Part shown: one piece after another, positions 1-64,000 of the stretch
Position numbering within the stretch: position 1 is the first letter of the stretch
Layout: every line of letters starts with the position of its first letter
Source of the DNA: Phycisphaerales bacterium
Lineage (GTDB): Bacteria > Planctomycetota > Phycisphaerae > Phycisphaerales > UBA1924
NCBI GenBank assembly: GCA_007693785.1
Contig: RECY01000024.1
Span: forward strand, 1-64,000
Length of the DNA: 64,000 nt
Reading direction: 5' to 3'
Made by a program: the position numbers and the translations under genes
The notes under the pieces: model-generated
Database searches by the model: none
What the model saw: the letters and a program-made list of their open reading frames with translations, nothing else
Told to the model about the DNA's origin: nothing

Positions 1-1643
<1,643 letters not shown>

Positions 1644-1646
1644 AGA

Positions 1647-2102
1647 ATGTCATCTACACCGCCTAATCGAAATCTGGCTGAGCAACGCGCAGCTCAACGC
1701 GTGATTTTCCTAAATGGCTGCTATGAGGCTGCCAGCGGAATGGTCGGAACTCCATTCAATTGCGTTCGAGTTGGAACAAGCCTTGGTTTTGATATCCATG
1801 AATCTAAGAACTTCGCGACAGAATTCGCAAGACGCGGCTACATTGAAGGGTTGACCTTTGATGATAGTGCATTTTTAACGCCTAATGGGCTCGATGCCGT
1901 AGAAGGTTTTAATAACCTTCCATCCCCGATTCCAAGCGGCCATGACATTCAAAGCATGTCTATTAACGCCACTAATAGCAGCATCGTGATAGGTGATAAC
2001 AATGAAATCAGGCACAATTTAGAAAAGGCGTCTGGAAGCTGGCTAAAGACGGCTGGCGAAGCGGGGATTGCGGCGCTCAGAAGATTCGGTTTTTTGCCGT
2101 AA
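1647..2102 (+). CDS. Low-GC orphan protein between groEL and groES
   Basis: 151 residues, not recognised as any family. ATG at 1647 lies four bases after the groEL stop. Base composition is close to half A+T, far from its neighbours at about two-thirds G+C, and codon use differs accordingly, which suggests recent acquisition. The first half is mixed alpha/beta (GCYEAASGMVGTPFNC). Residues 108-121 read SINATNSSIVIGDN, a short pattern that resembles beta-strand linker motifs near effector or NTPase domains; that likeness is weak. The C-terminus (SGSWLKTAGEAGIAALRRF) looks amphipathic. Position makes it co-transcribed with the chaperonin genes. Function unknown. Confidence 0.7.
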   Translation: MSSTPPNRNLAEQRAAQRVIFLNGCYEAASGMVGTPFNCVRVGTSLGFDIHESKNFATEFARRGYIEGLTFDDSAFLTPNGLDAVEGFNNLPSPIPSGHDIQSMSINATNSSIVIGDNNEIRHNLEKASGSWLKTAGEAGIAALRRFGFLP

Positions 2103-2128
2103 GAACAAAATCCTTTGGAGTATGAATT

Positions 2129-2419
2129 ATGACCATCAAACCTCTCGAAGATCGTGTCGTGATCACGCCTGTGGAAGCCGAGTCGAAGACGGCTTCGGGG
2201 CTGTACCTGCCGGAGGCGGCGAAGGAGAAGCCTGTGCAGGGGAAGGTGGTGGCCGTGGGTCCGGGCAAGCGTCTGGACAACGGTCAGCGTGCGCAGATGT
2301 CGGTGAAGAAGGGTGACACGGTGGTCTACAGCAAGTGGGCCGGGACCGAGGTGGAGATCAAGGGTGCGAAGCACTTGATTATGAAGGAGACGGAGTTGCT
2401 GGGGGTGATCGCGGGCTGA
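2129..2419 (+). CDS. groES: Co-chaperonin GroES
   Basis: 10-kDa heptameric lid of the GroEL chamber. 96 residues, the normal length, starting MTIKPLEDRVV, the usual GroES N-terminus (family consensus roughly IrPLeDRVlV). The sequence continues with SGLYLPEAAKEKPVQGKVVA around the mobile loop and ends with HLIMKETELLGVI, the typical C-terminal strand (ILAVI/LLGVI). It is the only groES seen and sits between two groEL genes, so it may serve both rings. Upstream is a foreign-looking gene; downstream is a short inverted repeat followed by a four-helix-bundle gene. Confidence 0.97.
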   Translation: MTIKPLEDRVVITPVEAESKTASGLYLPEAAKEKPVQGKVVAVGPGKRLDNGQRAQMSVKKGDTVVYSKWAGTEVEIKGAKHLIMKETELLGVIAG

Positions 2420-2433
2420 GGCCCGCGGTCACA

Positions 2434-2464
2434 GGCACCGGGAGCCGGGCACCGGGCACCAGGG
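2434..2464 (+). repeat. Left inverted repeat of four-helix-bundle cassette
   Basis: A GC-rich segment, GGCACCGGGAGCCGGGCACC followed by GGGCACCAGGG. Its reverse complement recurs at 2842-2865 on the other side of the small gene at 2474-2839, with one 7-base duplication (GGGCACC) extra in this copy and one mismatch. It starts 14 bases after the groES stop. The pair frames the gene as a discrete cassette. Confidence 0.7.
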
Positions 2465-2473
2465 GGGGCTGTT

Positions 2474-2839
2474 GTGGCGGGTGTGATTCGGAGTTTTGAA
2501 GATCTGACGGCGTGGCAGTTGTCGATGGCGTGCTGCGTCGGGGTTTACAAGGCTTCGGAGTCGTTCCCGAGCGACGAGCGGTTCGGTCTGGTGTCGCAGG
2601 TTCGGCGTGCGGCGGTGTCGGTGCCGAGCAACATCGCGGAGGGGTACGGGCGTGGCAGCCGACAGGATTACGCCCGTTTCCTTCGCGTGGCGCGTGGATC
2701 GATGAACGAAGTGGAGACTCAGCTGATCATCGCGGTTCGGCTGGGGTACCTGAGTGATGAGATGTACCGCGAGGTTCGAAACCAGTACGCCGAGGCGGGG
2801 CGTGTGCTCGCCGGCTTGATCCGAAGTATTGAATCCTGA
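2474..2839 (+). CDS. Four-helix-bundle protein (S23/IVS-type)
   Basis: 121 residues of the four-helix-bundle family first known from intervening sequences of 23S rRNA genes and related to the Avd accessory protein of diversity-generating retroelements. Recognisable are [28 protein letters not shown], the family signature [32 protein letters not shown] and a terminal helix with LAGLIRSIE. Starts at GTG 2474. Role unknown; members are basic, pentameric in known structures and often occur as stand-alone hitchhiking genes. It is bracketed by inverted repeats (2434-2464, 2842-2865) and splits groES from the second groEL. No retroelement or rRNA is nearby. Confidence 0.9.
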
Positions 2840-2841
2840 AG

Positions 2842-2865
2842 CCCTGGTGCCCGGTTCCCGGTGCC
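2842..2865 (-). repeat. Right inverted repeat of four-helix-bundle cassette
   Basis: CCCTGGTGCCCGGTTCCCGG plus TGCC, the reverse complement (one mismatch, one 7-base gap) of 2434-2464. It begins three bases after the stop of the four-helix-bundle gene and ends just before the ribosome-binding site of the second groEL (AAGGAG at 2882-2887). Confidence 0.7.
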
Positions 2866-2892
2866 CGAGGCCTCAACTCCGAAGGAGTTGCC

Positions 2893-4506
2893 ATGTCCGC
2901 CAAACAGATCATGTTCGACGATGCCGCCCTTTTGGAGATGAAGAAGGGCGTGGACCGTCTCGCGGAGGCGGTGAAGTGCACGATGGGGCCGAGCGGTCGG
3001 CATGTCGTGATTCAGAAGTCGTTCGGCGGTCCGACGGTGACCAAGGACGGCGTGAGCGTCGCGAAGGAGATCGAGCTGCCGGAGGCGTTCCAGTCGATGG
3101 GCGCGAAGATGGTGCACCAGGTGGCGAAGAAGACGGCCGACAAGGCCGGCGACGGGACCACGACCGCGACGGTGCTCGCCCAGGCGATCTTCACCGAGGG
3201 CCTGCGCCACGTGGCGGCGGGTGCGAACCCCGTGCACCTGCAGCGCGGGATCAACAAGGCGGCGGAGGCGGCGGCGGAGGCGGTGGACGCGATCGCGACG
3301 CCGTGCAAGGGCAAGGCGGATTACAAGAAGATCGCGACGGTGAGCTCGAACCACGACGCGAGCGTGGGTGAGCTGATCGCGGAGGCGATCGAGCGGGTCG
3401 GTGCGGACGGCGTGGTGGAGGTCGAGGACGGGAAGACGGCCGAGACGACGCTGGAGTACGTCGAGGGGATGCAGTTCGACAAGGGGTACCTGTCGGCGTA
3501 CTTCATGACGGACCCGAAGACGGCCGAGTGCGTGCTCGAGGACGCGCTGGTGCTGATCCACGAGAAGAAGATCGCGAACCTGACGGACCTGCTGCCGCTG
3601 CTGAACAAGATCGCGCAGTCGGGCAAGCCGCTGCTGATCATCGCCGAGGACGTGGAGAACGAGGCGCTGGCGGCGCTGGTGGTGAACCGCCTTCGCGGGA
3701 CGCTGAAGATCGCGGCGGTCAAGGCGCCGGGGTTCGGTGATCGGCGGAAGGCGATGCTGAGCGACATCGCGGTGCTGACGGGCGGGTCGTTCTTCAGCGA
3801 GGACCTCGGGCGGAGCCTGGAGTCGATCGAGCTGAAGGAGCTGGGCAGCGCGAAGAAGATCACGCTGACCAAGAACGATACGACGATCATCGAGGGTGCC
3901 GGGAAGAAGAGCGAGATCAAGGCGCGGGCCGAGCAGATCCTCGCGCAGCACGAGAAGTCGACGAGCGATTACGACCGCGAGAAGCTGATGGAGCGTCACG
4001 CGAAGCTGACCGGCGGCGTGGCGATCATCCACGTCGGCGGGTCGAGCGAGCAGGAGCAGAAGTCGCGGAAGGACCTCGTGGACGACGCGCTGCACGCGAC
4101 GCGGGCGGCCGCGAAGGAGGGGTACGTCCCCGGCGGCGGCGTGGTGTACGTGCGTGCGATCGATGGCGTGCTCGCGGCTCAGAAGAAGGCGAAGGGTGAC
4201 GAGAAGCTGGGCTTCGACATCCTCGCGCGGGCACTGGCGTACCCGGCGGCGCAGATCGCGAGCAACGCGGGCTTCGACGGGGACCTCGCGGTGGAGACGA
4301 TCCGCGAAGAGGGCGGGAACGTCGGGCTGAACGCGGCGACGGGTGACTACGAGGACCTGGTGAAGGCCGGGATCATCGACCCGGCGCTGGTCGCGAAGCA
4401 GGCGATCATCAACGCGGCGAGCGTGAGCGGGCTGATGCTGACGACCGACGTGCTGCTGACGGACCTGAAGGATGACGCGAAGGTGGAAGTCGGCGCGTCG
4501 AGCTGA
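2893..4506 (+). CDS. groEL: Chaperonin GroEL, copy 2 (no Gly/Met tail)
   Basis: Second type I chaperonin subunit, 537 residues. All hallmarks are present: [33 protein letters not shown] at the ATP site, [13 protein letters not shown] in the apical domain, YVPGGGVVY and [19 protein letters not shown]. The C-terminus ends KVEVGASS instead of the Gly-Gly-Met repeat of copy 1. It also lacks the Gly-rich stretch, so it is probably a specialised or stress-related ring. ATG at 2893 has AAGGAG about six bases upstream. Part of the groE-dnaJ-grpE cluster; a terminator follows at 4561. The two proteins are clearly diverged, so this is not a recent duplication. Confidence 0.97.
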
Positions 4507-4560
4507 GTGAGATTCAGGCGGTGCGGCCTGGAGGGGAGCCGCCCGCCGGTTTGAGAGATG

Positions 4561-4604
4561 CCGGCCCGCGGGTGAGAGCTCGTGGGCCGGGTTTTGATTC
4601 TTTC
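4561..4604 (+). terminator. Rho-independent terminator after groEL copy 2
   Basis: CCGGCCC (4561-4567) pairs with GGGCCGG (4584-4590) across a 16-base loop, followed by GTTTTGATTCTTTC. It lies between the second groEL and dnaJ and should separate the groE transcript from dnaJ-grpE. Confidence 0.7.
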
Positions 4605-4633
4605 TGCGAGCATTGGACGATCGCGAGGCACGC

Positions 4634-5803
4634 ATGCCGACGACACGTGATTACTACGAGGTCCTCGGCGTCGAGAAGGCGGCCGATGCGGACGAGGTGA
4701 AGCGGGCGTATCGCCGGCTTGCGATGAAGTACCACCCGGACCGGAACCCGGGGGACGCCGAGGCGGAGGCGAAGTTCAAGGAAGCCTCCGAGGCGTACGA
4801 GGTGCTGAGCGATCCGGAGAAGCGCCAGCGGTACGACCAGTTCGGGCACGCCGGGCTCCGCGGCGGCGGGGCGGCGACGCACGATTTCTCGCGCATGGAC
4901 GTCTCGGACATCTTCTCGATGTTCCAGGACATCTTCGGCGGGGCCGGCGGCGGGTTCGGCGGTGCCGGCGGCGGGGCGGCGCGCGGTCGCCCGCGGGGTG
5001 TCGCGCGCGGGTACGACCTGGAGACGGAGGTCGTGCTGACGCTGGAGGACGTGCTGAGCGGCGCGGCTCGGGAGGTGGACTTCACGCGGCTGGATGTGTG
5101 CGAGTCGTGCAAGGGGTCCGGGGCGAAGCCGGGGAGCACGCCGGTGGAGTGCTCGATGTGCCGCGGGAACGGGAAGGTGCAGCAGACGGGGCTCGGGGGG
5201 ATGTTCCGGATGGTGACGGCCTGCCCGCAGTGCAAGGGGCGCGGGACGCTGGTGAAAGATCATTGTGTGGATTGCAAGGGGAAGGGGCGCGTGCCGCGGA
5301 AGCGGACGCTGAGCGTGAAGATCCCGGCGGGGATCCACGACGGTCAGGCGGTGCGCGTGCAGGGGGAGGGCGAGCCGCCGGGGCCGGACCAGAGCCCGAC
5401 GGGCGAGGGCGTGCGCGGGGACCTGCACGTGGTGGTGCGGGTGAAGCGTCACCAACTGTTTGAGCGTGACGGGGACAATTTGCTGATGGAGATGCCGATC
5501 AGCTTCACGCAGGCGACGCTGGGGGCGGATGTCGAGGTGCCGACGCTGGAGGGGAAGGAGAAGCTGTCGATCCCTCGTGCGACGCAGTACGGGGCGCTGT
5601 TCCGTTTGAACGGGGAGGGGCTGCCGAACCTGCGCGGGGGGCGTCGGGGGGATTTGGTGGTGGTGACGCGGATCGAGACGCCGAAGAAGCTGACGGGGGA
5701 GCAGGAGAGGCTGCTCCGGGAGTTTGCCAAGACGGAAAACCACGAGGTGAACCCGGTGAGCCACGGGTTCTGGAAGCGGATGAAGGAAAAGCTCGGGGGG
5801 TGA
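4634..5803 (+). CDS. dnaJ: Chaperone DnaJ (Hsp40)
   Basis: Co-chaperone that delivers unfolded proteins to DnaK and stimulates its ATPase. 389 residues from ATG 4634; an in-frame TTG 21 bases upstream is open but not preferred because [13 protein letters not shown] is the normal start. J domain in residues 1-75 with the HPD motif (KYHPDRNPG), a Gly-rich linker ([13 protein letters not shown]), then a zinc-finger domain with four CxxCxG-type repeats ([32 protein letters not shown]) and the C-terminal substrate domains. No dnaK is in the window. grpE follows about 150 bases on, separated by a short interspersed repeat. Confidence 0.97.
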
Positions 5804-5914
5804 GGGAGAGATCGAGAAGGGGGAGCCGGGAAAAGCTGCGCGTTTCCCGGTCATCGGAGGCCCGGAAGGGGCGTCGGGGCGGGTTGGTGGTGGGGTTGGT
5901 TGAGATGGAAGAAG

Positions 5915-5937
5915 CACGAGCGGGATGCCCGTGCCAC
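5915..5937 (+). repeat. Short palindromic interspersed repeat, copy 1
   Basis: CACGAGCGGGATGCCCGTGC plus CAC. It is one of three related copies (others at 9886-9910 and 11014-11037) built on the palindrome ACGGGC-GGGAC-GCCCGT. The preceding bases (GGTGGTGGGGTTGG..ATGGAA) also resemble those of copy 2. To my knowledge this kind of repeat is very common in planctomycete genomes and is often mis-translated. Here it lies immediately before the real grpE start. Confidence 0.65.
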
Positions 5938-5948
5938 GGGGACGCATC

Positions 5949-6557
5949 ATGATGGGTCGACGCGACAAGCAGGGGCGTGCGGAGGCGGAAGCCGAGGCTC
6001 GGGCGGCGGCGGGCGAGGGCGCTGAGGGTGCGGGGCACACGCCGGGTGACGAGGCGCTGGAGATCGAGGATCCGCTGGAGGCGTTGCAGCGCGAGCGGGA
6101 CGAGCTGGACAGCAAGTACCGGCGTGCGCTGGCGGATTTCCAGAACTATCAACGCCGCGCGACGCAGAACGAGCGAGAGGCGCGCCTGTCGGGCGTGCGG
6201 TCGGTGGTGGAGCCGGTGGTGCACGTGGTGGATCACTTCGACCTGGCGCTGCAGCTCGACCCGGAGAAGACGAGCGCCGAACAGGTGCTCGGCGGGGTGC
6301 GGGTGATCCGTGACGAGCTGTTCAAGGTGTTGCAGTCGCACGGGGTGTCGGTGATCCAACCGGAGATCGGCGAGGCGTTCACGCCGGGGCGTCACGAGGC
6401 GGTGATGCAGCACGCGGCGGAGGGCGTGGCGGGGGGCGGGGTGTCGATGGTGATGCAGGCGGGGTACGCGATCGGGGATCGGGTGCTGCGCCCGGCGAAG
6501 GTGGCGGTGGCGCCGGCGGACGAGAGCGACGCGGGGGATATGGGCGGGGAGGGCTGA
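5949..6557 (+). CDS. grpE: Nucleotide exchange factor GrpE
   Basis: Homodimeric exchange factor that releases ADP from DnaK. About 202 residues from ATG 5949 (or 200 from the adjacent in-frame ATG at 5952). An upstream ATG at 5925 lies inside an interspersed repeat and is unlikely. A charged, low-complexity N-terminus is followed by the long coiled-coil helix (LQRERDELDSKYRRALADFQ and the family signature NYQRRATQNERE). The C-terminal beta-wing domain has GVSVIQPEIGEAFTPGRHEA and VLRPAKVAVA. It is downstream of dnaJ, and the next gene starts three bases after its stop. Confidence 0.95.
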   Translation: MMGRRDKQGRAEAEAEARAAAGEGAEGAGHTPGDEALEIEDPLEALQRERDELDSKYRRALADFQNYQRRATQNEREARLSGVRSVVEPVVHVVDHFDLALQLDPEKTSAEQVLGGVRVIRDELFKVLQSHGVSVIQPEIGEAFTPGRHEAVMQHAAEGVAGGGVSMVMQAGYAIGDRVLRPAKVAVAPADESDAGDMGGEG

Positions 6558-6560
6558 TCG

Positions 6561-6944
6561 GTGCCGACGTATGACTATGTGTGCCGCGGGTGTGAGCACG
6601 CGTTTGAACTGTTTCAATCGATGTCCGCGCCGGTGAAGCGGAAGTGCCCGTCGTGCGGGCAGGCGAAGCTGGAGCGGCTGATCGGGACGGGTGCGGCCGT
6701 GCTGTTCAAGGGCGGCGGGTTCTACGAGACGGACTACCGCTCGGCGTCGTACAAGAAGGCGGCCGAGGCGGAGCAGAAGTCGTCGTCGGGTTCAGGCTCG
6801 GGTTCTGGCTCGGGCGATGCCAGGACAAGCGAGGCGAAGCCTTCGGATTCGAAGCCCGCGAAGGAGAGCAAGGCGGAGAAGGGCCCGACGAAGCCGAAGC
6901 CCGAGGGCGGCAAGCCGAAGGCGGCCTCTTCGGGCGGGGCCTGA
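6561..6944 (+). CDS. FmdB-family zinc-ribbon protein
   Basis: 127 residues, GTG start three bases after grpE. The first 45 residues form the FmdB/regulatory-protein zinc ribbon: MPTYDYVCRGCEHAFELFQ, with Cys pairs CRGC and CPSC, followed by LERLIGTGAAVLFKGGGFYETDY, typical of this family. Residues 75-127 are a low-complexity Ser/Gly/Lys/Glu/Pro tail (a Gly-Ser run, then lysine-rich repeats). The family is widespread; it was named after a gene near a formamidase operon, and the biochemical role is not settled. The position after grpE suggests a link to protein quality control, but that is inference. Confidence 0.88.
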   Translation: MPTYDYVCRGCEHAFELFQSMSAPVKRKCPSCGQAKLERLIGTGAAVLFKGGGFYETDYRSASYKKAAEAEQKSSSGSGSGSGSGDARTSEAKPSDSKPAKESKAEKGPTKPKPEGGKPKAASSGGA

Positions 6945-6947
6945 GCG

Positions 6948-7391
6948 ATGCGCGAGGCGGGGGAGTCGCTGGCGCCGCTCGTGCCGCTGGTGCATGGGGT
7001 GGATTTAGTGTCGTGCGCGCGTCTGTCGCGGAGTGTGGACCGCTTCGGGGATCGGTTCCTGGAGCGTGTGTTCACGCCCGACGAACGCGCGTACGCGGAC
7101 GCCTCGGCCAAACGCCGGATCGAGCACTTGGCCGCTCGTTTCGCTGCGAAGGAAGCGGTGCTCAAGGCGCTCGGGACCGGGTGGCGGCACGGGATCGCGT
7201 GGACGGACGTCGAGGTGGTGCGGGAAGCGAGCGGGCGTCCGTCGGTGCGTCTGCACGCCGAGGCGGCCCGGGTCGCGGGCTCGCTGGGTGTCGCGGGGTG
7301 GGCGTTGTCGCTGAGTCACACGAGCGAGGCGGCGATCGCGTCGGTGATCGGCTGGGTCGCTCCCGATGCGGTGAGCGCGTCGAACGCCTGA
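6948..7391 (+). CDS. acpS: Holo-[acyl-carrier-protein] synthase AcpS
   Basis: Transfers the 4'-phosphopantetheine arm of coenzyme A to the serine of acyl carrier protein. 147 residues. The two family signatures are clear: HGVDLVSCARLSRSVDRFG (Mg-binding Asp in GVDLV) and LAARFAAKEAVLKALG (catalytic Glu in FAAKEA). The C-terminal SLSHTSEAAIASVIG is the expected strand region. There is a roughly 15-residue N-terminal extension before HGVD compared with typical AcpS. It starts three bases after the FmdB-like gene, so grpE, fmdB-like and acpS are probably one transcript. Confidence 0.93.
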   Translation: MREAGESLAPLVPLVHGVDLVSCARLSRSVDRFGDRFLERVFTPDERAYADASAKRRIEHLAARFAAKEAVLKALGTGWRHGIAWTDVEVVREASGRPSVRLHAEAARVAGSLGVAGWALSLSHTSEAAIASVIGWVAPDAVSASNA

Positions 7392-7466
7392 GCGGGCCCC
7401 GCGATGTGTTGATCGATGGCGGCCGATGTACCCTCCCCGAAAGAGGAGGTTTTTGCGTGCGACAGG

Positions 7467-7495
7467 TTGACTGTTTTATGCGTCATGTGAATACT
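7467..7495 (+). promoter_or_regulatory. Candidate promoter of argR
   Basis: TTGACT (7467-7472), a 17-base spacer, and AATACT (7490-7495): five and four of six matches to a sigma-70 promoter in an AT-rich patch of an otherwise GC-rich region. The -10 ends only five bases before the argR ATG, so a transcript from here would be essentially leaderless. Confidence 0.45.
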
Positions 7496-7501
7496 CATGC
7501 A
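7488..7501 (+). promoter_or_regulatory. ARG-box-like operator over argR start
   Basis: TGAATACTCATGCA matches nine of the ten conserved positions of the ARG box (TGAAT-4-ATTCA). It lies over the candidate -10 and the first base of the argR start codon. A second inverted pair, GTGAAT (7487-7492) and ATTCAC (7505-7510), overlaps it. ArgR binding here would block its own and the arg cluster's transcription. Confidence 0.55.
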
Positions 7502-7983
7502 TGGATTCACGCGATCGCCGGCGTCGGCTCATTGTGGAGGTGCTCGCAGAGGGGCCCGTGCCGAGTCAGCAGGGGCTGATGGCGGCGTTGCGTCGTCGCG
7601 GGGTGCGGACGACGCAGGCGACGCTGAGCCGTGACTTGCGGGACCTGGGCATCGTGAAGAGCCCGCGGGGGTATCTCTCGCCCGAGGCCGCGTCGGTCGC
7701 GCCCGGGATGGGGGCGGTGGGGACGGGGACGGCGGATCCGGAAGTCATGCTCCGCCGCGTGCTGTCGGCGTACCTGCTGTCGGCCGAGCCAGCCGGGACG
7801 CTGGTGGTCTGCAAGACGAGCCCCGGCGGGGCGATGGCGGTCGCGGTGGAGCTCGATCGCCACCCGCCGGAGGGGCTGGTCGGCACGGTCGGCGGGGATG
7901 ACACGATCTTTCTTGCGACGCCGAGCGACGAGGCGGCGGGATCGCTCGCGGGCTACTTGCTCGAACTGGCGGGCCTGGCGTGA
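7501..7983 (+). CDS. argR: Arginine repressor ArgR
   Basis: Hexameric repressor that uses L-arginine as co-repressor. 160 residues from ATG 7501. An N-terminal winged helix (RRRLIVEVLAEGPVPSQQGL, then TTQATLSRDLRDLGIVK, the usual recognition helix) is linked to the C-terminal oligomerisation/arginine-binding domain containing LVVCKTSPGGAMAVAVELD and VGTVGGDDTIFLATPS (GTVGGDDTI is the family's arginine-contact motif). It heads the arginine cluster and overlaps argC by four bases (GTGA), so repressor and biosynthetic genes are co-transcribed. An ARG-box-like site covers its start. Confidence 0.95.
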   Translation: MDSRDRRRRLIVEVLAEGPVPSQQGLMAALRRRGVRTTQATLSRDLRDLGIVKSPRGYLSPEAASVAPGMGAVGTGTADPEVMLRRVLSAYLLSAEPAGTLVVCKTSPGGAMAVAVELDRHPPEGLVGTVGGDDTIFLATPSDEAAGSLAGYLLELAGLA

Positions 7984-9062
7984 GCGCGAGTGGTGCGCAC
8001 ACCTCGGGCCCGATCCGTGTCGCGGTCGTGGGAGCGGCGGGCTACACGGGCCTCGAACTGCTCGAGTGCCTCGCGGGGCACCCGCAGGCGAAAGTTGTCG
8101 CGGTGTTCGGCTCTGGGCGCGGGGGCGAGACGGCGCGCACGCTCTCGAGCGAGCACCCGCGGCTGCGCGGTCGCCTCGACCTGCCGATCCGCACGGCTTC
8201 GGTCGACGCGATCGCGGAGAGCGGCGCGGACGCGGTCTTCCTGGCGACGCCGCACGAGGTCAGCGCGTCGCTCGCGCCGCCGCTGACGCGCGAAGGTCTG
8301 CGCGTGCTGGACCTTTCCGGCGCGTTCCGTCTGTCCGACGCGTCGGCCTACCCGCGCCACTATGGGTTCGCACACGGGGACGCGTCGGTGCTCGCCTCCG
8401 CGGTGTACGGGATGCCGGAGCTGCACCGCGAACGGCTGGCGGGTGCGTCGCTGATCGCGCTGCCGGGGTGTTATCCGACGGCTTCGATCCTGGCGTTGTG
8501 GCCACTGGTGAACGCCGGGCTTGTGCGCGCGGGCTCGACGCCGATCGTGGATGCGGTGAGCGGCGTGAGCGGTGCGGGTCGTGCAGCGAAGGTGAGCAAC
8601 CTGTTCTGTGAGGTGTCGCTGCGGGCGTACGGGCTGCCGGTGCACCGGCACGAGCCGGAGATCGCGGAGCACGCGGGGACTGCGGTGGTGTTTACGCCGC
8701 ACGTGGGGCCGTTCGATCGCGGGATCCTCGCGACGATCCATGTGGAACTGGACGCGGGCGTGGACGCGGCGGCGGTGGATCGTGCGTACGAGGACGCGTT
8801 CGCGGGCCAGGCGTTCGTGCGGCTGTTGCCGAAGGGCGAGTGGCCGAGCGTGGGCGCGGTCGTGCGCACGAACTTCTGCGACCTCGCGTGGCTCGTGGAC
8901 GAGGCGAGCGGGCGCGTGCGGGTGTTCAGCGCGATCGACAACCTGGTCAAGGGCGCGAGCGGGCAAGCGGTGCAGGCGATGAACGCGGCGTTCGGGCTCG
9001 ATGAGACGCTCGGGCTGCTCCCGACGCCGGGTTCGGCGCAGGCGGTCGGGGGTGGGGCGTGA
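7980..9062 (+). CDS. argC: N-acetyl-gamma-glutamyl-phosphate reductase ArgC
   Basis: NADPH-dependent reduction of N-acetyl-glutamyl phosphate to the semialdehyde, third step of arginine synthesis. 360 residues, GTG start overlapping argR. Nucleotide-binding motif VVGAAGYTGLELLECL near the N-terminus; catalytic cysteine in ALPGCYPTAS; C-terminal domain with HRHEPEIAEH and NLVKGASGQAVQAMN, both characteristic of the family. The gene overlaps argB by four bases (GTGA at 9059-9062), implying translational coupling. Confidence 0.96.
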   Translation: MSASGAHTSGPIRVAVVGAAGYTGLELLECLAGHPQAKVVAVFGSGRGGETARTLSSEHPRLRGRLDLPIRTASVDAIAESGADAVFLATPHEVSASLAPPLTREGLRVLDLSGAFRLSDASAYPRHYGFAHGDASVLASAVYGMPELHRERLAGASLIALPGCYPTASILALWPLVNAGLVRAGSTPIVDAVSGVSGAGRAAKVSNLFCEVSLRAYGLPVHRHEPEIAEHAGTAVVFTPHVGPFDRGILATIHVELDAGVDAAAVDRAYEDAFAGQAFVRLLPKGEWPSVGAVVRTNFCDLAWLVDEASGRVRVFSAIDNLVKGASGQAVQAMNAAFGLDETLGLLPTPGSAQAVGGGA

Positions 9063-9877
9063 ACGCGACGGAGGGGATCACGGTCGTGAAGCTCGGCGGG
9101 GCGCTGCTGGACGATGCGGCGGCGCTGGCGATGATCGCGCGCACGATCGCGGCGTTCGAGGGCCCGGTGATCGTCGTCCACGGCGGCGGGGCGGAGGTCG
9201 ATCGTCGCCTCGCGGCGGCGGGGATCGTGAGCGAGAAGATCGAGGGCGTGCGCGTGACGCCGAGCGAGGCGATGGCGGAGGTTGTCGCGGCGCTGGCGGG
9301 GGTGGTGAACCACGCGCTCGTCGCGGCTCTGCAGTCGGCGGGGGCGAACGCGGTGGGTCTGACGCTGACCGACGGCGGGGCGTGCGTGTGCGCGCGGAAG
9401 ACCATGCCGGCGGGGCTCGGGCGTGTGGGTGAGGTGGTCGGCGGCGAGGGCGCGCTGTGGCTCGGGCTGGTGCGTGATGGGTTTGTGCCGGTGCTGAGCT
9501 CGATCGGGGCGGAGGCGGACGGTGCGTTGAACGTCAACGCGGACGAGGCGGCGGCTTGGGTTGCGAAGGCGGTGGCGGCCGCGTCGCTTGTGCTCTTGAC
9601 GGACGTTGAGGGTGTGCGGGGGGCGGATGGCTCAACGATCGGGGTGCTTGATCTTGCCGAGATCGAGCGCCTGATCGCTGATGGTGTGATCGTGGGTGGG
9701 ATGGCCGTGAAGTGTCGGTCGGCGGCGAGCGCGGCGGCGGCTTCGGGCGTGCCGGTGCGGATCGCGTCGTGGCGGGATGCGGGGGCGCTTTCGGATGGCT
9801 CGCGGGGGACGGTGGTGCACGCGTTGCATGGCGTGGGTGGGGTTGGCAGGCGAAGGCCGGGGATGGTGGTGGGGTAA
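9059..9877 (+). CDS. argB: Acetylglutamate kinase ArgB
   Basis: Phosphorylates N-acetylglutamate with ATP, the usual feedback-controlled step when arginine is made by the cyclic route. 272 residues from GTG 9059. Amino-acid-kinase motifs: KLGGALLD, VIVVHGGGAEVDRRL, GLTLTDGGA, LLTDVEGVR and GGMAVKCRSA. No long N-terminal helix is visible, so arginine feedback inhibition through that helix is not obvious. Coupled to argC upstream; the spacer to argF holds an interspersed palindromic repeat. Confidence 0.95.
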   Translation: MNATEGITVVKLGGALLDDAAALAMIARTIAAFEGPVIVVHGGGAEVDRRLAAAGIVSEKIEGVRVTPSEAMAEVVAALAGVVNHALVAALQSAGANAVGLTLTDGGACVCARKTMPAGLGRVGEVVGGEGALWLGLVRDGFVPVLSSIGAEADGALNVNADEAAAWVAKAVAAASLVLLTDVEGVRGADGSTIGVLDLAEIERLIADGVIVGGMAVKCRSAASAAAASGVPVRIASWRDAGALSDGSRGTVVHALHGVGGVGRRRPGMVVG

Positions 9878-9885
9878 TGGAAAGA

Positions 9886-9910
9886 CACGGGCGGGACGCC
9901 CGTGCCACGG
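9886..9910 (+). repeat. Short palindromic interspersed repeat, copy 2
   Basis: CACGGGCGGGACGCCCGTGC followed by CACGG. The arms ACGGGC and GCCCGT flank GGGAC. It sits in the argB-argF spacer and is almost identical in core and upstream context to the copy before grpE. It can fold as a hairpin in the transcript between the two cistrons. Confidence 0.7.
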
Positions 9911-9988
9911 GGTTTGGGTCGGTGGTTCTTGGCTTTCGTTTGCTGATTCATCGCGGCTTGCGGGCCGTGTGCGGAAAGGTTGGGCGTC

Positions 9989-10972
9989 ATGACGACGACG
10001 GTGCATGAGGTGGTGGACGTGAAGACGGCGCAGGCGGACAAGCTGCCGGCGGACCTGCTGGGTGTGGGCGATTTCTCGCCGGCGCAGATCGCGAAAGTGA
10101 TGGATCTGGCGGCTTCGGTGAAGGCGAACCCGGGGGCATACAGCGGGAAGCTCGCGGGCAAGAGCGCGGTGCTGATCTTTGAGAAGCCGAGCCTGCGGAC
10201 GCGGATGAGCTTCGAGATCGGGCTGGCGAAGCTGGGCGCGACGGTGGTGTTTCATGACCACTCGGCCCAGCGCATCGGGCAGCGCGAGATCGTCAAGGAC
10301 TACGCGAAGAACCTGGAGCGGTGGGTTGATCTGATCGTGGCGCGCACGTTCAGCCACGACGTGCTCGCGGAGATGGCGGCGTGGTCGCGCGTGCCGGTGG
10401 TGAACGCGCTGAGCGATCTGGAGCACCCGTGCCAGGCGCTGGCGGATCTGTTCACGCTGCGCGAGGCGTACGGGTCGCTGGAGGGCTTGAAGCTCGCGTA
10501 TGTGGGCGACGGGAACAACGTCGCGCACTCGCTGGTGCTGGCGTGCGCGTCGCTGGGTGTGGACGTGACGGTGGTGACGCCGACGGGGTTTGAGCCGCAG
10601 TTTGCGGTGCTGAAGCAGGCGGCGGCGATCGCGAAGGGAACGGGCTCGAAAGTGACGGTGAGCCGCGATCCGAAAGCGATCCGCGGGCACCACGCGGTGT
10701 ACACGGACACGTGGGTGTCGATGGGGCAGGACCATCAGCGGGCGCAGCGGGAGAGCGTGATGGGCGCGTACCGCGTGTCGGAGAAGCTGATGGCGCTCGC
10801 GAGCGAGGGGCTCGACGAGGCGGCGGTCTTCATGCACTGCCTGCCGGCGCACCGGGGCGAGGAAGTGACCGCGGGCGTGATCGACGGGGATCGGTCGCTG
10901 ATTTATGACCAGGCGGAGAACCGGCTGCACGTGCAGAACGCGGTGATGCTGATGCTGTTCGGGATGGATTGA
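9989..10972 (+). CDS. argF: Ornithine carbamoyltransferase ArgF
   Basis: Makes citrulline from ornithine and carbamoyl phosphate. 327 residues from ATG 9989, which has GGAAAGG nine bases upstream; a TTG nine bases earlier is also in frame. Carbamoyl-phosphate site SLRTRMSFE, HPCQALADL, the ornithine-binding region DTWVSMGQ (family: DvWvSMGxE) and the catalytic HCLPAHRGEEV are all present. It follows argB in the same direction with a repeat in the spacer, then another copy of the repeat precedes argG. Confidence 0.96.
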   Translation: MTTTVHEVVDVKTAQADKLPADLLGVGDFSPAQIAKVMDLAASVKANPGAYSGKLAGKSAVLIFEKPSLRTRMSFEIGLAKLGATVVFHDHSAQRIGQREIVKDYAKNLERWVDLIVARTFSHDVLAEMAAWSRVPVVNALSDLEHPCQALADLFTLREAYGSLEGLKLAYVGDGNNVAHSLVLACASLGVDVTVVTPTGFEPQFAVLKQAAAIAKGTGSKVTVSRDPKAIRGHHAVYTDTWVSMGQDHQRAQRESVMGAYRVSEKLMALASEGLDEAAVFMHCLPAHRGEEVTAGVIDGDRSLIYDQAENRLHVQNAVMLMLFGMD

Positions 10973-11013
10973 GTTGGATCTGTAGCGTGGAGCAAGGCAC
11001 TGAGGGATTGGAG

Positions 11014-11037
11014 TGGCGGGCGGGACGCCCGTCCCAC
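11014..11037 (+). repeat. Short palindromic interspersed repeat, copy 3
   Basis: TGGCGGGCGGGACGCCCGTC plus CCAC, with the same ACG(GGC)-GGGAC-GCCCGT core as copies 1 and 2 and a compensatory-looking change in the outer arm (GTGG...CCAC retained as GTGGC...CCCAC). It lies in the argF-argG spacer, 27 bases before the argG start. Confidence 0.65.
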
Positions 11038-11063
11038 CGAGATGGTGAAGAAGGAGTGGCGCG

Positions 11064-12299
11064 ATGGCGGAGCGTGTGGTGCTGGCGTACTCGGGTGGGT
11101 TGGACACGTCGGCGATCGTGCCGTGGCTTGTGGAGACGCACGGGTGCGAGGTGATCGCGTTTGTCGCGGACGTCGGGCAGGGCGATGACGAGCTCGCTGG
11201 GGTGGAAAAGAAGGCGAAGAACAGCGGCGCGGTGGACTGTCGTGTGGTGGACCTGAAGCGTGCGTTTGTGGAGGAGTTCGTCTACCCGACGATGGCGGCC
11301 GGCGCGGTGTACGAGGGGCGGTATCTGCTCGGGACGTCGATGGCTCGCCCGATCATCGCTCGCGCGCAGGCGGCGATGGCGCGGGAGGTCGGCGCGACGG
11401 CCGTCGCGCACGGGTGCACGGGCAAGGGGAACGACCAGGTTCGGTTCGAGGCGACGTTCTCGGCGCTGGCGCCGGAGCTGAAGGTGATCGCGCCGTGGCG
11501 GGAGTGGGCGATGCGCAGCCGCGAGGAGCTGATCGCGTACTGCAAGAGCAAGAACGTGCCGGTGACGAGCACGGCCGAGAAGATCTATTCGCGCGACCGG
11601 AACCTCTGGCACATCAGCCACGAGGGCGGGGCGATCGAGAACCCGTGGAACGAGCCGCCGGCGGACGCGTGGATGCTGACGGCCGACCCGCGTGAAGCGC
11701 CCGATGCGCCGGTGGACGTGTCGCTGACGTTCGAGCACGGTCGCCCGGTCGCGGTGAACGGCGAGGCGATGGCGGGCGATGAACTGGTGCTGAGGCTGAA
11801 CGCGATCGCGGGGCCGCACGGTGTGGGGCGGGTTGACCTGGTCGAGAACCGTTGCGTGGGGATGAAGAGCCGCGGGCTGTACGAGACGCCGGGCGGCGCG
11901 GTGATCGTGGAGGGACTCGCGGGGCTCGAGGAGCTGACGCTGGACCGCGAGGCGGCGCAGCTCCGGCGTGAGATCGGGCTGAAGTTTGCGCGGCTCGTGT
12001 ACGACGGGCGCTGGTTCACGCCGACGCGGGTGGCGCTGCAGGCGGCGGCGGACTCGATCATGTCGCGCGTGTCGGGCGAGGTGGTCGTGCGCCTGTACAA
12101 GGGGACGGCGACGGCGATCAAGCGGAAGAGCGCGATGAGCTTGTACGCCGAGGATTACGCGACGTTCGGCGAGGACACGGTGTACGACCAGAAGCACGCC
12201 GAGGGGTTTATTCGGCTGTTCACGCTGCCGGAGCGGATCGCGGGTGCGAAGGGGATCGGGACCGAGTCGCTGCCGACGCCGGCGGGCGGGCGGGCGTGA
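11064..12299 (+). CDS. argG: Argininosuccinate synthase ArgG
   Basis: ATP-dependent condensation of citrulline and aspartate. 411 residues; ATG 11064 has AAGGAG about eight bases upstream. The N-terminal ATP-pyrophosphatase P-loop [25 protein letters not shown], the [12 protein letters not shown] region and the C-terminal YDGRWFTP and YAEDYATF all match the family. Its stop overlaps the argH ATG by one base. The usual downstream partner argH follows directly. Confidence 0.97.
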
Positions 12300-13717
12300 T
12301 GGCGGGTGGCGAGGGTGGCAGCGCCGGCGCGATGGGTGGCGCGATGTGGGGCGGCATGTTCGAGGGCGGGGCGGAGGCGGTGTTTCGCGCGCTGAACGAC
12401 TCGCTCCCGTTCGACTGGCGCCTTGTGCAGGAGGACGTTCGCGGCTCGATCGCGTGGGGGCGGGCGATCGCGTCGGCGGGCGTGTTTTCTGAGGCGGAGC
12501 TTGCGGAGGTCGTGCGCGCGCTGGGGGCGATCGGTGAGGAGGCGGCGGGGTTGGGCGGGCCGCCGGTCGAGAGCGGGGCGGAGGACGTGCACACGTGGGT
12601 GGAGCAGCGGCTGATCGCGCGTGCCGGCGAGCTTGGCAAGAGGCTGCACACGGGGCGGAGCCGGAACGATCAGGTTGCGACGGATCTGCGGCTGTGGGCG
12701 AAGTCGGCGTGCGGGACGCTGATCGAGGCGGTGGCGCTGGTGCGCGGGGCGTTGATCGATGTCGCGGAGCGCGAGGCGGAGACCGCGATGCCGGCGTACA
12801 CGCATCTGCAGCGGGCGCAGCCGATCACGGCTGGGCACTGGGCGCTGGCGTACGAGGCGATGCTGGCGCGGGATGCGCGCCGGCTCGTGCTCGCGCGGGA
12901 GTCGGCGGACGCGTGCCCGCTCGGGTGTGCGGCGCTCGCGGGGACAACGCTGGCGGTCGATCGCGAGGCGATCGCGCGCGACCTCGGCTTTATGCGGGCG
13001 GCGGAGAACAGCATCGACGCGGTGAGCGATCGCGATTTCGTGCTGGACCTGATCCACGCGTGCGTGCAGTGCGCGACGCATCTTTCGCGGCTCGGTGAGG
13101 ATCTGATTATCTACGCGAGCGCGGAGTTCGCGTTTGTGCGCATGGCGGACGGCGTGACGAGCGGGTCGAGTCTGATGCCGCAGAAGAAGAACCCGGATGC
13201 GTGCGAGCTGCTCCGCGGCTCGGCGGGGCGTGTGCTCGGGCGGTACGCGGGGTTTGCCGCGACGCTCAAGGGGCTGCCCACGGCGTACAACAAGGACTTG
13301 CAGGAAGACAAGGAGGCCGTGTTCGACGCGGTGGACCGGACGCGGGCGTGTTTGGTGCTCGCGGAGCGCGTGGTGGCGGGGCTGGTGTTCGATCGCGAGC
13401 GGTGCGCACGTGCGGCCGAGACTGGGTTTTTGAACGCGACGGAGCTCGCGGATTATCTGGTGAGCAAGGGCGTGGCGTTCCGCGATGCGCACGATGCGGT
13501 GGGGCGCTGCGTTCGGCACGCGATGAGCAAGGGCGTGGGTTTGGAATCGCTCGCGGTCATCCGTGAGGTGGAGCCGCGGGTGGGCGATGATGCGGCGGCG
13601 TGGCTGACGGTGGCGCGGATGCTGGAGCGTCGCGGGGCGCTCGGTGGGACGTCGCCGGTGCGTGTGCGCGAGGCGGCGGGCGCGGCTCGCTCACGGCTGG
13701 TGTCAGAGCGGGCTTGA
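12299..13717 (+). CDS. argH: Argininosuccinate lyase ArgH
   Basis: Splits argininosuccinate into arginine and fumarate, the last step. About 472 residues from ATG 12299 (a GTG codon just before is in frame). A Gly/Met-rich N-terminus (GGEGGSAGAMGGAMWGGMF) precedes the family core, LVQEDVRGSIA, HTGRSRNDQVATDLRLW, YTHLQRAQPIT and the signature GSSLMPQKKNPDACEL. It ends the arginine cluster; argJ and argD are absent here, so they must be elsewhere. A strong bidirectional hairpin follows. Confidence 0.96.
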   Translation: MAGGEGGSAGAMGGAMWGGMFEGGAEAVFRALNDSLPFDWRLVQEDVRGSIAWGRAIASAGVFSEAELAEVVRALGAIGEEAAGLGGPPVESGAEDVHTWVEQRLIARAGELGKRLHTGRSRNDQVATDLRLWAKSACGTLIEAVALVRGALIDVAEREAETAMPAYTHLQRAQPITAGHWALAYEAMLARDARRLVLARESADACPLGCAALAGTTLAVDREAIARDLGFMRAAENSIDAVSDRDFVLDLIHACVQCATHLSRLGEDLIIYASAEFAFVRMADGVTSGSSLMPQKKNPDACELLRGSAGRVLGRYAGFAATLKGLPTAYNKDLQEDKEAVFDAVDRTRACLVLAERVVAGLVFDRERCARAAETGFLNATELADYLVSKGVAFRDAHDAVGRCVRHAMSKGVGLESLAVIREVEPRVGDDAAAWLTVARMLERRGALGGTSPVRVREAAGAARSRLVSERA

Positions 13718-13761
13718 CTGTCTCTGTTCCGTGTTATCTCAAGGCTGGTATGCGCAAAGAA

Positions 13762-13789
13762 AAGCGGCCCTCCGTGTGGAGGGCCGCTT
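13762..13789. terminator. Bidirectional terminator between argH and subtilase
   Basis: A perfect 12-bp stem AAGCGGCCCTCC / GGAGGGCCGCTT with a GTGT loop in a convergent gap. On the minus strand the stem is followed by TTCTTTGC, a good U-tract for the subtilase transcript. On the plus strand it would end the arg transcript, with a poorer tail. Confidence 0.85.
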
Positions 13790-13821
13790 GGCGTTGTGGT
13801 GATGTATCGAGCCGGGCAGGT

Positions 13822-16800
13822 TTAGTTGCCGGCGCAGCCTTCGGCGGACTCGGTGAGCCAGAGCCCCGCGAAGTAGTTGAGGTCGGCGATGGTGACCGCG
13901 CCGTCGGGGATGCCGTCGAGGGTGGGGCCGGTGACGTCGGCGATGGTGGCGTCACCGTCGACCCAGGCGGCGAGGAAGTAGTTGAGGTCGGCGATGGTGA
14001 CCGCGCCGTCGGGGACGCCGTCGAGGGCGGGGCCGGTGAGATCGCTGGCGCAGCCTTCGGGGTTGTTGCAGGTGAACTCGACGATCATGAACTCATCGAT
14101 CGCGGCTTCGACGAGGGCTTGGGGGTCGTAGTCGGAAGCGATGAAGCGGAGTTGGACGCGGTCGAGCGACTGGCCCGGGAAGACGTTGGCGAGGTTGAAC
14201 TCGGCGTAGATCCAGCCGCCGCGGACTTCGGCCCCGCTCGGCCCGATGGTCTCGAGGTTCTGCCATGTCGCGCCGGCGTCGTTCGAGATGTCGATCACGA
14301 AGATGTCGTTGAATGGTGAGGCGCCGGCGTGGTTGGAGTACCAGCGGTAGTAGCTCAGGACCGCGTCGGTGCTGCCGTTGAGGTCGTAGACCCTGGTGAC
14401 GAGCGTGGTTTCACCTTCGTCAACGTCCCAGGCACCCGCGTTGGGACCGGCGGCAGCGCCCGTGACCCAGCAGCGCTGACCGCCCGGTGTGACGACCGTG
14501 CCGGGCTGAACGATCTCGCCGCCGACGTTGGTCTGCTCGGGGATGCCCCATTCCCACTGCCCGCGGACGGCGGTGTCGGTGGGGAGGCCGCCGATCCAGC
14601 CGCCGTCGTTGTCTTCGAAGGTTTCGTGCGCCCAGGTGAGGATCTCCCCGACGGGGATGCTGAAGGGCTGGGCCGCGCCGAGGGCGGGGCTGCGGACGAT
14701 GCCTGCGTTCTCGCCCTCGACTTCGAGGAAGAAGTCGAGCGTGCTGTCGCAGAGTGCGCCGGGGAGCGTGATCTCGAAGTTCTCGTCGCCGAGGTTGTTC
14801 ATCTCGATGCTGTTGAAGCTGCCGCCGTCGGTGCGGAAGAAGGCGGTGACGGGCCCGAGCCGGGTGTCGTTGCCGAGCGTGACGGCAGCGGAAACGGTGA
14901 TCGGCTCGCCGGGGGCGCTGAGTGCGGGAAGGGCGGTGGTGCTGCTGAGGGCGAGGAAGTCGCTGGCGAGAGCGTTGGTGGCGCCGATGGCGAAGGTCTG
15001 GGGGCCTTCGGGGACGGCGTGCCCGAGGACCTCGACACGCCACGTGCCGGGGATCGGGTTATCGACGGTGACCTGCTCGATGTTGTTGAGGCGGTCCACG
15101 GTGTTGCGCACGGCGGGGCTGCCCGGGCTGGCGGGGTTGACAGTCCAGGGGTAGTGCCGGTTGCCGGCGGGGTCGATGACGACGAGGTCGAGATCGTTGA
15201 CGAGGGAGGGGTTGACGTTGGCGGTGCCGGGCGCGTCGTCCCAAGCGAGTGTGATGGTGAGCTCGTTCTGCCCGGCGGGGACTTCGGTGCCGTAGACAAC
15301 GACGGAGCCTGTGCCGGCGATCTCGTCCTCATCCCAGTTGCCGGAGCGGAGGAAGTCGATGGATTCGACGGTTCGGATGGAGCCGTAGCCGAACTGGTTG
15401 TCGGGCCCGCGGTTGCCGAGATCGACGGCGCCCATGATGAGGAAGACCTTCATGAGCTGGTTGGAGATGACGGCTTCGGAGCCGTGGAGGTTGCGGAAGT
15501 CTTCGTAGATGAGTGCGCCGACGCCCGCGGCTGTGGGGCTGGCCATGGAGGTGCCGCACAGGGTGGTGTAGGCGGTGTTGCTATTGGAACTGGCGCTGGT
15601 GACGCCGCCGTCGCCGTTGGACTGGCACCCGGGTGCGGAGATGGTGGGTCGGATGCGTCCGTCGTTGGAGGGCCCCCATGAGCTGAAGTTGGTCATGGTG
15701 TCGTTGTTGGAGTTGAGCGCGCCGACGGAGATGCCGTTCTTGTGGTTGCCGGGGGGCGCTGTGGAGCCGTAGCTCGTCCCGCACCGGGTGACGCCTCGTT
15801 CGTTGCCGGCGGCCCAGAAGATGACGATGGGCTTGCCGAGCGAGCCTCTGGCGATGGCGTCGATGGTGGCGGCGGTGAGGCCGTATTCACCGGTGATCTC
15901 GCAGGGGAAGCCGTTGGCGGAGGTGTTGGTGCCGATGGAGTTGTTGGAGATATCGGCGTTGAAGTTGTTGATCGCCTGGTTGTAGTCGGTGACGAGGTTG
16001 CCGGGGTTGGTGTAGAGGAAGACGCCGCCGCCGCCGGACTGGAAGCCGGAGGAGACCAGCGTGGCGGCCGGGGCCATGCCCCTGCGGAAGTTATTGGCGC
16101 TGGCGGCACCGGAGCCGAGGACGGTGCCCGCGACGTGCGTGGCGTGGTTGCTGATGCCGCTGGAGCCGAAGATGCTGACGCGTCCGGCAAAGTCGGTGTG
16201 GGTTTCGCGGGCGCGGCCGCCGTCGAAGACGAAGACGGTGACACCCTCGCCGGAGAGGCTGTAGGGGTTGGACTGAGCCTCGTTGGACTGGGTGCGGACG
16301 CGGTTGTCGTCGTTGAGCTCGCTCAGCGCCGGGATGGGGGGCTCGAGCCACTGGACGCGGTCGTCGGCGGCGACGCGGTCGATCATGCGCCGGGGCATCT
16401 GGAGCACGAGGGTGTTGATCGCGTGGACCGTGTCCTCGATCTCGATGCCCTGGGCGAGGAGGTCCTCGATCAGCGCGGGATCGGTGATGTCCACGTCGCG
16501 ATGGAACTGCGCGTTGACGGCGACCATCGGGTTGTCGAGGGTGATCTCCGGGTTGAACGCGTCGGCGACGGCGGTCACGGACCAGGAGGGGGTCTCGCCG
16601 CGGGCGAGCGTCGGGTGAAGCTTCCAGTCGGTCACGACTGGGGTGGCGACGGTCAGCGGGGCGGCGTTGATCGCGGCCTGAGCGTCGGCGTGCGGGGCGA
16701 CGTTCGCGAAGAACCCGTTGGGCCCGAGCGAGGCGAGCAGGGTCACGCCCGCGGCCTCAAGCTGTGCTCGCTCCGCGGGGAGGAGCGGGCGGCTGAACTG

Positions 16801-16998
16801 CAGCACCACGCGGGAGGCGTCGGGGTTCCGGGACGCGTCGGTGAGCGTCCGGAGGGGGGCGCGCCCCTCGAGCTGGGCGATCTCGGCGGGGTCGCCGGAA
16901 CGCCACTGGATGAGATCCTGGGCCTGCGTCGTGCCGACGGCGAAGCCTGCGATCATGAACAGGGCGGCGGCTGCCGACCCGGTGCGAGTGAACTGCAT
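13822..16998 (-). CDS. Secreted subtilisin-like protease (KP-43-like) with dockerin repeats
   Basis: Extracellular serine protease of the S8 family, 1058 residues from the ATG at 16998 (AGGAG upstream). Signal peptide over residues 1-28 (AALFMIAGFAVGTTQAQ). A propeptide-like region precedes the catalytic domain: Asp in VFDGGRARE, His in HATHVAGTVLG, Ser in GTSMASPTAAG. Next are a beta-barrel of the KP-43 type (LTITLAWDDAPGT, LVNDLDLVV) and a jelly-roll-like region. The C-terminus carries two GC-type dockerin repeats, each DGxPDGAVTIADLNYF, probably for attachment on the cell surface or S-layer. The repeats are nearly identical in DNA. It stands alone and is convergent with argH. Confidence 0.92.
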   Translation of the reverse strand: MQFTRTGSAAAALFMIAGFAVGTTQAQDLIQWRSGDPAEIAQLEGRAPLRTLTDASRNPDASRVVLQFSRPLLPAERAQLEAAGVTLLASLGPNGFFANVAPHADAQAAINAAPLTVATPVVTDWKLHPTLARGETPSWSVTAVADAFNPEITLDNPMVAVNAQFHRDVDITDPALIEDLLAQGIEIEDTVHAINTLVLQMPRRMIDRVAADDRVQWLEPPIPALSELNDDNRVRTQSNEAQSNPYSLSGEGVTVFVFDGGRARETHTDFAGRVSIFGSSGISNHATHVAGTVLGSGAASANNFRRGMAPAATLVSSGFQSGGGGVFLYTNPGNLVTDYNQAINNFNADISNNSIGTNTSANGFPCEITGEYGLTAATIDAIARGSLGKPIVIFWAAGNERGVTRCGTSYGSTAPPGNHKNGISVGALNSNNDTMTNFSSWGPSNDGRIRPTISAPGCQSNGDGGVTSASSNSNTAYTTLCGTSMASPTAAGVGALIYEDFRNLHGSEAVISNQLMKVFLIMGAVDLGNRGPDNQFGYGSIRTVESIDFLRSGNWDEDEIAGTGSVVVYGTEVPAGQNELTITLAWDDAPGTANVNPSLVNDLDLVVIDPAGNRHYPWTVNPASPGSPAVRNTVDRLNNIEQVTVDNPIPGTWRVEVLGHAVPEGPQTFAIGATNALASDFLALSSTTALPALSAPGEPITVSAAVTLGNDTRLGPVTAFFRTDGGSFNSIEMNNLGDENFEITLPGALCDSTLDFFLEVEGENAGIVRSPALGAAQPFSIPVGEILTWAHETFEDNDGGWIGGLPTDTAVRGQWEWGIPEQTNVGGEIVQPGTVVTPGGQRCWVTGAAAGPNAGAWDVDEGETTLVTRVYDLNGSTDAVLSYYRWYSNHAGASPFNDIFVIDISNDAGATWQNLETIGPSGAEVRGGWIYAEFNLANVFPGQSLDRVQLRFIASDYDPQALVEAAIDEFMIVEFTCNNPEGCASDLTGPALDGVPDGAVTIADLNYFLAAWVDGDATIADVTGPTLDGIPDGAVTIADLNYFAGLWLTESAEGCAGN
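13870..13934 (-). repeat. Dockerin repeat, distal copy
   Basis: 65 bases matching 13975-14039 with two differences, at a 105-base (35-codon) offset. It encodes DGIPDGAVTIADLNYFAG. The near identity over the coding unit suggests recent duplication or ongoing gene conversion. Confidence 0.85.
13975..14039 (-). repeat. Dockerin repeat, proximal copy
   Basis: Partner of 13870-13934 (63 of 65 bases equal). It encodes DGVPDGAVTIADLNYFLA. The two units together form the C-terminal anchoring module of the subtilase. Confidence 0.85.
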
Positions 16999-17588
16999 CA
17001 GCGTGCTCCTCTTCTGCGAGATGGCCATCCGGAATTGGAATGGCGCTTGACCTGAGCCGGGTGACGAACCGTGAACCGGTCCCGGGCTCGCCCCCACGAG
17101 CACCGCCCCGAGCGGTTGTCGCCGACAGCGCGGCCCTCCAGAGATTTGCTGGACGCCTGCCGACTTGCACCTGTGAACCGAGTGCGAGGCACCGAATGCC
17201 CCCGTCAAGAACTCTCGGCCCGGGCAATAGCGAATATACGGATTTCGCCCACCGCCACAACCCGGGGACGTCTCGATCCAAAGAATCCGAGCATTATCAA
17301 GGGTTTTCATCCTTAAATTAGGGTTTTCGGCCCGGTCCGATCTGTCGATTTCTCCTTTCGACGTGGGGGGTGTCGGTTGAGAGGAGGCGACGAGGCGATG
17401 CCGGGCTGTTTGAGCGCGGCGTGTGGTTCGGGTAGGATCGGCCCCCTCTGCGGCCCATGGGGCGACGACCGGTAATCAGGTGGGCTGATGGGCGACGATC
17501 AGCGCTGTTCAGGACGGATCGACGGTCTGGCGAGTGTTGGTGGCGGGTTTTGGTCCCGCTTCGACCCGGTTCATGCACGGGAGGCGAC
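16999..17588. other. 590-base divergent gap between subtilase and ABC operon
   Basis: No gene found. The left part (to about 17220) is GC-rich and would be a long subtilase leader. An AT-rich patch at 17225-17330 holds a candidate minus-strand promoter and a direct repeat. The rest (17330-17588) precedes the oligopeptide ABC operon; I see no clear plus-strand promoter in it. Confidence 0.6.
17293..17328 (-). promoter_or_regulatory. Candidate subtilase promoter with direct-repeat operator
   Basis: Read on the minus strand, GAAAACCCT occurs at 17328-17320 and again at 17308-17300, exactly 20 bases apart. It is followed one base later by GATAAT (17298-17293), five of six matches to a -10 box. 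No good -35 is present. Two same-face repeats abutting a -10 is the layout of an activator-dependent promoter. Confidence 0.4.
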
Positions 17589-19502
17589 GTGGCAGCAAAC
17601 GGGATTCGTGGGATGGGTCGTTGGGCGTGCGTTCTCATGGCGGGCCTGGCGCTGGTCGGGCTGACGCCGACGGGGGCGGTGGCGGGCGGATCTTCGGCTT
17701 CGCTGGGTGAGGCGGAGGCCTCGAGCCGCCCGACGCCCCGTCCGATGCGTCCGGCTGGGGAGCGTCGGGTGGTCCGCGTGCCGATTCCGACGAGCGGGCC
17801 CCGCACGCTGGACCCGGCGGTGGGAAGCTCGACCTACGACAACCGCGCGGTCGTGCAGGTGTACGAGACGCTCTTGGAGTATTCCTACTTTGAGCGTCCG
17901 CTCCAGCTTGAGCCGCTGCTGCTCGCGGAGATGCCTCAGGAACTCGACGGCGGGACTCGGTACCGCTTCAAGCTTCGCGACGACGTGTACTTTCAGGATG
18001 ATCCGTGCTTCCCGGGCGGCCAGGGGCGGCGGCTCGTGACCGACGACGTGTTTTACTCGTGGAAGCGCCTCGCCGACCCGGCCTATCGCCTCGAGAACTG
18101 GGCTCGTGTGGACGGCATGATCGTCGGGTTCGACGCGTACAAGGACGAGCAGAACGAGCGTGTGAACCGCGGCGAACCGTTCGACTACGAGGCCCCCGTG
18201 GAGGGCATGGTCAAGATCAACGACCGCGAGTTCGAGATCGTGCTCCCCGACGCGAACCGGCAGTTCCTGTTCAAGATCGCGACGTTCCAGATGGCGATCG
18301 TGCCGCGGGAGGCGGTCGAGCACTACGGCACCGACCGGATGAACAGCCACATGGTCGGCACGGGCCCGTTCCGCATGGTGGAGTGGCTACCGGGGACGCA
18401 GATCGTGTTCGAGCGGAACCCGACGTTCCGGGAGGTGTACTACCCGGATGTGGATTTCGACGCGGAGGATCGTCGTCGCGGGTTCCATCACTCGGTGGGT
18501 GAGCGACTGCCGATCGTGGATCGCGTAGAGATCAAGTTCTTCGTCGAGGCGACGCCGATGTGGCTGGAGTTCAAGGCGGGACAGCTCGATCACACGACGG
18601 TGCCGACGACGGGCTTCGAGGAGGCGTTCTACGAGCGCCGCGGGCGTGTGCTGCTGAACCGGGACTGGTTGCGCCGAGAGATCGATTACCAGCCGATCGC
18701 GCTGGCGGACTTTATCTACCGCGGCTTCAACATGAACGACCCGCTGGTGGGCGGGTACACGCCCGAGAAGATCGCGCTCCGGCGCGCGATCGCGATGTGC
18801 ATGGATCTGGAGGAGATCAACCGGAGCCGGTACAACAACCTGCCGGTGATCTACGACGGCGTGGTGCCCCCGGGCGTGGACGGGCACCTGCCGGCGGGCT
18901 CGCTGCAGCCGCCGAACCGCGGTCCGGACTTCGAGCGTGCCCGCGCGTTGCTGCGTGAAGCGGGGTACACGGTGGATCAGAGCGGTCGCGTGACGGACCT
19001 GCCGCCGATCGATATGTACACGAGCCGCGGCGCGGAGAGCGAGCAGATCGTGGAGATGTTCAACCGGAACATGGCGCAGGTCGGAATCCGGATGAACCCG
19101 CGGTACGTGGACTTTGCGCAGCTCTCGGAGGCGTTGAACGACGGGCGTGCGCCGATGTTCAGTCTGGCGTGGGGGATGGCGTACCCGGACGCGGAGTACA
19201 ACCTGCAGCTGTTCTACGGGCCGAACGCGGCGCCGCGTCCGAACGCGTTCAACTTCCAGAACGACGAGTACGACGAGCTGTATTTGAAGATCCGGACGAT
19301 GGAGCCGAGCGAGGAGCGGACGGCGGTCTACCGCCGGATGCAGGAGATCGTGAACGAGTACTGCGTGTTCATCGGGTCGCAGGCGCGTGTGCGTCAGTAC
19401 CTGGTGCACCCGTGGATGAAGAACTTCAAGGCGACCGAGGACTTCTACAACTATTTCAAGTACCTCGATATCGACATGAGCCACCCTCGGCGTCCGCGTT
19501 GA
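17589..19502 (+). CDS. Peptide ABC transporter, substrate-binding protein
   Basis: Periplasmic solute receptor of the SBP_bac_5 (OppA/DppA) family, about 637 residues. I choose GTG 17589, which has GGAGG four bases upstream, although the frame is open to 17457. The signal peptide follows (GRWACVLMAGLALVGLTPTG, residues 9-28), with no lipobox cysteine. Family features: RTLDPAVGSSTYDNRAVVQ, LAEMPQELDGGTRYRFKLRD, GTGPFRMVEWLPGTQIVFER and RRAIAMCMDLEEINR. It is longer than OppA (about 540), with extra sequence in the DAEDRRRGFHHSVG segment. First gene of a complete five-gene importer operon. Confidence 0.9.
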   Translation: MAANGIRGMGRWACVLMAGLALVGLTPTGAVAGGSSASLGEAEASSRPTPRPMRPAGERRVVRVPIPTSGPRTLDPAVGSSTYDNRAVVQVYETLLEYSYFERPLQLEPLLLAEMPQELDGGTRYRFKLRDDVYFQDDPCFPGGQGRRLVTDDVFYSWKRLADPAYRLENWARVDGMIVGFDAYKDEQNERVNRGEPFDYEAPVEGMVKINDREFEIVLPDANRQFLFKIATFQMAIVPREAVEHYGTDRMNSHMVGTGPFRMVEWLPGTQIVFERNPTFREVYYPDVDFDAEDRRRGFHHSVGERLPIVDRVEIKFFVEATPMWLEFKAGQLDHTTVPTTGFEEAFYERRGRVLLNRDWLRREIDYQPIALADFIYRGFNMNDPLVGGYTPEKIALRRAIAMCMDLEEINRSRYNNLPVIYDGVVPPGVDGHLPAGSLQPPNRGPDFERARALLREAGYTVDQSGRVTDLPPIDMYTSRGAESEQIVEMFNRNMAQVGIRMNPRYVDFAQLSEALNDGRAPMFSLAWGMAYPDAEYNLQLFYGPNAAPRPNAFNFQNDEYDELYLKIRTMEPSEERTAVYRRMQEIVNEYCVFIGSQARVRQYLVHPWMKNFKATEDFYNYFKYLDIDMSHPRRPR

Positions 19503-19618
19503 GGCCAGTGGTGGGCCGGTGGATGGGGGGCGGGCCCGTGCGTTCGGGCCCGATCGGTTCGCGGCATCCGGCGGCTTGTGCGCGGGTGCCTGGCCTTGGC
19601 AACGTGGAGCTCTGACCC

Positions 19619-20605
19619 GTGTGGGCGTTCATTATCCGCAAGATTCTGTACAACGTCCCGGTCTACGTGGGCGTGCTGGTGCTGGTCTTCCTGGCGCTGC
19701 GCGTGCAGGACCCGGTGTATCAGTACCTCGGGCAGGAGGCCGGGCAGGAGCAGATCGACCAGCTCCGGCGGAGCATGGGTCTCGACCGCCCGCTCCCGGT
19801 CCAGTTCGGGATCTATCTGCGGGAAGTGGTGACGTTCAACTTTGAGGCGCAAAGCTGGAACCAGCGCGGGACCGAGGTCGGCGAGATCCTGAAGCGGTCG
19901 ATCGTGCCGAGCCTGTCGCTCACGGTGCCGGCGCTGGTGCTGTCGACGGTGATCGGGGTGTTCATCTCGCTCATTGCGGCGTATTTCCGGGGGCGAGCGC
20001 CGGACCGGATCCTGATGATCGCCGCGGTGCTGGGGATGAGCATCAGCTTCCTGGTGTACATCATCTTCGGTCAGTTCTTCTTCGCGGCGGTGCCCCGCGA
20101 GGCGGGGCTGGGGTGGTGGCCGTTCGCGGTGCAGGGGTACGAGCCTTGGATCGTCTTCGGTGAGGGCGGCGGGGTCTACCCTGGGCGATGGGTGACGTAT
20201 TGCATGCTGCCGGTGATGATCAGCGTGATCGTGTCGATGGGGTATGACACACGCTTTTATCGTGCGGTGATGGTGGAGGAGACGGGCCGCGACTACATCA
20301 CGACGGCCGTCGCGAAGGGGGCGACCAAGCCCAAGATCATGTTCGTGCACATGCTGAAGAACGCGATGATCCCGGTGATCACGCGTGTCATGAGCACGCT
20401 GCCGTTCGTGGTGATCGGCTCGATCCTGCTTGAGATGTATTTCGGGATCCCGGGGATGGGGCGCGAGATCATCACGGCGATCATCAACAAGGACTTCCCG
20501 GTGATTCAGGCGTTCGTGGCGGTCTTCGCGTTGATCTTCATCGCGAGCGTGATCCTGACCGACGTGCTGTACGCGGTGGTGGACCCGCGGGTGAGGCTGT
20601 CGTAA
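19619..20605 (+). CDS. Peptide ABC transporter permease (OppB/DppB type)
   Basis: Inner-membrane permease subunit, 328 residues, GTG start with GGAG upstream. About six membrane segments: the first in IIRKILYNVPVYVGVLVLVF, others near LVLSTVIGVFISLIA and MLPVMISVIVSMGY. The EAA-type loop that docks the ATPases is DYITTAVAKGATKPKIMFVH. The C-terminal motif VIGSILLEMYFGIPGMG is characteristic (family: ETVFxxPGxG). Its TAA stop overlaps the next permease's ATG by one base, so the two are translationally coupled. Confidence 0.92.
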   Translation: MWAFIIRKILYNVPVYVGVLVLVFLALRVQDPVYQYLGQEAGQEQIDQLRRSMGLDRPLPVQFGIYLREVVTFNFEAQSWNQRGTEVGEILKRSIVPSLSLTVPALVLSTVIGVFISLIAAYFRGRAPDRILMIAAVLGMSISFLVYIIFGQFFFAAVPREAGLGWWPFAVQGYEPWIVFGEGGGVYPGRWVTYCMLPVMISVIVSMGYDTRFYRAVMVEETGRDYITTAVAKGATKPKIMFVHMLKNAMIPVITRVMSTLPFVVIGSILLEMYFGIPGMGREIITAIINKDFPVIQAFVAVFALIFIASVILTDVLYAVVDPRVRLS

Positions 20606-21951
20606 TGGCGAGCAATCTCTTTCAGAGCCGGAGCTGGGGGAAGTTCACGCGGAACCGTTTCGCGGTGGTGTCGCTCGGGGTGATCCTGGCGTATCTGCTG
20701 GTGGCGGTCGCGAGCTTCGTGGGGGTGATCACGCTGGAGGACACGCAGGTGCGGGTGCTCCCGGACCGGACGCGTGGCTTCCTAGAAAGCTCGGACCTGG
20801 ATAAACGTTCACGCGACGCGCAGTGGTTCGTGGAGCGGACCAGTCTGCGGGTGCAGCGGGCCGAGCTCGCCCCGGAGTCGTACGAGCGGTTGATGAGCGA
20901 GCTCGCGCTGCGGGAGCGTCGGGTGGCGGACGTGCCGCTGGAGCGGATGGCCGAGCTCATCGAGCGTGCCGAATCGCAGCTGGACGACCTATACGACGCG
21001 CTGGACGACCGCGACGAGGTGCTGGACGAGATCCTGTTCATCGACTTGGAGCTGCGTCGCCTTGGCGATTCGGCGGAAGACGCGGCGCTCGCGAGCGAGA
21101 TGCGGAGCGAGCGGGAGGCGTTGCTGGCCCGCGTGTCGGACGTGGACGCGGCGGCCGAGACGCGGATCGCCGCGGTCGAGGCGACGATCCTGGAGATCCA
21201 CCCGTACCCCGGCGGGCTCGGCGGGCTGTGGTACGGGGTGCGGACGTTCCTCGGGTCGGACGCTCAGGGGCGTTCGATTTCGATGAAGGCGTTCTACAGC
21301 ATCCGGATCGCGTTCCAGGTCGGGTTGGTTGTCGCGGTGGTGTGCGTGATCATCGGGACGGTGCTCGGCGCCGCGGCCGGTTTCTTCGGCGGGTGGGTCG
21401 ATTACTTCGTCATGTACCTCGTCAGCGTGCTGAGCTCGATCCCGACGCTGGTGCTGCTGGGTGTGCTGGTGTACATGTTCTTCGGGCACCCGCTGTTTGA
21501 CAACCCGGCCGAGCGTCCGGGGCTGGCGTTGGTGCCGGTGTATTGCGCGATGTGCCTGACGTTCTGGGTCTCGACCTGCCGCGTGATCCGCGGCGAGGTG
21601 ATGAAGATCAAGAACCTGGAGTACGTGCAGGCCGCGACGTCGATCGGGTTCGGTCGGGTCTACATCCTGTTCAAGCACGTGATCCCGAACACGGCTCACC
21701 TGATGTTCATCAACCTGAGCCTGCTGTTCATCGGGGCGATCAAGAGCGAGGTCATTCTGAGCTTCCTCGGGCTCGGCGTGAAGGGGCAGCCGAGCTGGGG
21801 CGTCATGATCAGCCAGGCGAAGGACGACATCAGCGTGATGTTCTTCTGGGAGGTCGTCACGGCGAGCGTGCTGATGTTCGGGCTGGTGCTGGCGTTCAAC
21901 ATCCTTTCGGACGCGTTGCAGGACGCGTTCGATCCGAAGCACGTGAGCTGA
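20605..21951 (+). CDS. Peptide ABC transporter permease (OppC/DppC type) with large insertion
   Basis: Second permease subunit, 448 residues against about 300 for ordinary DppC. Membrane segment 1 is in residues 14-38 (SLGVILAYLLVAVASFVG). The transport domain starts near residue 225 (FYSIRIAFQVG), with docking loop EYVQAATSIGFGRVYILFKH and the C-terminal ILSFLGLGVKGQPSWG. Between them lie about 170 extra residues, rich in Glu/Arg/Leu and likely helical or coiled coil (LAELIERAES-like: ERMAELIERAESQLDDLYDA, DEVLDEILFIDLELRRLG). That segment would be periplasmic and might contact the binding protein. Confidence 0.9.
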   Translation: MASNLFQSRSWGKFTRNRFAVVSLGVILAYLLVAVASFVGVITLEDTQVRVLPDRTRGFLESSDLDKRSRDAQWFVERTSLRVQRAELAPESYERLMSELALRERRVADVPLERMAELIERAESQLDDLYDALDDRDEVLDEILFIDLELRRLGDSAEDAALASEMRSEREALLARVSDVDAAAETRIAAVEATILEIHPYPGGLGGLWYGVRTFLGSDAQGRSISMKAFYSIRIAFQVGLVVAVVCVIIGTVLGAAAGFFGGWVDYFVMYLVSVLSSIPTLVLLGVLVYMFFGHPLFDNPAERPGLALVPVYCAMCLTFWVSTCRVIRGEVMKIKNLEYVQAATSIGFGRVYILFKHVIPNTAHLMFINLSLLFIGAIKSEVILSFLGLGVKGQPSWGVMISQAKDDISVMFFWEVVTASVLMFGLVLAFNILSDALQDAFDPKHVS

Positions 21952-22013
21952 GCAAGACCGATTCCGGGCTGATGGAGCCCGATCGATCAGAGCTGTTGTG
22001 AGGAGGCCGCGGC

Positions 22014-23069
22014 GTGGGTCAACGGAGCGAGCAAAACCGGGCGAATCGAACAGGCGCCGAGGGGCCGGTGCTGTCGGTCCGGCGCCTGACCACCCGGTTC
22101 CGCACCGACCGCGGCATCGTCACCGCGGTCGATGATGTCTCCTTCGATGTCGCTCCGGGCGAGACGCTCGGCATTGTCGGCGAATCCGGGTGCGGCAAGA
22201 CCGTCACCAGCAAGTCCATCATGCGCCTGCTGCCGGATCACGTCGCCAGCTACGGCGACGAGAGCGAGGTTATCTACCGCGGCAACAACCTGCTCCGCGC
22301 CAGCGAGAGCGAGATGCGCAAGGTCCGCGGCGACGGCATCGCGATGATCTTCCAGGAGCCGATGACCAGTCTCAACCCTGTCTTCACCGTCGGCTGGCAG
22401 CTCAACGAGGCCCTCAAGTATCACACGAAGCTCAGAGCTCGCGAGCGGCGCGCCCGCATCATCGAGATGCTCAAGCTCGTCGATATGCCGAACCCGGAGA
22501 AGCGGATCGATGAGTATCCGCACCAGCTCTCGGGCGGGATGCGCCAGCGGGTGATGATCGCGATCGCGCTGTGCTGCGAGCCGGACGTGCTGATCGCCGA
22601 CGAGCCGACGACGGCTCTCGACGTGACGATCCAGGCGCAGATCCTCGACCTGATGAACGAGCTGAAGAGCCGCCTGAACACCGCGATCATCCTGATCACA
22701 CACGACCTGGGCGTTGTGGCGCAGGTGTGCGACCGGGTGCAGGTGATGTACGCCGGGCGGGTGATCGAGTCGGCCTCGGCCCGCGAGGTCTTCCACAACC
22801 CGCGCCACCCCTACACGCGCGGGCTGCTCGATTCGATCCCCAAGCAGGGCGGCAAGCAGAAGGGGGCGCGGCTGCCGGCGATCGGCGGGATCGTGCCGAG
22901 CCTGTGGGAGCTCCCGCCCGGGTGCCGCTTCCAGGAGCGGTGCCGGTACAAGCAGCAGAAGTGCGTGGACGTCGAGCCGGATCTGGTCACGGACCCCGAC
23001 GGGCACGCGCGGCGGTGCCACTTCCCGCTGGGGACGTCGGCCAAGCTGACGGTGGGGGCCAGCTCGTGA
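22014..23069 (+). CDS. Peptide ABC transporter ATPase (OppD/DppD type)
   Basis: Cytoplasmic ATPase, 351 residues from GTG 22014. Walker [17 protein letters not shown] signature [15 protein letters not shown], Walker [19 protein letters not shown] and the His switch ITHDLGVV. The C-terminal oligopeptide-specific extension has cysteines [14 protein letters not shown] that in this family bind an iron-sulphur cluster. It pairs with the OppF-type ATPase downstream. Confidence 0.95.
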
Positions 23070-23127
23070 GTGGCGACGGGGTGCGGCGAGTCTCGGGTCC
23101 GGAGCGGTTGCAGACGGGAGCGGCGTC

Positions 23128-24153
23128 GTGGCGTTGATCGAAGTTCGCAATCTCGTCAAGCACTTCCCCGTCCGCGGCGGGGTGCTCAACCGCGTGGTCG
23201 GCAAGGTGCACGCCGTCAACGGCGTCAGCTTCGACGTCCAGCGCGGGGAGACCGTCGGCATCGTCGGCGAGTCCGGGTGTGGCAAGAGCACGCTGGGCAA
23301 GACCATCATCCGCCTGATCGATCCGACCGAGGGCAGCATCAAGTACGACGACAAGGAGATCACGACTCTCGGGCACGGCGGGATGATGCGCATCCGACGC
23401 AAGATGCAGATCATCTTCCAGGACCCGTACTCATCGCTCAACCCGCGGATGACCGTGCGCGGGCTGCTGCGGGAGGCGATTAAGTTCCACGACGTCGTCC
23501 CGGCGAACCAGGTCGATGACTACATCACCGAGCTGATCCGGACGGTGGGGATGCGCCCGGACGCGGCCGACAAGTTCCCGCACGAGTTTTCGGGCGGGCA
23601 GCGCCAGCGCCTCGGCATCGCGCGGGCGCTGAGCGTGAAGCCGGAGTTCATCGTCGCCGACGAACCGGTGAGCGCGCTGGACGTCTCCATCCAGGCCCAG
23701 GTGCTCAACCTGATGATGGACCTGAAAGAGAAGCTCGGGCTCACGCTGGTGTTCATCAGCCACGACCTGAAGGTCGTGGAGCACTTCTGCGACCGCGTGC
23801 TGGTGATGTACCTCGGCCACATCGTGGAGGAGCTGCCGACACGTGATCTGCACCTGCGGGCGAAGCACCCGTACACGCGGGCGCTGCTGGGCGCCAACCC
23901 GATCGACGACCCGGACGATCGCCGCCCGCTGACGGTCTTGCAGGGTGACGTGCCGAGCCCGTTCAGCCCGCCGCCGGGGTGCCCGTTCCAGACGCGTTGC
24001 CCGCGCGTGCACGACCGTTGCCGGGTGGAGATGCCGCCGCTGGTGACGCGTGAGGCGGGGGTGAACGGGGAGGCGGAGACGGAGCGGGTCGCCTGCTGGG
24101 CGGTCGAGGTCGACGAGCAGGAGAAGCTGTCCGCGGGGGCCGGGGCCCGATAG
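23128..24153 (+). CDS. Peptide ABC transporter ATPase (OppF/DppF type)
   Basis: Second ATPase of the importer, 341 residues from GTG 23128. Walker A GESGCGKSTLGKT, signature FSGGQRQRLGIARAL, Walker B FIVADEPVSALDVSIQAQ, switch SHDLKVVEHFCDRV. C-terminal oligopeptide ABC extension with CPFQTRCPRVHDRC. KHFPVRGGVLNRVVGKVHAV at the start is typical of OppF. It closes the operon; a hairpin follows about 220 bases later. Confidence 0.95.
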   Translation: MALIEVRNLVKHFPVRGGVLNRVVGKVHAVNGVSFDVQRGETVGIVGESGCGKSTLGKTIIRLIDPTEGSIKYDDKEITTLGHGGMMRIRRKMQIIFQDPYSSLNPRMTVRGLLREAIKFHDVVPANQVDDYITELIRTVGMRPDAADKFPHEFSGGQRQRLGIARALSVKPEFIVADEPVSALDVSIQAQVLNLMMDLKEKLGLTLVFISHDLKVVEHFCDRVLVMYLGHIVEELPTRDLHLRAKHPYTRALLGANPIDDPDDRRPLTVLQGDVPSPFSPPPGCPFQTRCPRVHDRCRVEMPPLVTREAGVNGEAETERVACWAVEVDEQEKLSAGAGAR

Positions 24154-24608
24154 ACCGTGTGCGGCTGGCGCTCTCGCTTTGATGTCCGGGATATCGGTCG
24201 ATGGCTTGCCCGCCCCGCCCAGCGGAGCGTAGGGCGCTGCCTGTGGAGCGGTTGCGAGTCGGCGCGGATCATCGCGGCGATCGACGATCGGGCGTGTCGT
24301 GCTCGCACGGCCCTATCCGGTCCGGATTGGGCCGGGGGGTTGGGAAGGGAACAACCGTCCGGCCCGAAAACGACACGGGGCCGACCTTTTCGGTCAGCCC
24401 CGGTCACACCCGGCTACAAGTCACTCATCCTGCAGCCGAGTCAAAGGAGGAGAGAGAGACAAGACAGTCGAAAGATGCCACAGCTTCTCGGGCGTGCAAG
24501 CCGCGGCGTCGATTTTTCTGACGGTTTCCTGGCTCTCCATCGATAAGTCATTGCAGACACTGGCCTTGCGTCGAGCGCAAAATGTGGAAATAGGCGGTTT
24601 CGTGGGGT
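24154..24608. other. 455-base gap after ABC operon
   Basis: No convincing gene. It contains one hairpin (24376-24402), a purine tract AAAGGAGGAGAGAGAGAC from 24444 without a correctly spaced start codon, and an AT-richer stretch next to the end of the minus-strand dismutase gene. Confidence 0.6.
24376..24402. terminator. Possible terminator hairpin after ABC operon
   Basis: CGGGGCCGACC (24376-24386) pairs with GGTCAGCCCCG (24392-24402), one mismatch, loop TTTTC. No U-tract follows on the plus strand. It lies in the convergent gap between the ABC operon and the dismutase gene. Confidence 0.4.
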
Positions 24609-25454
24609 TCAGCGCTCGCGGTCTGGCGTTGCCCCCGCGGCCTCGGCATAGAGGCGATCAACGAAAGCCCAGTTGATGACTCTGGTAAACGCCTCGACGT
24701 AGTCGCCCCGGCGGTTCTGGTGCTTGATGTAATAGGCGTGCTCCCAGACATCGACGCCCAGAAGTGGGCGGGCGCCGGTGAGCATGAGGTTCTGTTGGCT
24801 CTCGCCCTGGAGAACCAGCAGCCGCCCGGAGAGCGGTTCGTGGACGAGCCAGCCCCAGCCGTTGCCCTCGACCGCGTTGGCAGCGGCTTTGAAGTGCTTG
24901 AGGAAGGCGTCGGTCCCGCCGAAGTCGCGTCGGATGGCGGCGGCGAGCCGCTCGCCGGGCTGGTCCTGGCGGTCGGACTCGGGGGCCATCATGTGCCAGA
25001 AGAGGGTGTGGTTGACGTGCCCGGAGCCGTGGAAGCTGAGCTCGCGGCTCCAGAACTTGACCTCGGCAGCATCGACGTCGCCCTCTCGGATCCCGGCGAG
25101 CTTGCCAAGAGCGCGGTTGAGCCCGTTGACATACGCGTTGTGGTGGCGTCCGTGGTGGATGCGCATGGTCTCCGCGTCGATATGCGGCTCGAGCGCGTCG
25201 GGGGCGTACGGGAGGTCGGGGAGCTCGTACTCGCCCTTCTCGCGGCTGTAGCCCGGGAGTTGCACAGGGGCGGCGGCGCCCCGCGGGCGTGCGGTCTGCG
25301 GGGTGATGCGGTCGGGCTGGAGAGCTGCGAACGCCGAGGCGCCGGTCGCCCCGATCGCGAGGCCAGCGATCGCGGCTCGCCTGGAAAGACGCGTGTCCGC
25401 TTCGTGCGGTGTGGTGTCGGGGCGTGGTGGCGCGGTATCGGGCGTGGTGGGCAC
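24609..25454 (-). CDS. Exported Fe/Mn superoxide dismutase
   Basis: Converts superoxide to oxygen and peroxide using Fe or Mn. 281 residues from GTG 25454, which has an excellent AGGAGG upstream. The N-terminus carries a twin-arginine-like signal (TRLSRRAAIAGLAIGATGAS), so the enzyme is probably exported folded to the periplasm. Metal ligands: His in MRIHHGRHHNAYVNGL, His in GSGHVNHTLFWHMM, Asp and His in GVDVWEHAYYIKHQNRRGDY. FHGSGHVNHTLFWHMM and GWGWLV are diagnostic. The metal cannot be told from sequence. Stand-alone gene, convergent with the ABC operon. Confidence 0.93.
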   Translation of the reverse strand: MPTTPDTAPPRPDTTPHEADTRLSRRAAIAGLAIGATGASAFAALQPDRITPQTARPRGAAAPVQLPGYSREKGEYELPDLPYAPDALEPHIDAETMRIHHGRHHNAYVNGLNRALGKLAGIREGDVDAAEVKFWSRELSFHGSGHVNHTLFWHMMAPESDRQDQPGERLAAAIRRDFGGTDAFLKHFKAAANAVEGNGWGWLVHEPLSGRLLVLQGESQQNLMLTGARPLLGVDVWEHAYYIKHQNRRGDYVEAFTRVINWAFVDRLYAEAAGATPDRER

Positions 25455-25578
25455 GCGGGCCTCCTTTTTGGGCAAGGGTGCGGGGTGTCTGAGCCGCACG
25501 GTTCGCGGTTCAATCGGGTACCGGTCAATCGCGTGAGGGGTGCGGGGTATTCCTGTGCGGACGCGGCGTTGGCGGGCG

Positions 25579-26154
25579 TCAGTCCTGCATCTCGGCGAGG
25601 AGGCAGGCGATGGTCAGGAGGAAGAGCTCGTCGGCCGGGGGCTCGGGCTCGCGGGCGAGACGGACCTCGACGCGATCGGGGCGCTTGTGGAACGCGGCGA
25701 GCGGGGTGTCGCGGGCGTCCAAAAGGAAGACGCGCTGGGCCTGCGGGTTCGGCACGGGCGCGAGATAGCTGAAGCTGGCGCGGAAGAAGGCCCCGAGGGG
25801 CGCCTGCTCGTCGAGCGTGGCGAAGGTGTCGTCGTTGTCATCGCTGGCGATCCAGTGCTGGGAGCCGGCCATCGGGCGCTGCGTGCGCTCGATGCTCGCG
25901 AGGACGGTGTCTTCGCCGGGCAGGGAGAGCTCGTGGACCCGGGCGGTTGAGGTGAAGATCGGGGTGCGGAGTTCGAGCAGCGGGGCGGCAAGGGTGTGCT
26001 CGTCGCAGGCGTAGAGGATGCGCCCGAGGCGCGCGTCGTCGCCCTGGTGCTCGAGCCACGCGGCGATGGGCTCGGCGTTAAGGCCGCGGATGATGTAGCC
26101 CGTGACCTGCGGCGCGGGAGTCACGGTGTACGCGGGTGGGGGCAGTGCGCTCAC
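25579..26154 (-). CDS. Unknown protein, possibly LURP-one/scramblase-like fold
   Basis: 191 residues from GTG 26154. The frame is open further, but the upstream part overlaps a terminator hairpin (26198-26236). No signal peptide or membrane segment. Predicted mostly beta (YTVTPAPQVTGYIIRGL, LGRILYACDEHTLAAPLLEL, RVFLLDARDTPLAAFHK), ending in a hydrophobic helix (LFLLTIACLLAEMQ). This beta-barrel-plus-final-helix pattern recalls LURP-one-related/phospholipid-scramblase proteins, but the match is by eye and weak. It lies between tsf and the dismutase gene. Confidence 0.7.
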   Translation of the reverse strand: MSALPPPAYTVTPAPQVTGYIIRGLNAEPIAAWLEHQGDDARLGRILYACDEHTLAAPLLELRTPIFTSTARVHELSLPGEDTVLASIERTQRPMAGSQHWIASDDNDDTFATLDEQAPLGAFFRASFSYLAPVPNPQAQRVFLLDARDTPLAAFHKRPDRVEVRLAREPEPPADELFLLTIACLLAEMQD

Positions 26155-26197
26155 GGCGGGATGGTACGGGCGGTGACGGGGTGGGGGCGCACCAAAG

Positions 26198-26236
26198 AAC
26201 GGGGCCAACCGGCGTTTGCACGCGGTCGGCCCCGTT
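26198..26236 (-). terminator. Terminator after tsf
   Basis: AACGGGGCCAACCG (26198-26211) pairs with CGGTCGGCCCCGTT (26223-26236) over 14 bp with a single wobble. On the minus strand the stem is followed by CTTTGGTG. It lies about 95 bases beyond the tsf stop. Confidence 0.65.
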
Positions 26237-26331
26237 GGTGGTGGGGCGTATTGAAGCTTGTGGTCTCGAGAATGGAGAAGAAGGGCAAGATGTGGGCAGG
26301 GCGCCCCGACGCCGCGGGGTTGATCGTGGGA

Positions 26332-27144
26332 TCAGGCGTCGGTTTCGCCGACCTGCCAGCGGAAGAAGGCGTGGATCTTGCCGGAGCCGAGGAGGTCCTT
26401 GACCTTCTTGGAGGGGTCCATGACGAAGTTCTGCTCGAGCAGGGCGACCTCGGCGAAGAACTTGCTCATGCCGCCCTCGACCATCTTCTCGGCGATCTCC
26501 TTCGGCTTGCCGCTCTCCATCGCGGTCTCGATGCGAAAGCGACGCTCGCGCTCGGTCATCTCGGCGGGGATGTCGTCGGCCGAGACGCCGAGCGGACGCG
26601 GGACGGCGGCGGTGACGTGCATGCAGATCTGGCGGAGGGTTTCGTCGGAGACGTCGCCCTCGGCGTGGATGAGCACGCCGGTCTTGCCGTCGTGGTGGAC
26701 GTATTTGCCGAACTTGGCGCCGGAGCCGCCTTCGATCTTGTGCGCACGGGCGATCGAGGCGTTCTCGCCGGTGGAGATGCGGACGTCGTCGACCTGGGCC
26801 TTCATCTCGTCGGTGGGCGAGATCTCGCCGGCGGGGGCCTGAAGGGCGAGCTGGGCGACCTGGTCGGTCGCGCTGATGAAGCGGTCGTTCTTGGCGGTGA
26901 AGTCGGTCTCGGCGCGGACCTCGACGATCGCGGCGTTGCCCGCGTCGACGGCGATCGCGACGCGCCCCTCGCCCGCGGCGCGGTCGAGCTTGGTCTCCAT
27001 CTTGCCCTTGAGCTGCTTGCGGAGGATGTCCTCGGCCTTCTCGGCGTCGCCGTCGGCCTCGGCGAGGGCGGCCTTGCAGGCCATCATCGGCAGGCCGGTC
27101 TTGTTGCGGAGCTTCATCACGTCTTTGGCGTTGATCTCGGGCAT
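26332..27144 (-). CDS. tsf: Elongation factor Ts
   Basis: Guanine-nucleotide exchange factor for EF-Tu. 270 residues. N-terminal UBA-like domain with LRNKTGLPMMACKAALAEAD, then the core with VEVRAETDFTAKND (the EF-Tu contact motif TDFVAxN) and GKYVHHDGKTGVLIHAEG. The C-terminal part ends SKKVKDLLGSGKIHAFFRWQ. It lies downstream of rpsB on the same strand, the classic rpsB-tsf arrangement, with a terminator behind it. Confidence 0.96.
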   Translation of the reverse strand: MPEINAKDVMKLRNKTGLPMMACKAALAEADGDAEKAEDILRKQLKGKMETKLDRAAGEGRVAIAVDAGNAAIVEVRAETDFTAKNDRFISATDQVAQLALQAPAGEISPTDEMKAQVDDVRISTGENASIARAHKIEGGSGAKFGKYVHHDGKTGVLIHAEGDVSDETLRQICMHVTAAVPRPLGVSADDIPAEMTERERRFRIETAMESGKPKEIAEKMVEGGMSKFFAEVALLEQNFVMDPSKKVKDLLGSGKIHAFFRWQVGETDA

Positions 27145-27346
27145 CGTTGGCTCTCCCGCCGGGTGGGTCCGGTGGTTCGGGACGATCCTCGCAGCCGCGG
27201 GGGAGGGGCCCCCACGCGGGATCGTCGCGGGTCTTCGTGTGGTCGGGCCGGGGCGAGCCCGGTGGCTCGACTCGGATCCGCTCGGTTCAATTCCGCTGGG
27301 CCCGCGGCTTGGATCGCTGCGGGGTGTCTGGCTTCACTGGATTTGT

Positions 27347-28261
27347 TTACTCGGTCCGTCCGGCGACCGCGTTGCTCGGGGAGGCCTCGTCGCCGGCGGG
27401 GGGGGCGTCGCCCGTCGCGCCCTCGGCGTCGCCCGGGCGCTCCGGGGCCTCGTCGGCGCGGAACTGGGCCCGGCGGCTGCGACGGGGGCGGTCGGCGTCG
27501 CCTTCGCCCGAGCCGTCATCGGTCTTGGCGACGCTGCGCTGCTGACGCCCCTCGGCGATCGCCTTGCACAGCTCGCGGACCACGACGTCGATCGAACGCA
27601 TGGAGTCGTCGTTGCCGGGGATGGCGATGTCGGCCATGTCCGGGTCGCCGTCGGTGTCGATCAGGGCGATCGTGGGGATGCCGAGCTTGCGGGCTTCCTT
27701 GATCGCGGTGGTCTCGCGACGGACGTCGATGATGACCAGCGCGCCCGGGAGCTTGTCCATGCGCCGGATGCCGTCGAGGTTGCGCTTGATCTTGCGCATC
27801 TCGCGACGGAGCTGGCTTTCCATCTTCTTGGAGTAGCTCTGGAAGTTGTCCTCGGCCTCGATCGCCTCGAGTTCCTCGAGGCGCTTCAGGCGGGCGCGGA
27901 TGGTGCGGAAGTTGGTGAGCGTGCCGCCGAGCCAGCGCTCGGTGACGTAGTGCATCTTCGCGTCGCCGACGCGGTTGACGAGGACGTCGACGGCCTGGCG
28001 CTTGGTGCCGATGAAGCAGACGTCCTTGCCGCCGGCGACGACGCGGGTGAGGAACTTCTTGGCGAGCAGGAGGCCGCGGACGGTCTCCTTGATGTCGATG
28101 ATGTGGATGCCGTTGCGCTTGCCGTAGATGAAGCGGCCCATCTTCGGGTTCCAGACGCTGGAACGCTGGCCGAAGTGGATGCCGGCCTCGATGAGGTCCT
28201 GCACGAGGCTTTTGGGATCGTCGCCGGAAGCATTAGTGAGATTGGGGTTCGTGTCGGACAT
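27347..28261 (-). CDS. rpsB: 30S ribosomal protein S2 with C-terminal extension
   Basis: Small-subunit ribosomal protein S2, 304 residues from ATG 28261. Core motifs: LIEAGIHFGQRSSVWNPKMG, GIHIIDIKET, MHYVTERWLGGTLTNFRTI, LPGALVIIDVRRETTAIKEA and IPGNDDSMRSIDVV. Residues from about 245 on form an extra charged, disordered-looking tail (Asp/Arg/Ala/Pro rich) not present in E. coli S2 (241 residues). tsf follows 200 bases downstream. Confidence 0.96.
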   Translation of the reverse strand: MSDTNPNLTNASGDDPKSLVQDLIEAGIHFGQRSSVWNPKMGRFIYGKRNGIHIIDIKETVRGLLLAKKFLTRVVAGGKDVCFIGTKRQAVDVLVNRVGDAKMHYVTERWLGGTLTNFRTIRARLKRLEELEAIEAEDNFQSYSKKMESQLRREMRKIKRNLDGIRRMDKLPGALVIIDVRRETTAIKEARKLGIPTIALIDTDGDPDMADIAIPGNDDSMRSIDVVVRELCKAIAEGRQQRSVAKTDDGSGEGDADRPRRSRRAQFRADEAPERPGDAEGATGDAPPAGDEASPSNAVAGRTE

Positions 28262-28476
28262 GGGTCGGGGTCTTTCGGTCGGCAGCGTCACCGGCGGGCG
28301 GTCGATCGGTCTGTGGCCTGAGGGGCGACAGAGGCCGTCCGCGCAAGGGCGCTTCGAGTTGGGCAGGATCGTCCGCGACGATCGCGGCACGGGCAGGCCC
28401 GGAATGCAAACATCACAAGGCGTCCCGAGGAGCCGGGTCACCAAGGCGAACCGGCCCGATCAGCCGCCCGCGTGGA

Positions 28477-28504
28477 ATACTAGGGCACCGCTCGGCGGGG
28501 GCAA
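28477..28504 (-). promoter_or_regulatory. Candidate rpsB-tsf promoter
   Basis: On the minus strand TTGCCC (28504-28499), 16-base spacer, TAGTAT (28482-28477); four of six matches in each box. The -10 is one of few AT-rich hexamers in the gap. The leader to the rpsB ATG would be about 210 bases, long enough for S2 autoregulation. Confidence 0.35.
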
Positions 28505-28639
28505 GCGGGGAGGGGCATGGTCCACCCAGGGCATCGGTCGGGCACGGGTGGGGCAAGGGTCGGGGCGAGCGTGCGACGGTGGGAGCTGTGGGAGTTGGGG
28601 GCGGGCGGTTAAGCGGTCACGATGGAGGCGGTCTGTGGG

Positions 28640-28668
28640 ATGACAGCCGCGGGGGAATGGTCTACAGT
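28640..28668 (+). promoter_or_regulatory. Candidate promoter of tRNA-Val
   Basis: ATGACA (28640-28645), 17-base spacer, TACAGT (28663-28668), 30 bases before the first base of the tRNA. Five and four of six consensus matches. Confidence 0.5.
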
Positions 28669-28697
28669 GGTCGCCGGTTTCGCGAGAAGCTGATGCC

Positions 28698-28771
28698 GGG
28701 CGTATAGCTCAGTTGGCTAGAGCGCTGCTGTCACATAGCAGAGGTCACTGGTTCGAGTCCAGTTACGCCCA
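28698..28771 (+). tRNA. tRNA-Val (anticodon CAC), 3' end is an attachment site
   Basis: A full cloverleaf: acceptor GGGCGTA/TACGCCC, D arm GCTC-AGTTGGCTA-GAGC, anticodon stem CTGCT/AGCAG around loop GTCACAT (anticodon CAC), T arm ACTGG-TTCGAGT-CCAGT, discriminator A. CCA is not encoded. Base 32 of the loop is G, where a pyrimidine is usual. The last 21 bases (28751-28771) recur at 38224-38244, and an integrase gene runs into the tRNA from the other strand, so this is the attB of the element at 28772-38244. Its natural terminator now lies 9.5 kb away. Confidence 0.93.
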
Positions 28772-30083
28772 TTAACTTATTTTCCACAGAATCACACACG
28801 ATACCACAGCCAACCATAAGCCCTTGATTTTCATGGCTTTCCGGTTGGCTTCGTTGTTCCTTGGGTTTGTGTGGGCGCGCCTGTGTTGCCGGATTTGTTG
28901 CCATAGTTGTTGCCGGATTTGTTGCCGCCTTACCGATCCCCGCCGCAAGGTCAAAGTGTGCGTCCCGGGTTTGCAGGTAGTGCTGAGCCGCGATCATCGG
29001 GCTATGCCCGAGCCAGCCGGCGACGACGTGGGCCGGGAAGTGCTCCACCCAATCCGTCGCGCACGACGCCCGCAGGTTGTGGAACAGCCGGGGCCAGGGC
29101 TTCACACCCGCCCGGGCGATGATCCGTTCAAACTGAGTGCGAAGGTTCACCCGCCCATCCCGCAGGCGGGGCACCACGGCTTCCGCCCCCGGCTCGGCCC
29201 GGTCGAACAAGGCTTGCAGGATCGGGCGCAGTTCGGGGGCAATCGGGACCACCCGAACCGCGTGCCCTTCATGGCTGGCTGTTTTGGGGCTCCGAACGGT
29301 CATCCGGCCCTTGTCCCAAACAATGTCACCCCACCGCAGGCCGACGACTTCGGACGGGCAGCGGAGCCCGGCGAACCGCGACAGGGCGACGATCGCGCGC
29401 CATTCGTCATCGGGGCACGCCGCCAGAATCGACCGGATGGTTTCGACTGGGACGTAGAACGCGCGATCGGGGTTCGATTGCGAACCGGCCCGCAGGTCGG
29501 CAAACGGGCTGGAGTCCATCAAGCCCCAGCGTACCGCCCGCTTGAAGATCGCCCGCGCAACGTGAACACGCTTTGCCACTGTTGCCGGTGCCAGTTGCTT
29601 TGTGGTTTCGTTCCCGTCTTCGTCGGTCACGTTCACCGGCTCGGCGATCGACTTCCGCCAGCTATCCGCGTATGCCGGGGTAATTGTCACCAGCGGGGTA
29701 TCGTCGCCCAGGTGCGCCCGCAGACTGTCGGTTGTTTGCTTGTACGCCGCCATCGTTGATGCCTTCACCGACGCCGCCGCGCAGAACCGATCCAGCAGCA
29801 TCCCCACCGTTACTACCGCCGTGTCCCGTGGTTGGGCCAGCTCCAGCGCGACTACCCGGGCATGGATTCGATCATCGATCCGTTCCAGCCACCGCACAGC
29901 GTCGTAGTGCGGGGCCGTGTCGTGTTGCTTGGCTTCCAGCAGGTGCTCAAGCGCCGACAGGGCCAGCAGCGCGTTCCGTTCAGAACACTTGCCCAGCCGC
30001 AGGCTTTTCTGTTTCCCCGCCGTATCACGGAACATGATCCGCTTCAACTCGCCCCGCTCGCCTTCGCGTCCGATGCTCGCCAT
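28731..30083 (-). CDS. int: Tyrosine recombinase (integrase), truncated by integration
   Basis: Site-specific recombinase that should move the element. 450 residues as integrated. N-terminal arm-binding/SAM-like core domain (residues about 85-190: VGMLLDRFCAAASVKASTM), catalytic domain with Arg241 (RFAGLRCPSEV), His335 and Arg338 (HNLRASC), His360 (WLGHS) and Tyr369 (QHYLQT). A Thr/Asn-Pro-Ala linker (ATNPATTMATNPATQ) follows. The last codons (MGVTGLEPVTSAM) are read from the tRNA, and the stop lies in the anticodon loop. The same frame continues from the att core at the right end (38223-38006), so the excised circle should encode 516 residues. Confidence 0.92.
   Translation of the reverse strand: MASIGREGERGELKRIMFRDTAGKQKSLRLGKCSERNALLALSALEHLLEAKQHDTAPHYDAVRWLERIDDRIHARVVALELAQPRDTAVVTVGMLLDRFCAAASVKASTMAAYKQTTDSLRAHLGDDTPLVTITPAYADSWRKSIAEPVNVTDEDGNETTKQLAPATVAKRVHVARAIFKRAVRWGLMDSSPFADLRAGSQSNPDRAFYVPVETIRSILAACPDDEWRAIVALSRFAGLRCPSEVVGLRWGDIVWDKGRMTVRSPKTASHEGHAVRVVPIAPELRPILQALFDRAEPGAEAVVPRLRDGRVNLRTQFERIIARAGVKPWPRLFHNLRASCATDWVEHFPAHVVAGWLGHSPMIAAQHYLQTRDAHFDLAAGIGKAATNPATTMATNPATQARPHKPKEQRSQPESHENQGLMVGCGIVCDSVENKLMGVTGLEPVTSAM
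28751..28771 (+). repeat. Attachment site, left (within tRNA-Val)
   Basis: GTTCGAGTCCAGTTACGCCC plus A, the T-arm and acceptor end of the tRNA. Identical over 21 bases to 38224-38244. It keeps the tRNA gene intact after insertion. Confidence 0.92.
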
Positions 30084-30086
30084 GCG

Positions 30087-30467
30087 TCACAATCCCTTCG
30101 TCAATGCCGCCAACAACACGCCCCAAACGAACATCCACGCGACAGACAACACCAGCACTCTTGATCCCGAACGATCGCGGTTCGCCAGCCGGATTGTCCC
30201 AGCTACCAACCCGACCACGGGGACAAGGCACGCGAATACCAGCAATGTGGTATCCGGGTTTGTCGCGGGCGTCGATTCATCGTCGCGCCTGAAACCGCCG
30301 CCCTCGGTGGGAAAGTAAATGTGCCCGCTTTCGGAGTGAATCGCCGTAATGCTCACGCCCCGACGCGAGGCAAATTCCGCAACTTCTTCGACGCTGCCGA
30401 GTTTCACCGAAAGTTGCACAGACGCGCCGTTCTGGTCATCAACTCCGTGAACAATAAATGCTCTCAC
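30087..30467 (-). CDS. Small protein with two C-terminal membrane segments
   Basis: 126 residues, not recognised. The soluble N-terminal part (residues 1-65) has an alternating beta/alpha pattern (FIVHGVDDQNGASVQLSVKL, EEVAEFASRRGVSITAI, HIYFPTEGGGF). Two hydrophobic helices follow at about 72-92 (TTLLVFACLVPVVGLVAGTI) and 103-122 (VLVLSVAWMFVWGVLLAALT). It ends three bases before the integrase start. Probably an inner-membrane protein with its N-domain in the cytoplasm; function unknown. Confidence 0.7.
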   Translation of the reverse strand: MRAFIVHGVDDQNGASVQLSVKLGSVEEVAEFASRRGVSITAIHSESGHIYFPTEGGGFRRDDESTPATNPDTTLLVFACLVPVVGLVAGTIRLANRDRSGSRVLVLSVAWMFVWGVLLAALTKGL

Positions 30468-30471
30468 GGGC

Positions 30472-30585
30472 TCACCGTCCCTTCCGTGGTCTCGCCTTGG
30501 GCTCGATTGTAATTCGAAGCCCTAGGTAGTCCGCCAGCCGTTCGATCGTGTCCACCGTCATTCCGTGTAACAGTTGGCTATGGGA
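30472..30585 (-). pseudogene. Remnant of an XRE-family regulator
   Basis: Reading on in frame after the TAA of the next gene gives SHSQLLHGMTVDTIERLADY followed by LGLRITIEPKARPRKGR and a stop. TIERLADYLGLRI is the usual last part of short XRE helix-turn-helix proteins (second half of the HTH and final helix). The N-terminal helices are missing. An ATG at 30561 would give only 29 residues. I read it as a decayed regulator, possibly the element's former repressor. Confidence 0.5.
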
Positions 30586-31383
30586 TTATGGTTCAGGTAC
30601 TGCAAATTGAGTCCGTCCGGCTTCATCGAATAAACTCAGATACGGCCGGCCGTCGATCAGGACCAACTCGCCCCGTGTATGTCCGCGTGCATCTATCACC
30701 GCAAGCCCAGGGCGGTTTTTTGTACCACGTAGAATGACCATCCCCAACTCTGGATCGCCGACGCCCAGCATCACGTTTCCGCCTTCACGCAGCAGCATCA
30801 TGGCTTGTTGCCCGTCGTCATGCGTCAGAGCGATTCCGCCGGCAAACACGGTTGAAGATGATCGAGCAACCCGATCCCGAACCATCAACCCCCTTGTCGG
30901 TCGGCGATTATCGAGCGTTAGCTCTGGTGCTGTCTCAGTTCCCTGAAGTCGCAAGCCCGATCCATCATTACTCACGGTTGCAGCCAATACCGGACCGCCC
31001 TCCGTAGGCGTCATCCGCAGTTCAACTGAGTCTTCCCCTGCCAAGACTTGAACCGCATCTGCGCCGTTCGCGTGTCGCAGCCGAATACGCGGCGCAGTGT
31101 TCGCACCGACAAGTTCGACTCGTAACTTTCCTTCCTCGTCATATAGCGCAAGCCGTGGTCCAGCAGTGCCCATTTCCAGTATGCCACGCTCTCGGTTGTT
31201 CCCGTCGAACAGCACCACGCGATTCGCTCGTACCACACGCTCTCGCTGATTTGTCGCTCCCATCGTTCCGGCGACGATGAGTAATGCCAGCAGTCCAACA
31301 ACGCTTGCGCGGAGGCGGCCGTAGCTTCGTCGCATCGCTAAGAGCTCCCGTTCTACGCGTTCCAGACGATCACACGATTCCAC
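30586..31383 (-). CDS. Membrane-anchored beta-repeat protein
   Basis: 265 residues from GTG 31383 with AGGAGG seven bases upstream. A charged N-terminus, one membrane segment at about residues 24-43 (LRASVVGLLALLIVAGTMGA), then repeated beta units of the form VxLFDxNxRERGILEM / LALYDEEGKLRVELVG / GLAVIDARGHTRGELVLIDG / YLSLFDEAGRTQFAV. Such repeats occur in many uncharacterised bacterial proteins and probably fold as a beta-helix or stacked sheet outside the membrane. Base composition is lower in GC than most of the element. Cargo gene of unknown function. Confidence 0.75.
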   Translation of the reverse strand: MESCDRLERVERELLAMRRSYGRLRASVVGLLALLIVAGTMGATNQRERVVRANRVVLFDGNNRERGILEMGTAGPRLALYDEEGKLRVELVGANTAPRIRLRHANGADAVQVLAGEDSVELRMTPTEGGPVLAATVSNDGSGLRLQGTETAPELTLDNRRPTRGLMVRDRVARSSSTVFAGGIALTHDDGQQAMMLLREGGNVMLGVGDPELGMVILRGTKNRPGLAVIDARGHTRGELVLIDGRPYLSLFDEAGRTQFAVPEP

Positions 31384-31507
31384 AGCAATTCCTCCTCTTC
31401 GCCGCGATGAACAACACGGCTTGTTTGTCGTTCCAGCCTAGCCGTTTTGTGGGTCTTCCCGCTCGGTTCACCGAATAGTTATTCCATTATTCAGATTCTT
31501 TGCATTG

Positions 31508-31570
31508 CTTCGCCGGCCCCGATCAGCCACGCCGGCGAGCCCGTGTGTGTTGCCATCCCGAGCCCGTTCG
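31508..31570 (-). repeat. Partial duplicate of the TubC-like gene's 3' part
   Basis: About 63 bases resemble 31713-31775 inside the gene at 31523-32023 (shared stretches include GATCAGCCA-GCCGGCGAGCC). Read on the minus strand in the matching frame it encodes THTGSPAWLIGAGEA, compared with THPGSPAWLIATGEA in the gene. It lies in another frame relative to the gene's current 3' end. Confidence 0.6.
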
Positions 31571-32023
31571 CGACGCGCGACGGTCGGGGTGTTCCGGGTC
31601 ACTTCGGAAAAGGGGTACACAGGGCACGTCGCCCCACGCATCCGCGCCCTCGGGCGGTTCGGGCAAGGGGGGAAGGGGGTCGGGTGTCGCCCGGTCGGCG
31701 TCGATCGCCTCGCCGGTTGCGATCAGCCATGCCGGCGAGCCGGGGTGCGTTGGAAGTCCGAGTTCTTCCGCGACGCCCAGCCGTTCGGCCAACACGTAGC
31801 GCCCTTCCTCGCCGGCGACGGGCGCGGTCAGCATGAACAGCACGTCCAGCTTGTGTTGTCGCAGTTCGGCGACTTCGCCGGGCAACAGCTCGCCGCGCCA
31901 CGCGACGCGATCCGAGCCGACCGCGGCAAGCTCGACCCCACGCGACCCGAGCCCGCGGAGCAGTTCGGCGACCACCGGCGGAAGCTCGCCGATCCCTCTG
32001 AAGTTGGGACGGTGCGGGATCAC
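31523..32023 (-). CDS. Small protein with TubC-docking-like N-terminus
   Basis: 166 residues; ATG overlaps the primase stop (ATGA at 32020-32023), so the two are coupled. Residues 12-55 (ELPPVVAELLRGLGSRGVEL, then RVAWRGELLPGEVAELRQHK) resemble the TubC N-terminal docking fold, which is often found attached or next to primases of mobile elements. A GSPAWLIATGEA segment follows, then a Pro/Glu-rich stretch. The last 20 or so residues are read out of frame through a duplicate of its own 3' region, so the present C-terminus is probably not original. Function unknown; an accessory to the primase is inferred from coupling. Confidence 0.7.
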   Translation of the reverse strand: MIPHRPNFRGIGELPPVVAELLRGLGSRGVELAAVGSDRVAWRGELLPGEVAELRQHKLDVLFMLTAPVAGEEGRYVLAERLGVAEELGLPTHPGSPAWLIATGEAIDADRATPDPLPPLPEPPEGADAWGDVPCVPLFRSDPEHPDRRASRTGSGWQHTRARRRG

Positions 32024-34575
32024 AGCAGCCCACTCCAGCCGGCGGGCAGCGCGCCATTCTCCGCGGTCGCTTCACTTGCGACAGCGACGAAACCCCCCGC
32101 CGCGATACCGCCAGTAGGGGTTTCGTCGCATGGCGCAGCGTCGCCGCGCTGAGACACCAGCCGGACGCGCTTCGCCGGACGCCCGCCCTTCGCGCCGTCG
32201 CCATCCTGAACCCACGCCGCGACGCTCGACGCCACCAGTTCGCCCAGGGCCTTTGCGGCCCGTTCAGGGTCGCCGCGGAACGCGCTCGGGCCGCGGGTCA
32301 GGTCGCGGACCGTCGCCGTGCCGCCTTTCGATTCGATCCACTCCACCAGCGCCGCACGCTCGCGGTCTTCGGGCGAGGCGGTCAGCCCTTCCCGCGCATG
32401 CCGCTCGGCGTCCGCCGCGAAGCGTCCCCACGCCAGCGCCGCCCGCATCGTCGCCCCGTCGATCGGGCCGGCGTCGTCGGGCGTGCCACGCACCGCCCAG
32501 GTCGCCAGCGCGTGCAGCACGCCCGCGATCCGCAGCACCGCGCCGGGAAACTTGCTCGCCCATGCTCGGCGTTCGTAGTGCTCCCCGCCCGGCCGCATCG
32601 CCGGTTCAACTTCGCGACGGAAGGCGACGAACAGCGTGCCCGCCTCGGGGTCGAGCCGTACCGTCGCCGGCGTGTCGCGGGGCGCGTGCTCCAGCAGCCC
32701 GCGGATCAACCGATCCCACGCGCGGGCCAGCCGCTCGGGCACGGGTGGAGTTTCGATCTTGCGGAAGCCCAAATTGTCGGGCGGCCTCGACACCAGGAAC
32801 CGGGCGAGGAAGCCGTTGGTGCGTGCGTCCGCGTTCGCCCAAAGTTCTTCCACCGCTTCGGGTTGAGCGACGACCGCCAGCGCCGCCGCGGGGCGCGGAA
32901 CGTGGACGCTCTCGCGCCCCATCCGATCCTCGTGGATCGCGTCCCCCGCGTGCGCCTTGAGCAGTGTTCCCCAGGCGGGAGACTCGCCGTAGCGCCGGCC
33001 CGTGGTCGTGCGCAACACGTCCGCCTCGGGATCAGCAACCAACGCCCGCCCGCCGTGCCGCGCGAGGTGCCGAACCAGGGCCTCGGGCGTCGCGTCGGAA
33101 ATGACCAGGCGCGGGGCTTGGGGCACGTCGGGCAGCGTTTCCAGCTCCGCCGCCGCCGCGTCCGCGTCGTGTTTTGCGGCTTTGTATTGGTCGGGTTTCG
33201 CAGAAACGGCCTTTCGCCGCAGCGCGTCGTAGCGATCCTCAGCGAACGCCCGATCCCGCACAGCGTCGGCAATGAACGGCGCGAGGCGTTCGGCTTCTTC
33301 CCGCTCCCAAGCATTGACCGGCGCGGTCAACGCCCGGAACACCGCCGACTTCCGCGACCCGCTCGGCGCGAGCACCAGCGTCCACAGCGGGGCGGGCTCG
33401 ACCCATCCCCCGCCGTCGATTTCAACCACGCCCGCGCAGCACGCCGACGCGATCGACAGCGCAAGCATCGCCGCCATTTCGGGCGGGGTTTGCGTTGCCT
33501 CGCTCAGTGCCGCGAGAAACTCTCGTAGCTCGCTCAGGCGCTCGGGGAACACTTCGGCCAGGTCGAGCGTCGGGGCGAGCGCCGGAGCCGGCACAGTCAA
33601 TCCAGCCGAATCCTCGGGCTCACTCGCGTCAGCCAGTGCTTCAATCTCCGCGCGGATCGCGTCCGCGTCGCCGGCGCGATGCTCCACCAGGTCAGCCATG
33701 TCACCGCCTTCGGGCATCCCTGCCCAGAGTTCAACCAGCCGAACCACCCGCACCGACACCGCGCCCGCCGCGCTGGCGAGCCGCGCCACGTCCTCCGCGT
33801 ATTTCTCGCCGGCGTCGTCGTGGTCGGGGAGGATCACCACGTCTCGCCCGGCCATCGGGGACCAGTCCGCTTTGTTCGCAGACTTCGCCCCGTGGGGGCT
33901 TGTCGTCGCGACCAGCCCAGCCGCTCGCGCCGCGTCCGCCGCCTTCTCCCCTTCGCACACCCAGACCCGTGCGCCCGCCGGCGTCGCCAGCAACTCGGGT
34001 AAGCCGTACAGCCGGCGCGGCTCCGGCATCCCGCCGATACACCACCCCGACCCGTCCGGCAGCCGCGACACGGGGCGAATGGTCTTCCCGGTCGGCGTGT
34101 TCCAGCGTGCAACAACGCCCACCGGCTCGCCGCCGGCGTTGTGGTAGGTCCAACTCTCCGAGCGCGGGCCGAGCCGAGCCTCGATATACGCCATCGCTTC
34201 GCGGGCGGTCGGAAAGGTGCGGGGCTTGGGTTCGGGCCGGCGGCTTGCGACGAAACCCGCCGTCGCGATACCGCTAGCAGGGGTTTCGTCGCCGTCGCAG
34301 CGTCGCCGGGGCTTCGGCGCGTGCCCGTTGCGTCGCGTCGGGTCGTCCGCGAACAGGTCGGACCACTTCAAGCCGATCGCGCGCAGCACGTCCGACGTGT
34401 CGCATCCGCGCTGGCATTTCACCAACACCTTCCCGTTGTCTCCGGTGCCGATCGACAGGGAAGGGTTCCGGTCATCGTGGGCGGGGCACCGGCAGGACCA
34501 GCCTTCGCCGGATCGCTTGGGCGTGTGTCCGTGCTCGCGCAGGGCGGAGAGAATGCGGTTTACGGGGTCGCTCAT
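32020..34575 (-). CDS. CHC2-Toprim primase with DUF3987 domain
   Basis: Likely replication protein of the element, 851 residues. CHC2-type zinc finger in residues 24-65 (GWSCRCPAHDDRNPS, VKCQRGCDT), Toprim-like domain about 195-285 (GARVWVCEGEKAADAARAAG, DVVILPDHDDAGEKYAEDV), then a DUF3987 region from about 330 with a P-loop-like LAPSGSRKSAVF. The C-terminal part has winged-helix-like segments (LVEWIESKGGTATVRDL). Two palindromic repeats are inserted in frame: residues about 95-110 and 816-831 read GDETPASGIATAGFVA and CDETPTGGIAAGGFVA. Coupled by ATGA overlaps to the genes on both sides. Confidence 0.88.
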   Translation of the reverse strand: MSDPVNRILSALREHGHTPKRSGEGWSCRCPAHDDRNPSLSIGTGDNGKVLVKCQRGCDTSDVLRAIGLKWSDLFADDPTRRNGHAPKPRRRCDGDETPASGIATAGFVASRRPEPKPRTFPTAREAMAYIEARLGPRSESWTYHNAGGEPVGVVARWNTPTGKTIRPVSRLPDGSGWCIGGMPEPRRLYGLPELLATPAGARVWVCEGEKAADAARAAGLVATTSPHGAKSANKADWSPMAGRDVVILPDHDDAGEKYAEDVARLASAAGAVSVRVVRLVELWAGMPEGGDMADLVEHRAGDADAIRAEIEALADASEPEDSAGLTVPAPALAPTLDLAEVFPERLSELREFLAALSEATQTPPEMAAMLALSIASACCAGVVEIDGGGWVEPAPLWTLVLAPSGSRKSAVFRALTAPVNAWEREEAERLAPFIADAVRDRAFAEDRYDALRRKAVSAKPDQYKAAKHDADAAAAELETLPDVPQAPRLVISDATPEALVRHLARHGGRALVADPEADVLRTTTGRRYGESPAWGTLLKAHAGDAIHEDRMGRESVHVPRPAAALAVVAQPEAVEELWANADARTNGFLARFLVSRPPDNLGFRKIETPPVPERLARAWDRLIRGLLEHAPRDTPATVRLDPEAGTLFVAFRREVEPAMRPGGEHYERRAWASKFPGAVLRIAGVLHALATWAVRGTPDDAGPIDGATMRAALAWGRFAADAERHAREGLTASPEDRERAALVEWIESKGGTATVRDLTRGPSAFRGDPERAAKALGELVASSVAAWVQDGDGAKGGRPAKRVRLVSQRGDAAPCDETPTGGIAAGGFVAVASEATAENGALPAGWSGLL
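32084..32129. repeat. 46-bp palindromic repeat, copy A (inside primase 3' end)
   Basis: Arms GCGACGAAACCCC (32084-32096) and GGGGTTTCGTCGC (32117-32129) around a 20-base centre containing CCGCGATACCGCCAG. A conserved flank (GCAGCGTCGCC) follows. In the minus-strand frame it encodes DETPTGGIAAGGFV. Confidence 0.85.
34247..34292. repeat. 46-bp palindromic repeat, copy B (inside primase 5' part)
   Basis: Arms GCGACGAAACCC (34247-34258) and GGGGTTTCGTCGC (34280-34292), centre with TCGCGATACCGCTAG, followed by the flank CGTCGCAGCGTCGCC. It has the same length and the same reading phase as copy A and encodes DETPASGIATAGFV. Confidence 0.85.
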
Positions 34576-34781
34576 GCTGCGACCCCCTTGCTCGCTTCGA
34601 TCAGCCGCCGCAGGTCGGCCACGTCGAACAGACGCCGCGCCGCGATCTTCACGCTCGGCAGTTCGCCGCGTACCCGCAGGTTGTCGATGGTGCCGGGCGA
34701 CACGCCCAGCAGGCGGGCAGCTTCCCGCCGATCCACCAGCAGCGGGGCGGTTGTTGTCGGGTGGCTCGGGTTAGCTGTCAC
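34572..34781 (-). CDS. Excisionase-like helix-turn-helix protein 1
   Basis: 69 residues, GTG start. A single winged HTH of the MerR/excisionase (helix-turn-helix 17) type: LVDRREAARLLGVSPGTIDN followed by LRVRGELPSVKIAARRLFDV and ADLRRLIEASK. Such small proteins in integrated elements act as recombination directionality factors or as regulators. It overlaps the primase start by four bases and the second HTH gene by eleven. Confidence 0.85.
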   Translation of the reverse strand: MTANPSHPTTTAPLLVDRREAARLLGVSPGTIDNLRVRGELPSVKIAARRLFDVADLRRLIEASKGVAA

Positions 34782-34965
34782 GCGACACCCCGCTTTCCTG
34801 CCGCTCGGCCAGAGCTTTCAGCACCGCCGCCAGGTCGAACATGCGCATCCGACCCGCGCGGATGCAAGGCAACCGCCCCGCGTCCGCTTCTCGCTTCAAC
34901 CACGCGACAGGTAGCCCCGTGCGCTCCGCCAGACAGTGCAACGTCAGAAGTTTTGCGTCGTTCAT
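34771..34965 (-). CDS. Excisionase-like helix-turn-helix protein 2
   Basis: 64 residues from ATG 34965 (the frame is open further upstream, but that part is unlike the family). LTLHCLAERTGLPVAWLKRE, then ADAGRLPCIRAGRMRMFDLA and VLKALAERQ: a helix-turn-helix with the wing typical of excisionase/AlpA-like proteins. It is the partner of the HTH gene it overlaps; one of the two is a plausible excisionase and the other a transcription switch, but sequence alone does not say which. Confidence 0.8.
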   Translation of the reverse strand: MNDAKLLTLHCLAERTGLPVAWLKREADAGRLPCIRAGRMRMFDLAAVLKALAERQESGVSRDS

Positions 34966-35053
34966 GCGTCGAGCATTGACGCGAGAAAACTCGAATGAAA
35001 CGCGACAGGATCGCGCCTCACGCACCCTCACGGATTTTCATGGATTTTCACGC

Positions 35054-35806
35054 TTAGCGCGGAACGCCGGACGGCCACCAGCGCCGTGCATCGGGAACGT
35101 AGTAGCACACCACGCCATCGATAACCTGCGTGCGCACGCGCTTGGTCTTCCGTTTCGGCGATGCCGCCTGACGCAGCTTATCTGCCATTCCCTTATTGAA
35201 ATACGTCGCGGGCCGATACTCGCCGTTGTCCCCGTCACCGTCGCCCCCACCCGCCGCCGCCGGCACCGATATGTCCGCAAGAAGCGCCAAATGCTCGGCG
35301 AGCGCGATCGCCTTCGCAAGCGATTCGGCGGTCAAGTGCTCACTACAGATGGTGAAGGGCGACGGGTCCAACCGGTGCGCAATGGCGGTGCGCTGCAAGT
35401 AAGGCACGAAGGAAATAGATCCAATGACCGCAAGAATCTGAAAACAAGCGATATCTTTTTTGAATCCCCGGAGTTCGTCATCGTTGGGATCGGCTTCAAG
35501 CGCACGATCCACCAACGGTTCGATATGCATAAGCTCAATCAGGTGCTTGAGTGCGATCCCGAGGCACCCATAGTCTTCCGCCGCCTCGCGGAGCCGATCG
35601 CCGTTCAGTGCCATCGGTGGTTCGGGGTAGCGATCCCGAGCCCCCAAGATCCGATCGATTACACGTTGCTGAAGCGCATTGCGCAGTTCGATCGCATCGC
35701 GCACTTCAAACGCTTTGGATTGTGTCCTGGAAACGGCGGGGCTTGCTTCGGGTGCCTTCGCCGGCGCGTTCTTCTTTGCCTTCGTCCGCGCGGCTTTCTT
35801 CGCCAT
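35054..35806 (-). CDS. Unknown element protein with basic N-terminus
   Basis: About 250 residues from the ATG at 35806 (an upstream in-frame ATG at 35908 is possible). The N-terminus is a Lys/Ala/Pro tail (MAKKAARTKAKKNAPAKAPE), followed by a mostly helical domain (VRDAIELRNALQQRVIDRIL, REAAEDYGCLGIALKHLIEL, FKKDIACFQILAVIGSISFV). A Gly/Asp linker leads to a C-terminal KRVRTQVIDGVVCYYVPDAR, which could be a small DNA-binding or wing-like unit. Not recognised. It lies upstream of the HTH pair. Confidence 0.7.
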   Translation of the reverse strand: MAKKAARTKAKKNAPAKAPEASPAVSRTQSKAFEVRDAIELRNALQQRVIDRILGARDRYPEPPMALNGDRLREAAEDYGCLGIALKHLIELMHIEPLVDRALEADPNDDELRGFKKDIACFQILAVIGSISFVPYLQRTAIAHRLDPSPFTICSEHLTAESLAKAIALAEHLALLADISVPAAAGGGDGDGDNGEYRPATYFNKGMADKLRQAASPKRKTKRVRTQVIDGVVCYYVPDARRWWPSGVPR

Positions 35807-35952
35807 TGATTCACTCGCTTTCTCGGGCCGGTCGGGCGGGGCTTTGGGACGAGTGAACCCAAAGCCCCAGCCCGATCCGTTCACCGGGAGATCAAACCCG
35901 GTGCCCACTGCCCAAGGATAGCAGGCACTAACCAGCGGGGCGGCTCACCGAT

Positions 35953-35998
35953 GCGACGAAACCCCCCGCCGCGATACCGCCAGCCGGGGTTTCGTCGC
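35953..35998. repeat. 46-bp palindromic repeat, copy C (intergenic)
   Basis: Arms GCGACGAAACCCC (35953-35965) and GGGGTTTCGTCGC (35986-35998), centre with CCGCGATACCGCCAG, flank CGTCGCAGCGTCGCC after it. It sits between the zinc-ribbon gene and the unknown protein gene and is the most regular of the three copies. Confidence 0.85.
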
Positions 35999-36018
35999 CG
36001 TCGCAGCGTCGCCACCCC

Positions 36019-36702
36019 TCACCGATGCGCGATCCGGGCGCACCCCCGGCACGCCACGCCCGACGCCAGGGCGTACAGGTGAACCCGCTTCGCCCCGCAC
36101 CGCGGGCAGGTCAGGTAGAGCCGCGTTCCATAGCGGGCGTCCGGCTCGGCCACCACCACCACCCGCACCCCGGGGGCGTCGGGATCGTCCGCCGGGCGGG
36201 CGTCGATCGCTTCCACCCGCGCCGGGTCCAGCCCCTCGGTGAGCGCCTGCCGCCGGATCGCGTTCGCGTCGATGCGAGCCGGGAAGTCCGACACCCGCCA
36301 GCGTGCCCGCGGGCGGCCCGTCAGCTTCGCCGGCAGCTCACCGCCCCAGGCGTACCGCAGCACCCGGGCCGAAGCCGCCACGTCCGCCCCGGTCATCGCG
36401 AGCGACGTTTCGCACCAGGCGAGCAGCTCGCGGGCGTTTTGGTTCGGGGCCTTCTCCGGGCGCTCGGCCAGCGCCGCAAGGAACCGGGCGACCAGGGCCT
36501 CGCGGTCGGCGGCCGGGGCGTTGTCCAGCCACCCGCGCCGGATCGCCGTGCCCATCAACCGGCAGTCACCGCGGAAGTGCCGGGGGTCATCGAACAGGAT
36601 GCTAAACTTGGGGGGCGTGTCGCCGGCGTCGGTGCCGCCCGCTCCGCGAGCCGCCGGCGTCGATTCGGGAAACCCCTTCGCGGGGGTTGGGGGCGTCGTC
36701 AT
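36019..36702 (-). CDS. Unknown protein with C-terminal zinc ribbon
   Basis: 227 residues; ATG overlaps the polymerase stop (ATGA at 36699-36702). A disordered Pro/Gly N-terminus, a helical middle (FSILFDDPRHFRGDCRLMGT, LVARFLAALAERPEKAPNQN) and a C-terminal zinc ribbon YLTCPRCGAKRVHLYALASG followed by CRGCARIAHR. The helical part may be an adaptor; the ribbon is of the kind found in phage and transposon proteins. Coupling to the polymerase suggests they act together, but no function is known to me. Confidence 0.75.
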   Translation of the reverse strand: MTTPPTPAKGFPESTPAARGAGGTDAGDTPPKFSILFDDPRHFRGDCRLMGTAIRRGWLDNAPAADREALVARFLAALAERPEKAPNQNARELLAWCETSLAMTGADVAASARVLRYAWGGELPAKLTGRPRARWRVSDFPARIDANAIRRQALTEGLDPARVEAIDARPADDPDAPGVRVVVVAEPDARYGTRLYLTCPRCGAKRVHLYALASGVACRGCARIAHR

Positions 36703-38009
36703 GGGCGATCCCTTCCAGGGCGGGCGCTTCGGCCCGTCCCGTCCACGTCGGGCAAGTCCAGGTCCGGGGGCGCGCCGAAGGGGATGCGGCGCGGGGCCGT
36801 GCCGCGGGCGTCGTGCATCGCGCCCAGGTACACCACGTCCGCGCCGTACCGCAGATTGATCCGGTCCACCGCTTGCATGAGCGACGCCCGCGCCCGCTCG
36901 CCGTCGAACAGCGAGAGTTGGGCGTCGGCCCGCTCCAGCCCTTCCAGCCGTACGCCGACTTGCAGCACCCGCCCGCCCGGGGCGTCGGCCCACAGCGCCA
37001 GCAGCGCCCGGTGCAACGCCGCCGTGTCGTCCGTTGGGCGTACCGGCGTCCAGTCCCCCCACCCGCCGCCGTCAGCAGGGCGGATCGACAGCGAGAGCCG
37101 CGACGCCCGGTAGCCGAGCGAGCGCATCCGTTGGGCCGCCTTCGCCAGCAGGCGCAGGCTCACCGCCCGCGCCGCCTCGGGCGATCGGTGCGCCGGCGGC
37201 AGGACGTGTTGATGCCCGACCGTCCGCCGGTGGGTCCGCGGGCCGGGGTGTTGATCGCCGCGGAGCCAGTGCCACCAGTAGACGCCGAGCACGCTCCCCC
37301 ACGCCGCGCGGAGTTGTGCGGGCGTCCGGGCGTACAGGTCTTCCACGCTGGCGATCCCCGCCGCCCGTAGGCGTCGGTTGATCCCCTTGGAGATACCCGG
37401 TAGGTCCGTCAGGCGGAGCGCGAGCATCGGGCCGGGAAGCTCCGAGCGCTTCCAGACCGTCAGCCCGTCGGGCTTGCGGGAGCCGGCCGCGACTTTCGCC
37501 AGCAGCCGGTTCGGCGCGATCCCGACGGAGCAGGTGACGCACCCCACGCGCTCGCGAATCGCCCGCTTGATCCCCATCGCCAGCCGCTCGGCCACGTCGG
37601 GCGGGCGCTCATTCGCCATGAGTTCGCACCAGCATTCATCCACCGACTCGACCACCGACACCGGGAGCACCGTGTCGATCGCCGCGAGCAATTCGTGATG
37701 CACCCGGATGTACCGATCGGGGCGAGCTTGAACGATCGCGATGCCCGGGCAGAGCGTGCGGGCGTCCGCCACCCGGCACCCGGTCTTGACGCCGAAGGCT
37801 CGGGCTTCGTAGGACGTAGCGATACAACAGCCGGACGGGGCGGGAACGGGCGTCACGCCGACCGGGCGGCCGCGAAGCTCGGGGTGGTCCATTTGCTCCA
37901 CCGACGCAAAAAAGGCGTCCATATCCAGGAACAGGACCAGCAGTTCGGCGGGGGCGACCATGCCGACAATATACCGAACAAATACGGGATGGGAAGGGGT
38001 CGGGCTCAT
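36699..38009 (-). CDS. Y-family DNA polymerase (DinB/UmuC-like)
   Basis: Translesion polymerase, 436 residues from ATG 38009; an internal ATG at 37961 would give 420. Palm and fingers: VLFLDMDAFFASVEQ (Asp29, Asp31), SYEARAFGVKTG, and SVDECW with the catalytic Asp124-Glu125. Thumb HhH: ALRLTDLPGISKGINRRLRA; little finger domain about 270-400 (RSPEAARAVSLRLLAKAAQR). QLSLFDGE near the end is a clamp-binding-like motif. All catalytic acidic residues are intact. Carried by the element, with an ATGA overlap to the severed integrase tail upstream and to the zinc-ribbon gene downstream. Confidence 0.93.
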   Translation of the reverse strand: MSPTPSHPVFVRYIVGMVAPAELLVLFLDMDAFFASVEQMDHPELRGRPVGVTPVPAPSGCCIATSYEARAFGVKTGCRVADARTLCPGIAIVQARPDRYIRVHHELLAAIDTVLPVSVVESVDECWCELMANERPPDVAERLAMGIKRAIRERVGCVTCSVGIAPNRLLAKVAAGSRKPDGLTVWKRSELPGPMLALRLTDLPGISKGINRRLRAAGIASVEDLYARTPAQLRAAWGSVLGVYWWHWLRGDQHPGPRTHRRTVGHQHVLPPAHRSPEAARAVSLRLLAKAAQRMRSLGYRASRLSLSIRPADGGGWGDWTPVRPTDDTAALHRALLALWADAPGGRVLQVGVRLEGLERADAQLSLFDGERARASLMQAVDRINLRYGADVVYLGAMHDARGTAPRRIPFGAPPDLDLPDVDGTGRSARPGRDRP

Positions 38010-38223
38010 TCCCCGGGCTTCCCACTAGCCGACGCCGCGACCATCGCAACGATGCCAGCCCGGACGGCTTCGGGCAGGTCGGCCCACGCCGCGACCACGC
38101 CCGCGAGCCGGGGATCGGTTGGCTTCGCCACCCCCTCCGAATCACCGAACCGTGCGCCGGTGTTGCCGGATTTGTTGCCGTCCCACCCGGACACTCCCGA
38201 TTTCCTCGGAGAAAACGGGGGTA
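38006..38223 (-). pseudogene. int: Severed C-terminal coding part of the integrase
   Basis: 72 codons, open from the att core to TGA 38006. Starting from the 21-base att core it is in the same frame as the integrase end at 28751: GVTGLE then LPPFSPRKSGVSGWDGN and VVAAWADLPEAVRAGIVAMV. In the circle it would complete the integrase (residues 445-516) and overlap the polymerase start. As integrated it is preceded by a chance chromosomal extension up to ATG 38278, which I do not count as a separate gene. AWxxLPEAVRAGIxAMV resembles tails I associate with other planctomycete integrases (from memory). Confidence 0.75.
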
Positions 38224-38244
38224 GTTCGAGTCCAGTTACGCCCA
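38224..38244 (+). repeat. Attachment site, right
   Basis: Exact 21-base copy of the tRNA-Val 3' end at 28751-28771. It has no other tRNA parts upstream and marks the right boundary of the element. Confidence 0.92.
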
Positions 38245-38273
38245 CTTCTTGAATCGAGTTTTCGGGCGGTTTC

Positions 38274-38304
38274 CCCATGATTCCTATGGAGTCATGGGTT
38301 TTTC
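38274..38304 (+). terminator. Stranded terminator of tRNA-Val
   Basis: CCCATGATTCC (38274-38284) pairs with GGAGTCATGGG (38288-38298) with one T-G wobble and a TAT loop, followed by TTTTTC. It lies 29 bases after the right att site, where the terminator of the uninterrupted tRNA gene should be. Confidence 0.8.
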
Positions 38305-38365
38305 TGCGTTCATCATTTGACGGAGCGTTGGGATGTCTTGGGGGGCGGCTACCCTATGGTGAGGT

Positions 38366-40885
38366 ATGGACGAGGCGGTGACGAGAAGTGTGGAGCCGGG
38401 GGCGGCAACTTCGGGTGAGATCCCGTGGAGCGGTCCTCTTTCCGGCTCGGCGGGGTCGGGGGGTGCGGTCGGCGGGGGGGAGTTGCTGGAGGGGGACGAG
38501 ATCGCGAATTACCGCGTGCTCGGGCGGCTTGGTGAGGGAGGCTTCGGGGCGGTTTTTGCGGCGGACCAGCTTGAGCCGGTGCGTCGGCGTGTTGCGATCA
38601 AGGTGCTGAAGCTCGGGATGGACTCGGATCGCGTGATCGCGCGGTTCGAGGCCGAGCGTCAGGCGCTGGCGATGATGGACCACCCGAGCATCGCGACGGT
38701 GCTGGACGCGGGGCGGACCAAGCTGGGGCGCCCGTACTTTGTGATGGAGTACGTGCGTGGGTTGCCCATCACGGCCTACTGCGACGAGGCGCGGCTGGGC
38801 GTCCGCGAGCGGATCAAGCTGTTCCGCGAGGTCTGCCACGCGGTGCAGCACGCACACCAGAAGGGCGTGATTCACCGGGATCTGAAGCCGAGCAATGTGC
38901 TGGTGACGCTCGATAACGGGCGAGCGATCCCGAAGGTGATCGACTTCGGGATCGCGAAGGCGACGCGGGACCGCAGCGGGGACGAGGCGGTCTTCACGCA
39001 GGTGCACCAGATGCTCGGCACGCCGGCCTACATGAGCCCCGAGCAGGCGAAGGGTTCGGCGCTCGACGTGGATACGCGGAGCGATATCTACTCGCTCGGG
39101 GCGATGCTGTATGAGTTGCTGGTGGGCTCGACGCCGCTGCGGGATCAGGACGTGCGCGAATCGTCCATCGCGGACCTGCAGCGGCTGATCACGGAAAAAG
39201 AAGCGACGCGTCCGTCGTCGAGGCTGGACGAGCTCGTAGACCGCGGGGCGCAGGTCGCGCGTGCTCGATCGACCGAGGCGAAGAAGCTGCGGGCGGTGGT
39301 CGCGGGGGACCTGGACTGGATCTGCCTGCGGTGCCTGGATAAATCGCGTTCGCACCGGTACGCGACGGCGAACGAGCTGAGCGACGATCTCGGGCGTCAC
39401 CTGGAGTCCCGCCCGATCGTGGCGCGGTCGCCCTCGCCGGTGACGATGACCGCCAAGTTTGTGCGCCGGCACCGGTGGCAGGTCACGGCGGCGGCGGCGA
39501 TCGCGGTGCTGTTTGTCGCTGGCTTTGTGGGGACGTCGGTGGGGTGGGCGCGAAAGGCCGAGGAGTCCGCACGGCTTCGGTTCACGCTCGATTTCTTTAC
39601 CGAAGCGCTCGCGGGCGCTTCGGGCCAGGAGTCGGCGGCGGCGATCTGGCGCGATGAGCCCGCGCTGACGCTCGGCGACGCGCTCTCGCGTGCCGAGCCG
39701 ATGATCCGGGATCGGTTCGCGGAAGAGCCGATGCTGGAGTCCACGATCCGCCAGCTCATCGGCCTGGCGCAGCTCCGGGCGGGTCGCTTCGAGGACGCGG
39801 GGTCGCAACTCGCCCAGGCGCTCGCGGCGCGGGAGCGACTGCTCGGAGCGGACGATCCGAAGACGCTGGAGTTGTTGCTCCCGCTCGCGGAGGCGACGAG
39901 CAAGGCGGGGCAGTTCGAGCGTGCCGTCGCGATGGCGCGGGATGCTTACCAGCGTCACGAGCGGGTCTTCGGGGCGAGGGCGTCGCGGACGCGCGCGGTG
40001 GCGCTGTGGGTGGCGCGGTGGTTCGGCTCCGGGTACCGGTTCGAGGACGCGGCTCGCTATTTCGACCTCGCGGTCCTGGAGCGTGCGGACGGGCTGGACC
40101 TGGACGATCCGATCACGCTCGCGGCGACGGTCGATCGCGTCAGCGTGTACGCGAGCGAGGGTCGCCTCGCGCAGGCGGAGGCGACGCTGCGACAGGTCCG
40201 TTCGCGCGTGGCGAATCTGCCGGAATCACAGGCGGGGCTGCGGGAGAATTTCGATCGTCGGCTCGGCTGGGTGCTGGTGCTGCGAGGCAAGTACAGCGAG
40301 GCGATCGAGCACCTGTCCCGGGACGCGCAGCTCAACGGGCTGCCGGCCGACAGCGTGCGCGGGAGCCTGCTGGCGTGGGCCGTGGGGCGGAGCGGGGACG
40401 CGGAACGTGCGGGAGCGATGTTCGCGGCGCTTTTGGAGCAGGAGCGTCGGGAGGGTGGCACGCCGTTCCGCGAGATTTTCACGCGTTTGCACTACGCCGA
40501 CGTGCTGCTGGAGCACGGGCGAGCGGACGATGCGGCGACGCAGGCGCGTCTCGCGATCGAGCGGTACGACGGGCAGGGCTTCCCGCCCGATCCGGACCGG
40601 ATGTGGGGTCGTGCGCTCTTGGCGGTGGCTGCGATCGAGAGCGGCGACGCGAGCATCGCGTCGTGGGCGTTGGGCGAGGCGTTGGCGATCGAGTCGGCGT
40701 ACCCGGAGCACACGCTTTACCGCCCGCTGACACGGTTTGTGCAGGCGAGCATCGCGCGGGCCGGCGGGGATGCCGAAGCCGCCCAACGGATCGGGGCGGA
40801 AGCTCGTGAGTTGGCGCTCAAGATCTATGGCCCCGAGCATCGGCTTCTCGGGCGCATCGAGCGTTTGCTCGGCGAAACACCCTGA
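38366..40885 (+). CDS. Membrane Ser/Thr protein kinase with TPR-like tail
   Basis: Pkn-type (Hanks) kinase, 839 residues. Kinase domain about 48-330: LGRLGEGGFGAVFAAD (P-loop), AIKVLK (Lys), VIHRDLKPSNVLV (catalytic loop), VIDFGIAKA (DFG), MLGTPAYMSPEQAKG (activation segment). A membrane segment at about 371-390 (TAAAAIAVLFVAGFVGTSVG) is followed by a roughly 450-residue outer domain of helical repeats (RAGRFEDAGSQLAQALAARE, LLLPLAEATSKAGQFERAVA) like the TPR tails of planctomycete kinases. Substrate unknown. It lies right after the integration site and is convergent with the next gene. Confidence 0.92.
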   Translation: MDEAVTRSVEPGAATSGEIPWSGPLSGSAGSGGAVGGGELLEGDEIANYRVLGRLGEGGFGAVFAADQLEPVRRRVAIKVLKLGMDSDRVIARFEAERQALAMMDHPSIATVLDAGRTKLGRPYFVMEYVRGLPITAYCDEARLGVRERIKLFREVCHAVQHAHQKGVIHRDLKPSNVLVTLDNGRAIPKVIDFGIAKATRDRSGDEAVFTQVHQMLGTPAYMSPEQAKGSALDVDTRSDIYSLGAMLYELLVGSTPLRDQDVRESSIADLQRLITEKEATRPSSRLDELVDRGAQVARARSTEAKKLRAVVAGDLDWICLRCLDKSRSHRYATANELSDDLGRHLESRPIVARSPSPVTMTAKFVRRHRWQVTAAAAIAVLFVAGFVGTSVGWARKAEESARLRFTLDFFTEALAGASGQESAAAIWRDEPALTLGDALSRAEPMIRDRFAEEPMLESTIRQLIGLAQLRAGRFEDAGSQLAQALAARERLLGADDPKTLELLLPLAEATSKAGQFERAVAMARDAYQRHERVFGARASRTRAVALWVARWFGSGYRFEDAARYFDLAVLERADGLDLDDPITLAATVDRVSVYASEGRLAQAEATLRQVRSRVANLPESQAGLRENFDRRLGWVLVLRGKYSEAIEHLSRDAQLNGLPADSVRGSLLAWAVGRSGDAERAGAMFAALLEQERREGGTPFREIFTRLHYADVLLEHGRADDAATQARLAIERYDGQGFPPDPDRMWGRALLAVAAIESGDASIASWALGEALAIESAYPEHTLYRPLTRFVQASIARAGGDAEAAQRIGAEARELALKIYGPEHRLLGRIERLLGETP

Positions 40886-40912
40886 GCCCGCAAAGCTTTC
40901 CTTCGGATGCAT

Positions 40913-41662
40913 TCAGGCGCGGCGGCGTCGTGTTGCGGCGAGCCCGGCGAGCGCGAGGACGGCGGCCGTGCCCGGGGTGGGGACTGCGAAGTTGCCGTCC
41001 CAGCCGAAGGTGAGGCGTGAGCCGTCGAAGTCGGTGTTGAAGAGCCCGTTGCCGACCTGGATGCCGGGGAGGCTGCGTTCGAGCCCGCGGTAGACGGTGG
41101 CGAAGGCGACGACGAGTTCGTCGCCGTTGTCCATATCGAGGATCATGGTGCCGGACTCGAAGATCTCGCCGGGAAGGGAGCCGGGGATCCAGATGACGGA
41201 GTAGCTCTGGACGCCGGCGACGCCGGTGGGCCCGTTGTAGTTGCCGTTGAGGACGCTGCTGGCGGAGACGAGTTCGCCGTCGGAGGTGACAGTGGAGTCG
41301 AAGGTGAGGAAGCTGCCGGGGACGCCGACCCATTGGAAGACGCGTTGGACGGTGTAGTCCTGGGCGCCGAGTGTCCAGAGGTTCTCGGTGCTGCCCTCGG
41401 TGCGGAAGGTGGCGGAGCAGAGGTTGGAGAGGAGCGAGACCACCTCGGGGTCGAAGCCGGTGGGGAGTGTGCTGAAATCGATCTGGCCGCTGCTGTTGCC
41501 TTGTTGGGCGAGGTCGAGCGTGCCGGCGCCGGCCGCGTCGAGCGATTGCCCGTTGATCTGGCCGGTATAGGTGGACACAAAGTCGATGGACTGGGCACCT
41601 GCTGCGGCGACGAAGGCGGCCGAAGCGAGGCATCCGAGCGTGGCGCGGCGTAACGCGGGCAT
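40913..41662 (-). CDS. Secreted protein with PEP-CTERM-like tail
   Basis: 249 residues from ATG 41662 with AGGAG upstream. Signal peptide over residues 1-23 (RRATLGCLASAAFVAAAGAQ). The body is beta-rich (FVSTYTGQINGQSL, FQWVGVPGSFLTFDSTVTSD). The C-terminus is a sorting tail: VPTPGTAAVLALAGLAATRR then RRA, with a Pro-containing start, a hydrophobic helix and an Arg cluster, like PEP-CTERM signals handled by exosortases. Probably exported and surface-anchored; the role of the body is unknown. Confidence 0.8.
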   Translation of the reverse strand: MPALRRATLGCLASAAFVAAAGAQSIDFVSTYTGQINGQSLDAAGAGTLDLAQQGNSSGQIDFSTLPTGFDPEVVSLLSNLCSATFRTEGSTENLWTLGAQDYTVQRVFQWVGVPGSFLTFDSTVTSDGELVSASSVLNGNYNGPTGVAGVQSYSVIWIPGSLPGEIFESGTMILDMDNGDELVVAFATVYRGLERSLPGIQVGNGLFNTDFDGSRLTFGWDGNFAVPTPGTAAVLALAGLAATRRRRA

Positions 41663-41863
41663 GTGAGCTCTCCTCTGTGCGATCCGGCTCTTGGGGGCCG
41701 AACGGCGGGCGCGGCGAAGACGGCCCGGCACCGACACGGATCGGCCGGCGCAGCGACTTCCCAAGCTCAATGTGCCCCGGATCCGGGAAACGGCCAGCAA
41801 ATATCGGAATCTGATCGTGCATTTCCAGCCCGAGGTGTCGGGCCGGTGCTTGCCCCGGCGGGG

Positions 41864-43168
41864 CTACTGCACCTGCTCGAGCCCTCTCGCGGCGAAGGCG
41901 GCGGCGAGGGCCATCGCGGCGAACATCGCGAGCACGAGCGCGGGCCCGGCGAGGGATTCGACGATCGCGAAAGCGCCCCCGAGCACGAGGATCAGGCCGA
42001 TGGTGGTGTTGGAGATCGCGGTGTAGGCGAGGCGGGTGTCCGGGGTCGCCATGTCAACCAGGTGCGTGGCGCGCCCGATCCGGACGCCCTGGTGGGCGAT
42101 CATGACGATGAAGAGCAGCGCGGGGTAAACCCAGACGCCGAGGGCCTCGGGCAGACCGACGGAACCGGCGATCGCGCCCGCACCGACCGCGACCGCTCCG
42201 ATGAGGCCGGCGCGTGCGAGGACGACGCGGCTGGAGCGATCGGCGAGGCGTCCCCAGACGTAGGTGCTCAGCATCGCGGCCAGCGCCGAGGCGATCACGA
42301 ACGGGCCGAGCCGGGCGAGGCGGTCGTCGCCCTGGGTGAAGCTGGTGATGAGCAGAAACGGTGGGGCGAGCGCGGTCGCGGTGAGCAGCGCGCGGGTGTA
42401 GATGAAGCGGCGGAGCTGGGCGTCGGTTTTGAGAAGCTTGAGATTCTGGATGGCGACGCGGAGGGCCGTGCCGCCGCCTTCGGTCGCGCCGGCGGTTTCG
42501 GCGATCGAGGTGAACATGGTGGCGGCCGCGAGCCAGAACCCGGCGGCGACGAAGAGCGCACCGGCGATCACGGGAACCTCGAGCGGGAGGAGGCCGGTGA
42601 GCAGCGCGAGGCCGAAGAGGAGCGCGACAAGCCCGCCGACGGTGGCGGCGCTGCCCGTGGTGGTGCCGCGGGTGGATTTGGAGACGGTCTTGCCGAGGAC
42701 GTCCTTGTAGCTGACCGAGCAGACGCTTCGCGCGACGGCGAAGACCGCGAGCAGGGCGAGGATCGCCCAGCCGGCGGCGGCTCCTTCCATACGGATCGCG
42801 ACGAGCCCGATCCCCGCGGCCGCCAGGCCCTGCACGAGGCTGCCCGCGGCCCAGGCCCACTTGCGTTGCGGCAAGCGCCGGATCGCCCCCGCGGTGATGA
42901 GTTGAGGCAAGAGTGATCCCGCCTCGCGGATCGGGACCAGCAGCCCGACCATCGCGGTCGGTGCGCCGAGTGCGGGGAGCAGCCAGCTCAGCACCAGCTT
43001 GGGATCGACCAGGCTGTCGCCGCCCTTGGTCAGCGCGAGGCTCGCGACGTGCAGGAAGAAGTTCTTCGGCTGGTGCCGACAGGCTTCCTCCGGGATGTCG
43101 CGGCAGACACGACCGTCGTCTTCCCCGGTGAGCTGAGCGTGGACTTTTTCGAGCGTGCTCGGGCTCAT
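41864..43168 (-). CDS. Major facilitator superfamily transporter
   Basis: 434 residues from ATG 43168 (a GTG codon precedes it in frame). About 12 hydrophobic segments, e.g. AILALLAVFAVARSV, VGGLVALLFGLALLTGLLP, VIASALAAMLSTYVWGRLAD with the MFS loop WGRLADRSSR. The N-terminal 35 residues are hydrophilic (EEACRHQPKNFFLH). The substrate is not evident. It is the last of three membrane-protein genes in a row on this strand. Confidence 0.85.
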   Translation of the reverse strand: MSPSTLEKVHAQLTGEDDGRVCRDIPEEACRHQPKNFFLHVASLALTKGGDSLVDPKLVLSWLLPALGAPTAMVGLLVPIREAGSLLPQLITAGAIRRLPQRKWAWAAGSLVQGLAAAGIGLVAIRMEGAAAGWAILALLAVFAVARSVCSVSYKDVLGKTVSKSTRGTTTGSAATVGGLVALLFGLALLTGLLPLEVPVIAGALFVAAGFWLAAATMFTSIAETAGATEGGGTALRVAIQNLKLLKTDAQLRRFIYTRALLTATALAPPFLLITSFTQGDDRLARLGPFVIASALAAMLSTYVWGRLADRSSRVVLARAGLIGAVAVGAGAIAGSVGLPEALGVWVYPALLFIVMIAHQGVRIGRATHLVDMATPDTRLAYTAISNTTIGLILVLGGAFAIVESLAGPALVLAMFAAMALAAAFAARGLEQVQ

Positions 43169-43185
43169 CACGGCTTTCTGTGCTG

Positions 43186-44988
43186 TTAGAAGGGGAAGAC
43201 GAGCGGCGTGATGAGCACGGCCGAGATGCCGACGAGGATGTTCATCGGGATGCCGATGCGGAGGAAGTCGGAGAAGGTGTAGCCGCCGGGGCCCAGGACC
43301 ATGAGGTTGGTCTGATACCCGAGCGGGCTGGCGAAGCAGGCGGAGCCGGCCATCATGAGGGCGATGACGAAGGGCATGGCGTTGACGCCGAGGGATTCGG
43401 CGGTCGCCATCGCGAAGCCGAACATGAGCGCGACGGCGGCGTTATTGGTGACGATCTCGGTGAGGAACGAGGTCAGGGCGTAGACGGCGAGGAGCGCGAG
43501 CCAGGGGTTGGGGCCGACGATGTTGAGGAGCCCGCCGGCGACGAGTTGCCCCGCGCCGGTCTTGTCGATCGCGGCGCCGAGGCCGAGGGCGGCGCCGATG
43601 ACGATCAGGATCGGCCAGTCGATGCTGCGCCGGGCGTCGGTGAGCGTGCAGCAGCGGGTCAGCACCATCGCGCCCGCGGCGAGCATCGCGGCGATGAGCA
43701 TCGGATAGATCTCAAACGTCGCGAGCGCGACCATCGCGACGAGGATGCCGGCGGCGAGCGGCGCGTGGCTGCGCCGGCGCGGGCGCGAGTCATCGAGCCC
43801 GCTGACGAGCATGAAATCTCGCGAGTTGCGGGCACGCTCGGCGAAGCCGGGGTCGGCCTCGACCAGCAGCAGGTCGCCCCCGGCGAGGCGGATGTCGCCG
43901 ATCTTGGCCCGGATGCGTTCGCCGTTGCGCGCCACCGCGATGACGGCCGCGTTGTAGCGGTTGCGGAAGCGGGACTGGCGGACGGTCCGCCCGGCGAGGG
44001 CGCAGTCCGGGGCGACGACGGTCTCGAAGAGACGGCGCTGGTGCCGCGGCGCGTCGAGCTTGAAGACCTGGTCGGTCGCGAGCTGGAGCCCGCGGGCGTT
44101 GGCGAGATCCTTAATGGAGTCGACGACGCCCGCGAAAAGGAGCCGGTCGCCGCGGCGGAGGACCTGCTCGGGCCCGACGGCGGCGAGGATTTCCTCGTCG
44201 CGCTGGATCTCGATGAGGAACGAGCCGGGGAGGCTGCGGAGCCCGGCCTCTTCGATGCTGCGATCGGCGAGGGGGCTGTTCTCGGGGATGATCAGCTCGA
44301 CGGTGTACTGCTTGGGATCGGCGAGGGCGAGGTCGGCGGTGCCGCGGTCGGGCAGGAGCTTGCGCCCGATGGTGAGGAGGAACGCGAAGCCGATCAGCGC
44401 GACGGGCAGGCCGACCCAGGTGATGTCGAACATGCGGAGCGGCGGGAGGTCGGTGGAGGCGATGACGAGCCCGGCGACGACGAGGTTGGTGCTGGTGCCG
44501 ATGAGCGAGCAGGTGCCGCCGAGGATGGCGGCGTAGCTCAGCGGGATCATGAGCTTGCCCGGGCCCACGCCGAGCTTTTTCGCCATGTCCCGCACGGCGG
44601 GGATCATCATCGCGACGACGGGGGTGTTGTTGAGGAACGCGCTCATGCCGGCGACGGGGCCCATCACGCGGACCATCGCGGCCTGTTGGGACTTCGGGCG
44701 ACCGAGGAAGCGGTCGGCGATCCAGTCGATCCCGCCGGTCTCGCGGAGCCCCGCGACCACGACGAACAGGACGCCGACGGTGAGCATGCCGGTGTTGCTG
44801 AAGCCCGCGAGGCCCTCGGCCGGGGTCAGGATGCCCATCCGCCACCCGCCGCCGGGATTCGGGACGGGGATCGCGAGCAGGGCGGTGAGGGCGGCGACCA
44901 GGATCGCGTCGGCCGGCACGCGCGTGGCGGCGAGGAGCGTGAGCACGCCCAACAGGATCGACAACACCAGAACGATCTCGAACGTCAT
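43186..44988 (-). CDS. SLC13-type anion permease with two TrkA-C domains
   Basis: Divalent-anion/sodium symporter family (sulfate, phosphate or dicarboxylate), 600 residues from ATG 44988. Two membrane halves (residues about 1-195 and 400-600) with the characteristic loops MSAFLNNTPVVAMMIPAV and FLTEIVTNNAAVALMFGFA, the SNT-type substrate/sodium sites, and GTCSLIGTSTNLVV. Between them are two TrkA-C/RCK-C domains (about 210-380: ELIIPENSPLADRSIEEAG, VVAPDCALAGRTVRQSRF), which may sense a ligand. The substrate is uncertain. 23 bases separate it from the MscS-like gene upstream. Confidence 0.9.
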   Translation of the reverse strand: MTFEIVLVLSILLGVLTLLAATRVPADAILVAALTALLAIPVPNPGGGWRMGILTPAEGLAGFSNTGMLTVGVLFVVVAGLRETGGIDWIADRFLGRPKSQQAAMVRVMGPVAGMSAFLNNTPVVAMMIPAVRDMAKKLGVGPGKLMIPLSYAAILGGTCSLIGTSTNLVVAGLVIASTDLPPLRMFDITWVGLPVALIGFAFLLTIGRKLLPDRGTADLALADPKQYTVELIIPENSPLADRSIEEAGLRSLPGSFLIEIQRDEEILAAVGPEQVLRRGDRLLFAGVVDSIKDLANARGLQLATDQVFKLDAPRHQRRLFETVVAPDCALAGRTVRQSRFRNRYNAAVIAVARNGERIRAKIGDIRLAGGDLLLVEADPGFAERARNSRDFMLVSGLDDSRPRRRSHAPLAAGILVAMVALATFEIYPMLIAAMLAAGAMVLTRCCTLTDARRSIDWPILIVIGAALGLGAAIDKTGAGQLVAGGLLNIVGPNPWLALLAVYALTSFLTEIVTNNAAVALMFGFAMATAESLGVNAMPFVIALMMAGSACFASPLGYQTNLMVLGPGGYTFSDFLRIGIPMNILVGISAVLITPLVFPF

Positions 44989-45011
44989 CGGCGGACAAGC
45001 GTACTCGGACG

Positions 45012-48000
45012 TCAGGCCTTGTGTTCGTTCTCGCCGGGTTCCGGTGACGATTGGGCGAGATCCGCAGTGGGGTCGGGCTTCCGCTCGGCCCGTTGAAGAG
45101 TGAGCGGGCCGCTGATGCTTCGGATGTGGATGTCCCGCTGGGGGAAGGCGATCTCGATCTTCGCTTCTCGGAAGGCGTCGTCGATCGCGCGGTGGAGCTC
45201 GTGCCGGACCCGGATGATTTCGCTGATATTTGGGATGAACACGCGGAGGTTGAAGGTGAGGGCGCTGTCGCCAAACTCGCTGAAGACGACCGAGGGCGCC
45301 GGGTCTTTGAGCACGCAGGCGTGCTCGTTCGCGACCCGGAGCAGGATGCTTTCGGCCGCGACGGTGTCGGAGCCGTACGCGACGCCGACGGGCACCACCA
45401 CGCGGAGAATGGGATCGGACAGCGTCCAGTTGATGACGTTCGCGGTGATAAACGTCTTGTTGGGGATGATGAGTTCCTTGCGGTCCCAGTCGGTGACCGT
45501 GGTGGCCCGCATGCGGATGCGTGTGACGTTCCCGCTGACGCCGTCGACGGTGACGGTGTCGCCGACGCGGATCGGTCGCTCGATGAGGATGATGATGCCG
45601 GAGATGAAGTTGGCGACGATCTCTTGGAGGCCGAAGCCGATGCCGAGGGTGATGGCGGCGACGAGCCACTGCACCTGGGACCACCCGATGCCGATCGCGC
45701 TGAACGCGATCACGACGCCGACGACCGCGATGACGTATCGCGTCAGCGTGACGACGGCGTAGCGCCCGCTGGGGGTCATGGGCAGGCGCTGGAGAAGCGT
45801 GATCTCCAGCAACCCCGGCGCGTTTCGCGCCAGGACGTAGGCGACGAGCGCGAAAATGATGAAGCCGATGATGTTGATCAGCGTGATCGCGCCGTCCGGG
45901 GTGGGCGGGTCGGCGCCGGCGAGGCGCGCCATGTCTTCGCGAGCGAAGGGCTCGGCGGTGGTGCTGAACGGGGGCGGGGTGGCGGAGCCGTTGAAGGTCG
46001 GTCTCGGGGCGGGTGCGGCACCGAGGACGTCTCGTGCGAGCTGCGGGCCGAGGATCTCGGCGGCTTCCGGTACGGAGACCGCCGTCTCTCGGATGTTGCC
46101 GAAGTTGGGCCAGACCTCGACGCGCTCGAGCATCCCGAGCGCGGGGAGCATCCGGGCCCAGACGAGCCAGAGCCCGATGACCACGGTGATCGTGACGCCG
46201 GTGCGGAGGAGCTGGCGGGCTTGGCTGTCGATGGAGACCAGGTCCAGCTTGGGCTCTTCGATCTTGATGCTGCCGCCCTCGGCGCTCAAAGAGCCGGTCT
46301 TCTCGGCGATCTCGCCCTGCGCCTCGCGCCGGCGACGGGCCTCCTCCATCGCGAGGCGCCGGCGTGCGATCAGCAGCCCGCGCTGCACGATCCCCTGCGC
46401 GACGATGACGCCGATCAGGAGCTGAACGGTCGCGAGGATGCGGCTCTCAAACTGCAGCCCGGTGTAAAAAAAGCCGAGCAGCGCGATCAGCGCCAGTGCG
46501 AGCGGGGCGATGATCGACGCGGGGTACCAGATGTACTCGGCCCGTTCCACCCATTCGCCGCGGTGCCGGGAGACCACCGCCTCGGCGATCCCCTTGCCCG
46601 GGCGGAGCAGGCGGGCCGAGAGCCCGGCGATCGTCACCATCAGCAGCACGAACGCGACGCGTGCGAGCGGGTCGGCCCCCGCTTGGAGGGCCTCCCACTC
46701 GGCGGCACCCATTACGAAGATGATCGGGACCGCGGTCAGCTCGAACCAGCGGACGTGACGCCGCAGGAGCGACCGGGTCTGCGGGCGCCAGCGGAAGTGC
46801 GCTTCGGCGAGGCCCTGATCGCGCACGAGTTGCTGCACCACGCGGGTGGTGAGCAGGAGCGGGGCCGCGCCGAGGGCTCCCGCCCCGAGCGCCCGGGCGA
46901 TGAGGCCCGGCTCGGGCATGGTGTTCAGCCACCACGCGCCGAGCCAGAGCGCCACAGGCCAGACCGAGGCGTGGAAGAGCGTGATCAGCAGCGCCCTGGT
47001 GCTGAGCCCGATCTTGTCGGTCGCAAGGCTCGACGTCTGCTCGGCGATGGCCTTCAGCCTGACGATGAAGCGGGCTCGCCAGTAGAGCCCGAGTGAGACG
47101 GCAAGCAGCACGGCCGATGGCGCGTACGGGCGTCGTTGGACGTCGCGCCACAGCTCGCCGGTGAACGAGGCCCATCCCGAGGCGGAGATCAGGTCGCCGA
47201 CGGTGCGTGTGATCCGCGCCGGCTCCTGGAGACCGACGCCGTCCATGCTGCGGATCCAGAGAATCCGCTCGTCGATGAACTCGATGTAGCGCGTCGTGAG
47301 GAGAATCAACGGCTCCAGGCGGTCCTGCATCCGGAGGAGCTGGTCGTTGTACTCGCGGTACGCCTCGATCAGCGCGTCGAACTGCGATCGCTGCTCGGCG
47401 AGCAGACCGCCCAGCTCGCGCCGGAGGCGGGCGGTCGCCGGGTCGTCCGGGCCCCACTGCTGCTCGGCGACGACGGCATCGATCTGCTGACCGATCGGGG
47501 CAAAGTTGCTCCGCTCGTATTCCAGGTCCGCCAGCTCGCGCTGGGTCACCGCCAGCTCGCCTCGCAGGCGCCGGAGGTGCCCCCGCAATTCCCGCGGGTC
47601 GGTCAGTTCCATCCGCTGCGTGCGGAGGCGCGCGTCGGTCAGCCCGGTGCCGGTTGCCGCTTCGACGCGCTGGCGGTCGCGCTCGTACTGAGCCGCGACG
47701 CGGCGGAGCCCCGCCTCCAGTCGCTCGTACTGCGCCCGGCGTTCCGCGAGGCGGCTCGCCAGCCCGTCCTCCCCCGTGCGCAACACGATAAGTTCCAGGT
47801 TTCGCTCGGCGATCGCGCGGACGGCGGGCGTGGCCTCGGCCGCCAGACGACGGGCTTCGTCCGCTTCGCGCTGGCCCTCGACCGCCTCGGCCTGGGTCAG
47901 CGTCGCCTCCCAGAGCTGCAACTGATCGTTCCGCGCGTTCAGGCGACGGTTCGCACGCTGGCGACGGAGCGGGAGAAGCTCCGCACGGGCGTCATAGTTT

Positions 48001-48680
48001 GCAAGTTCTGCGCGATTCGCGTCCAAGATCGCCAGCTGCAAACGACGCGTCGCGAGCGCCTCGGCCCGGAGCGCGTTGGTCAGTTCCGGGTTCTGGTCCG
48101 CGGGCGGGGCGGCGCTGAGCTGGTCCTCGACCTCTTCCAGCCGCCCTTGGGCGGCGGCCGTCTCGTTCGGGATCGAGGCCCGGCGCTCCGCTCGCGAGGC
48201 CTGATCCCGCGTGACCTGTGCGAGCCGATCCGTCGCGTCGTTGACCGCGGCCTCGGCCTGGTCCCGGAGCTGGCGGATCGCTTCCAAGCTTGCGCCATCG
48301 GGCACCGTGATCGTACCCTCGAACCCCTGCGCGAGGTCGCGATCGATCGCTTCTCGCTCGCTCGGGACGGCTTGACGCTGCTGCTCGCTCTGCAGGGCCC
48401 GCTGCTCCTGCTGGATCGCCAGTTCGATCGTCGCCAGCGTCCGCTGATAGATCTCCGTGAGTTGCTGGCGGAGGGCGTCGTCGAGGTCCGCCCGTTCTTC
48501 GAGCGCGGCGAGGGCCTCGCGGGCCGCGCTGAGCGTGATCCCGTGATCGGCGTTGGCATTCGCGGCGGCGGGGCTCGGGGCGTCCTGGGCGGGGGCCGAG
48601 GCGGCCGCGCCGAGCAGCGTCAGCATCACGATCGCGGCTTGGCGGAGCATCGGCAGCGGGCGGTCGAACCGTCGTGGCAT
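45012..48680 (-). CDS. Giant MscS-family mechanosensitive channel (MscK/KefA-like)
   Basis: 1222 residues from ATG 48680, similar in size to MscK. Signal peptide (IVMLTLLGAAASAPAQ), then about 470 residues of periplasmic coiled coil (ALAALEERADLDDALRQQLT, RELADLEYERSNF). Several membrane helices follow, and then the MscS core: pore helix in VQWLVAAITLGIGFGLQEIV, NFISGIIILIERPIRVGDTV, VTRIRMRATTVTDWDRKELI and a C-terminal alpha-beta domain. It should open on membrane tension during osmotic downshock. The coupled carrier genes downstream hint at ion homeostasis. Confidence 0.93.
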   Translation of the reverse strand: MPRRFDRPLPMLRQAAIVMLTLLGAAASAPAQDAPSPAAANANADHGITLSAAREALAALEERADLDDALRQQLTEIYQRTLATIELAIQQEQRALQSEQQRQAVPSEREAIDRDLAQGFEGTITVPDGASLEAIRQLRDQAEAAVNDATDRLAQVTRDQASRAERRASIPNETAAAQGRLEEVEDQLSAAPPADQNPELTNALRAEALATRRLQLAILDANRAELANYDARAELLPLRRQRANRRLNARNDQLQLWEATLTQAEAVEGQREADEARRLAAEATPAVRAIAERNLELIVLRTGEDGLASRLAERRAQYERLEAGLRRVAAQYERDRQRVEAATGTGLTDARLRTQRMELTDPRELRGHLRRLRGELAVTQRELADLEYERSNFAPIGQQIDAVVAEQQWGPDDPATARLRRELGGLLAEQRSQFDALIEAYREYNDQLLRMQDRLEPLILLTTRYIEFIDERILWIRSMDGVGLQEPARITRTVGDLISASGWASFTGELWRDVQRRPYAPSAVLLAVSLGLYWRARFIVRLKAIAEQTSSLATDKIGLSTRALLITLFHASVWPVALWLGAWWLNTMPEPGLIARALGAGALGAAPLLLTTRVVQQLVRDQGLAEAHFRWRPQTRSLLRRHVRWFELTAVPIIFVMGAAEWEALQAGADPLARVAFVLLMVTIAGLSARLLRPGKGIAEAVVSRHRGEWVERAEYIWYPASIIAPLALALIALLGFFYTGLQFESRILATVQLLIGVIVAQGIVQRGLLIARRRLAMEEARRRREAQGEIAEKTGSLSAEGGSIKIEEPKLDLVSIDSQARQLLRTGVTITVVIGLWLVWARMLPALGMLERVEVWPNFGNIRETAVSVPEAAEILGPQLARDVLGAAPAPRPTFNGSATPPPFSTTAEPFAREDMARLAGADPPTPDGAITLINIIGFIIFALVAYVLARNAPGLLEITLLQRLPMTPSGRYAVVTLTRYVIAVVGVVIAFSAIGIGWSQVQWLVAAITLGIGFGLQEIVANFISGIIILIERPIRVGDTVTVDGVSGNVTRIRMRATTVTDWDRKELIIPNKTFITANVINWTLSDPILRVVVPVGVAYGSDTVAAESILLRVANEHACVLKDPAPSVVFSEFGDSALTFNLRVFIPNISEIIRVRHELHRAIDDAFREAKIEIAFPQRDIHIRSISGPLTLQRAERKPDPTADLAQSSPEPGENEHKA

Positions 48681-48823
48681 CGTGATCTTTCGAAGCGGGT
48701 GCGTGGGCGTTTGCGGGATCATGATACCGGTCGTGCGCGTGTCCGAGCCCGGTGAAACGCCGCCGGGGGTTTGCCCCGTCTCCCACCACACCCGGGTAGA
48801 GTGCCCCCGATACACTCGCGTCT

Positions 48824-49744
48824 ATGCAGGAGCGGAGCACGGCGAGCACCGAGTCGGCGGAGGCACCGCCGTCGTCCCCCATCGATTGGATCGAGAGCGA
48901 CCTGGCGCGCACGATCGAAGCATTGCGCCTGCCCACGAACCTCGCCGAGGCGATCCGCTACGCTGCGCTCGGCGGGGGCAAACGCGTCCGCCCACTCCTC
49001 GCGTGGCACTGCTGCGCCGCGGCCCGCCCGGACCGCGACGGCTCGCCGGCCCTTGCCGCGGGCTCGGCGGTCGAACTCGTCCACGCCTTCAGCCTCGTCC
49101 ACGACGACCTGCCGGCGATGGACGACGACGACCTCCGGCGTGGCAAGCCGACGCTCCATCGCCACGCGGGGGAGGCGATGGCGATCCTCGCGGGCGACGC
49201 GATGCTCGCCGGGGCGTTCCAGGCGCTGGTGCAGCGGGCTCCTTCGTCCGGGGTGGGGGCCGCGCTGGTGGAGGAACTGGCGATCGGGACCAGCGGGATG
49301 ATCGCCGGGCAGGTCTACGACACGATCGGCGGGCTGCCGGCCGGGCTCTCGGGCGAAGACCGGGTCCGCCTGGTGCACGCGAACAAGACCGGGGCGCTGA
49401 TCCGGGCGTCCTGCCGCATGGGCGCGATCTCTGCCTTCGGCGACGGGGGCGTCCCGGAGCGCACGATGGCGGCGATCACCGCCTTCGGCGAGGCGTGCGG
49501 GCTCATGTTCCAGGTCGTGGACGACCTGCTGGACGTCGAGCAGCCGCCCGAGGCGGTGGGCAAGCGGACGGGCAAGGACGCGGAGGCCGGGAAGCTGACC
49601 TACCCCGGCGTGCTGGGCGTCGAGGGCTCTCGGGCGGAGGTTGCGAGGCTCGCGGGGCTGGCGTCGGCGGCTCTGGAGCCCCTGGGCCCCGCGGCCGACC
49701 CGCTCCGGGCGATCGCGGGGGACCTCGCGAGGCGGACGAGCTGA
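48824..49744 (+). CDS. Polyprenyl (farnesyl/geranylgeranyl) diphosphate synthase
   Basis: Trans-prenyltransferase that elongates dimethylallyl-PP with isopentenyl-PP. 306 residues. GGGKRVRPLL, first Asp-rich motif LVHDDLPAMDDDDLRRGKPT, KTGALIRASCRMG, and second Asp-rich motif FQVVDDLLDVEQ. Residues just before the first motif (VHAFSLVHDD) fit short-chain enzymes of the IspA type. It is divergent from the MscS-like gene and immediately upstream of dxs, so both belong to isoprenoid synthesis. Confidence 0.93.
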   Translation: MQERSTASTESAEAPPSSPIDWIESDLARTIEALRLPTNLAEAIRYAALGGGKRVRPLLAWHCCAAARPDRDGSPALAAGSAVELVHAFSLVHDDLPAMDDDDLRRGKPTLHRHAGEAMAILAGDAMLAGAFQALVQRAPSSGVGAALVEELAIGTSGMIAGQVYDTIGGLPAGLSGEDRVRLVHANKTGALIRASCRMGAISAFGDGGVPERTMAAITAFGEACGLMFQVVDDLLDVEQPPEAVGKRTGKDAEAGKLTYPGVLGVEGSRAEVARLAGLASAALEPLGPAADPLRAIAGDLARRTS

Positions 49745-49894
49745 ATCCTGCTGCCGGGCGGTGGGGGCCTTTGCGAATCCCCCCTCCAGCGGGGCTCGAA
49801 ACACAACATCTGGAGGCACGGGTGGATACACTCGTCCTGCATCTCGCGGCGGCGTGTTCGCGCTGGCGCTACCTCTGCCCCGATGGAGCCCGGC

Positions 49895-51889
49895 ATGACG
49901 CTGCTCCCGACGATCCGTTCCCACGCCGACCTCCGCGCGGTGCCGATGGACCGGCTCCCCGAACTCGCCGCGGAAATCCGCGAGTCCATCATCACGCAGG
50001 TCTCCCGCACCGGCGGGCACCTCGCGCCCAACCTCGGCGTGGTCGAGCTCACGATCGCGATGCACTACGTCTTCGACTTCGGGCACGACCGCCTGCTGTT
50101 CGACGTCGGGCACCAGTGCTACCCGCACAAGCTGCTGACCGGGCGTTTGCCGATGCTCGCCAAGCTGCGCACGCGCGAGGGGATGGCCGGCTTCCCGGAG
50201 CCGCGGGAGCACCCGGCCGACCTGTTTAGCGTCGGGCACGCTGGGACGGGCATCTCCACGGCCGTCGGCATGGCCCGCGGCGACACGCTCACCGGCGAAG
50301 CCTTCGATCCCAAAGCAAACCCCGACGGGCGGCGCGTCGTGACGCTCATCGGCGACGCCTCGATCGTCAACGGCGTTGCAATGGAGGGGCTCAACAACGC
50401 CGGGACGCTCAAGCGCCAGATGCTCATCGTGCTCAACGACAACGGGATGAGCATCTCCAAGCCGCAGGGCGCGATGGCGCAGTACTTCGACCGCGTCCGC
50501 CTCAGCCACCTCTACGGCGATTTCAAGAAGGCGGGGGACAAGGTCCTCCGTCAGATTCCCGGCGGCTCGATCCTCCGCGACGCGTACCACCGCTCGACGG
50601 AGATGTTCAAGCAGGCGATCAGCGAGGGCGGGTGGTTCGAGCACTTCGGGCTGCTGACGGTGGGGCCGATCGACGGGCACGACATCCCGACGCTGATCGA
50701 GTTCTTCGCCGAGGCGAAGGAGTTCGACCGCCCGATGGTGCTGCACGTCAAGACGATCAAGGGCAAGGGGCTGCCGTACGCGGAGGAGGACGCGACGACG
50801 TTCCACTCCCCGGCCGCCCACACCTACGACCCGGACTCGTGCCGCGTCGAGCTGAAGAAATCCGGTCGCTCGTTCACGGCCGCCTTCGGCGACGCGATGA
50901 CCGATCTGATGCGCCGGGATGAAAAGGCCGTCGCTTGCACGGCCGCGATGCCGGGCGGGACGGGGCTCGACAAGGCGATGGCCGAGTTCCCGGAGCGGAC
51001 GTGGGACACGGGCATCTGCGAAAGCCACGCGATGGACATGATGGCCGGGCTCGCCAAGTGCGGGCTGAAGCCGTTCTTCGCGGTGTATTCGACCTTCGTG
51101 CAGCGCGCGTTCGATCAGGCGTTCCAGGAGGTCTCGCTCCAGGGGCTCGCGGTGCGGCTGTGCCTCGATCGCGCGGGGCTCGTCGGCGGCGACGGCGCGG
51201 TGCACCACGGGTTCTGCGACGTCGCGCTGCTGCGCACGCTGCCGGGCGCGGCGCTGACGGCCGCGATCGACGAGGCGAGCCTTCTCGCGGCCCTGGAGTT
51301 CATGCGCACCTACGACGAGGGCCTCAGCGCCGTCCGCTACCCGCGGGACAACGTTAGCGATCGTTTTGCGCACGAGCCCTGCCCGGCGTTCGAGCTCGGC
51401 AAGGCGCGTCTGCTGACACCCGAGGTCGATCCGACCAAGGCTGGCGAGGGCCGCGGGGCGGACGTCGCGGTGCTGGCCTTCGGCACGCCGGCGATCGCGG
51501 CGATGGACGCCGTCGATACGCTCGCGGGCGAGTACCGTGTCGCGGTCTACGACGCGCGGTTCGCCAAGCCCGTCGATGCGGGGCTTTTGAAGAAACTCGC
51601 CGAGGCGGGCGTGCCGATCGTGACCGTCGAGGACCACGGCGTGCAGGGCGGCTTCGGTACCGCGGTGCTCGAAGCCCTCGCCGAGATGGGGCTGCACGCG
51701 AAAGTCACGCGTCTGGGCCTGCCGGACGGGTGGATATATCAGGACAGCCGGTCCAAGCAGCTCGCCGAGGCCGGGATCGACGCGCCGGGCATCGCGCGGG
51801 CGATCCGGAGCGCGGCGGACACGGCGGGGGATCGGCCCACGCGCGGGAATGAGGCGCCGGCGACGCTCGGTGCGGCTCGGGAGCGCTGA
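49895..51889 (+). CDS. dxs: 1-Deoxy-D-xylulose-5-phosphate synthase
   Basis: Thiamine-diphosphate enzyme joining pyruvate and glyceraldehyde-3-phosphate, first step of the MEP isoprenoid pathway. About 664 residues. I take ATG 49895 because MTLLPTIRSHADLRAVP aligns with the usual start and GGAG lies six bases before it; ATG 49883 is possible. Motifs: DVGHQCYPHKLLTGR, the ThDP/Mg site VTLIGDASIVNGVAMEGLNN, the DRAGLVGGDGAVHHG loop and the C-terminal VTVEDHGVQGGFG. It follows the prenyl synthase by 150 bases. Confidence 0.95.
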   Translation: MTLLPTIRSHADLRAVPMDRLPELAAEIRESIITQVSRTGGHLAPNLGVVELTIAMHYVFDFGHDRLLFDVGHQCYPHKLLTGRLPMLAKLRTREGMAGFPEPREHPADLFSVGHAGTGISTAVGMARGDTLTGEAFDPKANPDGRRVVTLIGDASIVNGVAMEGLNNAGTLKRQMLIVLNDNGMSISKPQGAMAQYFDRVRLSHLYGDFKKAGDKVLRQIPGGSILRDAYHRSTEMFKQAISEGGWFEHFGLLTVGPIDGHDIPTLIEFFAEAKEFDRPMVLHVKTIKGKGLPYAEEDATTFHSPAAHTYDPDSCRVELKKSGRSFTAAFGDAMTDLMRRDEKAVACTAAMPGGTGLDKAMAEFPERTWDTGICESHAMDMMAGLAKCGLKPFFAVYSTFVQRAFDQAFQEVSLQGLAVRLCLDRAGLVGGDGAVHHGFCDVALLRTLPGAALTAAIDEASLLAALEFMRTYDEGLSAVRYPRDNVSDRFAHEPCPAFELGKARLLTPEVDPTKAGEGRGADVAVLAFGTPAIAAMDAVDTLAGEYRVAVYDARFAKPVDAGLLKKLAEAGVPIVTVEDHGVQGGFGTAVLEALAEMGLHAKVTRLGLPDGWIYQDSRSKQLAEAGIDAPGIARAIRSAADTAGDRPTRGNEAPATLGAARER

Positions 51890-51938
51890 CCGCCACCCGT
51901 GTCGGCGTTGCTCGGCACGGGGATTCCTAGACTCCACC

Positions 51939-52826
51939 ATGCGCCGACGTGTCTTGATGCTGGTGAACCGCGACAAGCCGGATTCGGCGGACGTCGCCGC
52001 GTCGGTGCGCACGATCATCGAGACCCACGGTCTGCTCGCGGGCGAGCTCGACGCGGTGCCCGAGGACGGGTCGCCGGAGACCAACGGGGCCGAGCTGATC
52101 GCCGTGCTGGGCGGCGACGGGACGATGCTGAGCCAGACGCGCCGGTGCGCGTCGCTCGGCCTGCCGATGCTCGGGGTGAACATCGGGAAAGTCGGGTTCA
52201 CGGCCGAATTCGACGTGGAAAGCCTGAGCGACCAGGCGGCTTCGCTGTTCGGCGGGGGCGCGCCGTTGCCGCTGCGCGAGGTGGCGATCCTCGAGATCGC
52301 GGTGAACGGCGAGGCGGTGGGTCTGGCGATGAACGAGTGCGTGGTGACGGCCGGGCCGCCGTTCCGGATGATCGAGCTCTCGCTTCGCATCGACGGCGAG
52401 CCGGGCCCGACGGTCGCGGGGGACGGGATGATCGTGTCGACGCCGGTGGGCTCGACGGCTTACACGCTGTCGGCGGGCGGGCCGATCCTGTCGCCCTCGG
52501 TCTATGCGATGGCGATCACGCCGATCGCGGCGCACAGCCTGAGCTTTCGCCCGATCGTCGTGCCGGGGGAGAGCGTGGTCGAGCTGCGGGTCGGTCGCGT
52601 GAATCGTGACGGGCCGGGGTGTGAGGGCGGGACGGCGGTCGTGCTGGACGGGCGGGTCGCGAAACTGCTGAACGCAGGAGACGTGGTGCGGGTGCGACGG
52701 CACGCGACCTCGGCCCGGTTTGTGACCAACGCCGGGGCGAGCTATTGGAGCACGCTGATCCGCAAGCTGCACTGGGCGGTCCAGCCGCTCGAACGCAAGC
52801 CCAGCGGGGACGGCGGGCTGAGCTGA
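51939..52826 (+). CDS. nadK: NAD kinase
   Basis: Phosphorylates NAD to NADP. 295 residues from ATG 51939. Diagnostic GGDGTMLSQTRR near residues 56-67 (catalytic Asp), LGVNIGKVGFTAE (family GxLGFL region), MNECVVTAG, GDGMIVSTPVGSTAYTLSAG (NAD-binding) and ITPIAAHSLSFRPIVVP. Full length and in the same direction as dxs. NADPH supply for the reductive steps of isoprenoid synthesis is a plausible but unproved reason for the proximity. Confidence 0.93.
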   Translation: MRRRVLMLVNRDKPDSADVAASVRTIIETHGLLAGELDAVPEDGSPETNGAELIAVLGGDGTMLSQTRRCASLGLPMLGVNIGKVGFTAEFDVESLSDQAASLFGGGAPLPLREVAILEIAVNGEAVGLAMNECVVTAGPPFRMIELSLRIDGEPGPTVAGDGMIVSTPVGSTAYTLSAGGPILSPSVYAMAITPIAAHSLSFRPIVVPGESVVELRVGRVNRDGPGCEGGTAVVLDGRVAKLLNAGDVVRVRRHATSARFVTNAGASYWSTLIRKLHWAVQPLERKPSGDGGLS

Positions 52827-52838
52827 AGCCCGGGTGCC

Positions 52839-54308
52839 CTACGCGTTCGTCTCGACGGGCGCTTCCGGCTCGCGGATGCGTGTGAGGGCGAGCGTCGGGG
52901 GCACGGCGACCGCGATAAAGATGAGCATGACCCAGAAATAGCCGGTGCTCTGGGTGGAACCGAGCGTGGCCGCGAGCCAGACGGGCCCGGCGGCGACGGC
53001 GGGCCCGAGCCCGGTGCCGATGAGCCCGATGCGCGTGAGAGAGGATCGGATCGCGCCGTGGTGGGCGCGCCCGTAGTAGCGGGCGACGGCCGCCGAGCCG
53101 CATGCGGCGACGATCGATTGCCCGACCGCGAAGACGATCATCGCGACGATCGCGCCGGCGAGCCCGGCCGAGTCGGGGAGCAGCACCGTGACCGCGAAGA
53201 CGGCGGGCGAGAGCGCGATCGCGCCCATCCCGACGGGGAGCAGCCGCGAGGGGCGGAGGCGGTCGGTGAGCAGCCCGGCCGGGAGGGCCATGACGGTCAT
53301 CGCGGCAAGCCAGGCGGAGGCGGGCCACGCGGCCAGTTCCGGCCTCGCGACCAGATCGACGCCGAGGCTGGCGACGATGGGCTGAAGATCGAACAGGAGC
53401 GCGGTGCCGATGAGCGGCGAGATCAGGAACGCGCTCGCGATGAGCCAGTAGGCGCGGGTGCGGAGGGCTTCGCGCATGGTGAACGCGGGCTCGGTCGCCG
53501 AGGTCGCGGGCGTGCCGCGGTCGGCGGGGAAGGGGCCGGCGCCGGTGGGGTCGGGTCGTTCTTCGCCGAATCGCTCGACGAAGGTCCCGGCTTCGGGATC
53601 GTGGGTGCTGGTGGTCGCGGGGGCCGGGTCGTTGTCCATGCGCAGGCCGAGGTCTTCGGGGCGATCGCGGAGGAAGCGGAGCGTGGGCGGGATAACGCTG
53701 ACGGCGACGAGCACGGCGAAGAGGACGTAGGCCGATCGCCACCCGAGGTTGGCGATGAGCCAGGCGCTGGCGACCGGGGCGGGGATCCAGAGCCCGAAGA
53801 TGACGACCTGTTTGAAGCCGTTGATGGAGCCGAGGCGCCGGTGGAACCACATCGCGATCGCGTGCTGCGCGACGAGCCCGAGCGCCCCGGCGCCGAGGAA
53901 GCGGACGAGGAAGAAGCCGATGAAGACGGTGAGGAGGTTGAACGAGCCGGCGAGCACGAGGCACGAGGCCGCGAACAGCCCGGCGACCCACGCGAGGGTC
54001 TTGCGTGGGCCATACGCATCGGTCAGTCGCCCGACCAGGACGAGCGGGATCGCGGCGGCGACGGTCGCGACGGTGTAGGCGATGTTGAGCTTGTAGGCGT
54101 TGCCCTCGGTGAGCCCGAGCATCTCGCGGAGGGGGGCGTTGAGCAGGGCGACGATCATGGTCTGCCCGGGTGCGCTGGCGAGCATCGCGAGGGCACCGAC
54201 GCCGGCGACGGTGTAGCCGGGGAACCATCGCCCGTTCCCTGTGCCGGGGGCCGCGATCTCAGCCGGCGTCGGGTTGGCGGGGTGGGTCGGCTCGGGCTCG
54301 CTGGTCAT
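52839..54308 (-). CDS. Major facilitator superfamily transporter (OFA-like)
   Basis: 489 residues from ATG 54308. Twelve predicted helices; the first follows RWFPGYTVAGVGALAMLAS, with VLVGRLTDAYGPRKTLAW as the MFS loop and MALPAGLLTDRLRPSRLLP in the second half. Residues about 225-275 form a long hydrophilic central loop (DNDPAPATTSTHDPEAG). The general look recalls monocarboxylate/oxalate-formate-type carriers; the substrate is unknown. Convergent with nadK (12 bases apart) and divergent from the antiporter pair. Confidence 0.83.
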   Translation of the reverse strand: MTSEPEPTHPANPTPAEIAAPGTGNGRWFPGYTVAGVGALAMLASAPGQTMIVALLNAPLREMLGLTEGNAYKLNIAYTVATVAAAIPLVLVGRLTDAYGPRKTLAWVAGLFAASCLVLAGSFNLLTVFIGFFLVRFLGAGALGLVAQHAIAMWFHRRLGSINGFKQVVIFGLWIPAPVASAWLIANLGWRSAYVLFAVLVAVSVIPPTLRFLRDRPEDLGLRMDNDPAPATTSTHDPEAGTFVERFGEERPDPTGAGPFPADRGTPATSATEPAFTMREALRTRAYWLIASAFLISPLIGTALLFDLQPIVASLGVDLVARPELAAWPASAWLAAMTVMALPAGLLTDRLRPSRLLPVGMGAIALSPAVFAVTVLLPDSAGLAGAIVAMIVFAVGQSIVAACGSAAVARYYGRAHHGAIRSSLTRIGLIGTGLGPAVAAGPVWLAATLGSTQSTGYFWVMLIFIAVAVPPTLALTRIREPEAPVETNA

Positions 54309-54392
54309 GCGTGTGGAGCGTAGGTGGGGAGGTGGGCGTAAAGTGGCGTGCTTGATGGTGGGGGGCGGCGCGAGCACGTGGGTGGAGGCGAC

Positions 54393-56096
54393 GTGGGCGA
54401 GATCGGGTTTATCCGCGACATCGGTGTGATGATCGTCAGCGCCGCCGTGCTGGTGCTGCTGGCGCGCCTGATCAAGATGCCCTCGATCGTCGCGTACATC
54501 CTCGCGGGGCTGGTGATCGGTCCGGTGCTGGGGATGCTGACGCTCACGACCTACGACCCCGATGTTCCGGACCGGGCTCTGGACGTCATCACCGGGCTTG
54601 GCATCGTCTTGCTGATGTTCTTGGTCGGGCTCGAGCTCAGTTTTGACAAGATCCGCGACGTCGGGAAGGTCGCGGTGCTGCTCGGCATCGCTCAGATCGC
54701 GTTTATCGGTGTCGGTTCGATCGCGGCGGCGCTCGCGCTGGGTTTCGCGTTCATCCCGGCGATGTTCATCGCCACGGCGCTCACCAACAGCAGCACAGTC
54801 CTCGTGGTCAAGCTGCTTGAGCAGAAGCGAGAGACAAGCCTCACCTATGCGCACATCGTCATCGGTCTAAACCTGATCAAGGACGTGGCGTTGATCATTG
54901 TGCTCACGCTTCTCGGCGGCCTCGGCATGGTGGGCTCGGATGAGCTGGGCGGGGTGGCGTTGCAGCTCCTGGGCTCAATGCTTGGGCTCGGTTTGCTCGT
55001 GGTGGTCGCGGGCCTCTGCGCCCGCTTTCTGCTGGCGAGGGCGTTTCACTGGGCGATGAACGCACCGCGCCTGCTGTTTGTCTGGAGCTTGACCTGGTGT
55101 TTCATGCTCGCGGTCGCGGCCGACAAGCTCGGGCTCTCGCCCGCGATCGGGGCGTTTCTGGCGGGGATCAGCCTCGCGCAGCTCTCGATGGCGAACGACA
55201 TCCGCCGGCGCGTGCATCCCCTGATGAACTTTTTTCTCGCGATCTTCTTCGTTGCGATCGGGGCCCAGATGGAGCTGGGGGCGACCCTCTCGCTGTGGCC
55301 CTCGGTGCTGGTGTTCGGCGCGTTTATCGTCATCGTGGTACCGATATTTACCGCCTGGCTCACGGCTCGAATGGGCTACGGACACCGCTCATCGTTCATG
55401 GTCGGGTCGTCGATGGGACAGATCAGCGAGCTCTCCTTCGTCTTCGCCGCGGTGGGGGTGATGTCGCAGCTGATCGAGATCGAGGTGCTCAGCCTGATCA
55501 CGATGCTCGGGCTGCTGACCATCGCCATCTCGTCGTACGTCATCATGTACAACGGGTGGATCTACGAAGCCCTGCAAAAGCGCGGCTGGCTCCGGTGGCT
55601 GAAGGGCGGCGCGGAGTCCGACCGCGTGGAGCCGGGACTCAAGGGGCACATCGTCGTCGTCGGTATGAATCCGCTCGGGCAGAAGATCGCACGCGACCTG
55701 CACAAACGTGGCGAGACGGTCCTCGCGATCGACACGGACCAGCGCAAGCTCGCCGGCTTGCCCTGCCGGACCATGGTGGGGCACGTGGACACGCTCTCGG
55801 TGCTCGAAGAGGCCTTCCTGCCGGACGCGAAATTCGCGATCACCGCGCTCAAGATCGAGGAGACCAACAATCTCTTCGTCTACCGGTGCAAGCAGTTCGG
55901 CGTGCCCGTCGCGGCCCACGCCTTCGACGGCTCGGTCGCACGCGAGCTCCGCCGACTGGGGGCCGACCTGCTCATCGAATCCCGAACGCAGGCCTATCGA
56001 CAGATCCGTGAACGCCTCGACGACGCGCTCGCGATGGCGAACCTGCGCCCCGCGCCCGCCGGGCCGGCGAAGCTCACGGGGGACGGGGCGTCGTGA
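54393..56096 (+). CDS. Kef-type cation:proton antiporter 1 with RCK domain
   Basis: CPA2-family antiporter, 567 residues from GTG 54393 (GGAGG four bases upstream). Twelve or so helices: LIKMPSIVAYILAGLVIGPV, VGLELSFDKIRDVG, ALTNSSTVLVVKLLEQKRET and LSPAIGAFLAGISLAQ. C-terminal Rossmann TrkA-N/RCK domain from about 425 (GHIVVVGMNPLGQKIARDLH, AIDTDQRKLAGLPCRTMVGH). Probably exchanges K+ or Na+ for protons under nucleotide control. Overlaps the next antiporter by four bases (GTGA). Confidence 0.9.
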   Translation: MGEIGFIRDIGVMIVSAAVLVLLARLIKMPSIVAYILAGLVIGPVLGMLTLTTYDPDVPDRALDVITGLGIVLLMFLVGLELSFDKIRDVGKVAVLLGIAQIAFIGVGSIAAALALGFAFIPAMFIATALTNSSTVLVVKLLEQKRETSLTYAHIVIGLNLIKDVALIIVLTLLGGLGMVGSDELGGVALQLLGSMLGLGLLVVVAGLCARFLLARAFHWAMNAPRLLFVWSLTWCFMLAVAADKLGLSPAIGAFLAGISLAQLSMANDIRRRVHPLMNFFLAIFFVAIGAQMELGATLSLWPSVLVFGAFIVIVVPIFTAWLTARMGYGHRSSFMVGSSMGQISELSFVFAAVGVMSQLIEIEVLSLITMLGLLTIAISSYVIMYNGWIYEALQKRGWLRWLKGGAESDRVEPGLKGHIVVVGMNPLGQKIARDLHKRGETVLAIDTDQRKLAGLPCRTMVGHVDTLSVLEEAFLPDAKFAITALKIEETNNLFVYRCKQFGVPVAAHAFDGSVARELRRLGADLLIESRTQAYRQIRERLDDALAMANLRPAPAGPAKLTGDGAS

Positions 56097-57679
56097 CGGC
56101 GATCCTCACCATCCTGCTCGCGGCCACGGTCGGCATGACCCTCGCCAAGTGGCTGCGACTGCCCGTCGTCCCGCTGCTGGTCGTCGCGGGCGTCGGCCTG
56201 AGCCTGACCGGGCTCTCGCCCGACGCCGAGTTCCTGAACGACGCCCTGATCCTCGGGCTCGCGTTCCTCGTCTTCGTCGCCGGCACGGAGCTGAACCCCG
56301 CCCGCGCGGGGCGACAGCGCCGACCGGCGATGATCGTCGGCACGGTGCAGTTCCTCGCGATGGCGGGGCTGGGGGCGATGGCGGCGGTCTGGCTCGGGCT
56401 GAGCTGGCAGGCCGCGTTGTACGTCGGGCTCGCGATGACGGCCAGCTCGACGCTCGTCGTGGTCACCATCCTCCGCCAGCGTCAGCAGTTTTTTGAGCCG
56501 TTCGGACGCCTCGTGCTCGGCGTGCTGCTGCTGCAGGACCTGCTCGTGATCATCGCGATCGGTGGGCTCTCCGGGCTCGACGACGGGGCCGCGGGCGTGC
56601 TCTACGGGCTCGGCGCGACGGTCGTGCTGATCATCCTCGCGTGGAGCGTGTCCAAGTGGGTCGCGCCCTGGGCGATCGGGCGGCTCAACCTCGACGAAGA
56701 AAGCCTCCTGCTCACGGCGCTCGCGATCCTTTTCGCCTTCATCGGGCTCTCGTTCTGGATGGGGCTGCCGCTGGTCGTGGGCGCGCTGCTCGCGGGGATC
56801 GCGCTCTCGGGCTTCCCGGTCCAGGGACTGGTGCGCGGGCAGGTCAGCTCGCTGGCGGATTTCTTCCTCGCGGTTTTCTTCGTGACGCTCGGGGCGTTGC
56901 TGGTGTGGCCGAGCGTGCGCGAGCTGGCGGTCGCGGCCGGGCTGACGGTGCTGGTGCTGGTGGTGACGCCGCCGCTGGTGGCGTGGACGTCACGCCGGAT
57001 CGGGCTTTCGAGCCGCGTCGGCGTGGAGAGCGGGCTCTTCCTCGCCCAGTGCAGCGAGTTCTCGCTGGTGGTGGCGTTGCTGGGGCTGAGCCAGGGGCAC
57101 CTGACTTCTGAGGTGTTCAACCTGATCGCGATCGTGACGGTGGTGACAATGATCCTGACGCCCTTCGTCGCGACGGACCGTCACGCCTGGTTCCTCATGC
57201 GTCTGCGCCCCGGCGGGGCCGGGCTCGGGGGGGAGGCGCCGAACGAGGGGCACGTGCTCATGCTCGGGTGCGGGCGCCTCGGGGAGCGTCTGATCACCGA
57301 ACTCGGCGAACGCGGCGAGCGCGTGCTGGTCGTGGATGACGACCAGGCGGTCGTGGATCGCCTCCGCGCGGCCGGGGTGCGGGTGGTCCGCGGCGACGGT
57401 GCCGACATGGAAGTCCTCGAAGCGGTGGGAGCGCGGTCGGCGAAAGCGATCATCTCGACGATGCGCCGCATCGAGGACCACGAGCGCGTGCTGCACCACG
57501 TCTGGGAGGCGGGGGTGCCGGTGCTGACGCGTCTGTTCAGCCCGGCGGACGCGGAGCGACTGGCGGTGCTCGGGGCGGTGCCCGTGATCGAGGCCGACGT
57601 CGCGGCCGATCAGGCGGTCGCGTGGTTCGACGAACGCTTCCGAAGCAGGGCCGAGCGAGCAGCCGCTTCCTCGGGGTAA
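56093..57679 (+). CDS. Kef-type cation:proton antiporter 2 with RCK domain
   Basis: Second CPA2-type antiporter, 528 residues from GTG 56093. Helices with LRLPVVPLLVVAGVGLSLTG, TASSTLVVVTILRQRQQFFE and VVGALLAGIALSGFPVQGLV; TrkA-N domain from about 380 (VLMLGCGRLGERLITELGER, VVDDDQAVVDRLRAAGVRVV). It differs enough from its neighbour to suggest a distinct half of a two-subunit system or different ion preference. Translationally coupled to copy 1. Confidence 0.88.
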   Translation: MTAILTILLAATVGMTLAKWLRLPVVPLLVVAGVGLSLTGLSPDAEFLNDALILGLAFLVFVAGTELNPARAGRQRRPAMIVGTVQFLAMAGLGAMAAVWLGLSWQAALYVGLAMTASSTLVVVTILRQRQQFFEPFGRLVLGVLLLQDLLVIIAIGGLSGLDDGAAGVLYGLGATVVLIILAWSVSKWVAPWAIGRLNLDEESLLLTALAILFAFIGLSFWMGLPLVVGALLAGIALSGFPVQGLVRGQVSSLADFFLAVFFVTLGALLVWPSVRELAVAAGLTVLVLVVTPPLVAWTSRRIGLSSRVGVESGLFLAQCSEFSLVVALLGLSQGHLTSEVFNLIAIVTVVTMILTPFVATDRHAWFLMRLRPGGAGLGGEAPNEGHVLMLGCGRLGERLITELGERGERVLVVDDDQAVVDRLRAAGVRVVRGDGADMEVLEAVGARSAKAIISTMRRIEDHERVLHHVWEAGVPVLTRLFSPADAERLAVLGAVPVIEADVAADQAVAWFDERFRSRAERAAASSG

Positions 57680-57807
57680 TCGAGGGCGATCAGGCCGAAG
57701 CCCGGGACGAGGCGGGCACACGCTCGTCGGGCGGCGCTCAAGGGGGAGCCGAGGGCGAGCCCGCGGGACACCGGCTCGGGCTGCGGGGTGTACGATGGAT
57801 CGCCCCG

Positions 57808-58509
57808 ATGTTTGAAGCCGCACGAACCATCCTGATCGACGGCGGCTGGGTGATGGGGCTCCTCCTCGCGCTCAGCCTGCTCGCGGGGGCGCTGGTCGTG
57901 GAGCGGTGCTGGTTCTGGTTCCAGAACGACCGGGCCCGGGCCCGAGCGCGGGTCGATGAGGTGTTGGACCGCGTCCGCGACCACGAGTTCCGGTCCGCCC
58001 GGGAGCTCGCGTCTCGCGGGAACGACGTCGCATTGGTGTTCGCGCGGGAGATGCTCACTCGCTCGTCGCGTCTCGCGGGGCCCGGCGCGAGCGAGAACGC
58101 CGCCCACGAGTTGCTCGAGCGGGCCCGCCCCGCTTTTGAGCGTTTCGCACCGACGCTCTCCACGATCATCACCGCCGCGCCGATGCTCGGGATCCTCGGC
58201 ACCGTTGTCGGGATCATCGCCAGCTTCCGCCTGCTCGGCGGGAGCGGGCCGATCGACGACCCGACCGCCGTCGCCGGCGGCATCGCGACCGCCCTCTACA
58301 CGACCGCCTTCGGGCTGGTCATCGCCCTCGGCACGCTCTTTCCGTACGCGATCTTCCGCGCCAGGGCCGACCGGCTCATCGGGCGGTTGGAAACGATCGC
58401 CGCTCTGGTCATCGAGCACGACGACCAGACCGGGCAGGGCGAGGCTTCGGGTGTGGGGGCTGGCGGGCCGGAGCGATCAGGCGGCGTCGCTCAGCCGACG
58501 GTTTCCTGA
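57808..58509 (+). CDS. MotA/TolQ/ExbB proton-channel family protein
   Basis: 233 residues from ATG 57808. N-terminal membrane segment (WVMGLLLALSLLAGALVVER), a cytoplasmic loop, then the conserved pair of helices: STIITAAPMLGILGTVVGII and AVAGGIATALYTTAFGLVIA. AAPMLGILGTVVG is the family signature. These proteins form proton-driven motors with ExbD/TolR or MotB partners, but no partner gene is adjacent. Its 3' end overlaps the convergent PTS gene by 19 bases. Confidence 0.9.
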   Translation: MFEAARTILIDGGWVMGLLLALSLLAGALVVERCWFWFQNDRARARARVDEVLDRVRDHEFRSARELASRGNDVALVFAREMLTRSSRLAGPGASENAAHELLERARPAFERFAPTLSTIITAAPMLGILGTVVGIIASFRLLGGSGPIDDPTAVAGGIATALYTTAFGLVIALGTLFPYAIFRARADRLIGRLETIAALVIEHDDQTGQGEASGVGAGGPERSGGVAQPTVS

Positions 58510-58952
58510 GCCTTGAGCAGTTGGTAGATCTGCTCGGGCGACTCGGCCGCGTAGATCTCTTCGCGGAAGGCTTCCATCGTCATCAGGCGGCTGATCCGCG
58601 CGAGCGCCTGGATGTGGTCGCTGGTCCGGTCCGGCGGGCTCGCGAGCAGCACCACGAGGCGGACGGGCTGCCCGTCGATCGCCTGGAAGTCCATCGGCTC
58701 GCCCGGACGCCCGATCGCCATCGCCAGGTCGGTCATCCCGGCGCACTTGCCGTGCGGGATCGCCAGCCCGTGCCCGATGCCGGTCGTTCGCGTCTGCTCG
58801 CGCGTCCAGACCGCTTCCTTCAGGCTGTCGGTCTCAGTGACCTTGCCGGCCTGACCCAGCAGATCCACCAGCTCGCCGATCACCCCCTGCTTGTCAGAGG
58901 CTTGCAAAGGCGAGCGCACACAGTCCGGCGTGATGATGTCCAGCAAGTTCAT
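58491..58952 (-). CDS. PTS EIIA (fructose/nitrogen type) protein
   Basis: Phosphocarrier domain PTS-EIIA-2, 153 residues. Phospho-acceptor His in GIGHGLAIPHGK (about residue 67); LLDIITPDCVRSPLQASDKQ at the start and VVLLASPPDRTSDHIQALAR further on are typical. Stand-alone EIIA of this type usually has a regulatory role (PtsN-like) rather than sugar uptake. No other PTS component is nearby. Confidence 0.9.
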   Translation of the reverse strand: MNLLDIITPDCVRSPLQASDKQGVIGELVDLLGQAGKVTETDSLKEAVWTREQTRTTGIGHGLAIPHGKCAGMTDLAMAIGRPGEPMDFQAIDGQPVRLVVLLASPPDRTSDHIQALARISRLMTMEAFREEIYAAESPEQIYQLLKAQETVG

Positions 58953-59089
58953 CGAGGCGTCCCGCTCCTAAAGAAGCCGATGCTGACCCGCCCGAACGGC
59001 CGCGGGGGTGACGGGGAACCACGTCGCGGGGTGGAGTGTAGGCTCCCGTCCCGCAGCACTCCGCTGCGGGCCCTCACCTAGGGGTGGCA

Positions 59090-60529
59090 TCAGGCCCAAC
59101 GCAGGAGCACGCTATAGGCACCGTCCCGCCACGCCGAGGGCGGTTCCGCGCCCCCGCCCGCCGGCATCGCCGATCTCGCCCGTTCGATCCGGAACCGGTG
59201 CCACTGCGCCGCCCACGCCGCGATCTGCTCGTTCTCCTCCGGCTCCAGGCTGCACGTCGCGTAAAGAATCGCGCCCCCGCTGGCCAGCAACGGGATTGCG
59301 TCGGCCACGATCTGCCGCTGCTGATCCGCCAGACGCTCGATCCGGCTCGGCCCGCACCGGTACGCCGCCTCCACGCGGCGCGCCAGCACGCCCGTGTTCG
59401 AGCACGGCACGTCCAGCAGGATCAGGTCCGCCCGCCCCAGGGCCAACTCCCGCACACGCTCGATCGGGGCGACCGTCACCCGCGCGTCGCCCGCGAACAC
59501 GCCCGCGAGTATTGGCAGCTTCGACGCGTCCGCGTCCGTCGCGAGGATCTCCGCCTCCGGGAACGTTGCCCGGAGCTGTCGCGTCTTGGTCCCCAGCCCG
59601 GCGCACATATCGAGCACAACCCCCGGGCGAAGGTCCCGGACGTTCTCGACCGCGCCGGAACTTGAAACGTCCTGCACCCACAGGTCGTCCCGCGAGCCGA
59701 GCAAGGCGCGCAGCTCGGCGTGCGAACCCGTGAACACCCGGTGCGACGCCGACTCGTGCGCCTCCAGCCCCGTGGGGAGCGGCTCGCCCGCGTGCGCGAC
59801 GCAGACCACCGTCGGCGGGCTCGACAGCGTCTGCAACGCCAAACGCCGGACCTCGTCGGTCGGGAGACGTGACGACCACCGCTGCAAAAGCGTCCGCGGC
59901 ACGCTCGCCCCCGCCTCGAGCCGGCCTAACTCGTCCGAAGGCAGCACCGCCTCGCGCAGCGCGAGCGCCCGGGCGTCGCCCAGCGGCAGCGCGTCCCGCG
60001 CCAGATCCCAGGTCTCCCGACGCACGCCCCGCCCCTCGCTGTCCCGCTCGATCAGCTCCGACACGCGACGCAGGACCGCGTTGACCATCCCCCCGGCTTT
60101 CGGACGGATCGCGTGCTTCACCCACTCCACCGCGCTGGTCACCGCGGCGTGCGGGGGGACGCGGTCCATGTAGAGCAGCTGAGCCGCCCCCATGAGCAGA
60201 GCCGCCCGCATCCGCGGCTCCAGGTTCCGCACCGGCTGGCTCGTGTACATCCCGAGCACCGTCTCCAGCGTCAGCCAGTGGCGCAGAGAGAGATCGACAA
60301 TCGCGTGGGCCAACGCCGCCTCGCGGGGCTCCAGCCCGTCGGTCGGCACCGTTTCAGGCGCCAGATCCGGGAAACGCTTGGCGTGGAGCGTCAGCACGCG
60401 GGCGGCGGCGTCCCGCGCGTCGCGAACCGGCGAGGACGCCCCCGGGCCGCGGGGGGCGCTCCGGTTCTTTCGCGCGGGGCGGCTTGCCCCTCCCGGACGC
60501 TCGCCTGAAAATCCTGTACGGTTCGGCAC
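59090..60529 (-). CDS. rsmB: 16S rRNA (cytosine-967-C5)-methyltransferase RsmB
   Basis: SAM-dependent methylation of 16S rRNA C967 (E. coli numbering). 479 residues from GTG 60529. N-terminal NusB-like domain (AALAHAIVDLSLRHWLTLET, ALLMGAAQLLYMDRVPPHAA), then the methyltransferase: VVLDMCAGLGTKTRQL (SAM), LLDVPCSNTGVLARR (motif IV Cys) and LYATCSLEPEENE (motif VI, catalytic Cys). A basic, Pro-rich N-terminal extension of about 35 residues is extra. Divergent from the histidine kinase gene. Confidence 0.93.
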   Translation of the reverse strand: MPNRTGFSGERPGGASRPARKNRSAPRGPGASSPVRDARDAAARVLTLHAKRFPDLAPETVPTDGLEPREAALAHAIVDLSLRHWLTLETVLGMYTSQPVRNLEPRMRAALLMGAAQLLYMDRVPPHAAVTSAVEWVKHAIRPKAGGMVNAVLRRVSELIERDSEGRGVRRETWDLARDALPLGDARALALREAVLPSDELGRLEAGASVPRTLLQRWSSRLPTDEVRRLALQTLSSPPTVVCVAHAGEPLPTGLEAHESASHRVFTGSHAELRALLGSRDDLWVQDVSSSGAVENVRDLRPGVVLDMCAGLGTKTRQLRATFPEAEILATDADASKLPILAGVFAGDARVTVAPIERVRELALGRADLILLDVPCSNTGVLARRVEAAYRCGPSRIERLADQQRQIVADAIPLLASGGAILYATCSLEPEENEQIAAWAAQWHRFRIERARSAMPAGGGAEPPSAWRDGAYSVLLRWA

Positions 60530-60549
60530 AGCCCGGATCGTAGCTGCCC

Positions 60550-62199
60550 ATGCCCATCACACCCACCACCCCCGAGATCCCATCAAACTCGCCCACCCCG
60601 GGCGAGGGGGCGTTGTCCCGCGCCGAGGCACCCCCCGAGCCCCCGCCCGGGCTGCTGGCGCGGATGCGCATCCGCAAGAAGCTGATGCTGCTGCACACGG
60701 TGTTCAGCCTCGGGCTGGCAGTCATCCTGCTTGCCTCGCTGCGCCCGGCGATCACGGAGGTGGTCCGAAGGGCTGAGCGGAGCGAGGCCGACGCGGTCGC
60801 GCGTCTCGCGGCGGCCCTGGTCGCGGCCGACCCCGGGCTCGACGCGGCCGCCGCCGGTCCGATTGCCAGCGCCGATCTCGCGCTTGGCGTGCTCGAACTA
60901 GGCGATTTTCGCCCCGAGATCCAAGACCGTCTCGCGGACAACCCCTCCCGCACACCGGTTCCCATTCCCGCGCAGGCGTTCGGGGGTTCGGCCGCGGCGG
61001 CCGCCCTCTATGTGCCAGAGGCCGACCGCGTCGTCGTTGCGACCGCACGCATGACCGAGGCCCGCCAGGCGGTCACGCTTCTCTACATCCTGCTCACGGT
61101 CGCGCTCATCGCGGTGTACGGGCTCGTGGCGCTCTCGCTGGAGGTGTTTGTTCTCCCGCGGCATGTCTACGGGCCGATCCGTCGCATGCGTCAGGCCGAC
61201 ATCGCGGTGCAGGAGGGTCGGCGTGAGGCGGAGCTGATCCCGGACTCGGACATCCCGCGGGACGAACTCGGCGAGATCATGCGCAGCCGCAACCAGTCGG
61301 TCCTGGCGATCCGCCAGCAGGAACGCCAACTCGCCGACGCGTTCGACCGGATCGAGATCGCGGCGAACGACCTTCGCCGCAAGAACCACCTGCTCGAGCG
61401 GGCCCGCCAGAACCTCGCCAGCGCCGACCGCCTCGCGAGCCTCGGCATGATGTCCGCCGGCATCGCGCACGAGCTCAACACACCGCTCAGCGTGCTGAAA
61501 GGCTTGGTGGAGAAGCTGCACGACGCGCCGAGCCGGGGCGTGCCCGAGCCCGAAGCGGCGCTGATGCTCCGCGTGGTGCGGCGTTTGGAGCGTCTGAGCG
61601 AGAGCCTGCTCGATTTCGCCCGCGCGCGTCCGCCCTCAACGAGCCCGACGGATCTCCGGGCGGTGGTGGACGAGGCCGTCACGCTGGTGCGGATCGATCG
61701 CGAGGCGTCGTCGTTCGAGTTTCTCAATCGCGTTCCCGAGGGCCTGGTGCTCGATTGCGACGCGGACCGGATCATGCAGGTGCTGGTGAACCTCGTGCGG
61801 AACGCGGTCGATGCACGACGCGGGAGCCATCGGCCCGAGGGCGGGGCGTCGGCGGGGCGGGTGGTGGTGGAGGCCGAGCCCTTGCAGAAGGACGGCTCCC
61901 GCTGGGTCAGTCTGACGGTGACCGACGACGGGCCGGGGATCAACGCCCAGGTGCTGAGCACGCTCTTCGACCCGTTTGTTTCCACGCGTCTGGACAGCCG
62001 GGGCACCGGGCTGGGGCTCGCGGTCGCCGAGGGGATCATCCACGAGCACGGCGGGGTGATCCTGGCGAAAAACCGCCCCGAGCGGGCGGGGGCCGTGTTC
62101 GAGATTCTCCTCCCGAGCGAGGCGGCGTCCAAAGATCCCCCGACGCACGCGCCAGCCGCCCCGGACCCGACCGCCAGCCCAGAGAGGCCCGCACCATGA
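60550..62199 (+). CDS. Membrane sensor histidine kinase
   Basis: 549 residues. Membrane segments at about 39-58 (LMLLHTVFSLGLAVILLASL) and 176-200 (LLYILLTVALIAVYGLVALS) enclose a roughly 115-residue periplasmic sensor. HAMP-like linker (RMRQADIAVQEGRREAELIP), dimerisation box GMMSAGIAHELNTPLSVLKG with His near residue 306, and ATPase boxes LVNLVRNAVDAR (N), TDDGPGI (G1) and GTGLGLAVAEG (G2). It resembles NtrB/ZraS-type kinases. Stop overlaps the regulator's ATG by four bases. Confidence 0.93.
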   Translation: MPITPTTPEIPSNSPTPGEGALSRAEAPPEPPPGLLARMRIRKKLMLLHTVFSLGLAVILLASLRPAITEVVRRAERSEADAVARLAAALVAADPGLDAAAAGPIASADLALGVLELGDFRPEIQDRLADNPSRTPVPIPAQAFGGSAAAAALYVPEADRVVVATARMTEARQAVTLLYILLTVALIAVYGLVALSLEVFVLPRHVYGPIRRMRQADIAVQEGRREAELIPDSDIPRDELGEIMRSRNQSVLAIRQQERQLADAFDRIEIAANDLRRKNHLLERARQNLASADRLASLGMMSAGIAHELNTPLSVLKGLVEKLHDAPSRGVPEPEAALMLRVVRRLERLSESLLDFARARPPSTSPTDLRAVVDEAVTLVRIDREASSFEFLNRVPEGLVLDCDADRIMQVLVNLVRNAVDARRGSHRPEGGASAGRVVVEAEPLQKDGSRWVSLTVTDDGPGINAQVLSTLFDPFVSTRLDSRGTGLGLAVAEGIIHEHGGVILAKNRPERAGAVFEILLPSEAASKDPPTHAPAAPDPTASPERPAP

Positions 62200-62837
62200 C
62201 CGAGCCGCACGTCACCGACCCGGTCCATGCCGAGCCCGCGGCTCTGTCGATCGTCGCCCTGGATGACGACGCGGACTTTCGCGAGTACATCGGCGCGATG
62301 CTCACGGGGGAAGGGCACGACGTGCGCACGGTCGCGACGCCGGGCGAGTTTTTCGCTGCGTGTGAGAGCCGCCTGCCGGACGTCGCGTTGCTGGATATGA
62401 AGATGGGCGAGCACTCGGGCGAGCAGGTTCTCAGCGAGATCCGTTGCCGGTGGCAGACGCTGTGCGTGATCGTCGTCACCGGGTACCCGTCGCTGGAATC
62501 GATGCGCCAGACGTTCAAGGCCGACGTGTACGACTATCTCGCCAAGCCGTTCAGCATCGAGGAGTTGCGCCGCGTGCTCGTCCAGGCGGCCGAGGCTTTC
62601 GGGCTCGGACAACGCCCGCAGGACCGCCTCCGCGACGAGCTCGGGCGTCAGATCCGTCTCGCCCGCACCGAACGCGGGTGGACGCTCAAAGATCTTTCTG
62701 AAGCGAGTAAAATCTCGGTCAGCCAGCTCAGCTCGATCGAGCGCGGCGCCCACCTGCCGAGCCTGGAATCGCTGCTGCACATCGCTCAGGCGTTGCGGGT
62801 CCGCCCGAGCCTCTGGCTCGACGCCGCGGGGTTCTGA
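62196..62837 (+). CDS. Response regulator with receiver and XRE-type HTH
   Basis: 213 residues, partner of the kinase with which it overlaps. Receiver domain in 15-135: ALDDDADFREYIG (acid pocket), ALLDMKMGEHSG (phospho-Asp about residue 67), IVVTGYPSLESM, YLAKPFSIEEL (Lys). The output is unusual: an XRE/Cro-type HTH in about 148-205 (IRLARTERGWTLKDLSEASK, ISVSQLSSIERGAHLPSLES), instead of the OmpR, NarL or Fis domains normal for such regulators. Confidence 0.92.
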   Translation: MTEPHVTDPVHAEPAALSIVALDDDADFREYIGAMLTGEGHDVRTVATPGEFFAACESRLPDVALLDMKMGEHSGEQVLSEIRCRWQTLCVIVVTGYPSLESMRQTFKADVYDYLAKPFSIEELRRVLVQAAEAFGLGQRPQDRLRDELGRQIRLARTERGWTLKDLSEASKISVSQLSSIERGAHLPSLESLLHIAQALRVRPSLWLDAAGF

Positions 62838-62841
62838 GCGA

Positions 62842-63261
62842 TCAGGCCCCGTTCCGGCGACGGGTCTCGGCCCGCATCCGGTCCAGCGTCACTTTCGAGA
62901 CGTGGTGCTCGATGCCTTCCGCGTCGATCTCGGCCGTCCGCGCGTCCACACCGATCGATCGAAGGAACGCCACGACCGCCTCGTGACGCTCCAGCGACAT
63001 CGACGCTAGCTTCCGCCCCTTCGTGGTCAACGCCACCGGGCCCCGCGGCTCCTGCGTCGCCAGCTTCTGATCCACCAGACGCTGCACCCGGCGCGTCACC
63101 GTCACGTGGCTCACCCCGAACCGTTCCTGCAGATCCCGCACGCGGCAGGCGCCGAGCCGGGTGGCGATCTCCGCGATCGCCTCCACATAGTCCTCGTCGA
63201 CCTCTGATGCGTGGTCGTCCCGCGTGCGCACGTGCCCGGCCTGCTTGATCGATTCGCCCAA
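62842..63261 (-). CDS. DtxR/MntR-family metal-dependent repressor
   Basis: 139 residues if TTG 63261 starts; GTG 63231 would give 129. N-terminal winged helix (DEDYVEAIAEIATRLGACRV, RDLQERFGVSHVTVTRRVQR) and the metal-binding/dimerisation helices with RHEAVVAFLRSIGV, DAEGIEHHVSKVTLDRM. EGIEHHVS supplies the metal ligands (E-x-x-H-H). No SH3 domain, so it is MntR-like. It probably senses Mn or Fe. It lies 16 bases downstream of panD. Confidence 0.87.
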   Translation of the reverse strand: MGESIKQAGHVRTRDDHASEVDEDYVEAIAEIATRLGACRVRDLQERFGVSHVTVTRRVQRLVDQKLATQEPRGPVALTTKGRKLASMSLERHEAVVAFLRSIGVDARTAEIDAEGIEHHVSKVTLDRMRAETRRRNGA

Positions 63262-63277
63262 CGCCCGCGCCCCCGTC

Positions 63278-63652
63278 TCACACGCTCGGCTCGTACCGCA
63301 TCAGCTCCGCGACCGTGTTGTCCTCGTTCATGATCAGCACCTTCGGGCGGTGCTCGCGGTACTCCGCGTCGTCCATCAGCGCAAAGTGCAGGATGATCAG
63401 GCGGTCGCCCGGCTCCACGTGGTGAGCCGCCGCCCCGTTCACCTCGATCTTCTTCGACCCCGGCTCCCCCCGGAAGACATAGGTCTCGAACCGCGCCCCG
63501 CTCCGGCAGTTGGCAACCAAGACCGCGTCGTTGACCCGCAGCCCGATCTGGGCCAGAAAATCCGCGTCGATGGTGATCGAGCCGACGTAATCCGGGCGGG
63601 CGGCGGTCGTCGTCGCCATGTGGATCTTGCTGTGCAGCACTTTGCGCAGCAT
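63278..63652 (-). CDS. panD: Aspartate 1-decarboxylase PanD
   Basis: Makes beta-alanine for pantothenate and CoA. 124 residues from ATG 63652. The self-cleavage site is DYVGSITID (Gly24-Ser25, giving the pyruvoyl group), with KIHMATTT upstream and GARFETYVFRGEPGSKKIEV and NGAAAHHVEPGDRLIILHFA further on; the conserved Tyr is in YVFRG. The C-terminus (VLIMNEDNTVAEL) fits the family. The divergent gene at 63786 is about 130 bases away. Confidence 0.94.
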   Translation of the reverse strand: MLRKVLHSKIHMATTTAARPDYVGSITIDADFLAQIGLRVNDAVLVANCRSGARFETYVFRGEPGSKKIEVNGAAAHHVEPGDRLIILHFALMDDAEYREHRPKVLIMNEDNTVAELMRYEPSV

Positions 63653-63785
63653 CGGGCCTCCAAAACCGGGATCAGGGGGCTGCCGAAAACATGGCAACCT
63701 CGTGTCCCGGAAGGATCGTAGACCGTCTGCGAGCCCCTTTGCTCGGCGTATCCTTGGGGCGGAAGCCGCTGGAAAGGTCTCGCCC

Positions 63786-64000
63786 ATGCCCGCCCGCTCC
63801 CCGCTGAACGCCGAGGCCGCCAAGTCGCTTTACAAGCGCGTCGTGCGCAAGCTCATGCGTGCCGGGCTCGCGGACGTGGAGGCCCACCTGCAGACCATCG
63901 ACCAGGCGCTCGCGGCCGACGCGGACCGCGTCGCCGTGTGGCGCGGCTCGCTCGCCGACGGGGCCGCGGTGCTCGAAGACGGACGCGAGCCCGCCGAGCT
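63786..64000 (+). CDS. Unknown protein, 3' end outside window
   Basis: 71 codons visible from ATG 63786, open to the window edge. The visible part is helical and charged (AEAAKSLYKRVVRKLMRAGL, VEAHLQTIDQALAADADRVA). Not recognised; possibly a DNA- or protein-binding helical domain, but nothing firm can be said. Divergent from panD. Confidence 0.6.
   Translation, partial: MPARSPLNAEAAKSLYKRVVRKLMRAGLADVEAHLQTIDQALAADADRVAVWRGSLADGAAVLEDGREPAE

Follow-up and report, generated by a model that had tools for sequence, protein, structure and literature searches.

A planctomycete integrative element whose attP probably lies in the coding sequence of its own integrase gene, toward the 3' end

The window (the whole 64,000-nt stretch of Phycisphaerales DNA that was analyzed) contained an integrative element that very probably holds its attP within its own lambda-type integrase gene, toward the 3' end of the coding sequence, and switches between two integrase isoforms on integration. 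On the minus strand, the integrase gene translated the att core as GVTGLE before terminating inside the tRNA as PVTSAM*. An ORF at the right end of the element read the second copy of the core in the same frame, as GVTGLE followed by LPPFSPRK...DPRLAGVVAAWADLPEAVRAGIVAMVAASASGKPGE*. When the ends were joined in silico as a circle, the integrase, the core, and a 72-aa tail formed a single uninterrupted ORF of 516 aa, such that integration would swap the last 72 residues for six. Judged from these reading frames, the att core is within the integrase gene, and integration is predicted to cut off the 72-residue tail. The excised circle and its 516-aa joint, the only form in which the tail is joined in frame to the integrase, were reconstructed by computation and not observed, since no intact uninterrupted integrase-core-tail gene was found at any locus examined; if all copies are integrated, this absence is expected. 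The reading draws on att repeats, the in-frame joint, recurrence in other elements, paired repeats, and selection on a predicted hairpin, all of them features of the sequence.

The integration target was a tRNA-Val(CAC) gene identified by ARAGORN (Rfam tRNA, 66.2 bits). Its last 21 nt (GTTCGAGTCCAGTTACGCCCA) had an exact second copy downstream, and these exact repeats at both ends fixed the limits of a 9,473-bp element (28772–38244). In shuffled versions of the window (n = 20), the best match to the tRNA-Val was 9–13 nt, and the opposite strand gave 10 nt. Elsewhere in the genome, matches to the tRNA-Val were other tRNA-like sequences only (72–83% similar). Beyond the right repeat, at a distance of 30 bp, was a hairpin of 11 pairs followed by TTTTT (38274–38298); its stem was the longest among nine terminator-like matches, against a chance expectation of 7.4. 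The original prediction was thereby borne out: tRNA-Val harbours an integrative element, its integrase ORF extends into the tRNA, and a tRNA-type terminator is stranded past the right end. A relative lacking the element had also been envisaged, and such an unoccupied site was found in a different genus rather than in the same species: at locus L135 (G053:C12), rpsB adjoined tRNA-Val(CAC) as in the window, and the next 1.5 kb were free of integrase. In relatives, an integrase of the same family was present at 6/29 tRNA-Val(CAC) loci examined. Altogether, the tRNA with its 3' fragment, the adjoining integrase, and the free site in another genus identify the element as a tRNA-integrating genomic island.

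All likely genes of the element were on the minus strand (Table 1), as had been read from the sequence earlier. Family matches were found for the gene set then named: a primase, two HTH_17 proteins, and a Y-family polymerase. The CHC2 and Toprim matches of the primase were weak beside its strong DUF3987 match. Searches of Pfam, PHROGs, NCBIfam, and PADLOC found neither capsid, terminase, or relaxase genes nor any known defence system in the element, in agreement with the claim that capsid, terminase, and transfer genes are absent. A phage satellite or mobilisable island had been proposed on this basis, a status that is compatible with an isoform switch but seems doubtful. The element is small, and it has an integrase and a primase with no structural or transfer genes found; however, packaging, capsid-remodelling (capsid-size), and relaxase families were also not found among its proteins, and the cargo of related elements was varied and unrelated. 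Of the earlier proposal, the planctomycete family stood, and satellite or mobilisable status is a conjecture. The primase, the HTH_17 proteins, and the 166-aa protein recurred in many of the smaller related elements; larger ones carried other genes. The gene set is not what most marks the element out; its main feature, the in-frame reading of the integrase across attP, had been overlooked.

Several related elements carried cargo of note. A 19-kb element in tRNA-Val-TAC (G092; L109:10448-16274) contained Cas9 (1101 aa), Cas1, and a CRISPR array of ~15 repeats with a 66-bp period: a type II CRISPR-Cas system carried by an integrative element. A 21-kb element in tRNA-Glu (G023; L101:9128-17761) encoded a type I restriction-modification system, and another (G066; L087:11355-13064) encoded a DUF262-like protein that PADLOC matched to HEC-05, which makes its gene a candidate for defence.

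Table 1. Features of the integrative element, its target tRNA, and its attachment sites (window positions).
Feature	Position	Strand	Evidence
tRNA-Val(CAC), integration target; 3' end comes from the element	28698..28771	+	ARAGORN, Rfam
Integrase, integrated form, 450 aa, ends GVTGLE-PVTSAM* (last six residues tRNA-derived)	28731..30083	-	ORF, PF00589 E=2.6e-13
Left att core, 21 nt, within tRNA and integrase ORF alike	28751..28771	.	exact repeat
Integrase-side arm-like repeats TGTTGCCGGATTTGTTGCC, 12-bp period, within integrase coding sequence	28884..28927	.	sequence repeat
126-aa protein, possibly membrane; no confident family	30087..30467	-	ORF
265-aa protein, function unassigned; no family (Pfam, PHROGs, NCBIfam, PADLOC)	30586..31383	-	ORF
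166-aa protein adjoining primase; relatives in 10 other elements	31523..32023	-	ORF, comparison
CHC2-Toprim-DUF3987 primase/helicase-like protein, 851 aa	32020..34575	-	PF13148 E=1.1e-93; phrog_2373 E=2.7e-55
HTH_17 protein, candidate excisionase	34572..34781	-	PF12728 E=3.8e-10
Second HTH_17-like protein	34771..35031	-	PF12728 E=8.4e-4
284-aa protein without assigned function; relatives in some other elements	35054..35908	-	ORF, comparison
227-aa protein without assigned function; relatives in some other elements	36019..36702	-	ORF region, comparison
Y-family DNA polymerase, 436 aa	36699..38009	-	PF00817 E=4.2e-38
Integrase tail, 72 codons and stop counted from core end	38006..38223	-	in silico joint, family-wide comparison
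Block of 29 conserved codons, DPRLAGVVAAWADLPEAVRAGIVAMVAAS, with predicted helical hairpin	38030..38116	-	dN/dS, structure model
Tail-side arm-like repeat, 20-mer identical to integrase-side arm	38161..38180	.	sequence repeat
Right att core, 21 nt	38224..38244	.	exact repeat
Terminator-like hairpin, presumably that of the tRNA, left beyond the element	38274..38304	+	11-pair stem, T run

The 450-aa resident form of the integrase kept the N-terminal domain and residues R241, K267, R338, and Y369. The best Foldseek matches of the predicted integrase structure were to full-length lambda Int (1z1b, E=1.6e-10), with modest TM-scores of 0.37–0.45; as modeled, the protein is folded in the lambda manner, from an N-terminal arm-binding, a core-binding, and a catalytic domain. 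The tail had no noteworthy match in Pfam, PHROGs, NCBIfam, or PDB sequences.

Integrases with attP in their own gene are described as very few among integrative elements (PMC4701971); the Islander authors mention integrases that reach across attP, with Mx8 and SSV as examples (PMC4383910). In the archaeal suicidal integrases (SSV1, pTN3, pT26-2), att lies in the integrase gene, which is partitioned on integration, and self-disrupting integrases have been described as exclusive to archaea (PMC8371274). By analogy with this type, the tailed form would be the sole active integrase, integration would inactivate the gene, and excision would need a full-length copy elsewhere. The layout in the window does resemble the SSV type; in the latter, however, int(N) and int(C) are separated, with the catalytic domain on the int(C) side, whereas here the N-terminal and catalytic domains stay together and only a non-catalytic tail is lost. 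The SSV-type split of the catalytic from the N-terminal domain is thus not found in this element. Because the resident form keeps all catalytic residues, a change in activity is more probable than its loss. Moreover, reviews describe the integrated-form integrase of Mx8 as a less active product (PMC4701971) or one of changed specificity (PMC6070905), and not as a dead enzyme. On this evidence we regard inactivation on integration as unlikely.

The element resembled the Myxococcus xanthus phage Mx8 in that attP is inside the coding sequence of a tyrosine integrase whose C-terminus is exchanged on integration; PMC4701971 puts the exchange at the C-terminal 112 residues for 13. The Mx8 record had the same layout, with 113 residues after STGLEPV, a peptide that resembles antisense tRNA. 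An integrase ORF in frame through attP is accordingly a feature that the two appear to have in common, and homology of the tail to Mx8 was not found, with Mx8 Int scoring 1.2 bits against the planctomycete tail profile (no significant match). Additionally, Mx8 is a complete phage, unlike the element here, and the flanks of its core had no shared repeat above chance, unlike those of the planctomycete elements. The planctomycete tail, unlike that of Mx8, was a conserved module common to several integrase subfamilies and tRNA targets. In the integration-dependent immunity of mycobacteriophage BPs, the altered gene is the repressor, not the integrase. PMC4557955 places the BPs attP within a phage gene whose product is changed by integration. 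In streptococcal ICEs in rumA, attR is within the integrase gene, and the C-termini of the excised and integrated forms differ (PMC4701971); these ICEs encode a serine integrase, have a protein-coding target, and are conjugative, unlike the element here. The arrangement is a widespread variant of a rare known kind, and no description of the planctomycete family was found in the open-access literature.

Among 150 relatives, the tail was found in 79 by single-sequence search and in 110 with a profile (E<=0.05), and the integrase was found in 81. On ~30 contigs, the integrase and tail were on one strand and in the predicted order, the tail being at the distal end; these related elements were about 6–32 kb. 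Targets recognized by ARAGORN were tRNA-Val (CAC, GAC, TAC), Lys, Phe, Tyr, Ile, Glu, and Leu. A further target group was defined by the core peptide WSRGESNP, and no tRNA was found there. In a phylum-wide sample, 41/294 genomes contained the tail, often behind antisense-tRNA peptides. The phage and plasmid collections contained no close relatives; viral contigs contained eight relatives of the integrase, none of them with the tail, and a scan of viral contigs for the tail found none.

In all 25 pairs for which the core could be identified and the end of the integrase read, integrase and tail kept a common frame across the core. Eight of eight further elements from the phylum-wide sample, other integrase subfamilies included, were also in frame, giving a total of 33/33 testable elements. 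Two or three frames were open through nearly all cores, so the agreement was not forced. The chance of agreement was ~8e-10 over the 23 distinct core/frame groups in the 25 (open frames only, if independent) and, by our own estimate, roughly 1e-4 to 1e-5 when about eleven target/frame classes are counted, the related elements not being fully independent in either case. Left out of the 25 were elements with a cut contig (G068), a broken integrase (G033), a degenerate integrase (G010), or no clean core (G075 and G106). Two pairs (G066 and G073) were examined by hand and were in frame, the core of G266 was located by the shared peptide VGQAGLE, and a tentative ninth phylum-wide element (G387) is outside the 8/8. 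One element (G006) was in frame across the core with a later frameshift within the tail. The integrase-core-tail junction in G075 was contiguous, with a frameshifted tail, and is probably a tandem array; G056b, an integrase beside the tail of another element in a different frame, was treated as a tandem junction, and a candidate for an unbroken integrase-tail ORF at L196 was a long ORF without an integrase.

The right-end ORF could instead be a separate small gene (coding, e.g., for a directionality factor) that starts internally and matches the integrase frame only incidentally. In the integrated state the tail is physically apart from the integrase, and the ORF there begins upstream in host DNA (38278). 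The frame agreement in all testable elements, despite the other frames open to them, makes such a gene very improbable, as do remnants of an integrase C-terminus that were fused in frame to the tail in three elements (G010, G032, and G060), at the right end of each.

The integrase side and the tail side of the core shared a repeat of 9–23 nt in 22/25 elements, at positions of about -120 to -163 and +35 to +52 relative to the core (p<=0.03 each vs. 60 shuffles; shuffle mean 7–8 nt). In the window, this repeat (CGGCAACAAATCCGGCAACA on the coding strand) occurred in the integrase ~150 nt before the core and in the tail ~43 nt after it. Repeat sequences varied between subfamilies: GGCAACAAATCC, GGCGCAAAATGC, GCGCAGCGCCAG, and GTGACGCAAAAAGCG. 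No clear repeat was seen in G083a (a match at the right position, p=0.10) or in G060 (a match elsewhere), and it was unreadable in G032, where the end of the integrase is duplicated. With one arm-like repeat in the integrase and one in the tail, the integrase coding sequence appears to contain attP in its entirety. As in lambda, the repeats flank the core at arm-like distances, and they are candidate arm sites that Int may bind; the difference from lambda is that they are within the integrase gene itself and are translated.

Beyond the repeat, the tail's conserved terminal block of 29 codons is under purifying selection: codon-position differences were 0.29/0.185/0.444, and dN was below dS in 123/125 pairs (median ratio 0.42). 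Outside this block, the tail was weakly constrained as a protein; dN/dS over the whole tail was mostly 0.6–1. An AlphaFold model of 79 aa predicted a disordered first part and helices at 45–53 and 59–74, with pLDDT of 83–86 in the best blocks and a mean of 63, i.e., modest confidence overall. That the tail is non-coding, its conservation that of attP arm DNA only and its ORF a by-product, is barely credible, given that the selected codons are outside the repeat and that the frame was open in all tails (66 to 111 codons), although the near-core part is predicted to be disordered and its motif GNKSGN/GAKSGA, which coincides with the arm-like repeat common to the integrase side, is largely explained by DNA.

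The isoform switch may be pictured as follows. In the excised circle, the gene would encode a 516-aa integrase extended by a disordered linker, the translation of arm-site DNA, and a helical hairpin. Integration at tRNA-Val would cut the gene at the core, leaving the tail 9.5 kb off and without the integrase start codon, and the resident gene would give a 450-aa protein ending in the tRNA-encoded PVTSAM. We infer that both isoforms are made, the tailed one from the circle and the tailless one from the chromosome. It is fairly likely that the two differ functionally, in activity or direction. The tailed form, as a product of the circle only, would favour integration; the tailless form would have altered or reduced activity, with excision left to helpers such as the HTH_17 pair, a division that would follow the pattern of phage Mx8. 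In the window, the ATG of the polymerase overlapped the stop codon of the tail as ATGA (38009–38006), so the integrase may be translationally coupled to the right-end genes, beginning with the Y-family polymerase, in the circle only. This overlap was not general in the family.

A more speculative extension, which we hold as a possibility somewhat short of even, is that across the phylum the shared tail acts as a built-in state sensor, with the topology of the gene, and not a separate directionality factor alone, setting the direction, and the terminal hairpin serving as a portable directionality module. If so, a tailed isoform made only from the circle would drive integration, and the tailless one would come only from the chromosome. 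The many planctomycete elements with a detachable conserved tail and translated arm-like sites amount to dozens of natural variants, which make the sensing by a recombinase of its own integrated state a testable question. For genome engineering, the two isoforms could suggest integrases that carry their own directionality. For annotation, the layout explains short orphan ORFs that open with antisense-tRNA peptides in planctomycete genomes, and it provides a means to delimit islands in them.

Further tails and integrases were seen outside the elements described above. The genome of the window contained a second integrase, 35% identical (G000:C42:4869-5990), and a weak tail-like match (G000:C35:31996-32157), perhaps another element or a remnant. 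Two tails 18 kb apart (L221-L222; G109:C1, 4201585 and 4219814) had no integrase recognized in 40 kb. In G017:C1 (L182 and L026), an integrase of another subfamily ended in an antisense-tRNA peptide that it had in common with a nearby tail of this kind, so the tail is apparently common to different integrase subfamilies. One Phycisphaerae MAG, OFTM285, had tails of at least two kinds on five contigs (L186, L188, L191, L192, and L193), which points to several such elements in one host.

Follow-up and report, generated by a model that had tools for sequence, protein, structure and literature searches.

A central question of site-specific recombination is what stops a single integrase from reversing its own reaction. 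Phage lambda keeps its integrase from undoing its own work through Xis and IHF, and its attP lies outside coding sequence. In other phages, such as phiCTX, the integrase gene runs into attP only with its very 3' end, and integration may change a few of the last codons; we know of no conserved C-terminal module in overlaps of this kind.

Two described systems place attP well within a gene. In the archaeal suicidal integrases of the SSV1, pTN3 and pT26-2 type, attP lies inside the integrase gene, which is split by integration into a tRNA gene and is intact only in the circle; the cut falls between Int(N) and the catalytic Int(C), and enzyme activity is lost (PMC8371274). This family, which has the PF16795 domain, is described as exclusively archaeal, and the placement of attP within an integrase has itself been called exclusively archaeal and suicidal (PMC8371274). 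In the integration-dependent immunity systems of mycobacteriophages (Broussard et al. 2013), attP lies within the repressor gene, and the viral form of the protein has a different C-terminal end from the prophage form (as described in PMC8092301). The part of the repressor lost on integration is often an ssrA-like tag that removes the viral product (PMC8092301, PMC9934374).

The element analyzed here lies in a 64,000-nucleotide stretch of a Phycisphaerales contig (RECY01000024.1, assembly GCA_007693785.1), referred to below as the window. As in the archaeal systems, its attP is located within the integrase gene (int). However, the split would remove only a C-terminal hairpin and leave the catalytic domain whole, and the protein is a lambda-like PF00589 enzyme without PF16795, in a bacterial host. 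Here, a bacterial form would lose a regulatory-looking module and the enzyme would not be destroyed. The initial annotation of this locus likened it to phages that carry attP within a repressor gene, and the comparison is apt: attP is in a coding gene, the C-termini of the two products differ, and integration would flip the switch. Unlike in those phages, the gene in question encodes the integrase and not a repressor, and the lost part is predicted to be a folded module without an ssrA-like C-terminus. A literature search, with many subscription papers outside its coverage, turned up no bacterial case in which integration removes a conserved C-terminal module from the integrase. In such an arrangement the reaction would edit the enzyme's own gene, providing a direct link between the state of the DNA and the form of the protein.

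The integrated element and its target tRNA gene

The target is a tRNA-Val(CAC) gene (28698-28771, plus strand), detected with ARAGORN, the 3' part of which constitutes attB and the core. The two ends of the element share no exact repeat longer than the 21-bp core GTTCGAGTCCAGTTACGCCCA, which corresponds to the tRNA-Val 3' end. Its copies are at 28751-28771 (attL) and 38224-38244 (attR), and no third copy is present within the window. This 9.5-kb segment, with a direct repeat of a tRNA 3' end at both borders and an integrase at one of them, is a tRNA-targeting integrative element.

The integrase gene occupies positions 28731-30083 on the minus strand and encodes a lambda-type tyrosine recombinase. 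In the integrated copy, the 450-residue product ends in ...KLMGVTGLE-PVTSAM, where PVTSAM comprises the six residues after the shared core, and the TGA stop codon (28731-28733) is located in the anticodon-loop sequence of the tRNA gene. When the right core copy is read in the int frame, it gives GVTGLE-LPPFSPRKSGVSG... and continues for 72 codons to a TGA at 38006-38008. This detached 3' end (38006-38223, minus strand, 72 codons and the stop) encodes a linker and a conserved C-terminal hairpin, which includes the conserved tail motif DPRLAGVVAAWADLPEAVRAGIVAMVAASA (38021-38122, minus strand), which models of relatives predict to be a pair of helices. When the two ends are joined in silico at the core, a single open reading frame of 516 codons results, to which the right end contributes 72. 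The initial annotation had proposed a 450-residue integrated enzyme that stops in the anticodon loop and bears six tRNA-derived residues, a 72-codon continuation at the right end and a 516-residue circle form; all of these were borne out to the base. In the window alone, the open joined frame is no more than chance would provide, as a frame picked at random in this GC-rich region stays open for at least 78 codons in 43% of cases (P=0.43), and its significance comes from the homologues.

Three further genes of the element were annotated, all on the minus strand. One encodes a primase/helicase (DUF3987; 32020-34575), and another encodes an excisionase-like HTH protein (34771-35031), of which 13 of the other loci fetched contain a homologue, most of these loci being elements of the same type. 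The third gene, 36699-38009, indicates that this integrative element carries a Y-family DNA polymerase, and its ATG overlaps the stop codon of the detached int tail (ATGA). Translational coupling of the tail to the next gene was considered as a conserved trait and rejected, since the ATGA overlap occurs in the window only and the next gene varies among relatives.

Conservation of layout and reading frame

Relatives of the integrase are present in 97 of 121 genomes from the same family and order, and the 78-residue tail, searched alone with an E-value cut-off of 0.1, has matches in 75 of these 121. Among the 21 tail matches with E<=0.0012 and an int gene within 40 kb, the tail is located upstream of int on the same strand in 20 cases and on the opposite strand in none. 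Once weaker matches are included, which a profile then confirmed (E<=4e-4), the upstream layout is observed in 26 of 27, although some of these matches were added because they were already paired with an int gene. The relative positions of int and tail are those expected if each marks one border of an integrated element and the borders meet in the circle. Close relatives were not found among plasmid records, and no tail was found among phage records. One integrase, in a record titled 'Leptolyngbya sp. PLA1' (L034, QWIH01000020.1), is 75% identical to that of the window and frameshifted; the record is probably a misnamed planctomycete metagenome-assembled genome (MAG).

Both ends were available for 30 int/tail pairs, some of them belonging to distantly related planctomycete families (G460, G400, G368 and G238). 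Direct repeats of 13-55 bp are found between the int 3' end and the tail start in these pairs, and most are recognisable 3' ends of tRNA or tmRNA genes, with tRNA-Val, Lys, Phe, Ile, Leu and Glu and tmRNA among the targets. Three of the cores were chosen by hand over a longer repeat that is not tRNA-like, and that of G075 was found by hand. The elements range from ~6 kb to ~70 kb in length. Two pairs of the distant G460 family (G460:C1; L152/L153 and L154/L155) delimit elements of ~70 kb that have the same layout and cores of 13-14 bp.

In 29 of the 30 pairs, int and tail form one uninterrupted reading frame across the core (p=3e-13 compared with an expected 1/3, a nominal value, as some pairs are related, including five tmRNA elements). 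The T-loop sequence of the core is not always read in the same phase. The majority of elements read ..G-L-E.. (GGA CTC GAA), the tmRNA group reads ..E-S-N.. (GAA TCG AAC), and G029 uses the third phase. With three phases in use, the in-frame join is no by-product of the tRNA sequence. Homologues that ended before the core would have spoken against the arrangement, but 25 of the 29 nearest homologues run antisense into a tRNA gene, and the other four are decayed or fragmentary. The sole out-of-frame pair (L073, in G006) has its shift within a linker that contains many runs of G and C, and the shift probably reflects decay or a sequence or assembly error.

The detached tail

Alignment of 21 tails gives the consensus DPDLAxVVAAWxxLPPAxRAGIxAMVxA, in which L, W and L are invariant, and a profile of this motif has matches in 89 of 392 genomes, phylum-wide. 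Close pairs have a tail dN/dS ratio of 0.39 in the fused frame, and the overall value is 0.53; the two alternative frames give 0.89-1.0 and 2.0-2.8. These ratios are descriptive, as the pairs overlap. Substitutions fall mostly at third positions of the fused frame. Tail divergence also correlates with int divergence (Mantel r=0.52, p=2e-4), though the two are kilobases apart when integrated. The substitution pattern indicates protein-level selection on the hairpin in the fused reading frame. The initial annotation had suggested looking for the tail in homologues and had noted that unconserved tails would count against it; the tail is both present and conserved.

No relative and no recognised domain was found for the tail in Pfam, NCBIfam or the sequences of the PDB. 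A UBM-like domain was considered, with single weak matches only that were judged to be due to chance. An ssrA-like degradation tag was also rejected, as the C-termini of 30 tails lack a common AA-type tag.

Circular and fused copies

An IMG/VR contig of 7355 bp (L135, IMGVR_UViG_3300042691_044896) has a 69-bp terminal repeat and closes to a circle of 7286 bp. The circle is satellite-like and encodes a prohead protease, a DnaB-type helicase, a small terminase and an integrase of this type. The integrase, of 505 residues, reads through a tRNA-like core (TGGGCGACGAGGGACTCGAAC, ..SVGDEGLELPSHLSG..) into a divergent tail. L135 is an unintegrated state with a fused int gene, as the initial annotation predicted. 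Its core was not found in the 121 related genomes searched. A fused int frame is also present in L138, in which part of the contig looks chromosomal and the free-DNA state is uncertain, and in L104, which is decayed; among the fused copies, L135 is the only one that clearly comes from a circle. A further candidate, L083 (G056:C54), was rejected because its tail is in another frame. Given this natural circle and the in-frame joins of the reconstructed pairs, integration very probably swaps a full-length integrase for a truncated one, which is the change of recombinase originally proposed for this locus.

Integrase architecture and candidate arm-type sites

A Pfam scan of the integrase detects the PF00589 catalytic domain (2.6e-13) and PF13102 only; PF16795 was not found. 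Residues R241, K267, R338 and Y369 are invariant in 21 integrase relatives. AlphaFold models of two fused proteins agree in predicting an N-terminal beta-beta-beta-alpha domain, followed by core-binding and catalytic domains to approximately residue 372. Beyond these is a linker of 80-95 residues (374-467 or 377-460) with pLDDT<50, which is predicted to be disordered, and then a helical hairpin at the C-terminus, for which pLDDT is mostly 80-91 although only 11 sequences were available. The best match among solved structures is full-length lambda Int (1z1b, 1z1g), and the likeness to lambda Int may extend to the predicted N-terminal domain and to candidate arm repeats on both sides of the core.

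In the window, the candidate arm-type repeat GGCAACAAATCCGGCAACA occurs three times on the minus strand, with two left copies within the int coding sequence (28908-28926 and 28884-28902) and a right copy within the tail coding sequence (38161-38179). Direct repeats in the linker-coding sequence flank the core in 29 of 30 reconstructed attPs. They fall between roughly -170 and -100 on one side and between +60 and +105 on the other, mostly 125-170 bp ahead of the core start and 60-90 bp past it, and they are alike within one element and different between elements. Similar repeats are found in L135 at -157/+62 (22/22) and in L138 at -151/+78 (20/20). These repeats are most simply explained as arm-type integrase sites, and their presence alongside a predicted beta-beta-beta-alpha domain suggests two-site DNA binding. 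The whole attP, consisting of the P-arm repeats, the core and the P'-arm repeat (~300 bp), would then be embedded in the part of int that encodes the predicted disordered linker. To our knowledge, lambda Int has no counterpart of this extra linker and C-terminal hairpin.

Possible roles of the two integrase forms

A model for these elements begins with the circle, which encodes the full-length integrase (516 residues in this case). Integration would exchange strands at the core, so that the catalytic part stays at attL and the hairpin is left stranded at attR. The truncated gene at attL would gain a short, unconserved ending read antisense from the tRNA gene, and excision would rebuild the full-length gene. 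Recombination would, in effect, signal the element's status to the very enzyme that carries it out. An element with attP inside int, in which integration changes the isoform and the two isoforms have directional roles, is the best explanation as a whole, and we consider it probable.

The roles themselves can be assigned with less assurance. Because selection acts on a module present only in the circular state, the two forms are likely to be functionally different. We lean modestly towards a division in which the full-length form, found only in the circle, favours integration, while the truncated form, found only in the chromosome, does not re-integrate and instead excises the element with the excisionase-like protein. 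That this applies to a phylum-wide bacterial integrase family, toggled by recombination between a hairpin form for integration and a hairpin-less form capable only of Xis-dependent excision, has about an even chance of being correct. If it does, the state of the element is hard-wired into the recombinase, with no separate regulator.

An alternative is that the tail is needed for catalysis, as in a bacterial version of the suicidal integrases, in which case integration would kill the enzyme and trap the element until full-length Int is supplied in trans. The archaeal precedent and the removal of a conserved, selected module on integration are in keeping with this, but the truncated form retains all of PF00589 along with the R, K, R and Y residues, and excisionase-like genes would be of little use if self-excision were impossible. 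Such a loss of activity is unlikely. With an intact catalytic domain and excisionase-like genes in many elements, the lock suggested in the initial annotation would more probably be a switch between two forms than a permanent block; where an excisionase-like gene is present, excision is to be expected and the integrated state need not be a dead end. It may also be that int and attP overlap merely for compactness, that both forms are equal, and that the tail has a general role, such as in stability or solubility, and is dispensable when integrated. An overlap of this kind could make for a compact module, and truncated forms do persist in many chromosomes. The protein-level selection on the tail, its co-variation with int and the phylum-wide maintenance of the layout at many targets all argue against neutrality, which we regard as improbable.

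Two further possibilities concern the tail frame itself. The frame upstream of the tail is open in some integrated copies, as it would be if the tail were an independent small protein translated at attR and its fusion in the circle were incidental. However, in about half of the tails the stretch from core to motif contains none of the codons ATG, GTG and TTG, so that a separately started peptide was rejected as a general rule, and the int frame is kept in 29 of 30 pairs, with a phase that varies between lineages together with int; an independent protein is thus very improbable. The last possibility is that a GC-rich sequence happens to stay open. Reading frames of this length (78 codons) are frequent in the region, but the motif, layout, frame and arm repeats are conserved in 30 elements and a natural circle exists, and chance is effectively ruled out by the homologues.

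Tails as markers of element borders

If integration truncates int, the planctomycete chromosomal integrase genes of this type are, as annotated, truncated genes, and the missing 3' ends may be used as markers of the far border of each element. In two loci, tail motifs occur in tandem (L120, 901-1599 and 1603-2004; L099, 3438-4121 and 4461-4679), which suggests successive integrations at one attachment site. Orphan tail motifs with no int relative nearby are found in many planctomycete families, and these may be the far borders of decayed elements or of elements with other integrases.

Follow-up and report, generated by a model that had tools for sequence, protein, structure and literature searches.

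In-frame palindromes of an integrated element as candidate origin iterons matched to the winged helix of its own primase-helicase

Introduction

Palindromes that lie in frame within coding sequence are known from the Rickettsia palindromic elements, and replication origins can also be found inside genes, a second P4 origin being located within the alpha gene. The lambda O protein, encoded by a gene of this kind, is not known to be a primase or a helicase. The lambda origin inside O consists of repeated sites of dyad symmetry that are bound by O, and silent mutation of the iterons abolishes replication; the iterons, four in lambda and six in Stx phages, occupy the central part of O beside an AT-rich region, and the stretch translated from the extra iterons is predicted to lie outside the DNA contact (PMC7466680). 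For P4 alpha, the winged helix (wH) binds repeats at the P4 origin (cited in PMC4234260). The same source, in the portion used here, describes for pRN1 a stem-loop, variable in sequence and conserved in structure, that lies 3' of a replication gene with a C-terminal wH and is required for replication (PMC4234260). In PICI/SaPI elements two sets of iterons are located directly 3' of the primase/rep gene, according to the relevant part of PMC6092414.

Here we describe how an integrated element with three palindromes, two of them inside its primase-helicase gene, compares with these systems.

Results

The window, which is the whole 64-kb stretch of DNA analysed, contains an element of ∼9.5 kb that is integrated at tRNA-Val and holds all three palindromes (Table 1). 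Its primase-helicase matches PF13148 (E 1.1e-93, aa 362-722) and the PHROG primase and helicase families, with structural matches to DnaG/T7 primase and to MCM-like proteins. The AlphaFold model of the wH has a pLDDT of 80 and matches winged-helix proteins with Z ∼8. A search of the PDB with the wH sequence gave no significant match, only weak and implausible ones, and the P4 origin-binding wH is not among the best 50 structural matches listed, which is no bar to homology. In the predicted structure of the primase-helicase, pLDDT falls below 50 at aa 78-117 and 808-851, the two segments that bear the sites, and both palindrome-encoded segments are predicted to be disordered. A 100-bp GC profile revealed no AT-rich stretch beside any palindrome copy, GC content dropping markedly at just one place in the element, 35400-35499 (44% GC), and an Rfam scan for RNA families returned tRNA only.

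Table 1. Positions of the element, its genes and its palindromes in the window.
Feature	Position	Strand	Remarks
tRNA-Val	28698-28771		overlaps near att repeat
att-like direct repeat	28751..28771	+	tRNA-Val 3' end; 21-bp exact repeat with 38224-38244
Tyrosine integrase of element	28731..30083	-	PF00589 E 2.6e-13; PHROG integrase
Primase-helicase, 851 aa	32020..34575	-	zinc ribbon, TOPRIM, DUF3987 AAA+ helicase, winged helix
62-bp repeat unit of copy 1	32083-32144		
Copy 1, tail site	32084..32129		in frame, primase C-terminal tail, aa 816-831; peptide CDETPTGGIAAGGFVA
C-terminal wH, aa 737-806, proposed iteron reader	32158..32367	-	profile match
62-bp repeat unit of copy 2	34246..34307		extra GCGACG-type hexamers, coding-strand left side
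Copy 2, linker site	34247..34292		in frame, zinc ribbon-TOPRIM linker, aa 95-110; peptide GDETPASGIATAGFVA
Small excisionase-like HTH protein	34572..34781	-	directly upstream of primase; HTH named by eye
Second small HTH-like protein	34771..34965	-	named by eye
Element gene without Pfam or PHROG match	35054..35908	-	similar ORF upstream of L067 primase
62-bp repeat unit of copy 3	35952-36013		
Copy 3	35953..35998		intergenic, between ORFs 36019-37062 and 35054-35908
Y-family DNA polymerase (impB/mucB/samB) of element	36699..38009	-	PF00817 E 4.2e-38
att-like direct repeat, far element end	38224..38244	+	21-bp exact match to 28751-28771

The three palindromes exceed chance. All run in one orientation in the window, with arms GCGACGAAACCC(C)/(G)GGGTTTCGTCGC of 13, 12 and 13 bp across the three copies and with the flank AGCGTCGCC in register at each. 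A check of the sequence bore out an earlier sequence-only reading, which had described three 46-bp copies with arms of 12-13 bases and a common flank, two of them in frame in the primase gene and encoding the peptides in Table 1. The repeat family spans ∼62 bp rather than 46, copies 2 and 3 being 94% identical over ∼62 bp. Copy 1 lies 28 nt behind the end of the wH, and copy 3, though free of coding constraint, has the same ACC-N24-GGT spacing as the others. The tail inverted repeat of the window primase scores 13, compared with 7.7 in synonymous shuffles (matched by 1 of 120), and for its linker site 2 of 120 shuffles of synonymous codons score as high.

The arms pattern GACGAAACCC-N8..38-GGGTTTCGTC has exactly three matches genome-wide (3.06 Mb scanned, 95% complete), all in the one element, so that the earlier statement that no copy lies outside the element holds for the genome as a whole. 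Read backwards, the pattern has no match in the 3.06-Mb genome, and the remaining exact 12-mers are single arms only. Besides the source genome, one of the 392 genomes of a phylum sample has a match to the arms pattern. In 84,980 species genomes the exact arms occur at no related locus and at four unrelated ones. An arm search of IMG/VR gave 16 stretches, judged by eye to be either hairpins with short loops or unrelated matches in coding sequence, and blastn gave weak partial matches, the best of those listed having E 0.5 against plasmids and E ∼2 against phages. None of these searches yielded a dispersed family.

Relatives of the TOPRIM-DUF3987 primase-helicase are present in many genomes of the order, and inverted sites with different arms are found in them at two matching positions, one in the linker that follows the zinc ribbon and one just 3' of the C-terminal wH. 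An exact search for repeated arms in relatives was empty except for L067, because most arms are imperfect; a mismatch-tolerant search revealed the sites that it had missed. The ACC-N24-GGT geometry is present in 22 of 27 sites, and the arm hexamers vary in concert on both sides. At sites chosen by the anchor only (AACC-N24-GGT, frame 0; n = 24) the arms pair at 8.2 of 10 positions, against 2.9 of 10 at 105 other AACC-N24-GGT places in the same loci. The peptides diverge while the symmetry is kept (VTKTP..GFGDGD in L067, GDGDETP..GSVTVA in L087), and in some homologues the linker is shorter by ∼24 residues (27 compared with 51). The comparison with homologues that had been proposed from the sequence is informative: the segments stay in place as DNA but not as part of the fold, their peptides differing and both being predicted to be disordered.

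Tail sites score above synonymous shuffles, a score reached by at most 1 of 120 shuffles being required, in 16 of 39 genes and linker sites in 6 of 39, whereas two mid-gene control segments do so in 0 and 1 of 39; two of the 41 loci, shorter than 560 aa, were dropped. Within 180 nt 3' of the wH, a count that used 61 of 65 wH-matching loci, a significant inverted repeat is present in 32 of 61 elements compared with 4 of 236 control segments. It is coding in 27 of these 32, follows the stop codon in three and spans it in two. The other 29 elements have no significant inverted repeat within those 180 nt, and many of them are near relatives with a DWQR-type wH and one-sided repeats. Among the elements searched for third sites, only the window and L110 have one outside the primase gene, and this second L110 copy has the spacing of its own tail site. 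Coexisting elements of one genome may differ in their hexamers, with GCGACG in the window and CTGACCCGG in L110.

Of 80 loci of IMG/VR relatives, 75 were usable, and most of the relatives match only in the primase half; a significant tail repeat occurs in 3 of 75, compared with 2 of 75 for the mid-gene control, and the feature is therefore not universal among such primases. A clear wH match is present in only three of these loci (L127, L128 and L130), with a significant tail repeat in L130 alone. Three plasmid genes from other phyla were examined without a shuffle control: in the Bartonella plasmid L287 an inverted repeat with TTTTGAAGG repeats lies 40-125 nt past the stop codon, in the Rhodovastum plasmid L286 one lies at +17 to +92, and the Streptomyces plasmid L126 has no comparable inverted repeat (score 8).

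What, then, does the arm type follow? A wH match was kept in 65 of 101 loci, of which the 31 with a tail repeat score of at least 9.5 were used for the tail. The tail arms track the wH with the body of the protein held constant (partial Mantel r = 0.572, 0 of 2000 permutations), their correlation with the body being r = -0.12 when the wH is held constant. The linker arms, ∼2 kb away, also track the wH (partial Mantel r = 0.409, 0 of 2000 permutations, n = 23), with a correlation to the body, given the wH, of about 0 or below. Arm type tracks the wH and not the remaining protein, although joint exchange accounts for part of the match between wH and tail site, since the two are adjacent. The body of L097 belongs to the L086-L090 clade, its wH is 70% identical to that of L118 (bodies 35%), and L118-type GTCTACAG arms are present at both its tail and its linker; here a swapped wH is accompanied by swapped iterons at both places. 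Arm groups and linker-tail agreement were typed by eye: the two types agree in 15 of the 17 elements with both sites, and in L225 and L227 the linker type is mismatched to the wH and tail. The automatic permutation test gave 0 of 10000. In relatives, the HTH protein encoded upstream of the primase shows no tracking of arm type.

Discussion

We conclude that the palindromes are probably iteron-type sites which the primase-helicase of the element recognises through its own wH, and that they most likely mark a replication origin, much as at lambda ori in O or with P4 alpha. As the sites are kept in place while their arms change in step with the wH, the palindrome is probably a replication start and not a mobile hairpin. 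Of the interpretations offered by the sequence-only reading, two, a replication iteron and a site bound by a protein of the element, gain support and effectively merge, the arms tracking the wH and the site lying just 3' of it. Its mobile hairpin is not supported by the genome and the relatives, given three copies in one element, no related locus among the 84,980 genomes and orthologues with different palindromes.

Each site consists of two inverted half-sites, each made up of one or two hexamers private to the element, 3 nt and AACC, with the inner ACC and GGT 24 bp apart. The tail site lies just 3' of the wH coding stretch and is translated into a disordered tail because the reading frame extends over it in this group; a second site falls where the disordered linker that follows the zinc ribbon is encoded, and a third, in this element, is intergenic. 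Once the element is excised, the protein would bind the sites, a hexamer would be loaded on each side, and TOPRIM would prime. While the sites, their fixed geometry, their concerted arm changes, their position relative to the wH and their covariation with it can be read directly from the loci, we infer both physical binding by the wH and origin function, and the linker copy may be a second origin or an enhancer.

The covariation is compatible with any function of a wH site, including autoregulation, partition, cis-preference or incompatibility in place of initiation, and the lack of an adjoining AT-rich region would suit such a role. We nevertheless consider it unlikely: this primase-helicase has the architecture of an initiator, and known initiators of such a shape, P4 alpha and pRN1 ORF904, employ or are believed to employ a C-terminal wH at the origin (PMC4234260). 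The arms could also pair in the transcript, forming an mRNA hairpin, perhaps bound by the nascent wH, that regulates translation of the primase or stability of its mRNA; the positions are conserved, and the two-sided changes in relatives keep pairing. However, among 405 cells (15 positions × 27 sites) A.C mismatches (25) are at least as common as G.T (16), and the coding strand therefore shows no trace of wobble pairing. Pairing is often missing at positions -2 and -3, some sites are located past the stop codon, and both copy 3 and the additional copy of L110 keep the spacing of their own tail sites outside the primase gene, all of which makes an mRNA hairpin quite improbable.

In-frame sites at two places of one gene, together with the shorter linker of some homologues, the linker segment being absent from some orthologues, might suggest a Rickettsia-type mobile palindrome inserting harmlessly in frame into genes. 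Such an origin seems very improbable. Instead of many similar copies dispersed over the genome and inserted in unrelated genes, there are three, all within one element; the exact arms are missing from related genomes; orthologues, instead of lacking a palindrome, have others there that differ in sequence and share the geometry; and the copies pair with the wH of their own protein. It is likewise highly improbable that the site belongs to another protein of the element, be it the integrase or one of the small HTH proteins. The latter, whose genes come immediately before that of the primase, could bind palindromes, but L097 and L226 have nearly identical HTH neighbours despite differing arms, and the arms follow the primase wH.

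The preferred reading, of iterons read by the wH, can be extended tentatively, with a little less than an even chance of being right, to elements that are self-addressed replicons. At the primase 3' end, the wH and iteron pair would be lock and key of a private cassette, swapped as a unit between unrelated bodies, with the linker site, itself a second origin, catching up later, as in the discordant L225 and L227. Such an origin would be indifferent to the stop codon, and hence the frame either crosses the site or ends before it. Different keys in coexisting elements, if true, would amount to an incompatibility-like privacy.

DUF3987 carries the Pfam label 'Protein of unknown function', and its proteins would gain a candidate origin readable from sequence. 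The search rule would be inverted AACC-N24-GGTT-type sites no more than ∼60 nt from the wH end, coding or not. Natural wH swaps with matching sites offer a ready data set for a wH recognition code, and make origin specificity and compatibility of elements directly testable. A further caution is that unusual repeat peptides encoded in frame by replication genes may be origins that are translated.

How does this locus compare with the described systems? It shares with lambda ori the repeated symmetric sites within an initiator gene, here over the stretches for disordered segments, but differs in having single inverted pairs, placed in the linker stretch and at the 3' end of a gene for a primase-helicase, with no AT-rich unwinding region beside them. 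PICI iterons flank an AT-rich region 3' of the gene, whereas the sites here are 3' of the wH and mostly inside the frame. The likeness to pRN1 is a structure that is conserved while its sequence varies, placed directly 3' of a replication gene whose product has a C-terminal wH, although the pRN1 primase is archaeo-eukaryotic and its 100-nt stem-loop, which is not made of iterons, lies outside the gene. Like P4 alpha, the protein combines a TOPRIM-type primase, a helicase and a C-terminal wH in one chain, with the differences that its helicase is of the DUF3987 family and its iterons are in the coding tail. Finally, in contrast to the Rickettsia palindromic elements, the sites are neither dispersed nor of one family, and are tied to the gene's own product.

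Results

The element and its three palindromes

The three palindromes described in the sequence-only reading are present in the window as it gave them, and a search of the 3.06-Mb genome found inverted pairs of this kind at these three places alone. All lie inside an element that is delimited by a 21-bp direct repeat and carries genes for a tyrosine integrase, a TOPRIM-DUF3987 primase-helicase and a Y-family polymerase, along with two small HTH-like genes and one of unknown function.

Coordinates of features in the window
Feature	Position	Remarks
Two similar stretches	1-1150 and 2986-4135	65-75% similar, 2983 bp apart; by eye resemble tandem chaperonin (groEL-type) genes
tRNA-Val gene	28698-28771	opposite strand to integrase frame
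Integrase frame	28731-30083	terminates within tRNA-Val gene
Direct repeat, left copy	28751-28771	3' end of tRNA-Val
Primase-helicase gene	32020-34575 (-)	851 aa
Palindrome, copy 1	32084-32129	primase tail (3' of the winged helix), in frame
Palindrome, copy 2	34247-34292	primase linker (behind the zinc ribbon), in frame
Palindrome, copy 3	35953-35998	intergenic
Y-family translesion polymerase	36699-38009	cargo of small integrative element
Direct repeat, right copy	38224-38244	21 bp, pairs with left copy

Palindromes in homologous primase genes

Of 101 relatives, 40 have a primase homologue, as do 46/163 family and 69/400 order genomes at E <= 1e-40; 100 homologue regions were retrieved for comparison (L numbers denote these and other fetched loci). 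The homologues carry different palindromes at both the linker and the tail position. Locus L067, for example, has CCGTCACCAAAACCCC twice, and L087 has GGCGACGGCGACGAAACC. The earlier likening to Rickettsia palindromic elements, by which the repeat would be a mobile hairpin, was not borne out: orthologous positions hold different palindromes, and the exact arms occur at no related place among 392 phylum genomes (one short-loop match, unrelated), among 84,980 species genomes (four loci, other hairpins by eye) or in IMG/VR. A different repeat, long hairpins with GACGAAACCC arms, occurs at two loci of one Myxococcales genome (L053, L054), the outer arms at L053 being very long and near perfect.

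The palindromes keep their places among homologues, but the segments are not part of the fold, since the peptides differ and AlphaFold gives pLDDT < 50 for both (residues 78-117 and 808-851). At equivalent places L067 encodes VTKTP..GFGDGD and L087 GDGDETP..GSVTVA, so inversion of the hexamers leaves the symmetry intact. When 39 homologous genes were each given 120 synonymous-codon shuffles, the best inverted repeat beat at least 119 of the 120 in 16 genes for the last 65 codons and in 6 for the linker, against 0 and 1 for two mid-gene control regions. These comparisons indicate that the segments are maintained as DNA rather than as peptide.

Geometry and placement of the sites

A half-site consists of one or two hexamers, three loose bases and AACC. 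In 27 sites chosen by an ACC/GGT anchor and at least 8/15 complementary flank positions, a selection that favours complementarity, the ACC-to-GGT spacing is 24 in 22, 23 in 4 and 22 in 1, and 26 are in frame 0. Selected by anchor only (AACC-N24-GGT, frame 0, linker or tail), 24 sites pair at a mean of 8.2/10 flank positions, 17 of them at 8 or more, compared with a mean of 2.9/10 and 0/105 for the same anchor elsewhere in these loci. Arms drawn from different elements still pair at 5.8, since types are common to several elements. The two primase sites of the window score 5 and 6, because their perfect arms stop after GCGAC. Arm mismatches in the 27-site set show no excess of G.T (16) over A.C (25). 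The loose bases, together with the lack of G.T excess, favour a duplex bound by protein over an RNA stem.

In the 180 nt that follow the winged-helix coding stretch, 32 of 61 elements have a significant inverted repeat (reached by at most 1/100 dinucleotide shuffles), compared with 4/236 control windows, four per element. Of these sites 27 are coding, three lie past the stop codon (L252, L100, L269) and two across it (L284, L262), so the site goes with the winged helix rather than with the frame. The remaining 29 elements have no significant repeat there; many are close relatives in one DWQR-type group with one-sided repeats.

Several other loci have repeats of their own. A second DUF3987 helicase in the window's genome (L110, G000:C42) has its own palindrome type, CTGACCCGGAAACCC, once in the C-tail and again 374 nt downstream, spacing 23 in both. 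The primases of L098 and L103, whose C-terminal domain differs (by eye another winged-helix class), have multiple 13-bp repeats (TGAGCGCCTTCGG / AAGATGCTCA) in both orientations in their tails; L109 has tandem 9-bp repeats TCGGGCGAT mid-gene and inverted copies in the tail. On a Bartonella plasmid (L287), an inverted repeat with TTTTGAAGG repeats lies 40-125 nt past the stop codon of a YfjI-family gene; this may be the same arrangement placed outside the frame.

Discussion

Which protein reads these sites? At its C-terminus the primase has a winged helix, modelled with pLDDT 80; structural matches to winged-helix proteins reach Z 8.8, the fold being a common one. With body identity controlled for, similarity between arms tracks identity between winged helices (partial r 0.572, 31 elements, 0/2000 permutations; 0.482 in 24 non-redundant elements, 0/2000); with the winged helix controlled for, it does not track the body (r -0.121 and -0.093, respectively). 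The tail site adjoins the winged helix, so that this covariation could be linkage. The linker site, however, is ∼2 kb away and adjoins the N-terminal body, and its arms also track the winged helix (r 0.409, 23 elements, 0/2000 permutations; 0.327, 17 non-redundant elements, 1/2000) and not the N-terminal body (r -0.040 and 0.008). Linker and tail arms match at a mean of 14.8 within elements and 8.8 between them (0/10000 permutations), and their types, assigned by eye, agree in 15/17 elements. The two discordant loci look like recent 3' swaps: L225 combines a linker of GTCTACAG type with a winged helix and tail of GGCGAC type, and L227 a GGCGAC linker with a GTCACC winged helix and tail. L097 provides the clearest natural experiment for arm type going with the winged helix. 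Its body falls within the L086-L095 clade; the winged helices of L097 and L118 are 70% identical, against just 35% for their bodies, and the tail and linker sites of L097 are both of L118 type. The upstream HTH protein was rejected as the reader, since L097 and L226 have near-identical versions of it yet different arms.

On sequence evidence and by analogy, we take the sites to be candidate iterons that the primase-helicase winged helix would bind and that would mark the replication origin. The earlier reading had offered a replication iteron or an element-protein site as alternatives, and these are now favoured, with the winged helix as predicted reader from the arm covariation. Weak points of the origin reading are that no AT-rich stretch adjoins the sites and that the role of the linker copy in such a scheme is putative.

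Neither DUF3987 iterons nor co-switching of winged helix and iteron in such elements turned up in the open-licence PMC papers searched, a weak negative. Precedents come from three papers. The lambdoid phage ori lies inside O, and silent changes to its iterons abolish replication (PMC7466680); it is within an initiator gene, as the window's linker and tail sites are within the gene of the proposed initiator. In pRN1 a required, sequence-variable stem-loop lies 3' of a replication protein with a winged helix, as the tail sites lie 3' of the winged-helix portion of theirs, and the same source notes that the P4 alpha winged helix binds origin repeats (PMC4234260). PICI iterons 3' of rep (PMC6092414) are a further precedent. 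We file the DUF3987 sites with the iteron-in-initiator-gene kind, as a variant of it.

Follow-up and report, generated by a model that had tools for sequence, protein, structure and literature searches.

The window, a stretch of 64,000 nucleotides from a Phycisphaerales bacterium whose genome comprises 3.06 Mb in 45 contigs, carries a tRNA-integrated island with its attP inside the 3' end of the integrase gene (int; for the coordinates of the features see Table 1). The Pol IV-like polymerase encoded within this island is probably cargo that is transcribed from a conserved promoter of its own and starts at 37961, so that closure of the excised circle would serve to rebuild attP and the integrase C-terminus and would not be the main switch of the polymerase. 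A preliminary description of the same DNA had proposed such a switch, in which excision and closure turn on the polymerase and later genes via integrase transcription and coupled translation from an ATG at 38009. The specific claim on the polymerase mostly falls, as detailed below.

Table 1. Features of the island and its borders (positions in the window).
Feature	Position	Strand	Remark
tRNA-Val(CAC) gene	28698..28771	+	target of integration; the end of the element restores it
att core, tRNA side, GTTCGAGTCCAGTTACGCCCA	28751..28771		3' end of the tRNA-Val gene
Tyrosine integrase, chromosomal form, 450 aa	28731..30083	-	ends within the tRNA gene; Pfam Phage_integrase 2.6e-13
Three overlapping 19-nt direct repeats in 12-bp steps, 3' part of int	28884..28926	-	probable arm-type Int sites
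DUF3987 primase-helicase	32020..34575	-	likely replication gene of the element
Zinc-ribbon gene, 227 aa	36019..36702	-	ATG overlaps the polymerase stop; GGAAGGGA upstream
Y-family (Pol IV-like) DNA polymerase, 420 aa	36699..37961	-	likely true start at 37961
Conserved box TTTGTTCGGTATATTGTCGG	37963..37982	-	overlaps the -10 element
Predicted polymerase promoter (TTCCCA, 16 bp, TATATT)	37968..37995	-	homologous promoters in relatives
ATGA overlap of tail stop and first polymerase-frame ATG	38006..38009	-	no Shine-Dalgarno
Severed integrase tail, 72 aa	38006..38223	-	joined in frame to int in the circle only
20-nt repeat in the tail, matching the repeats in int	38161..38180	-	other side of the core; probable arm-type site
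att core, tail side, exact copy of GTTCGAGTCCAGTTACGCCCA	38224..38244		
Terminator-like hairpin	38274..38298	+	outside the element; probable displaced tRNA-Val terminator

The element, integrated at the tRNA-Val gene, measures 9,473 bp between the att copies, which match at 21 of 21 positions. The chromosomal integrase reads into the att core and has the C-terminus GVTGLE-PVTSAM. Judged from the sequence, circle closure swaps the last six residues of this form for the tail, which gives a predicted in-frame enzyme of 516 aa (GVTGLE-LPPFSPRKSG...ASASGKPGE) ending at a TGA at 38008-38006. The identical att copies and the in-frame join bear out the earlier view that the circle puts int and tail upstream of the polymerase, and the proposed series of int, tail, polymerase and zinc ribbon is likewise correct: on the minus strand the stop of the tail overlaps a polymerase-frame ATG (38009-38007) in an ATGA, and a like overlap of stop and ATG joins the polymerase to the zinc-ribbon gene. 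The hairpin beyond the tail-side core is probably the terminator of the tRNA-Val gene, moved away by the insertion. With the terminator displaced, tRNA-Val transcription may run antisense into int (cf. PMC13023037). A search for an empty site using the right flank returned kinase paralogues only. It might be argued that the island is decayed and has lost excision, in which case the junction, tail and overlap would have no present role. Such elements do decay, as a degenerate tail plus polymerase remnant in the same genome shows, but the att copies are identical, the core has intact repeats on either side and the int, tail, polymerase, zinc-ribbon and primase-helicase frames are all open, which makes decay of this island very unlikely.

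The island belongs to a widespread family. A search with the tail gave matches in 88 of the 201 genomes of the order, and 80 tail loci were read. A script that joined int and tail across the direct repeat, followed by a length filter, left 20 relatives, the window and three cases that were rejected and not counted (L061, L082 and L092, with the wrong repeat or the wrong tail frame). In this way in-frame int-tail fusions across att repeats were rebuilt in 20 relatives at many tRNA genes, the targets including those for Lys, Val, Phe, Gly, Ile, Ala, Arg, Ser, Met, Glu and SeC (ARAGORN calls). The upstream frame matched the window integrase directly in 11 of the 20 and a profile of those 11 in another four; three more showed the recombinase HxLR motif. 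Within the tail motif LAAVVAAWPDLPPAIRAGIVAMVKAA synonymous positions are the more variable ones (pS 0.56 versus pN 0.31 in 77 tails; the W and one L of the motif belonged to the extraction pattern, and their invariance is no independent evidence), and the last part of the tail is conserved across the order. Constraint at the protein level, on a tail that only the circle can join to int, suggests that the circle form is of some importance. The result that holds is a group of bacterial islands, spread over the order and open to test, in which the integrase C-terminus takes one form in the chromosome and another in the circle. A further integrase of this family (35%), interrupted by a single TGA, lies on a 12-kb contig (G000:C42:4869-5990, L041).

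The core is flanked by repeats (in the window CGGCAACAAATCCGGCAACA, with three copies on the int side and one on the tail side). A direct repeat in the same orientation, 12-26 bp long as against a mean length of 8-9 bp in codon-shuffled controls, flanks the core in 19 of the 21 elements tested; its distance to the core is 101-167 bp towards int and 39-90 bp towards the tail. The sequence of the repeat differs from element to element. The repeats lie inside coding sequence at fairly constant spacing in the window, L048, L050, L054, L060, L097, L120, L126 and others, and they look like arm-type Int sites that may change together with the integrase. The flanking repeats are probable arm-type integrase sites; as such, closure would rebuild a full attP together with an integrase with another C-terminus, and the tail DNA would also be one attP arm, which provides a second reason for the position of the tail. 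Most likely, therefore, closure rebuilds attP and an integrase C-terminus as in myxophage Mx8, and it may add integrase read-through downstream.

The polymerase contains the IMS (4.2e-38) and IMS_C (1.1e-12) domains and the stretches FLDMDAFF and SVDE, including the catalytic acidic residues of the Y-family. With DNA polymerase IV/DinB it shares both domains and the SVDE catalytic stretch, and among solved structures its best relatives are Pol IV chains. It differs in that the Pol IV models of NCBIfam, although the best ones for this protein, stay under their cut-offs, and in a borderline DUF4113 at its C-terminus. The enzyme had been counted among the replication genes, but it is better described as Pol IV-like translesion cargo, the likely replication gene being the DUF3987 primase-helicase. 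In five relatives (L047, L049, L053, L064 and L065) the zinc-ribbon gene is kept and its homologue directly follows the tail with no polymerase in between, which indicates that the polymerase is cargo placed in the gap between tail and zinc ribbon.

The ATG at 38009 is probably not the start of the polymerase, as the relatives start at the equivalent of 37961. A start at 38009 would add sixteen codons over a stretch that is promoter DNA in the relatives, and in-frame stops precede the equivalent of 37961 in L130, L132, L133, L137, L138, L141, L146 and L152. Solved Pol IV chains align only from around residue 7 of the protein that starts at 37961. In addition, a remnant on contig C8 of the same genome (17573-17768; L045, L009) has CTG in place of ATG 38009 and retains the inner ATG. 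This remnant, which consists of a degenerate tail end and polymerase start and adjoins a serine/threonine kinase gene, is a decayed sister element; being broken, it was rejected as an intact comparison and is of use solely for the non-retention of ATG 38009. Of 72 tails, 16 have a start codon that overlaps the tail stop and opens a frame of 70 aa or more, several of these without a Shine-Dalgarno sequence; the overlap by itself is therefore unremarkable, and the ATGA alone was rejected as evidence for coupling.

Directly ahead of 37961 the arrangement TTCCCA-16-TATATT-GTCGGC-ATG is found, the only sigma70-like site in 37900-38400, which ends 6 nt before the ATG. Typical relatives (L130, L133) have TTGACA-16-TATATT-TTAGGA-ATG, and sites resembling TTGACA/G-16/17-TATATT, together with the same box, occupy this position in relatives whose proteins are only around 47-54% identical. 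A weight matrix built from nine relatives, not including the window, scored 29.0 bits at the box and 6.4 bits at the next best position in the 64 kb. Since these nine had been chosen by eye, a second, unselected test was made on all 24 relatives with a located start: the 15-mer with up to 3 mismatches was present in the 120 nt upstream in 10 of the 24, as compared to 0.7% of random segments from the same loci. The nearest relative (L127, 64% identical) has TTGACG-16-TACTCT directly ahead of its ATG; no tail or element gene was found beside it. Considering that the -35 element TTCCCA is weaker than the TTGACA of the relatives, the promoter in the window may be weak. The box was not found ahead of the recognisable SOS genes of the genome (SOS regulon test), and the papers searched yielded no LexA motif for these bacteria and nothing direct on planctomycete cases. 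L130, L132 and L133 have, some 30-45 nt ahead of the box, a half-site in inverted orientation (TACCGAACA or TACCAAACA) opposite TGTTCGGTA on the other side of the -35 region, an arrangement that resembles a wide palindromic operator; a facing half-site TACCGAACA/TACCAAACA was not seen in the window.

As the predicted promoter lies inside the element, the polymerase has it before and after excision alike and can probably be transcribed without excision. The polymerase would be expected to be transcribed in the integrated element as well as in the circle, and an mRNA that begins at 37961 would have almost no leader. The preliminary description had itself named a strong promoter just upstream of the polymerase, together with equal expression in both states, as evidence against the switch; of these, a promoter is predicted there, be it with a -35 element weaker than that of the relatives. 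The proposal that closure switches on the polymerase and the later genes by integrase transcription and by translation coupled at ATG 38009 does have a real basis in the gene order and the ATGA overlap, and several relatives couple the tail to the next gene by a Shine-Dalgarno sequence plus ATGA, including the zinc-ribbon gene of L047. Moreover, the minus strand showed no terminator on the path from int to polymerase (28690-30700 and 37900-38400), so that int transcription in the circle may well reach the polymerase. Against this proposal stand the conserved predicted promoter inside the element directly ahead of the likely start, the lack of a Shine-Dalgarno sequence at 38009 and the loss of that ATG in the C8 remnant; furthermore, a crude scan of 28690-30700 found no sigma70-like promoter before int. 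Taken together, closure as the switch of the polymerase appears unlikely. In the preferred reading, with the polymerase under its own promoter, read-through from int in the circle may add to the transcription of the polymerase and zinc-ribbon genes.

Several known systems resemble the island in part. A precedent for an attP in int combined with a changed C-terminus is myxophage Mx8, whose int coding sequence contains attP and acquires a new 3' end on integration (PMC6070905, PMC4383910). Like Mx8, the window element has a core within int, a new int 3' end after integration and a catalytic part that is left untouched, and in the circle its C-terminus is longer or different in frame; the core within int and the other C-terminus are shared by the 20 relatives. 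The differences are that the core here coincides with the 3' part of a tRNA gene, that the island family spans an order of planctomycete-like bacteria and uses many tRNA targets, and that downstream genes adjoin the tail; a change in integrase activity has been shown for Mx8 only. The suicidal (SSV-type) integrases of archaea also have an att inside int, often at tRNA genes, and their gene is split on integration, but in those the split severs the catalytic domain and inactivates the enzyme (PMC8371274), whereas the window integrase loses a C-terminal extension only and keeps the complete Phage_integrase domain (residues 215-375). For Tn916, the account in PMC11658703, which cites Celli and Trieu-Cuot 1998, is that closure allows transcripts to run across the joint into genes for which the integrated copy has no promoter. 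By that account, the likeness is that a closed circle would let transcription cross the joint into genes of the other end, and the difference is that the first gene after the joint in the window has its own predicted conserved promoter (37995-37968). Finally, ICEKp1 is likewise a tRNA-integrated element that displaces the tRNA terminator, and it shows state-dependent int expression from the tRNA promoter (PMC13023037). This state-dependent expression belongs to ICEKp1, where int is read from the tRNA promoter, whereas int in the window faces the tRNA head-on.

As to the coupled series that had been proposed, the gene order stands, and coupling is plausible as a general trait, but the link at ATG 38009 suffers from the absence of a Shine-Dalgarno sequence. 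In the window the polymerase and zinc-ribbon genes are linked by the stop/ATG overlap at 36702, behind GGAAGGGA. A tail with a Shine-Dalgarno sequence and a stop over the ATG of the next gene is present in L047 (zinc ribbon), L055, L057, L073, L085, L101 and L115, which makes coupling after closure a plausible general trait of these elements, and the older link may have been that of tail to zinc ribbon. Somewhat doubtful, yet possible, is the wider idea of a tRNA-island family in which integration exchanges the C-terminus of the integrase and closure subjects the first downstream gene to transcription from int and to start-stop coupled translation. If true, a single recombination event would switch both enzyme form and gene expression, the first downstream gene having been ancestrally perhaps the zinc ribbon. 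Between tail and zinc ribbon, L047, L049, L053 and L065 have the motif GGGGTTTCNNGAATCGAC after a CCCCC/GGGGG hairpin-like stretch; the sole copy of GGGGTTTCNNGAATCGAC in the window lies at 36659-36676, inside the start region of the zinc-ribbon gene.
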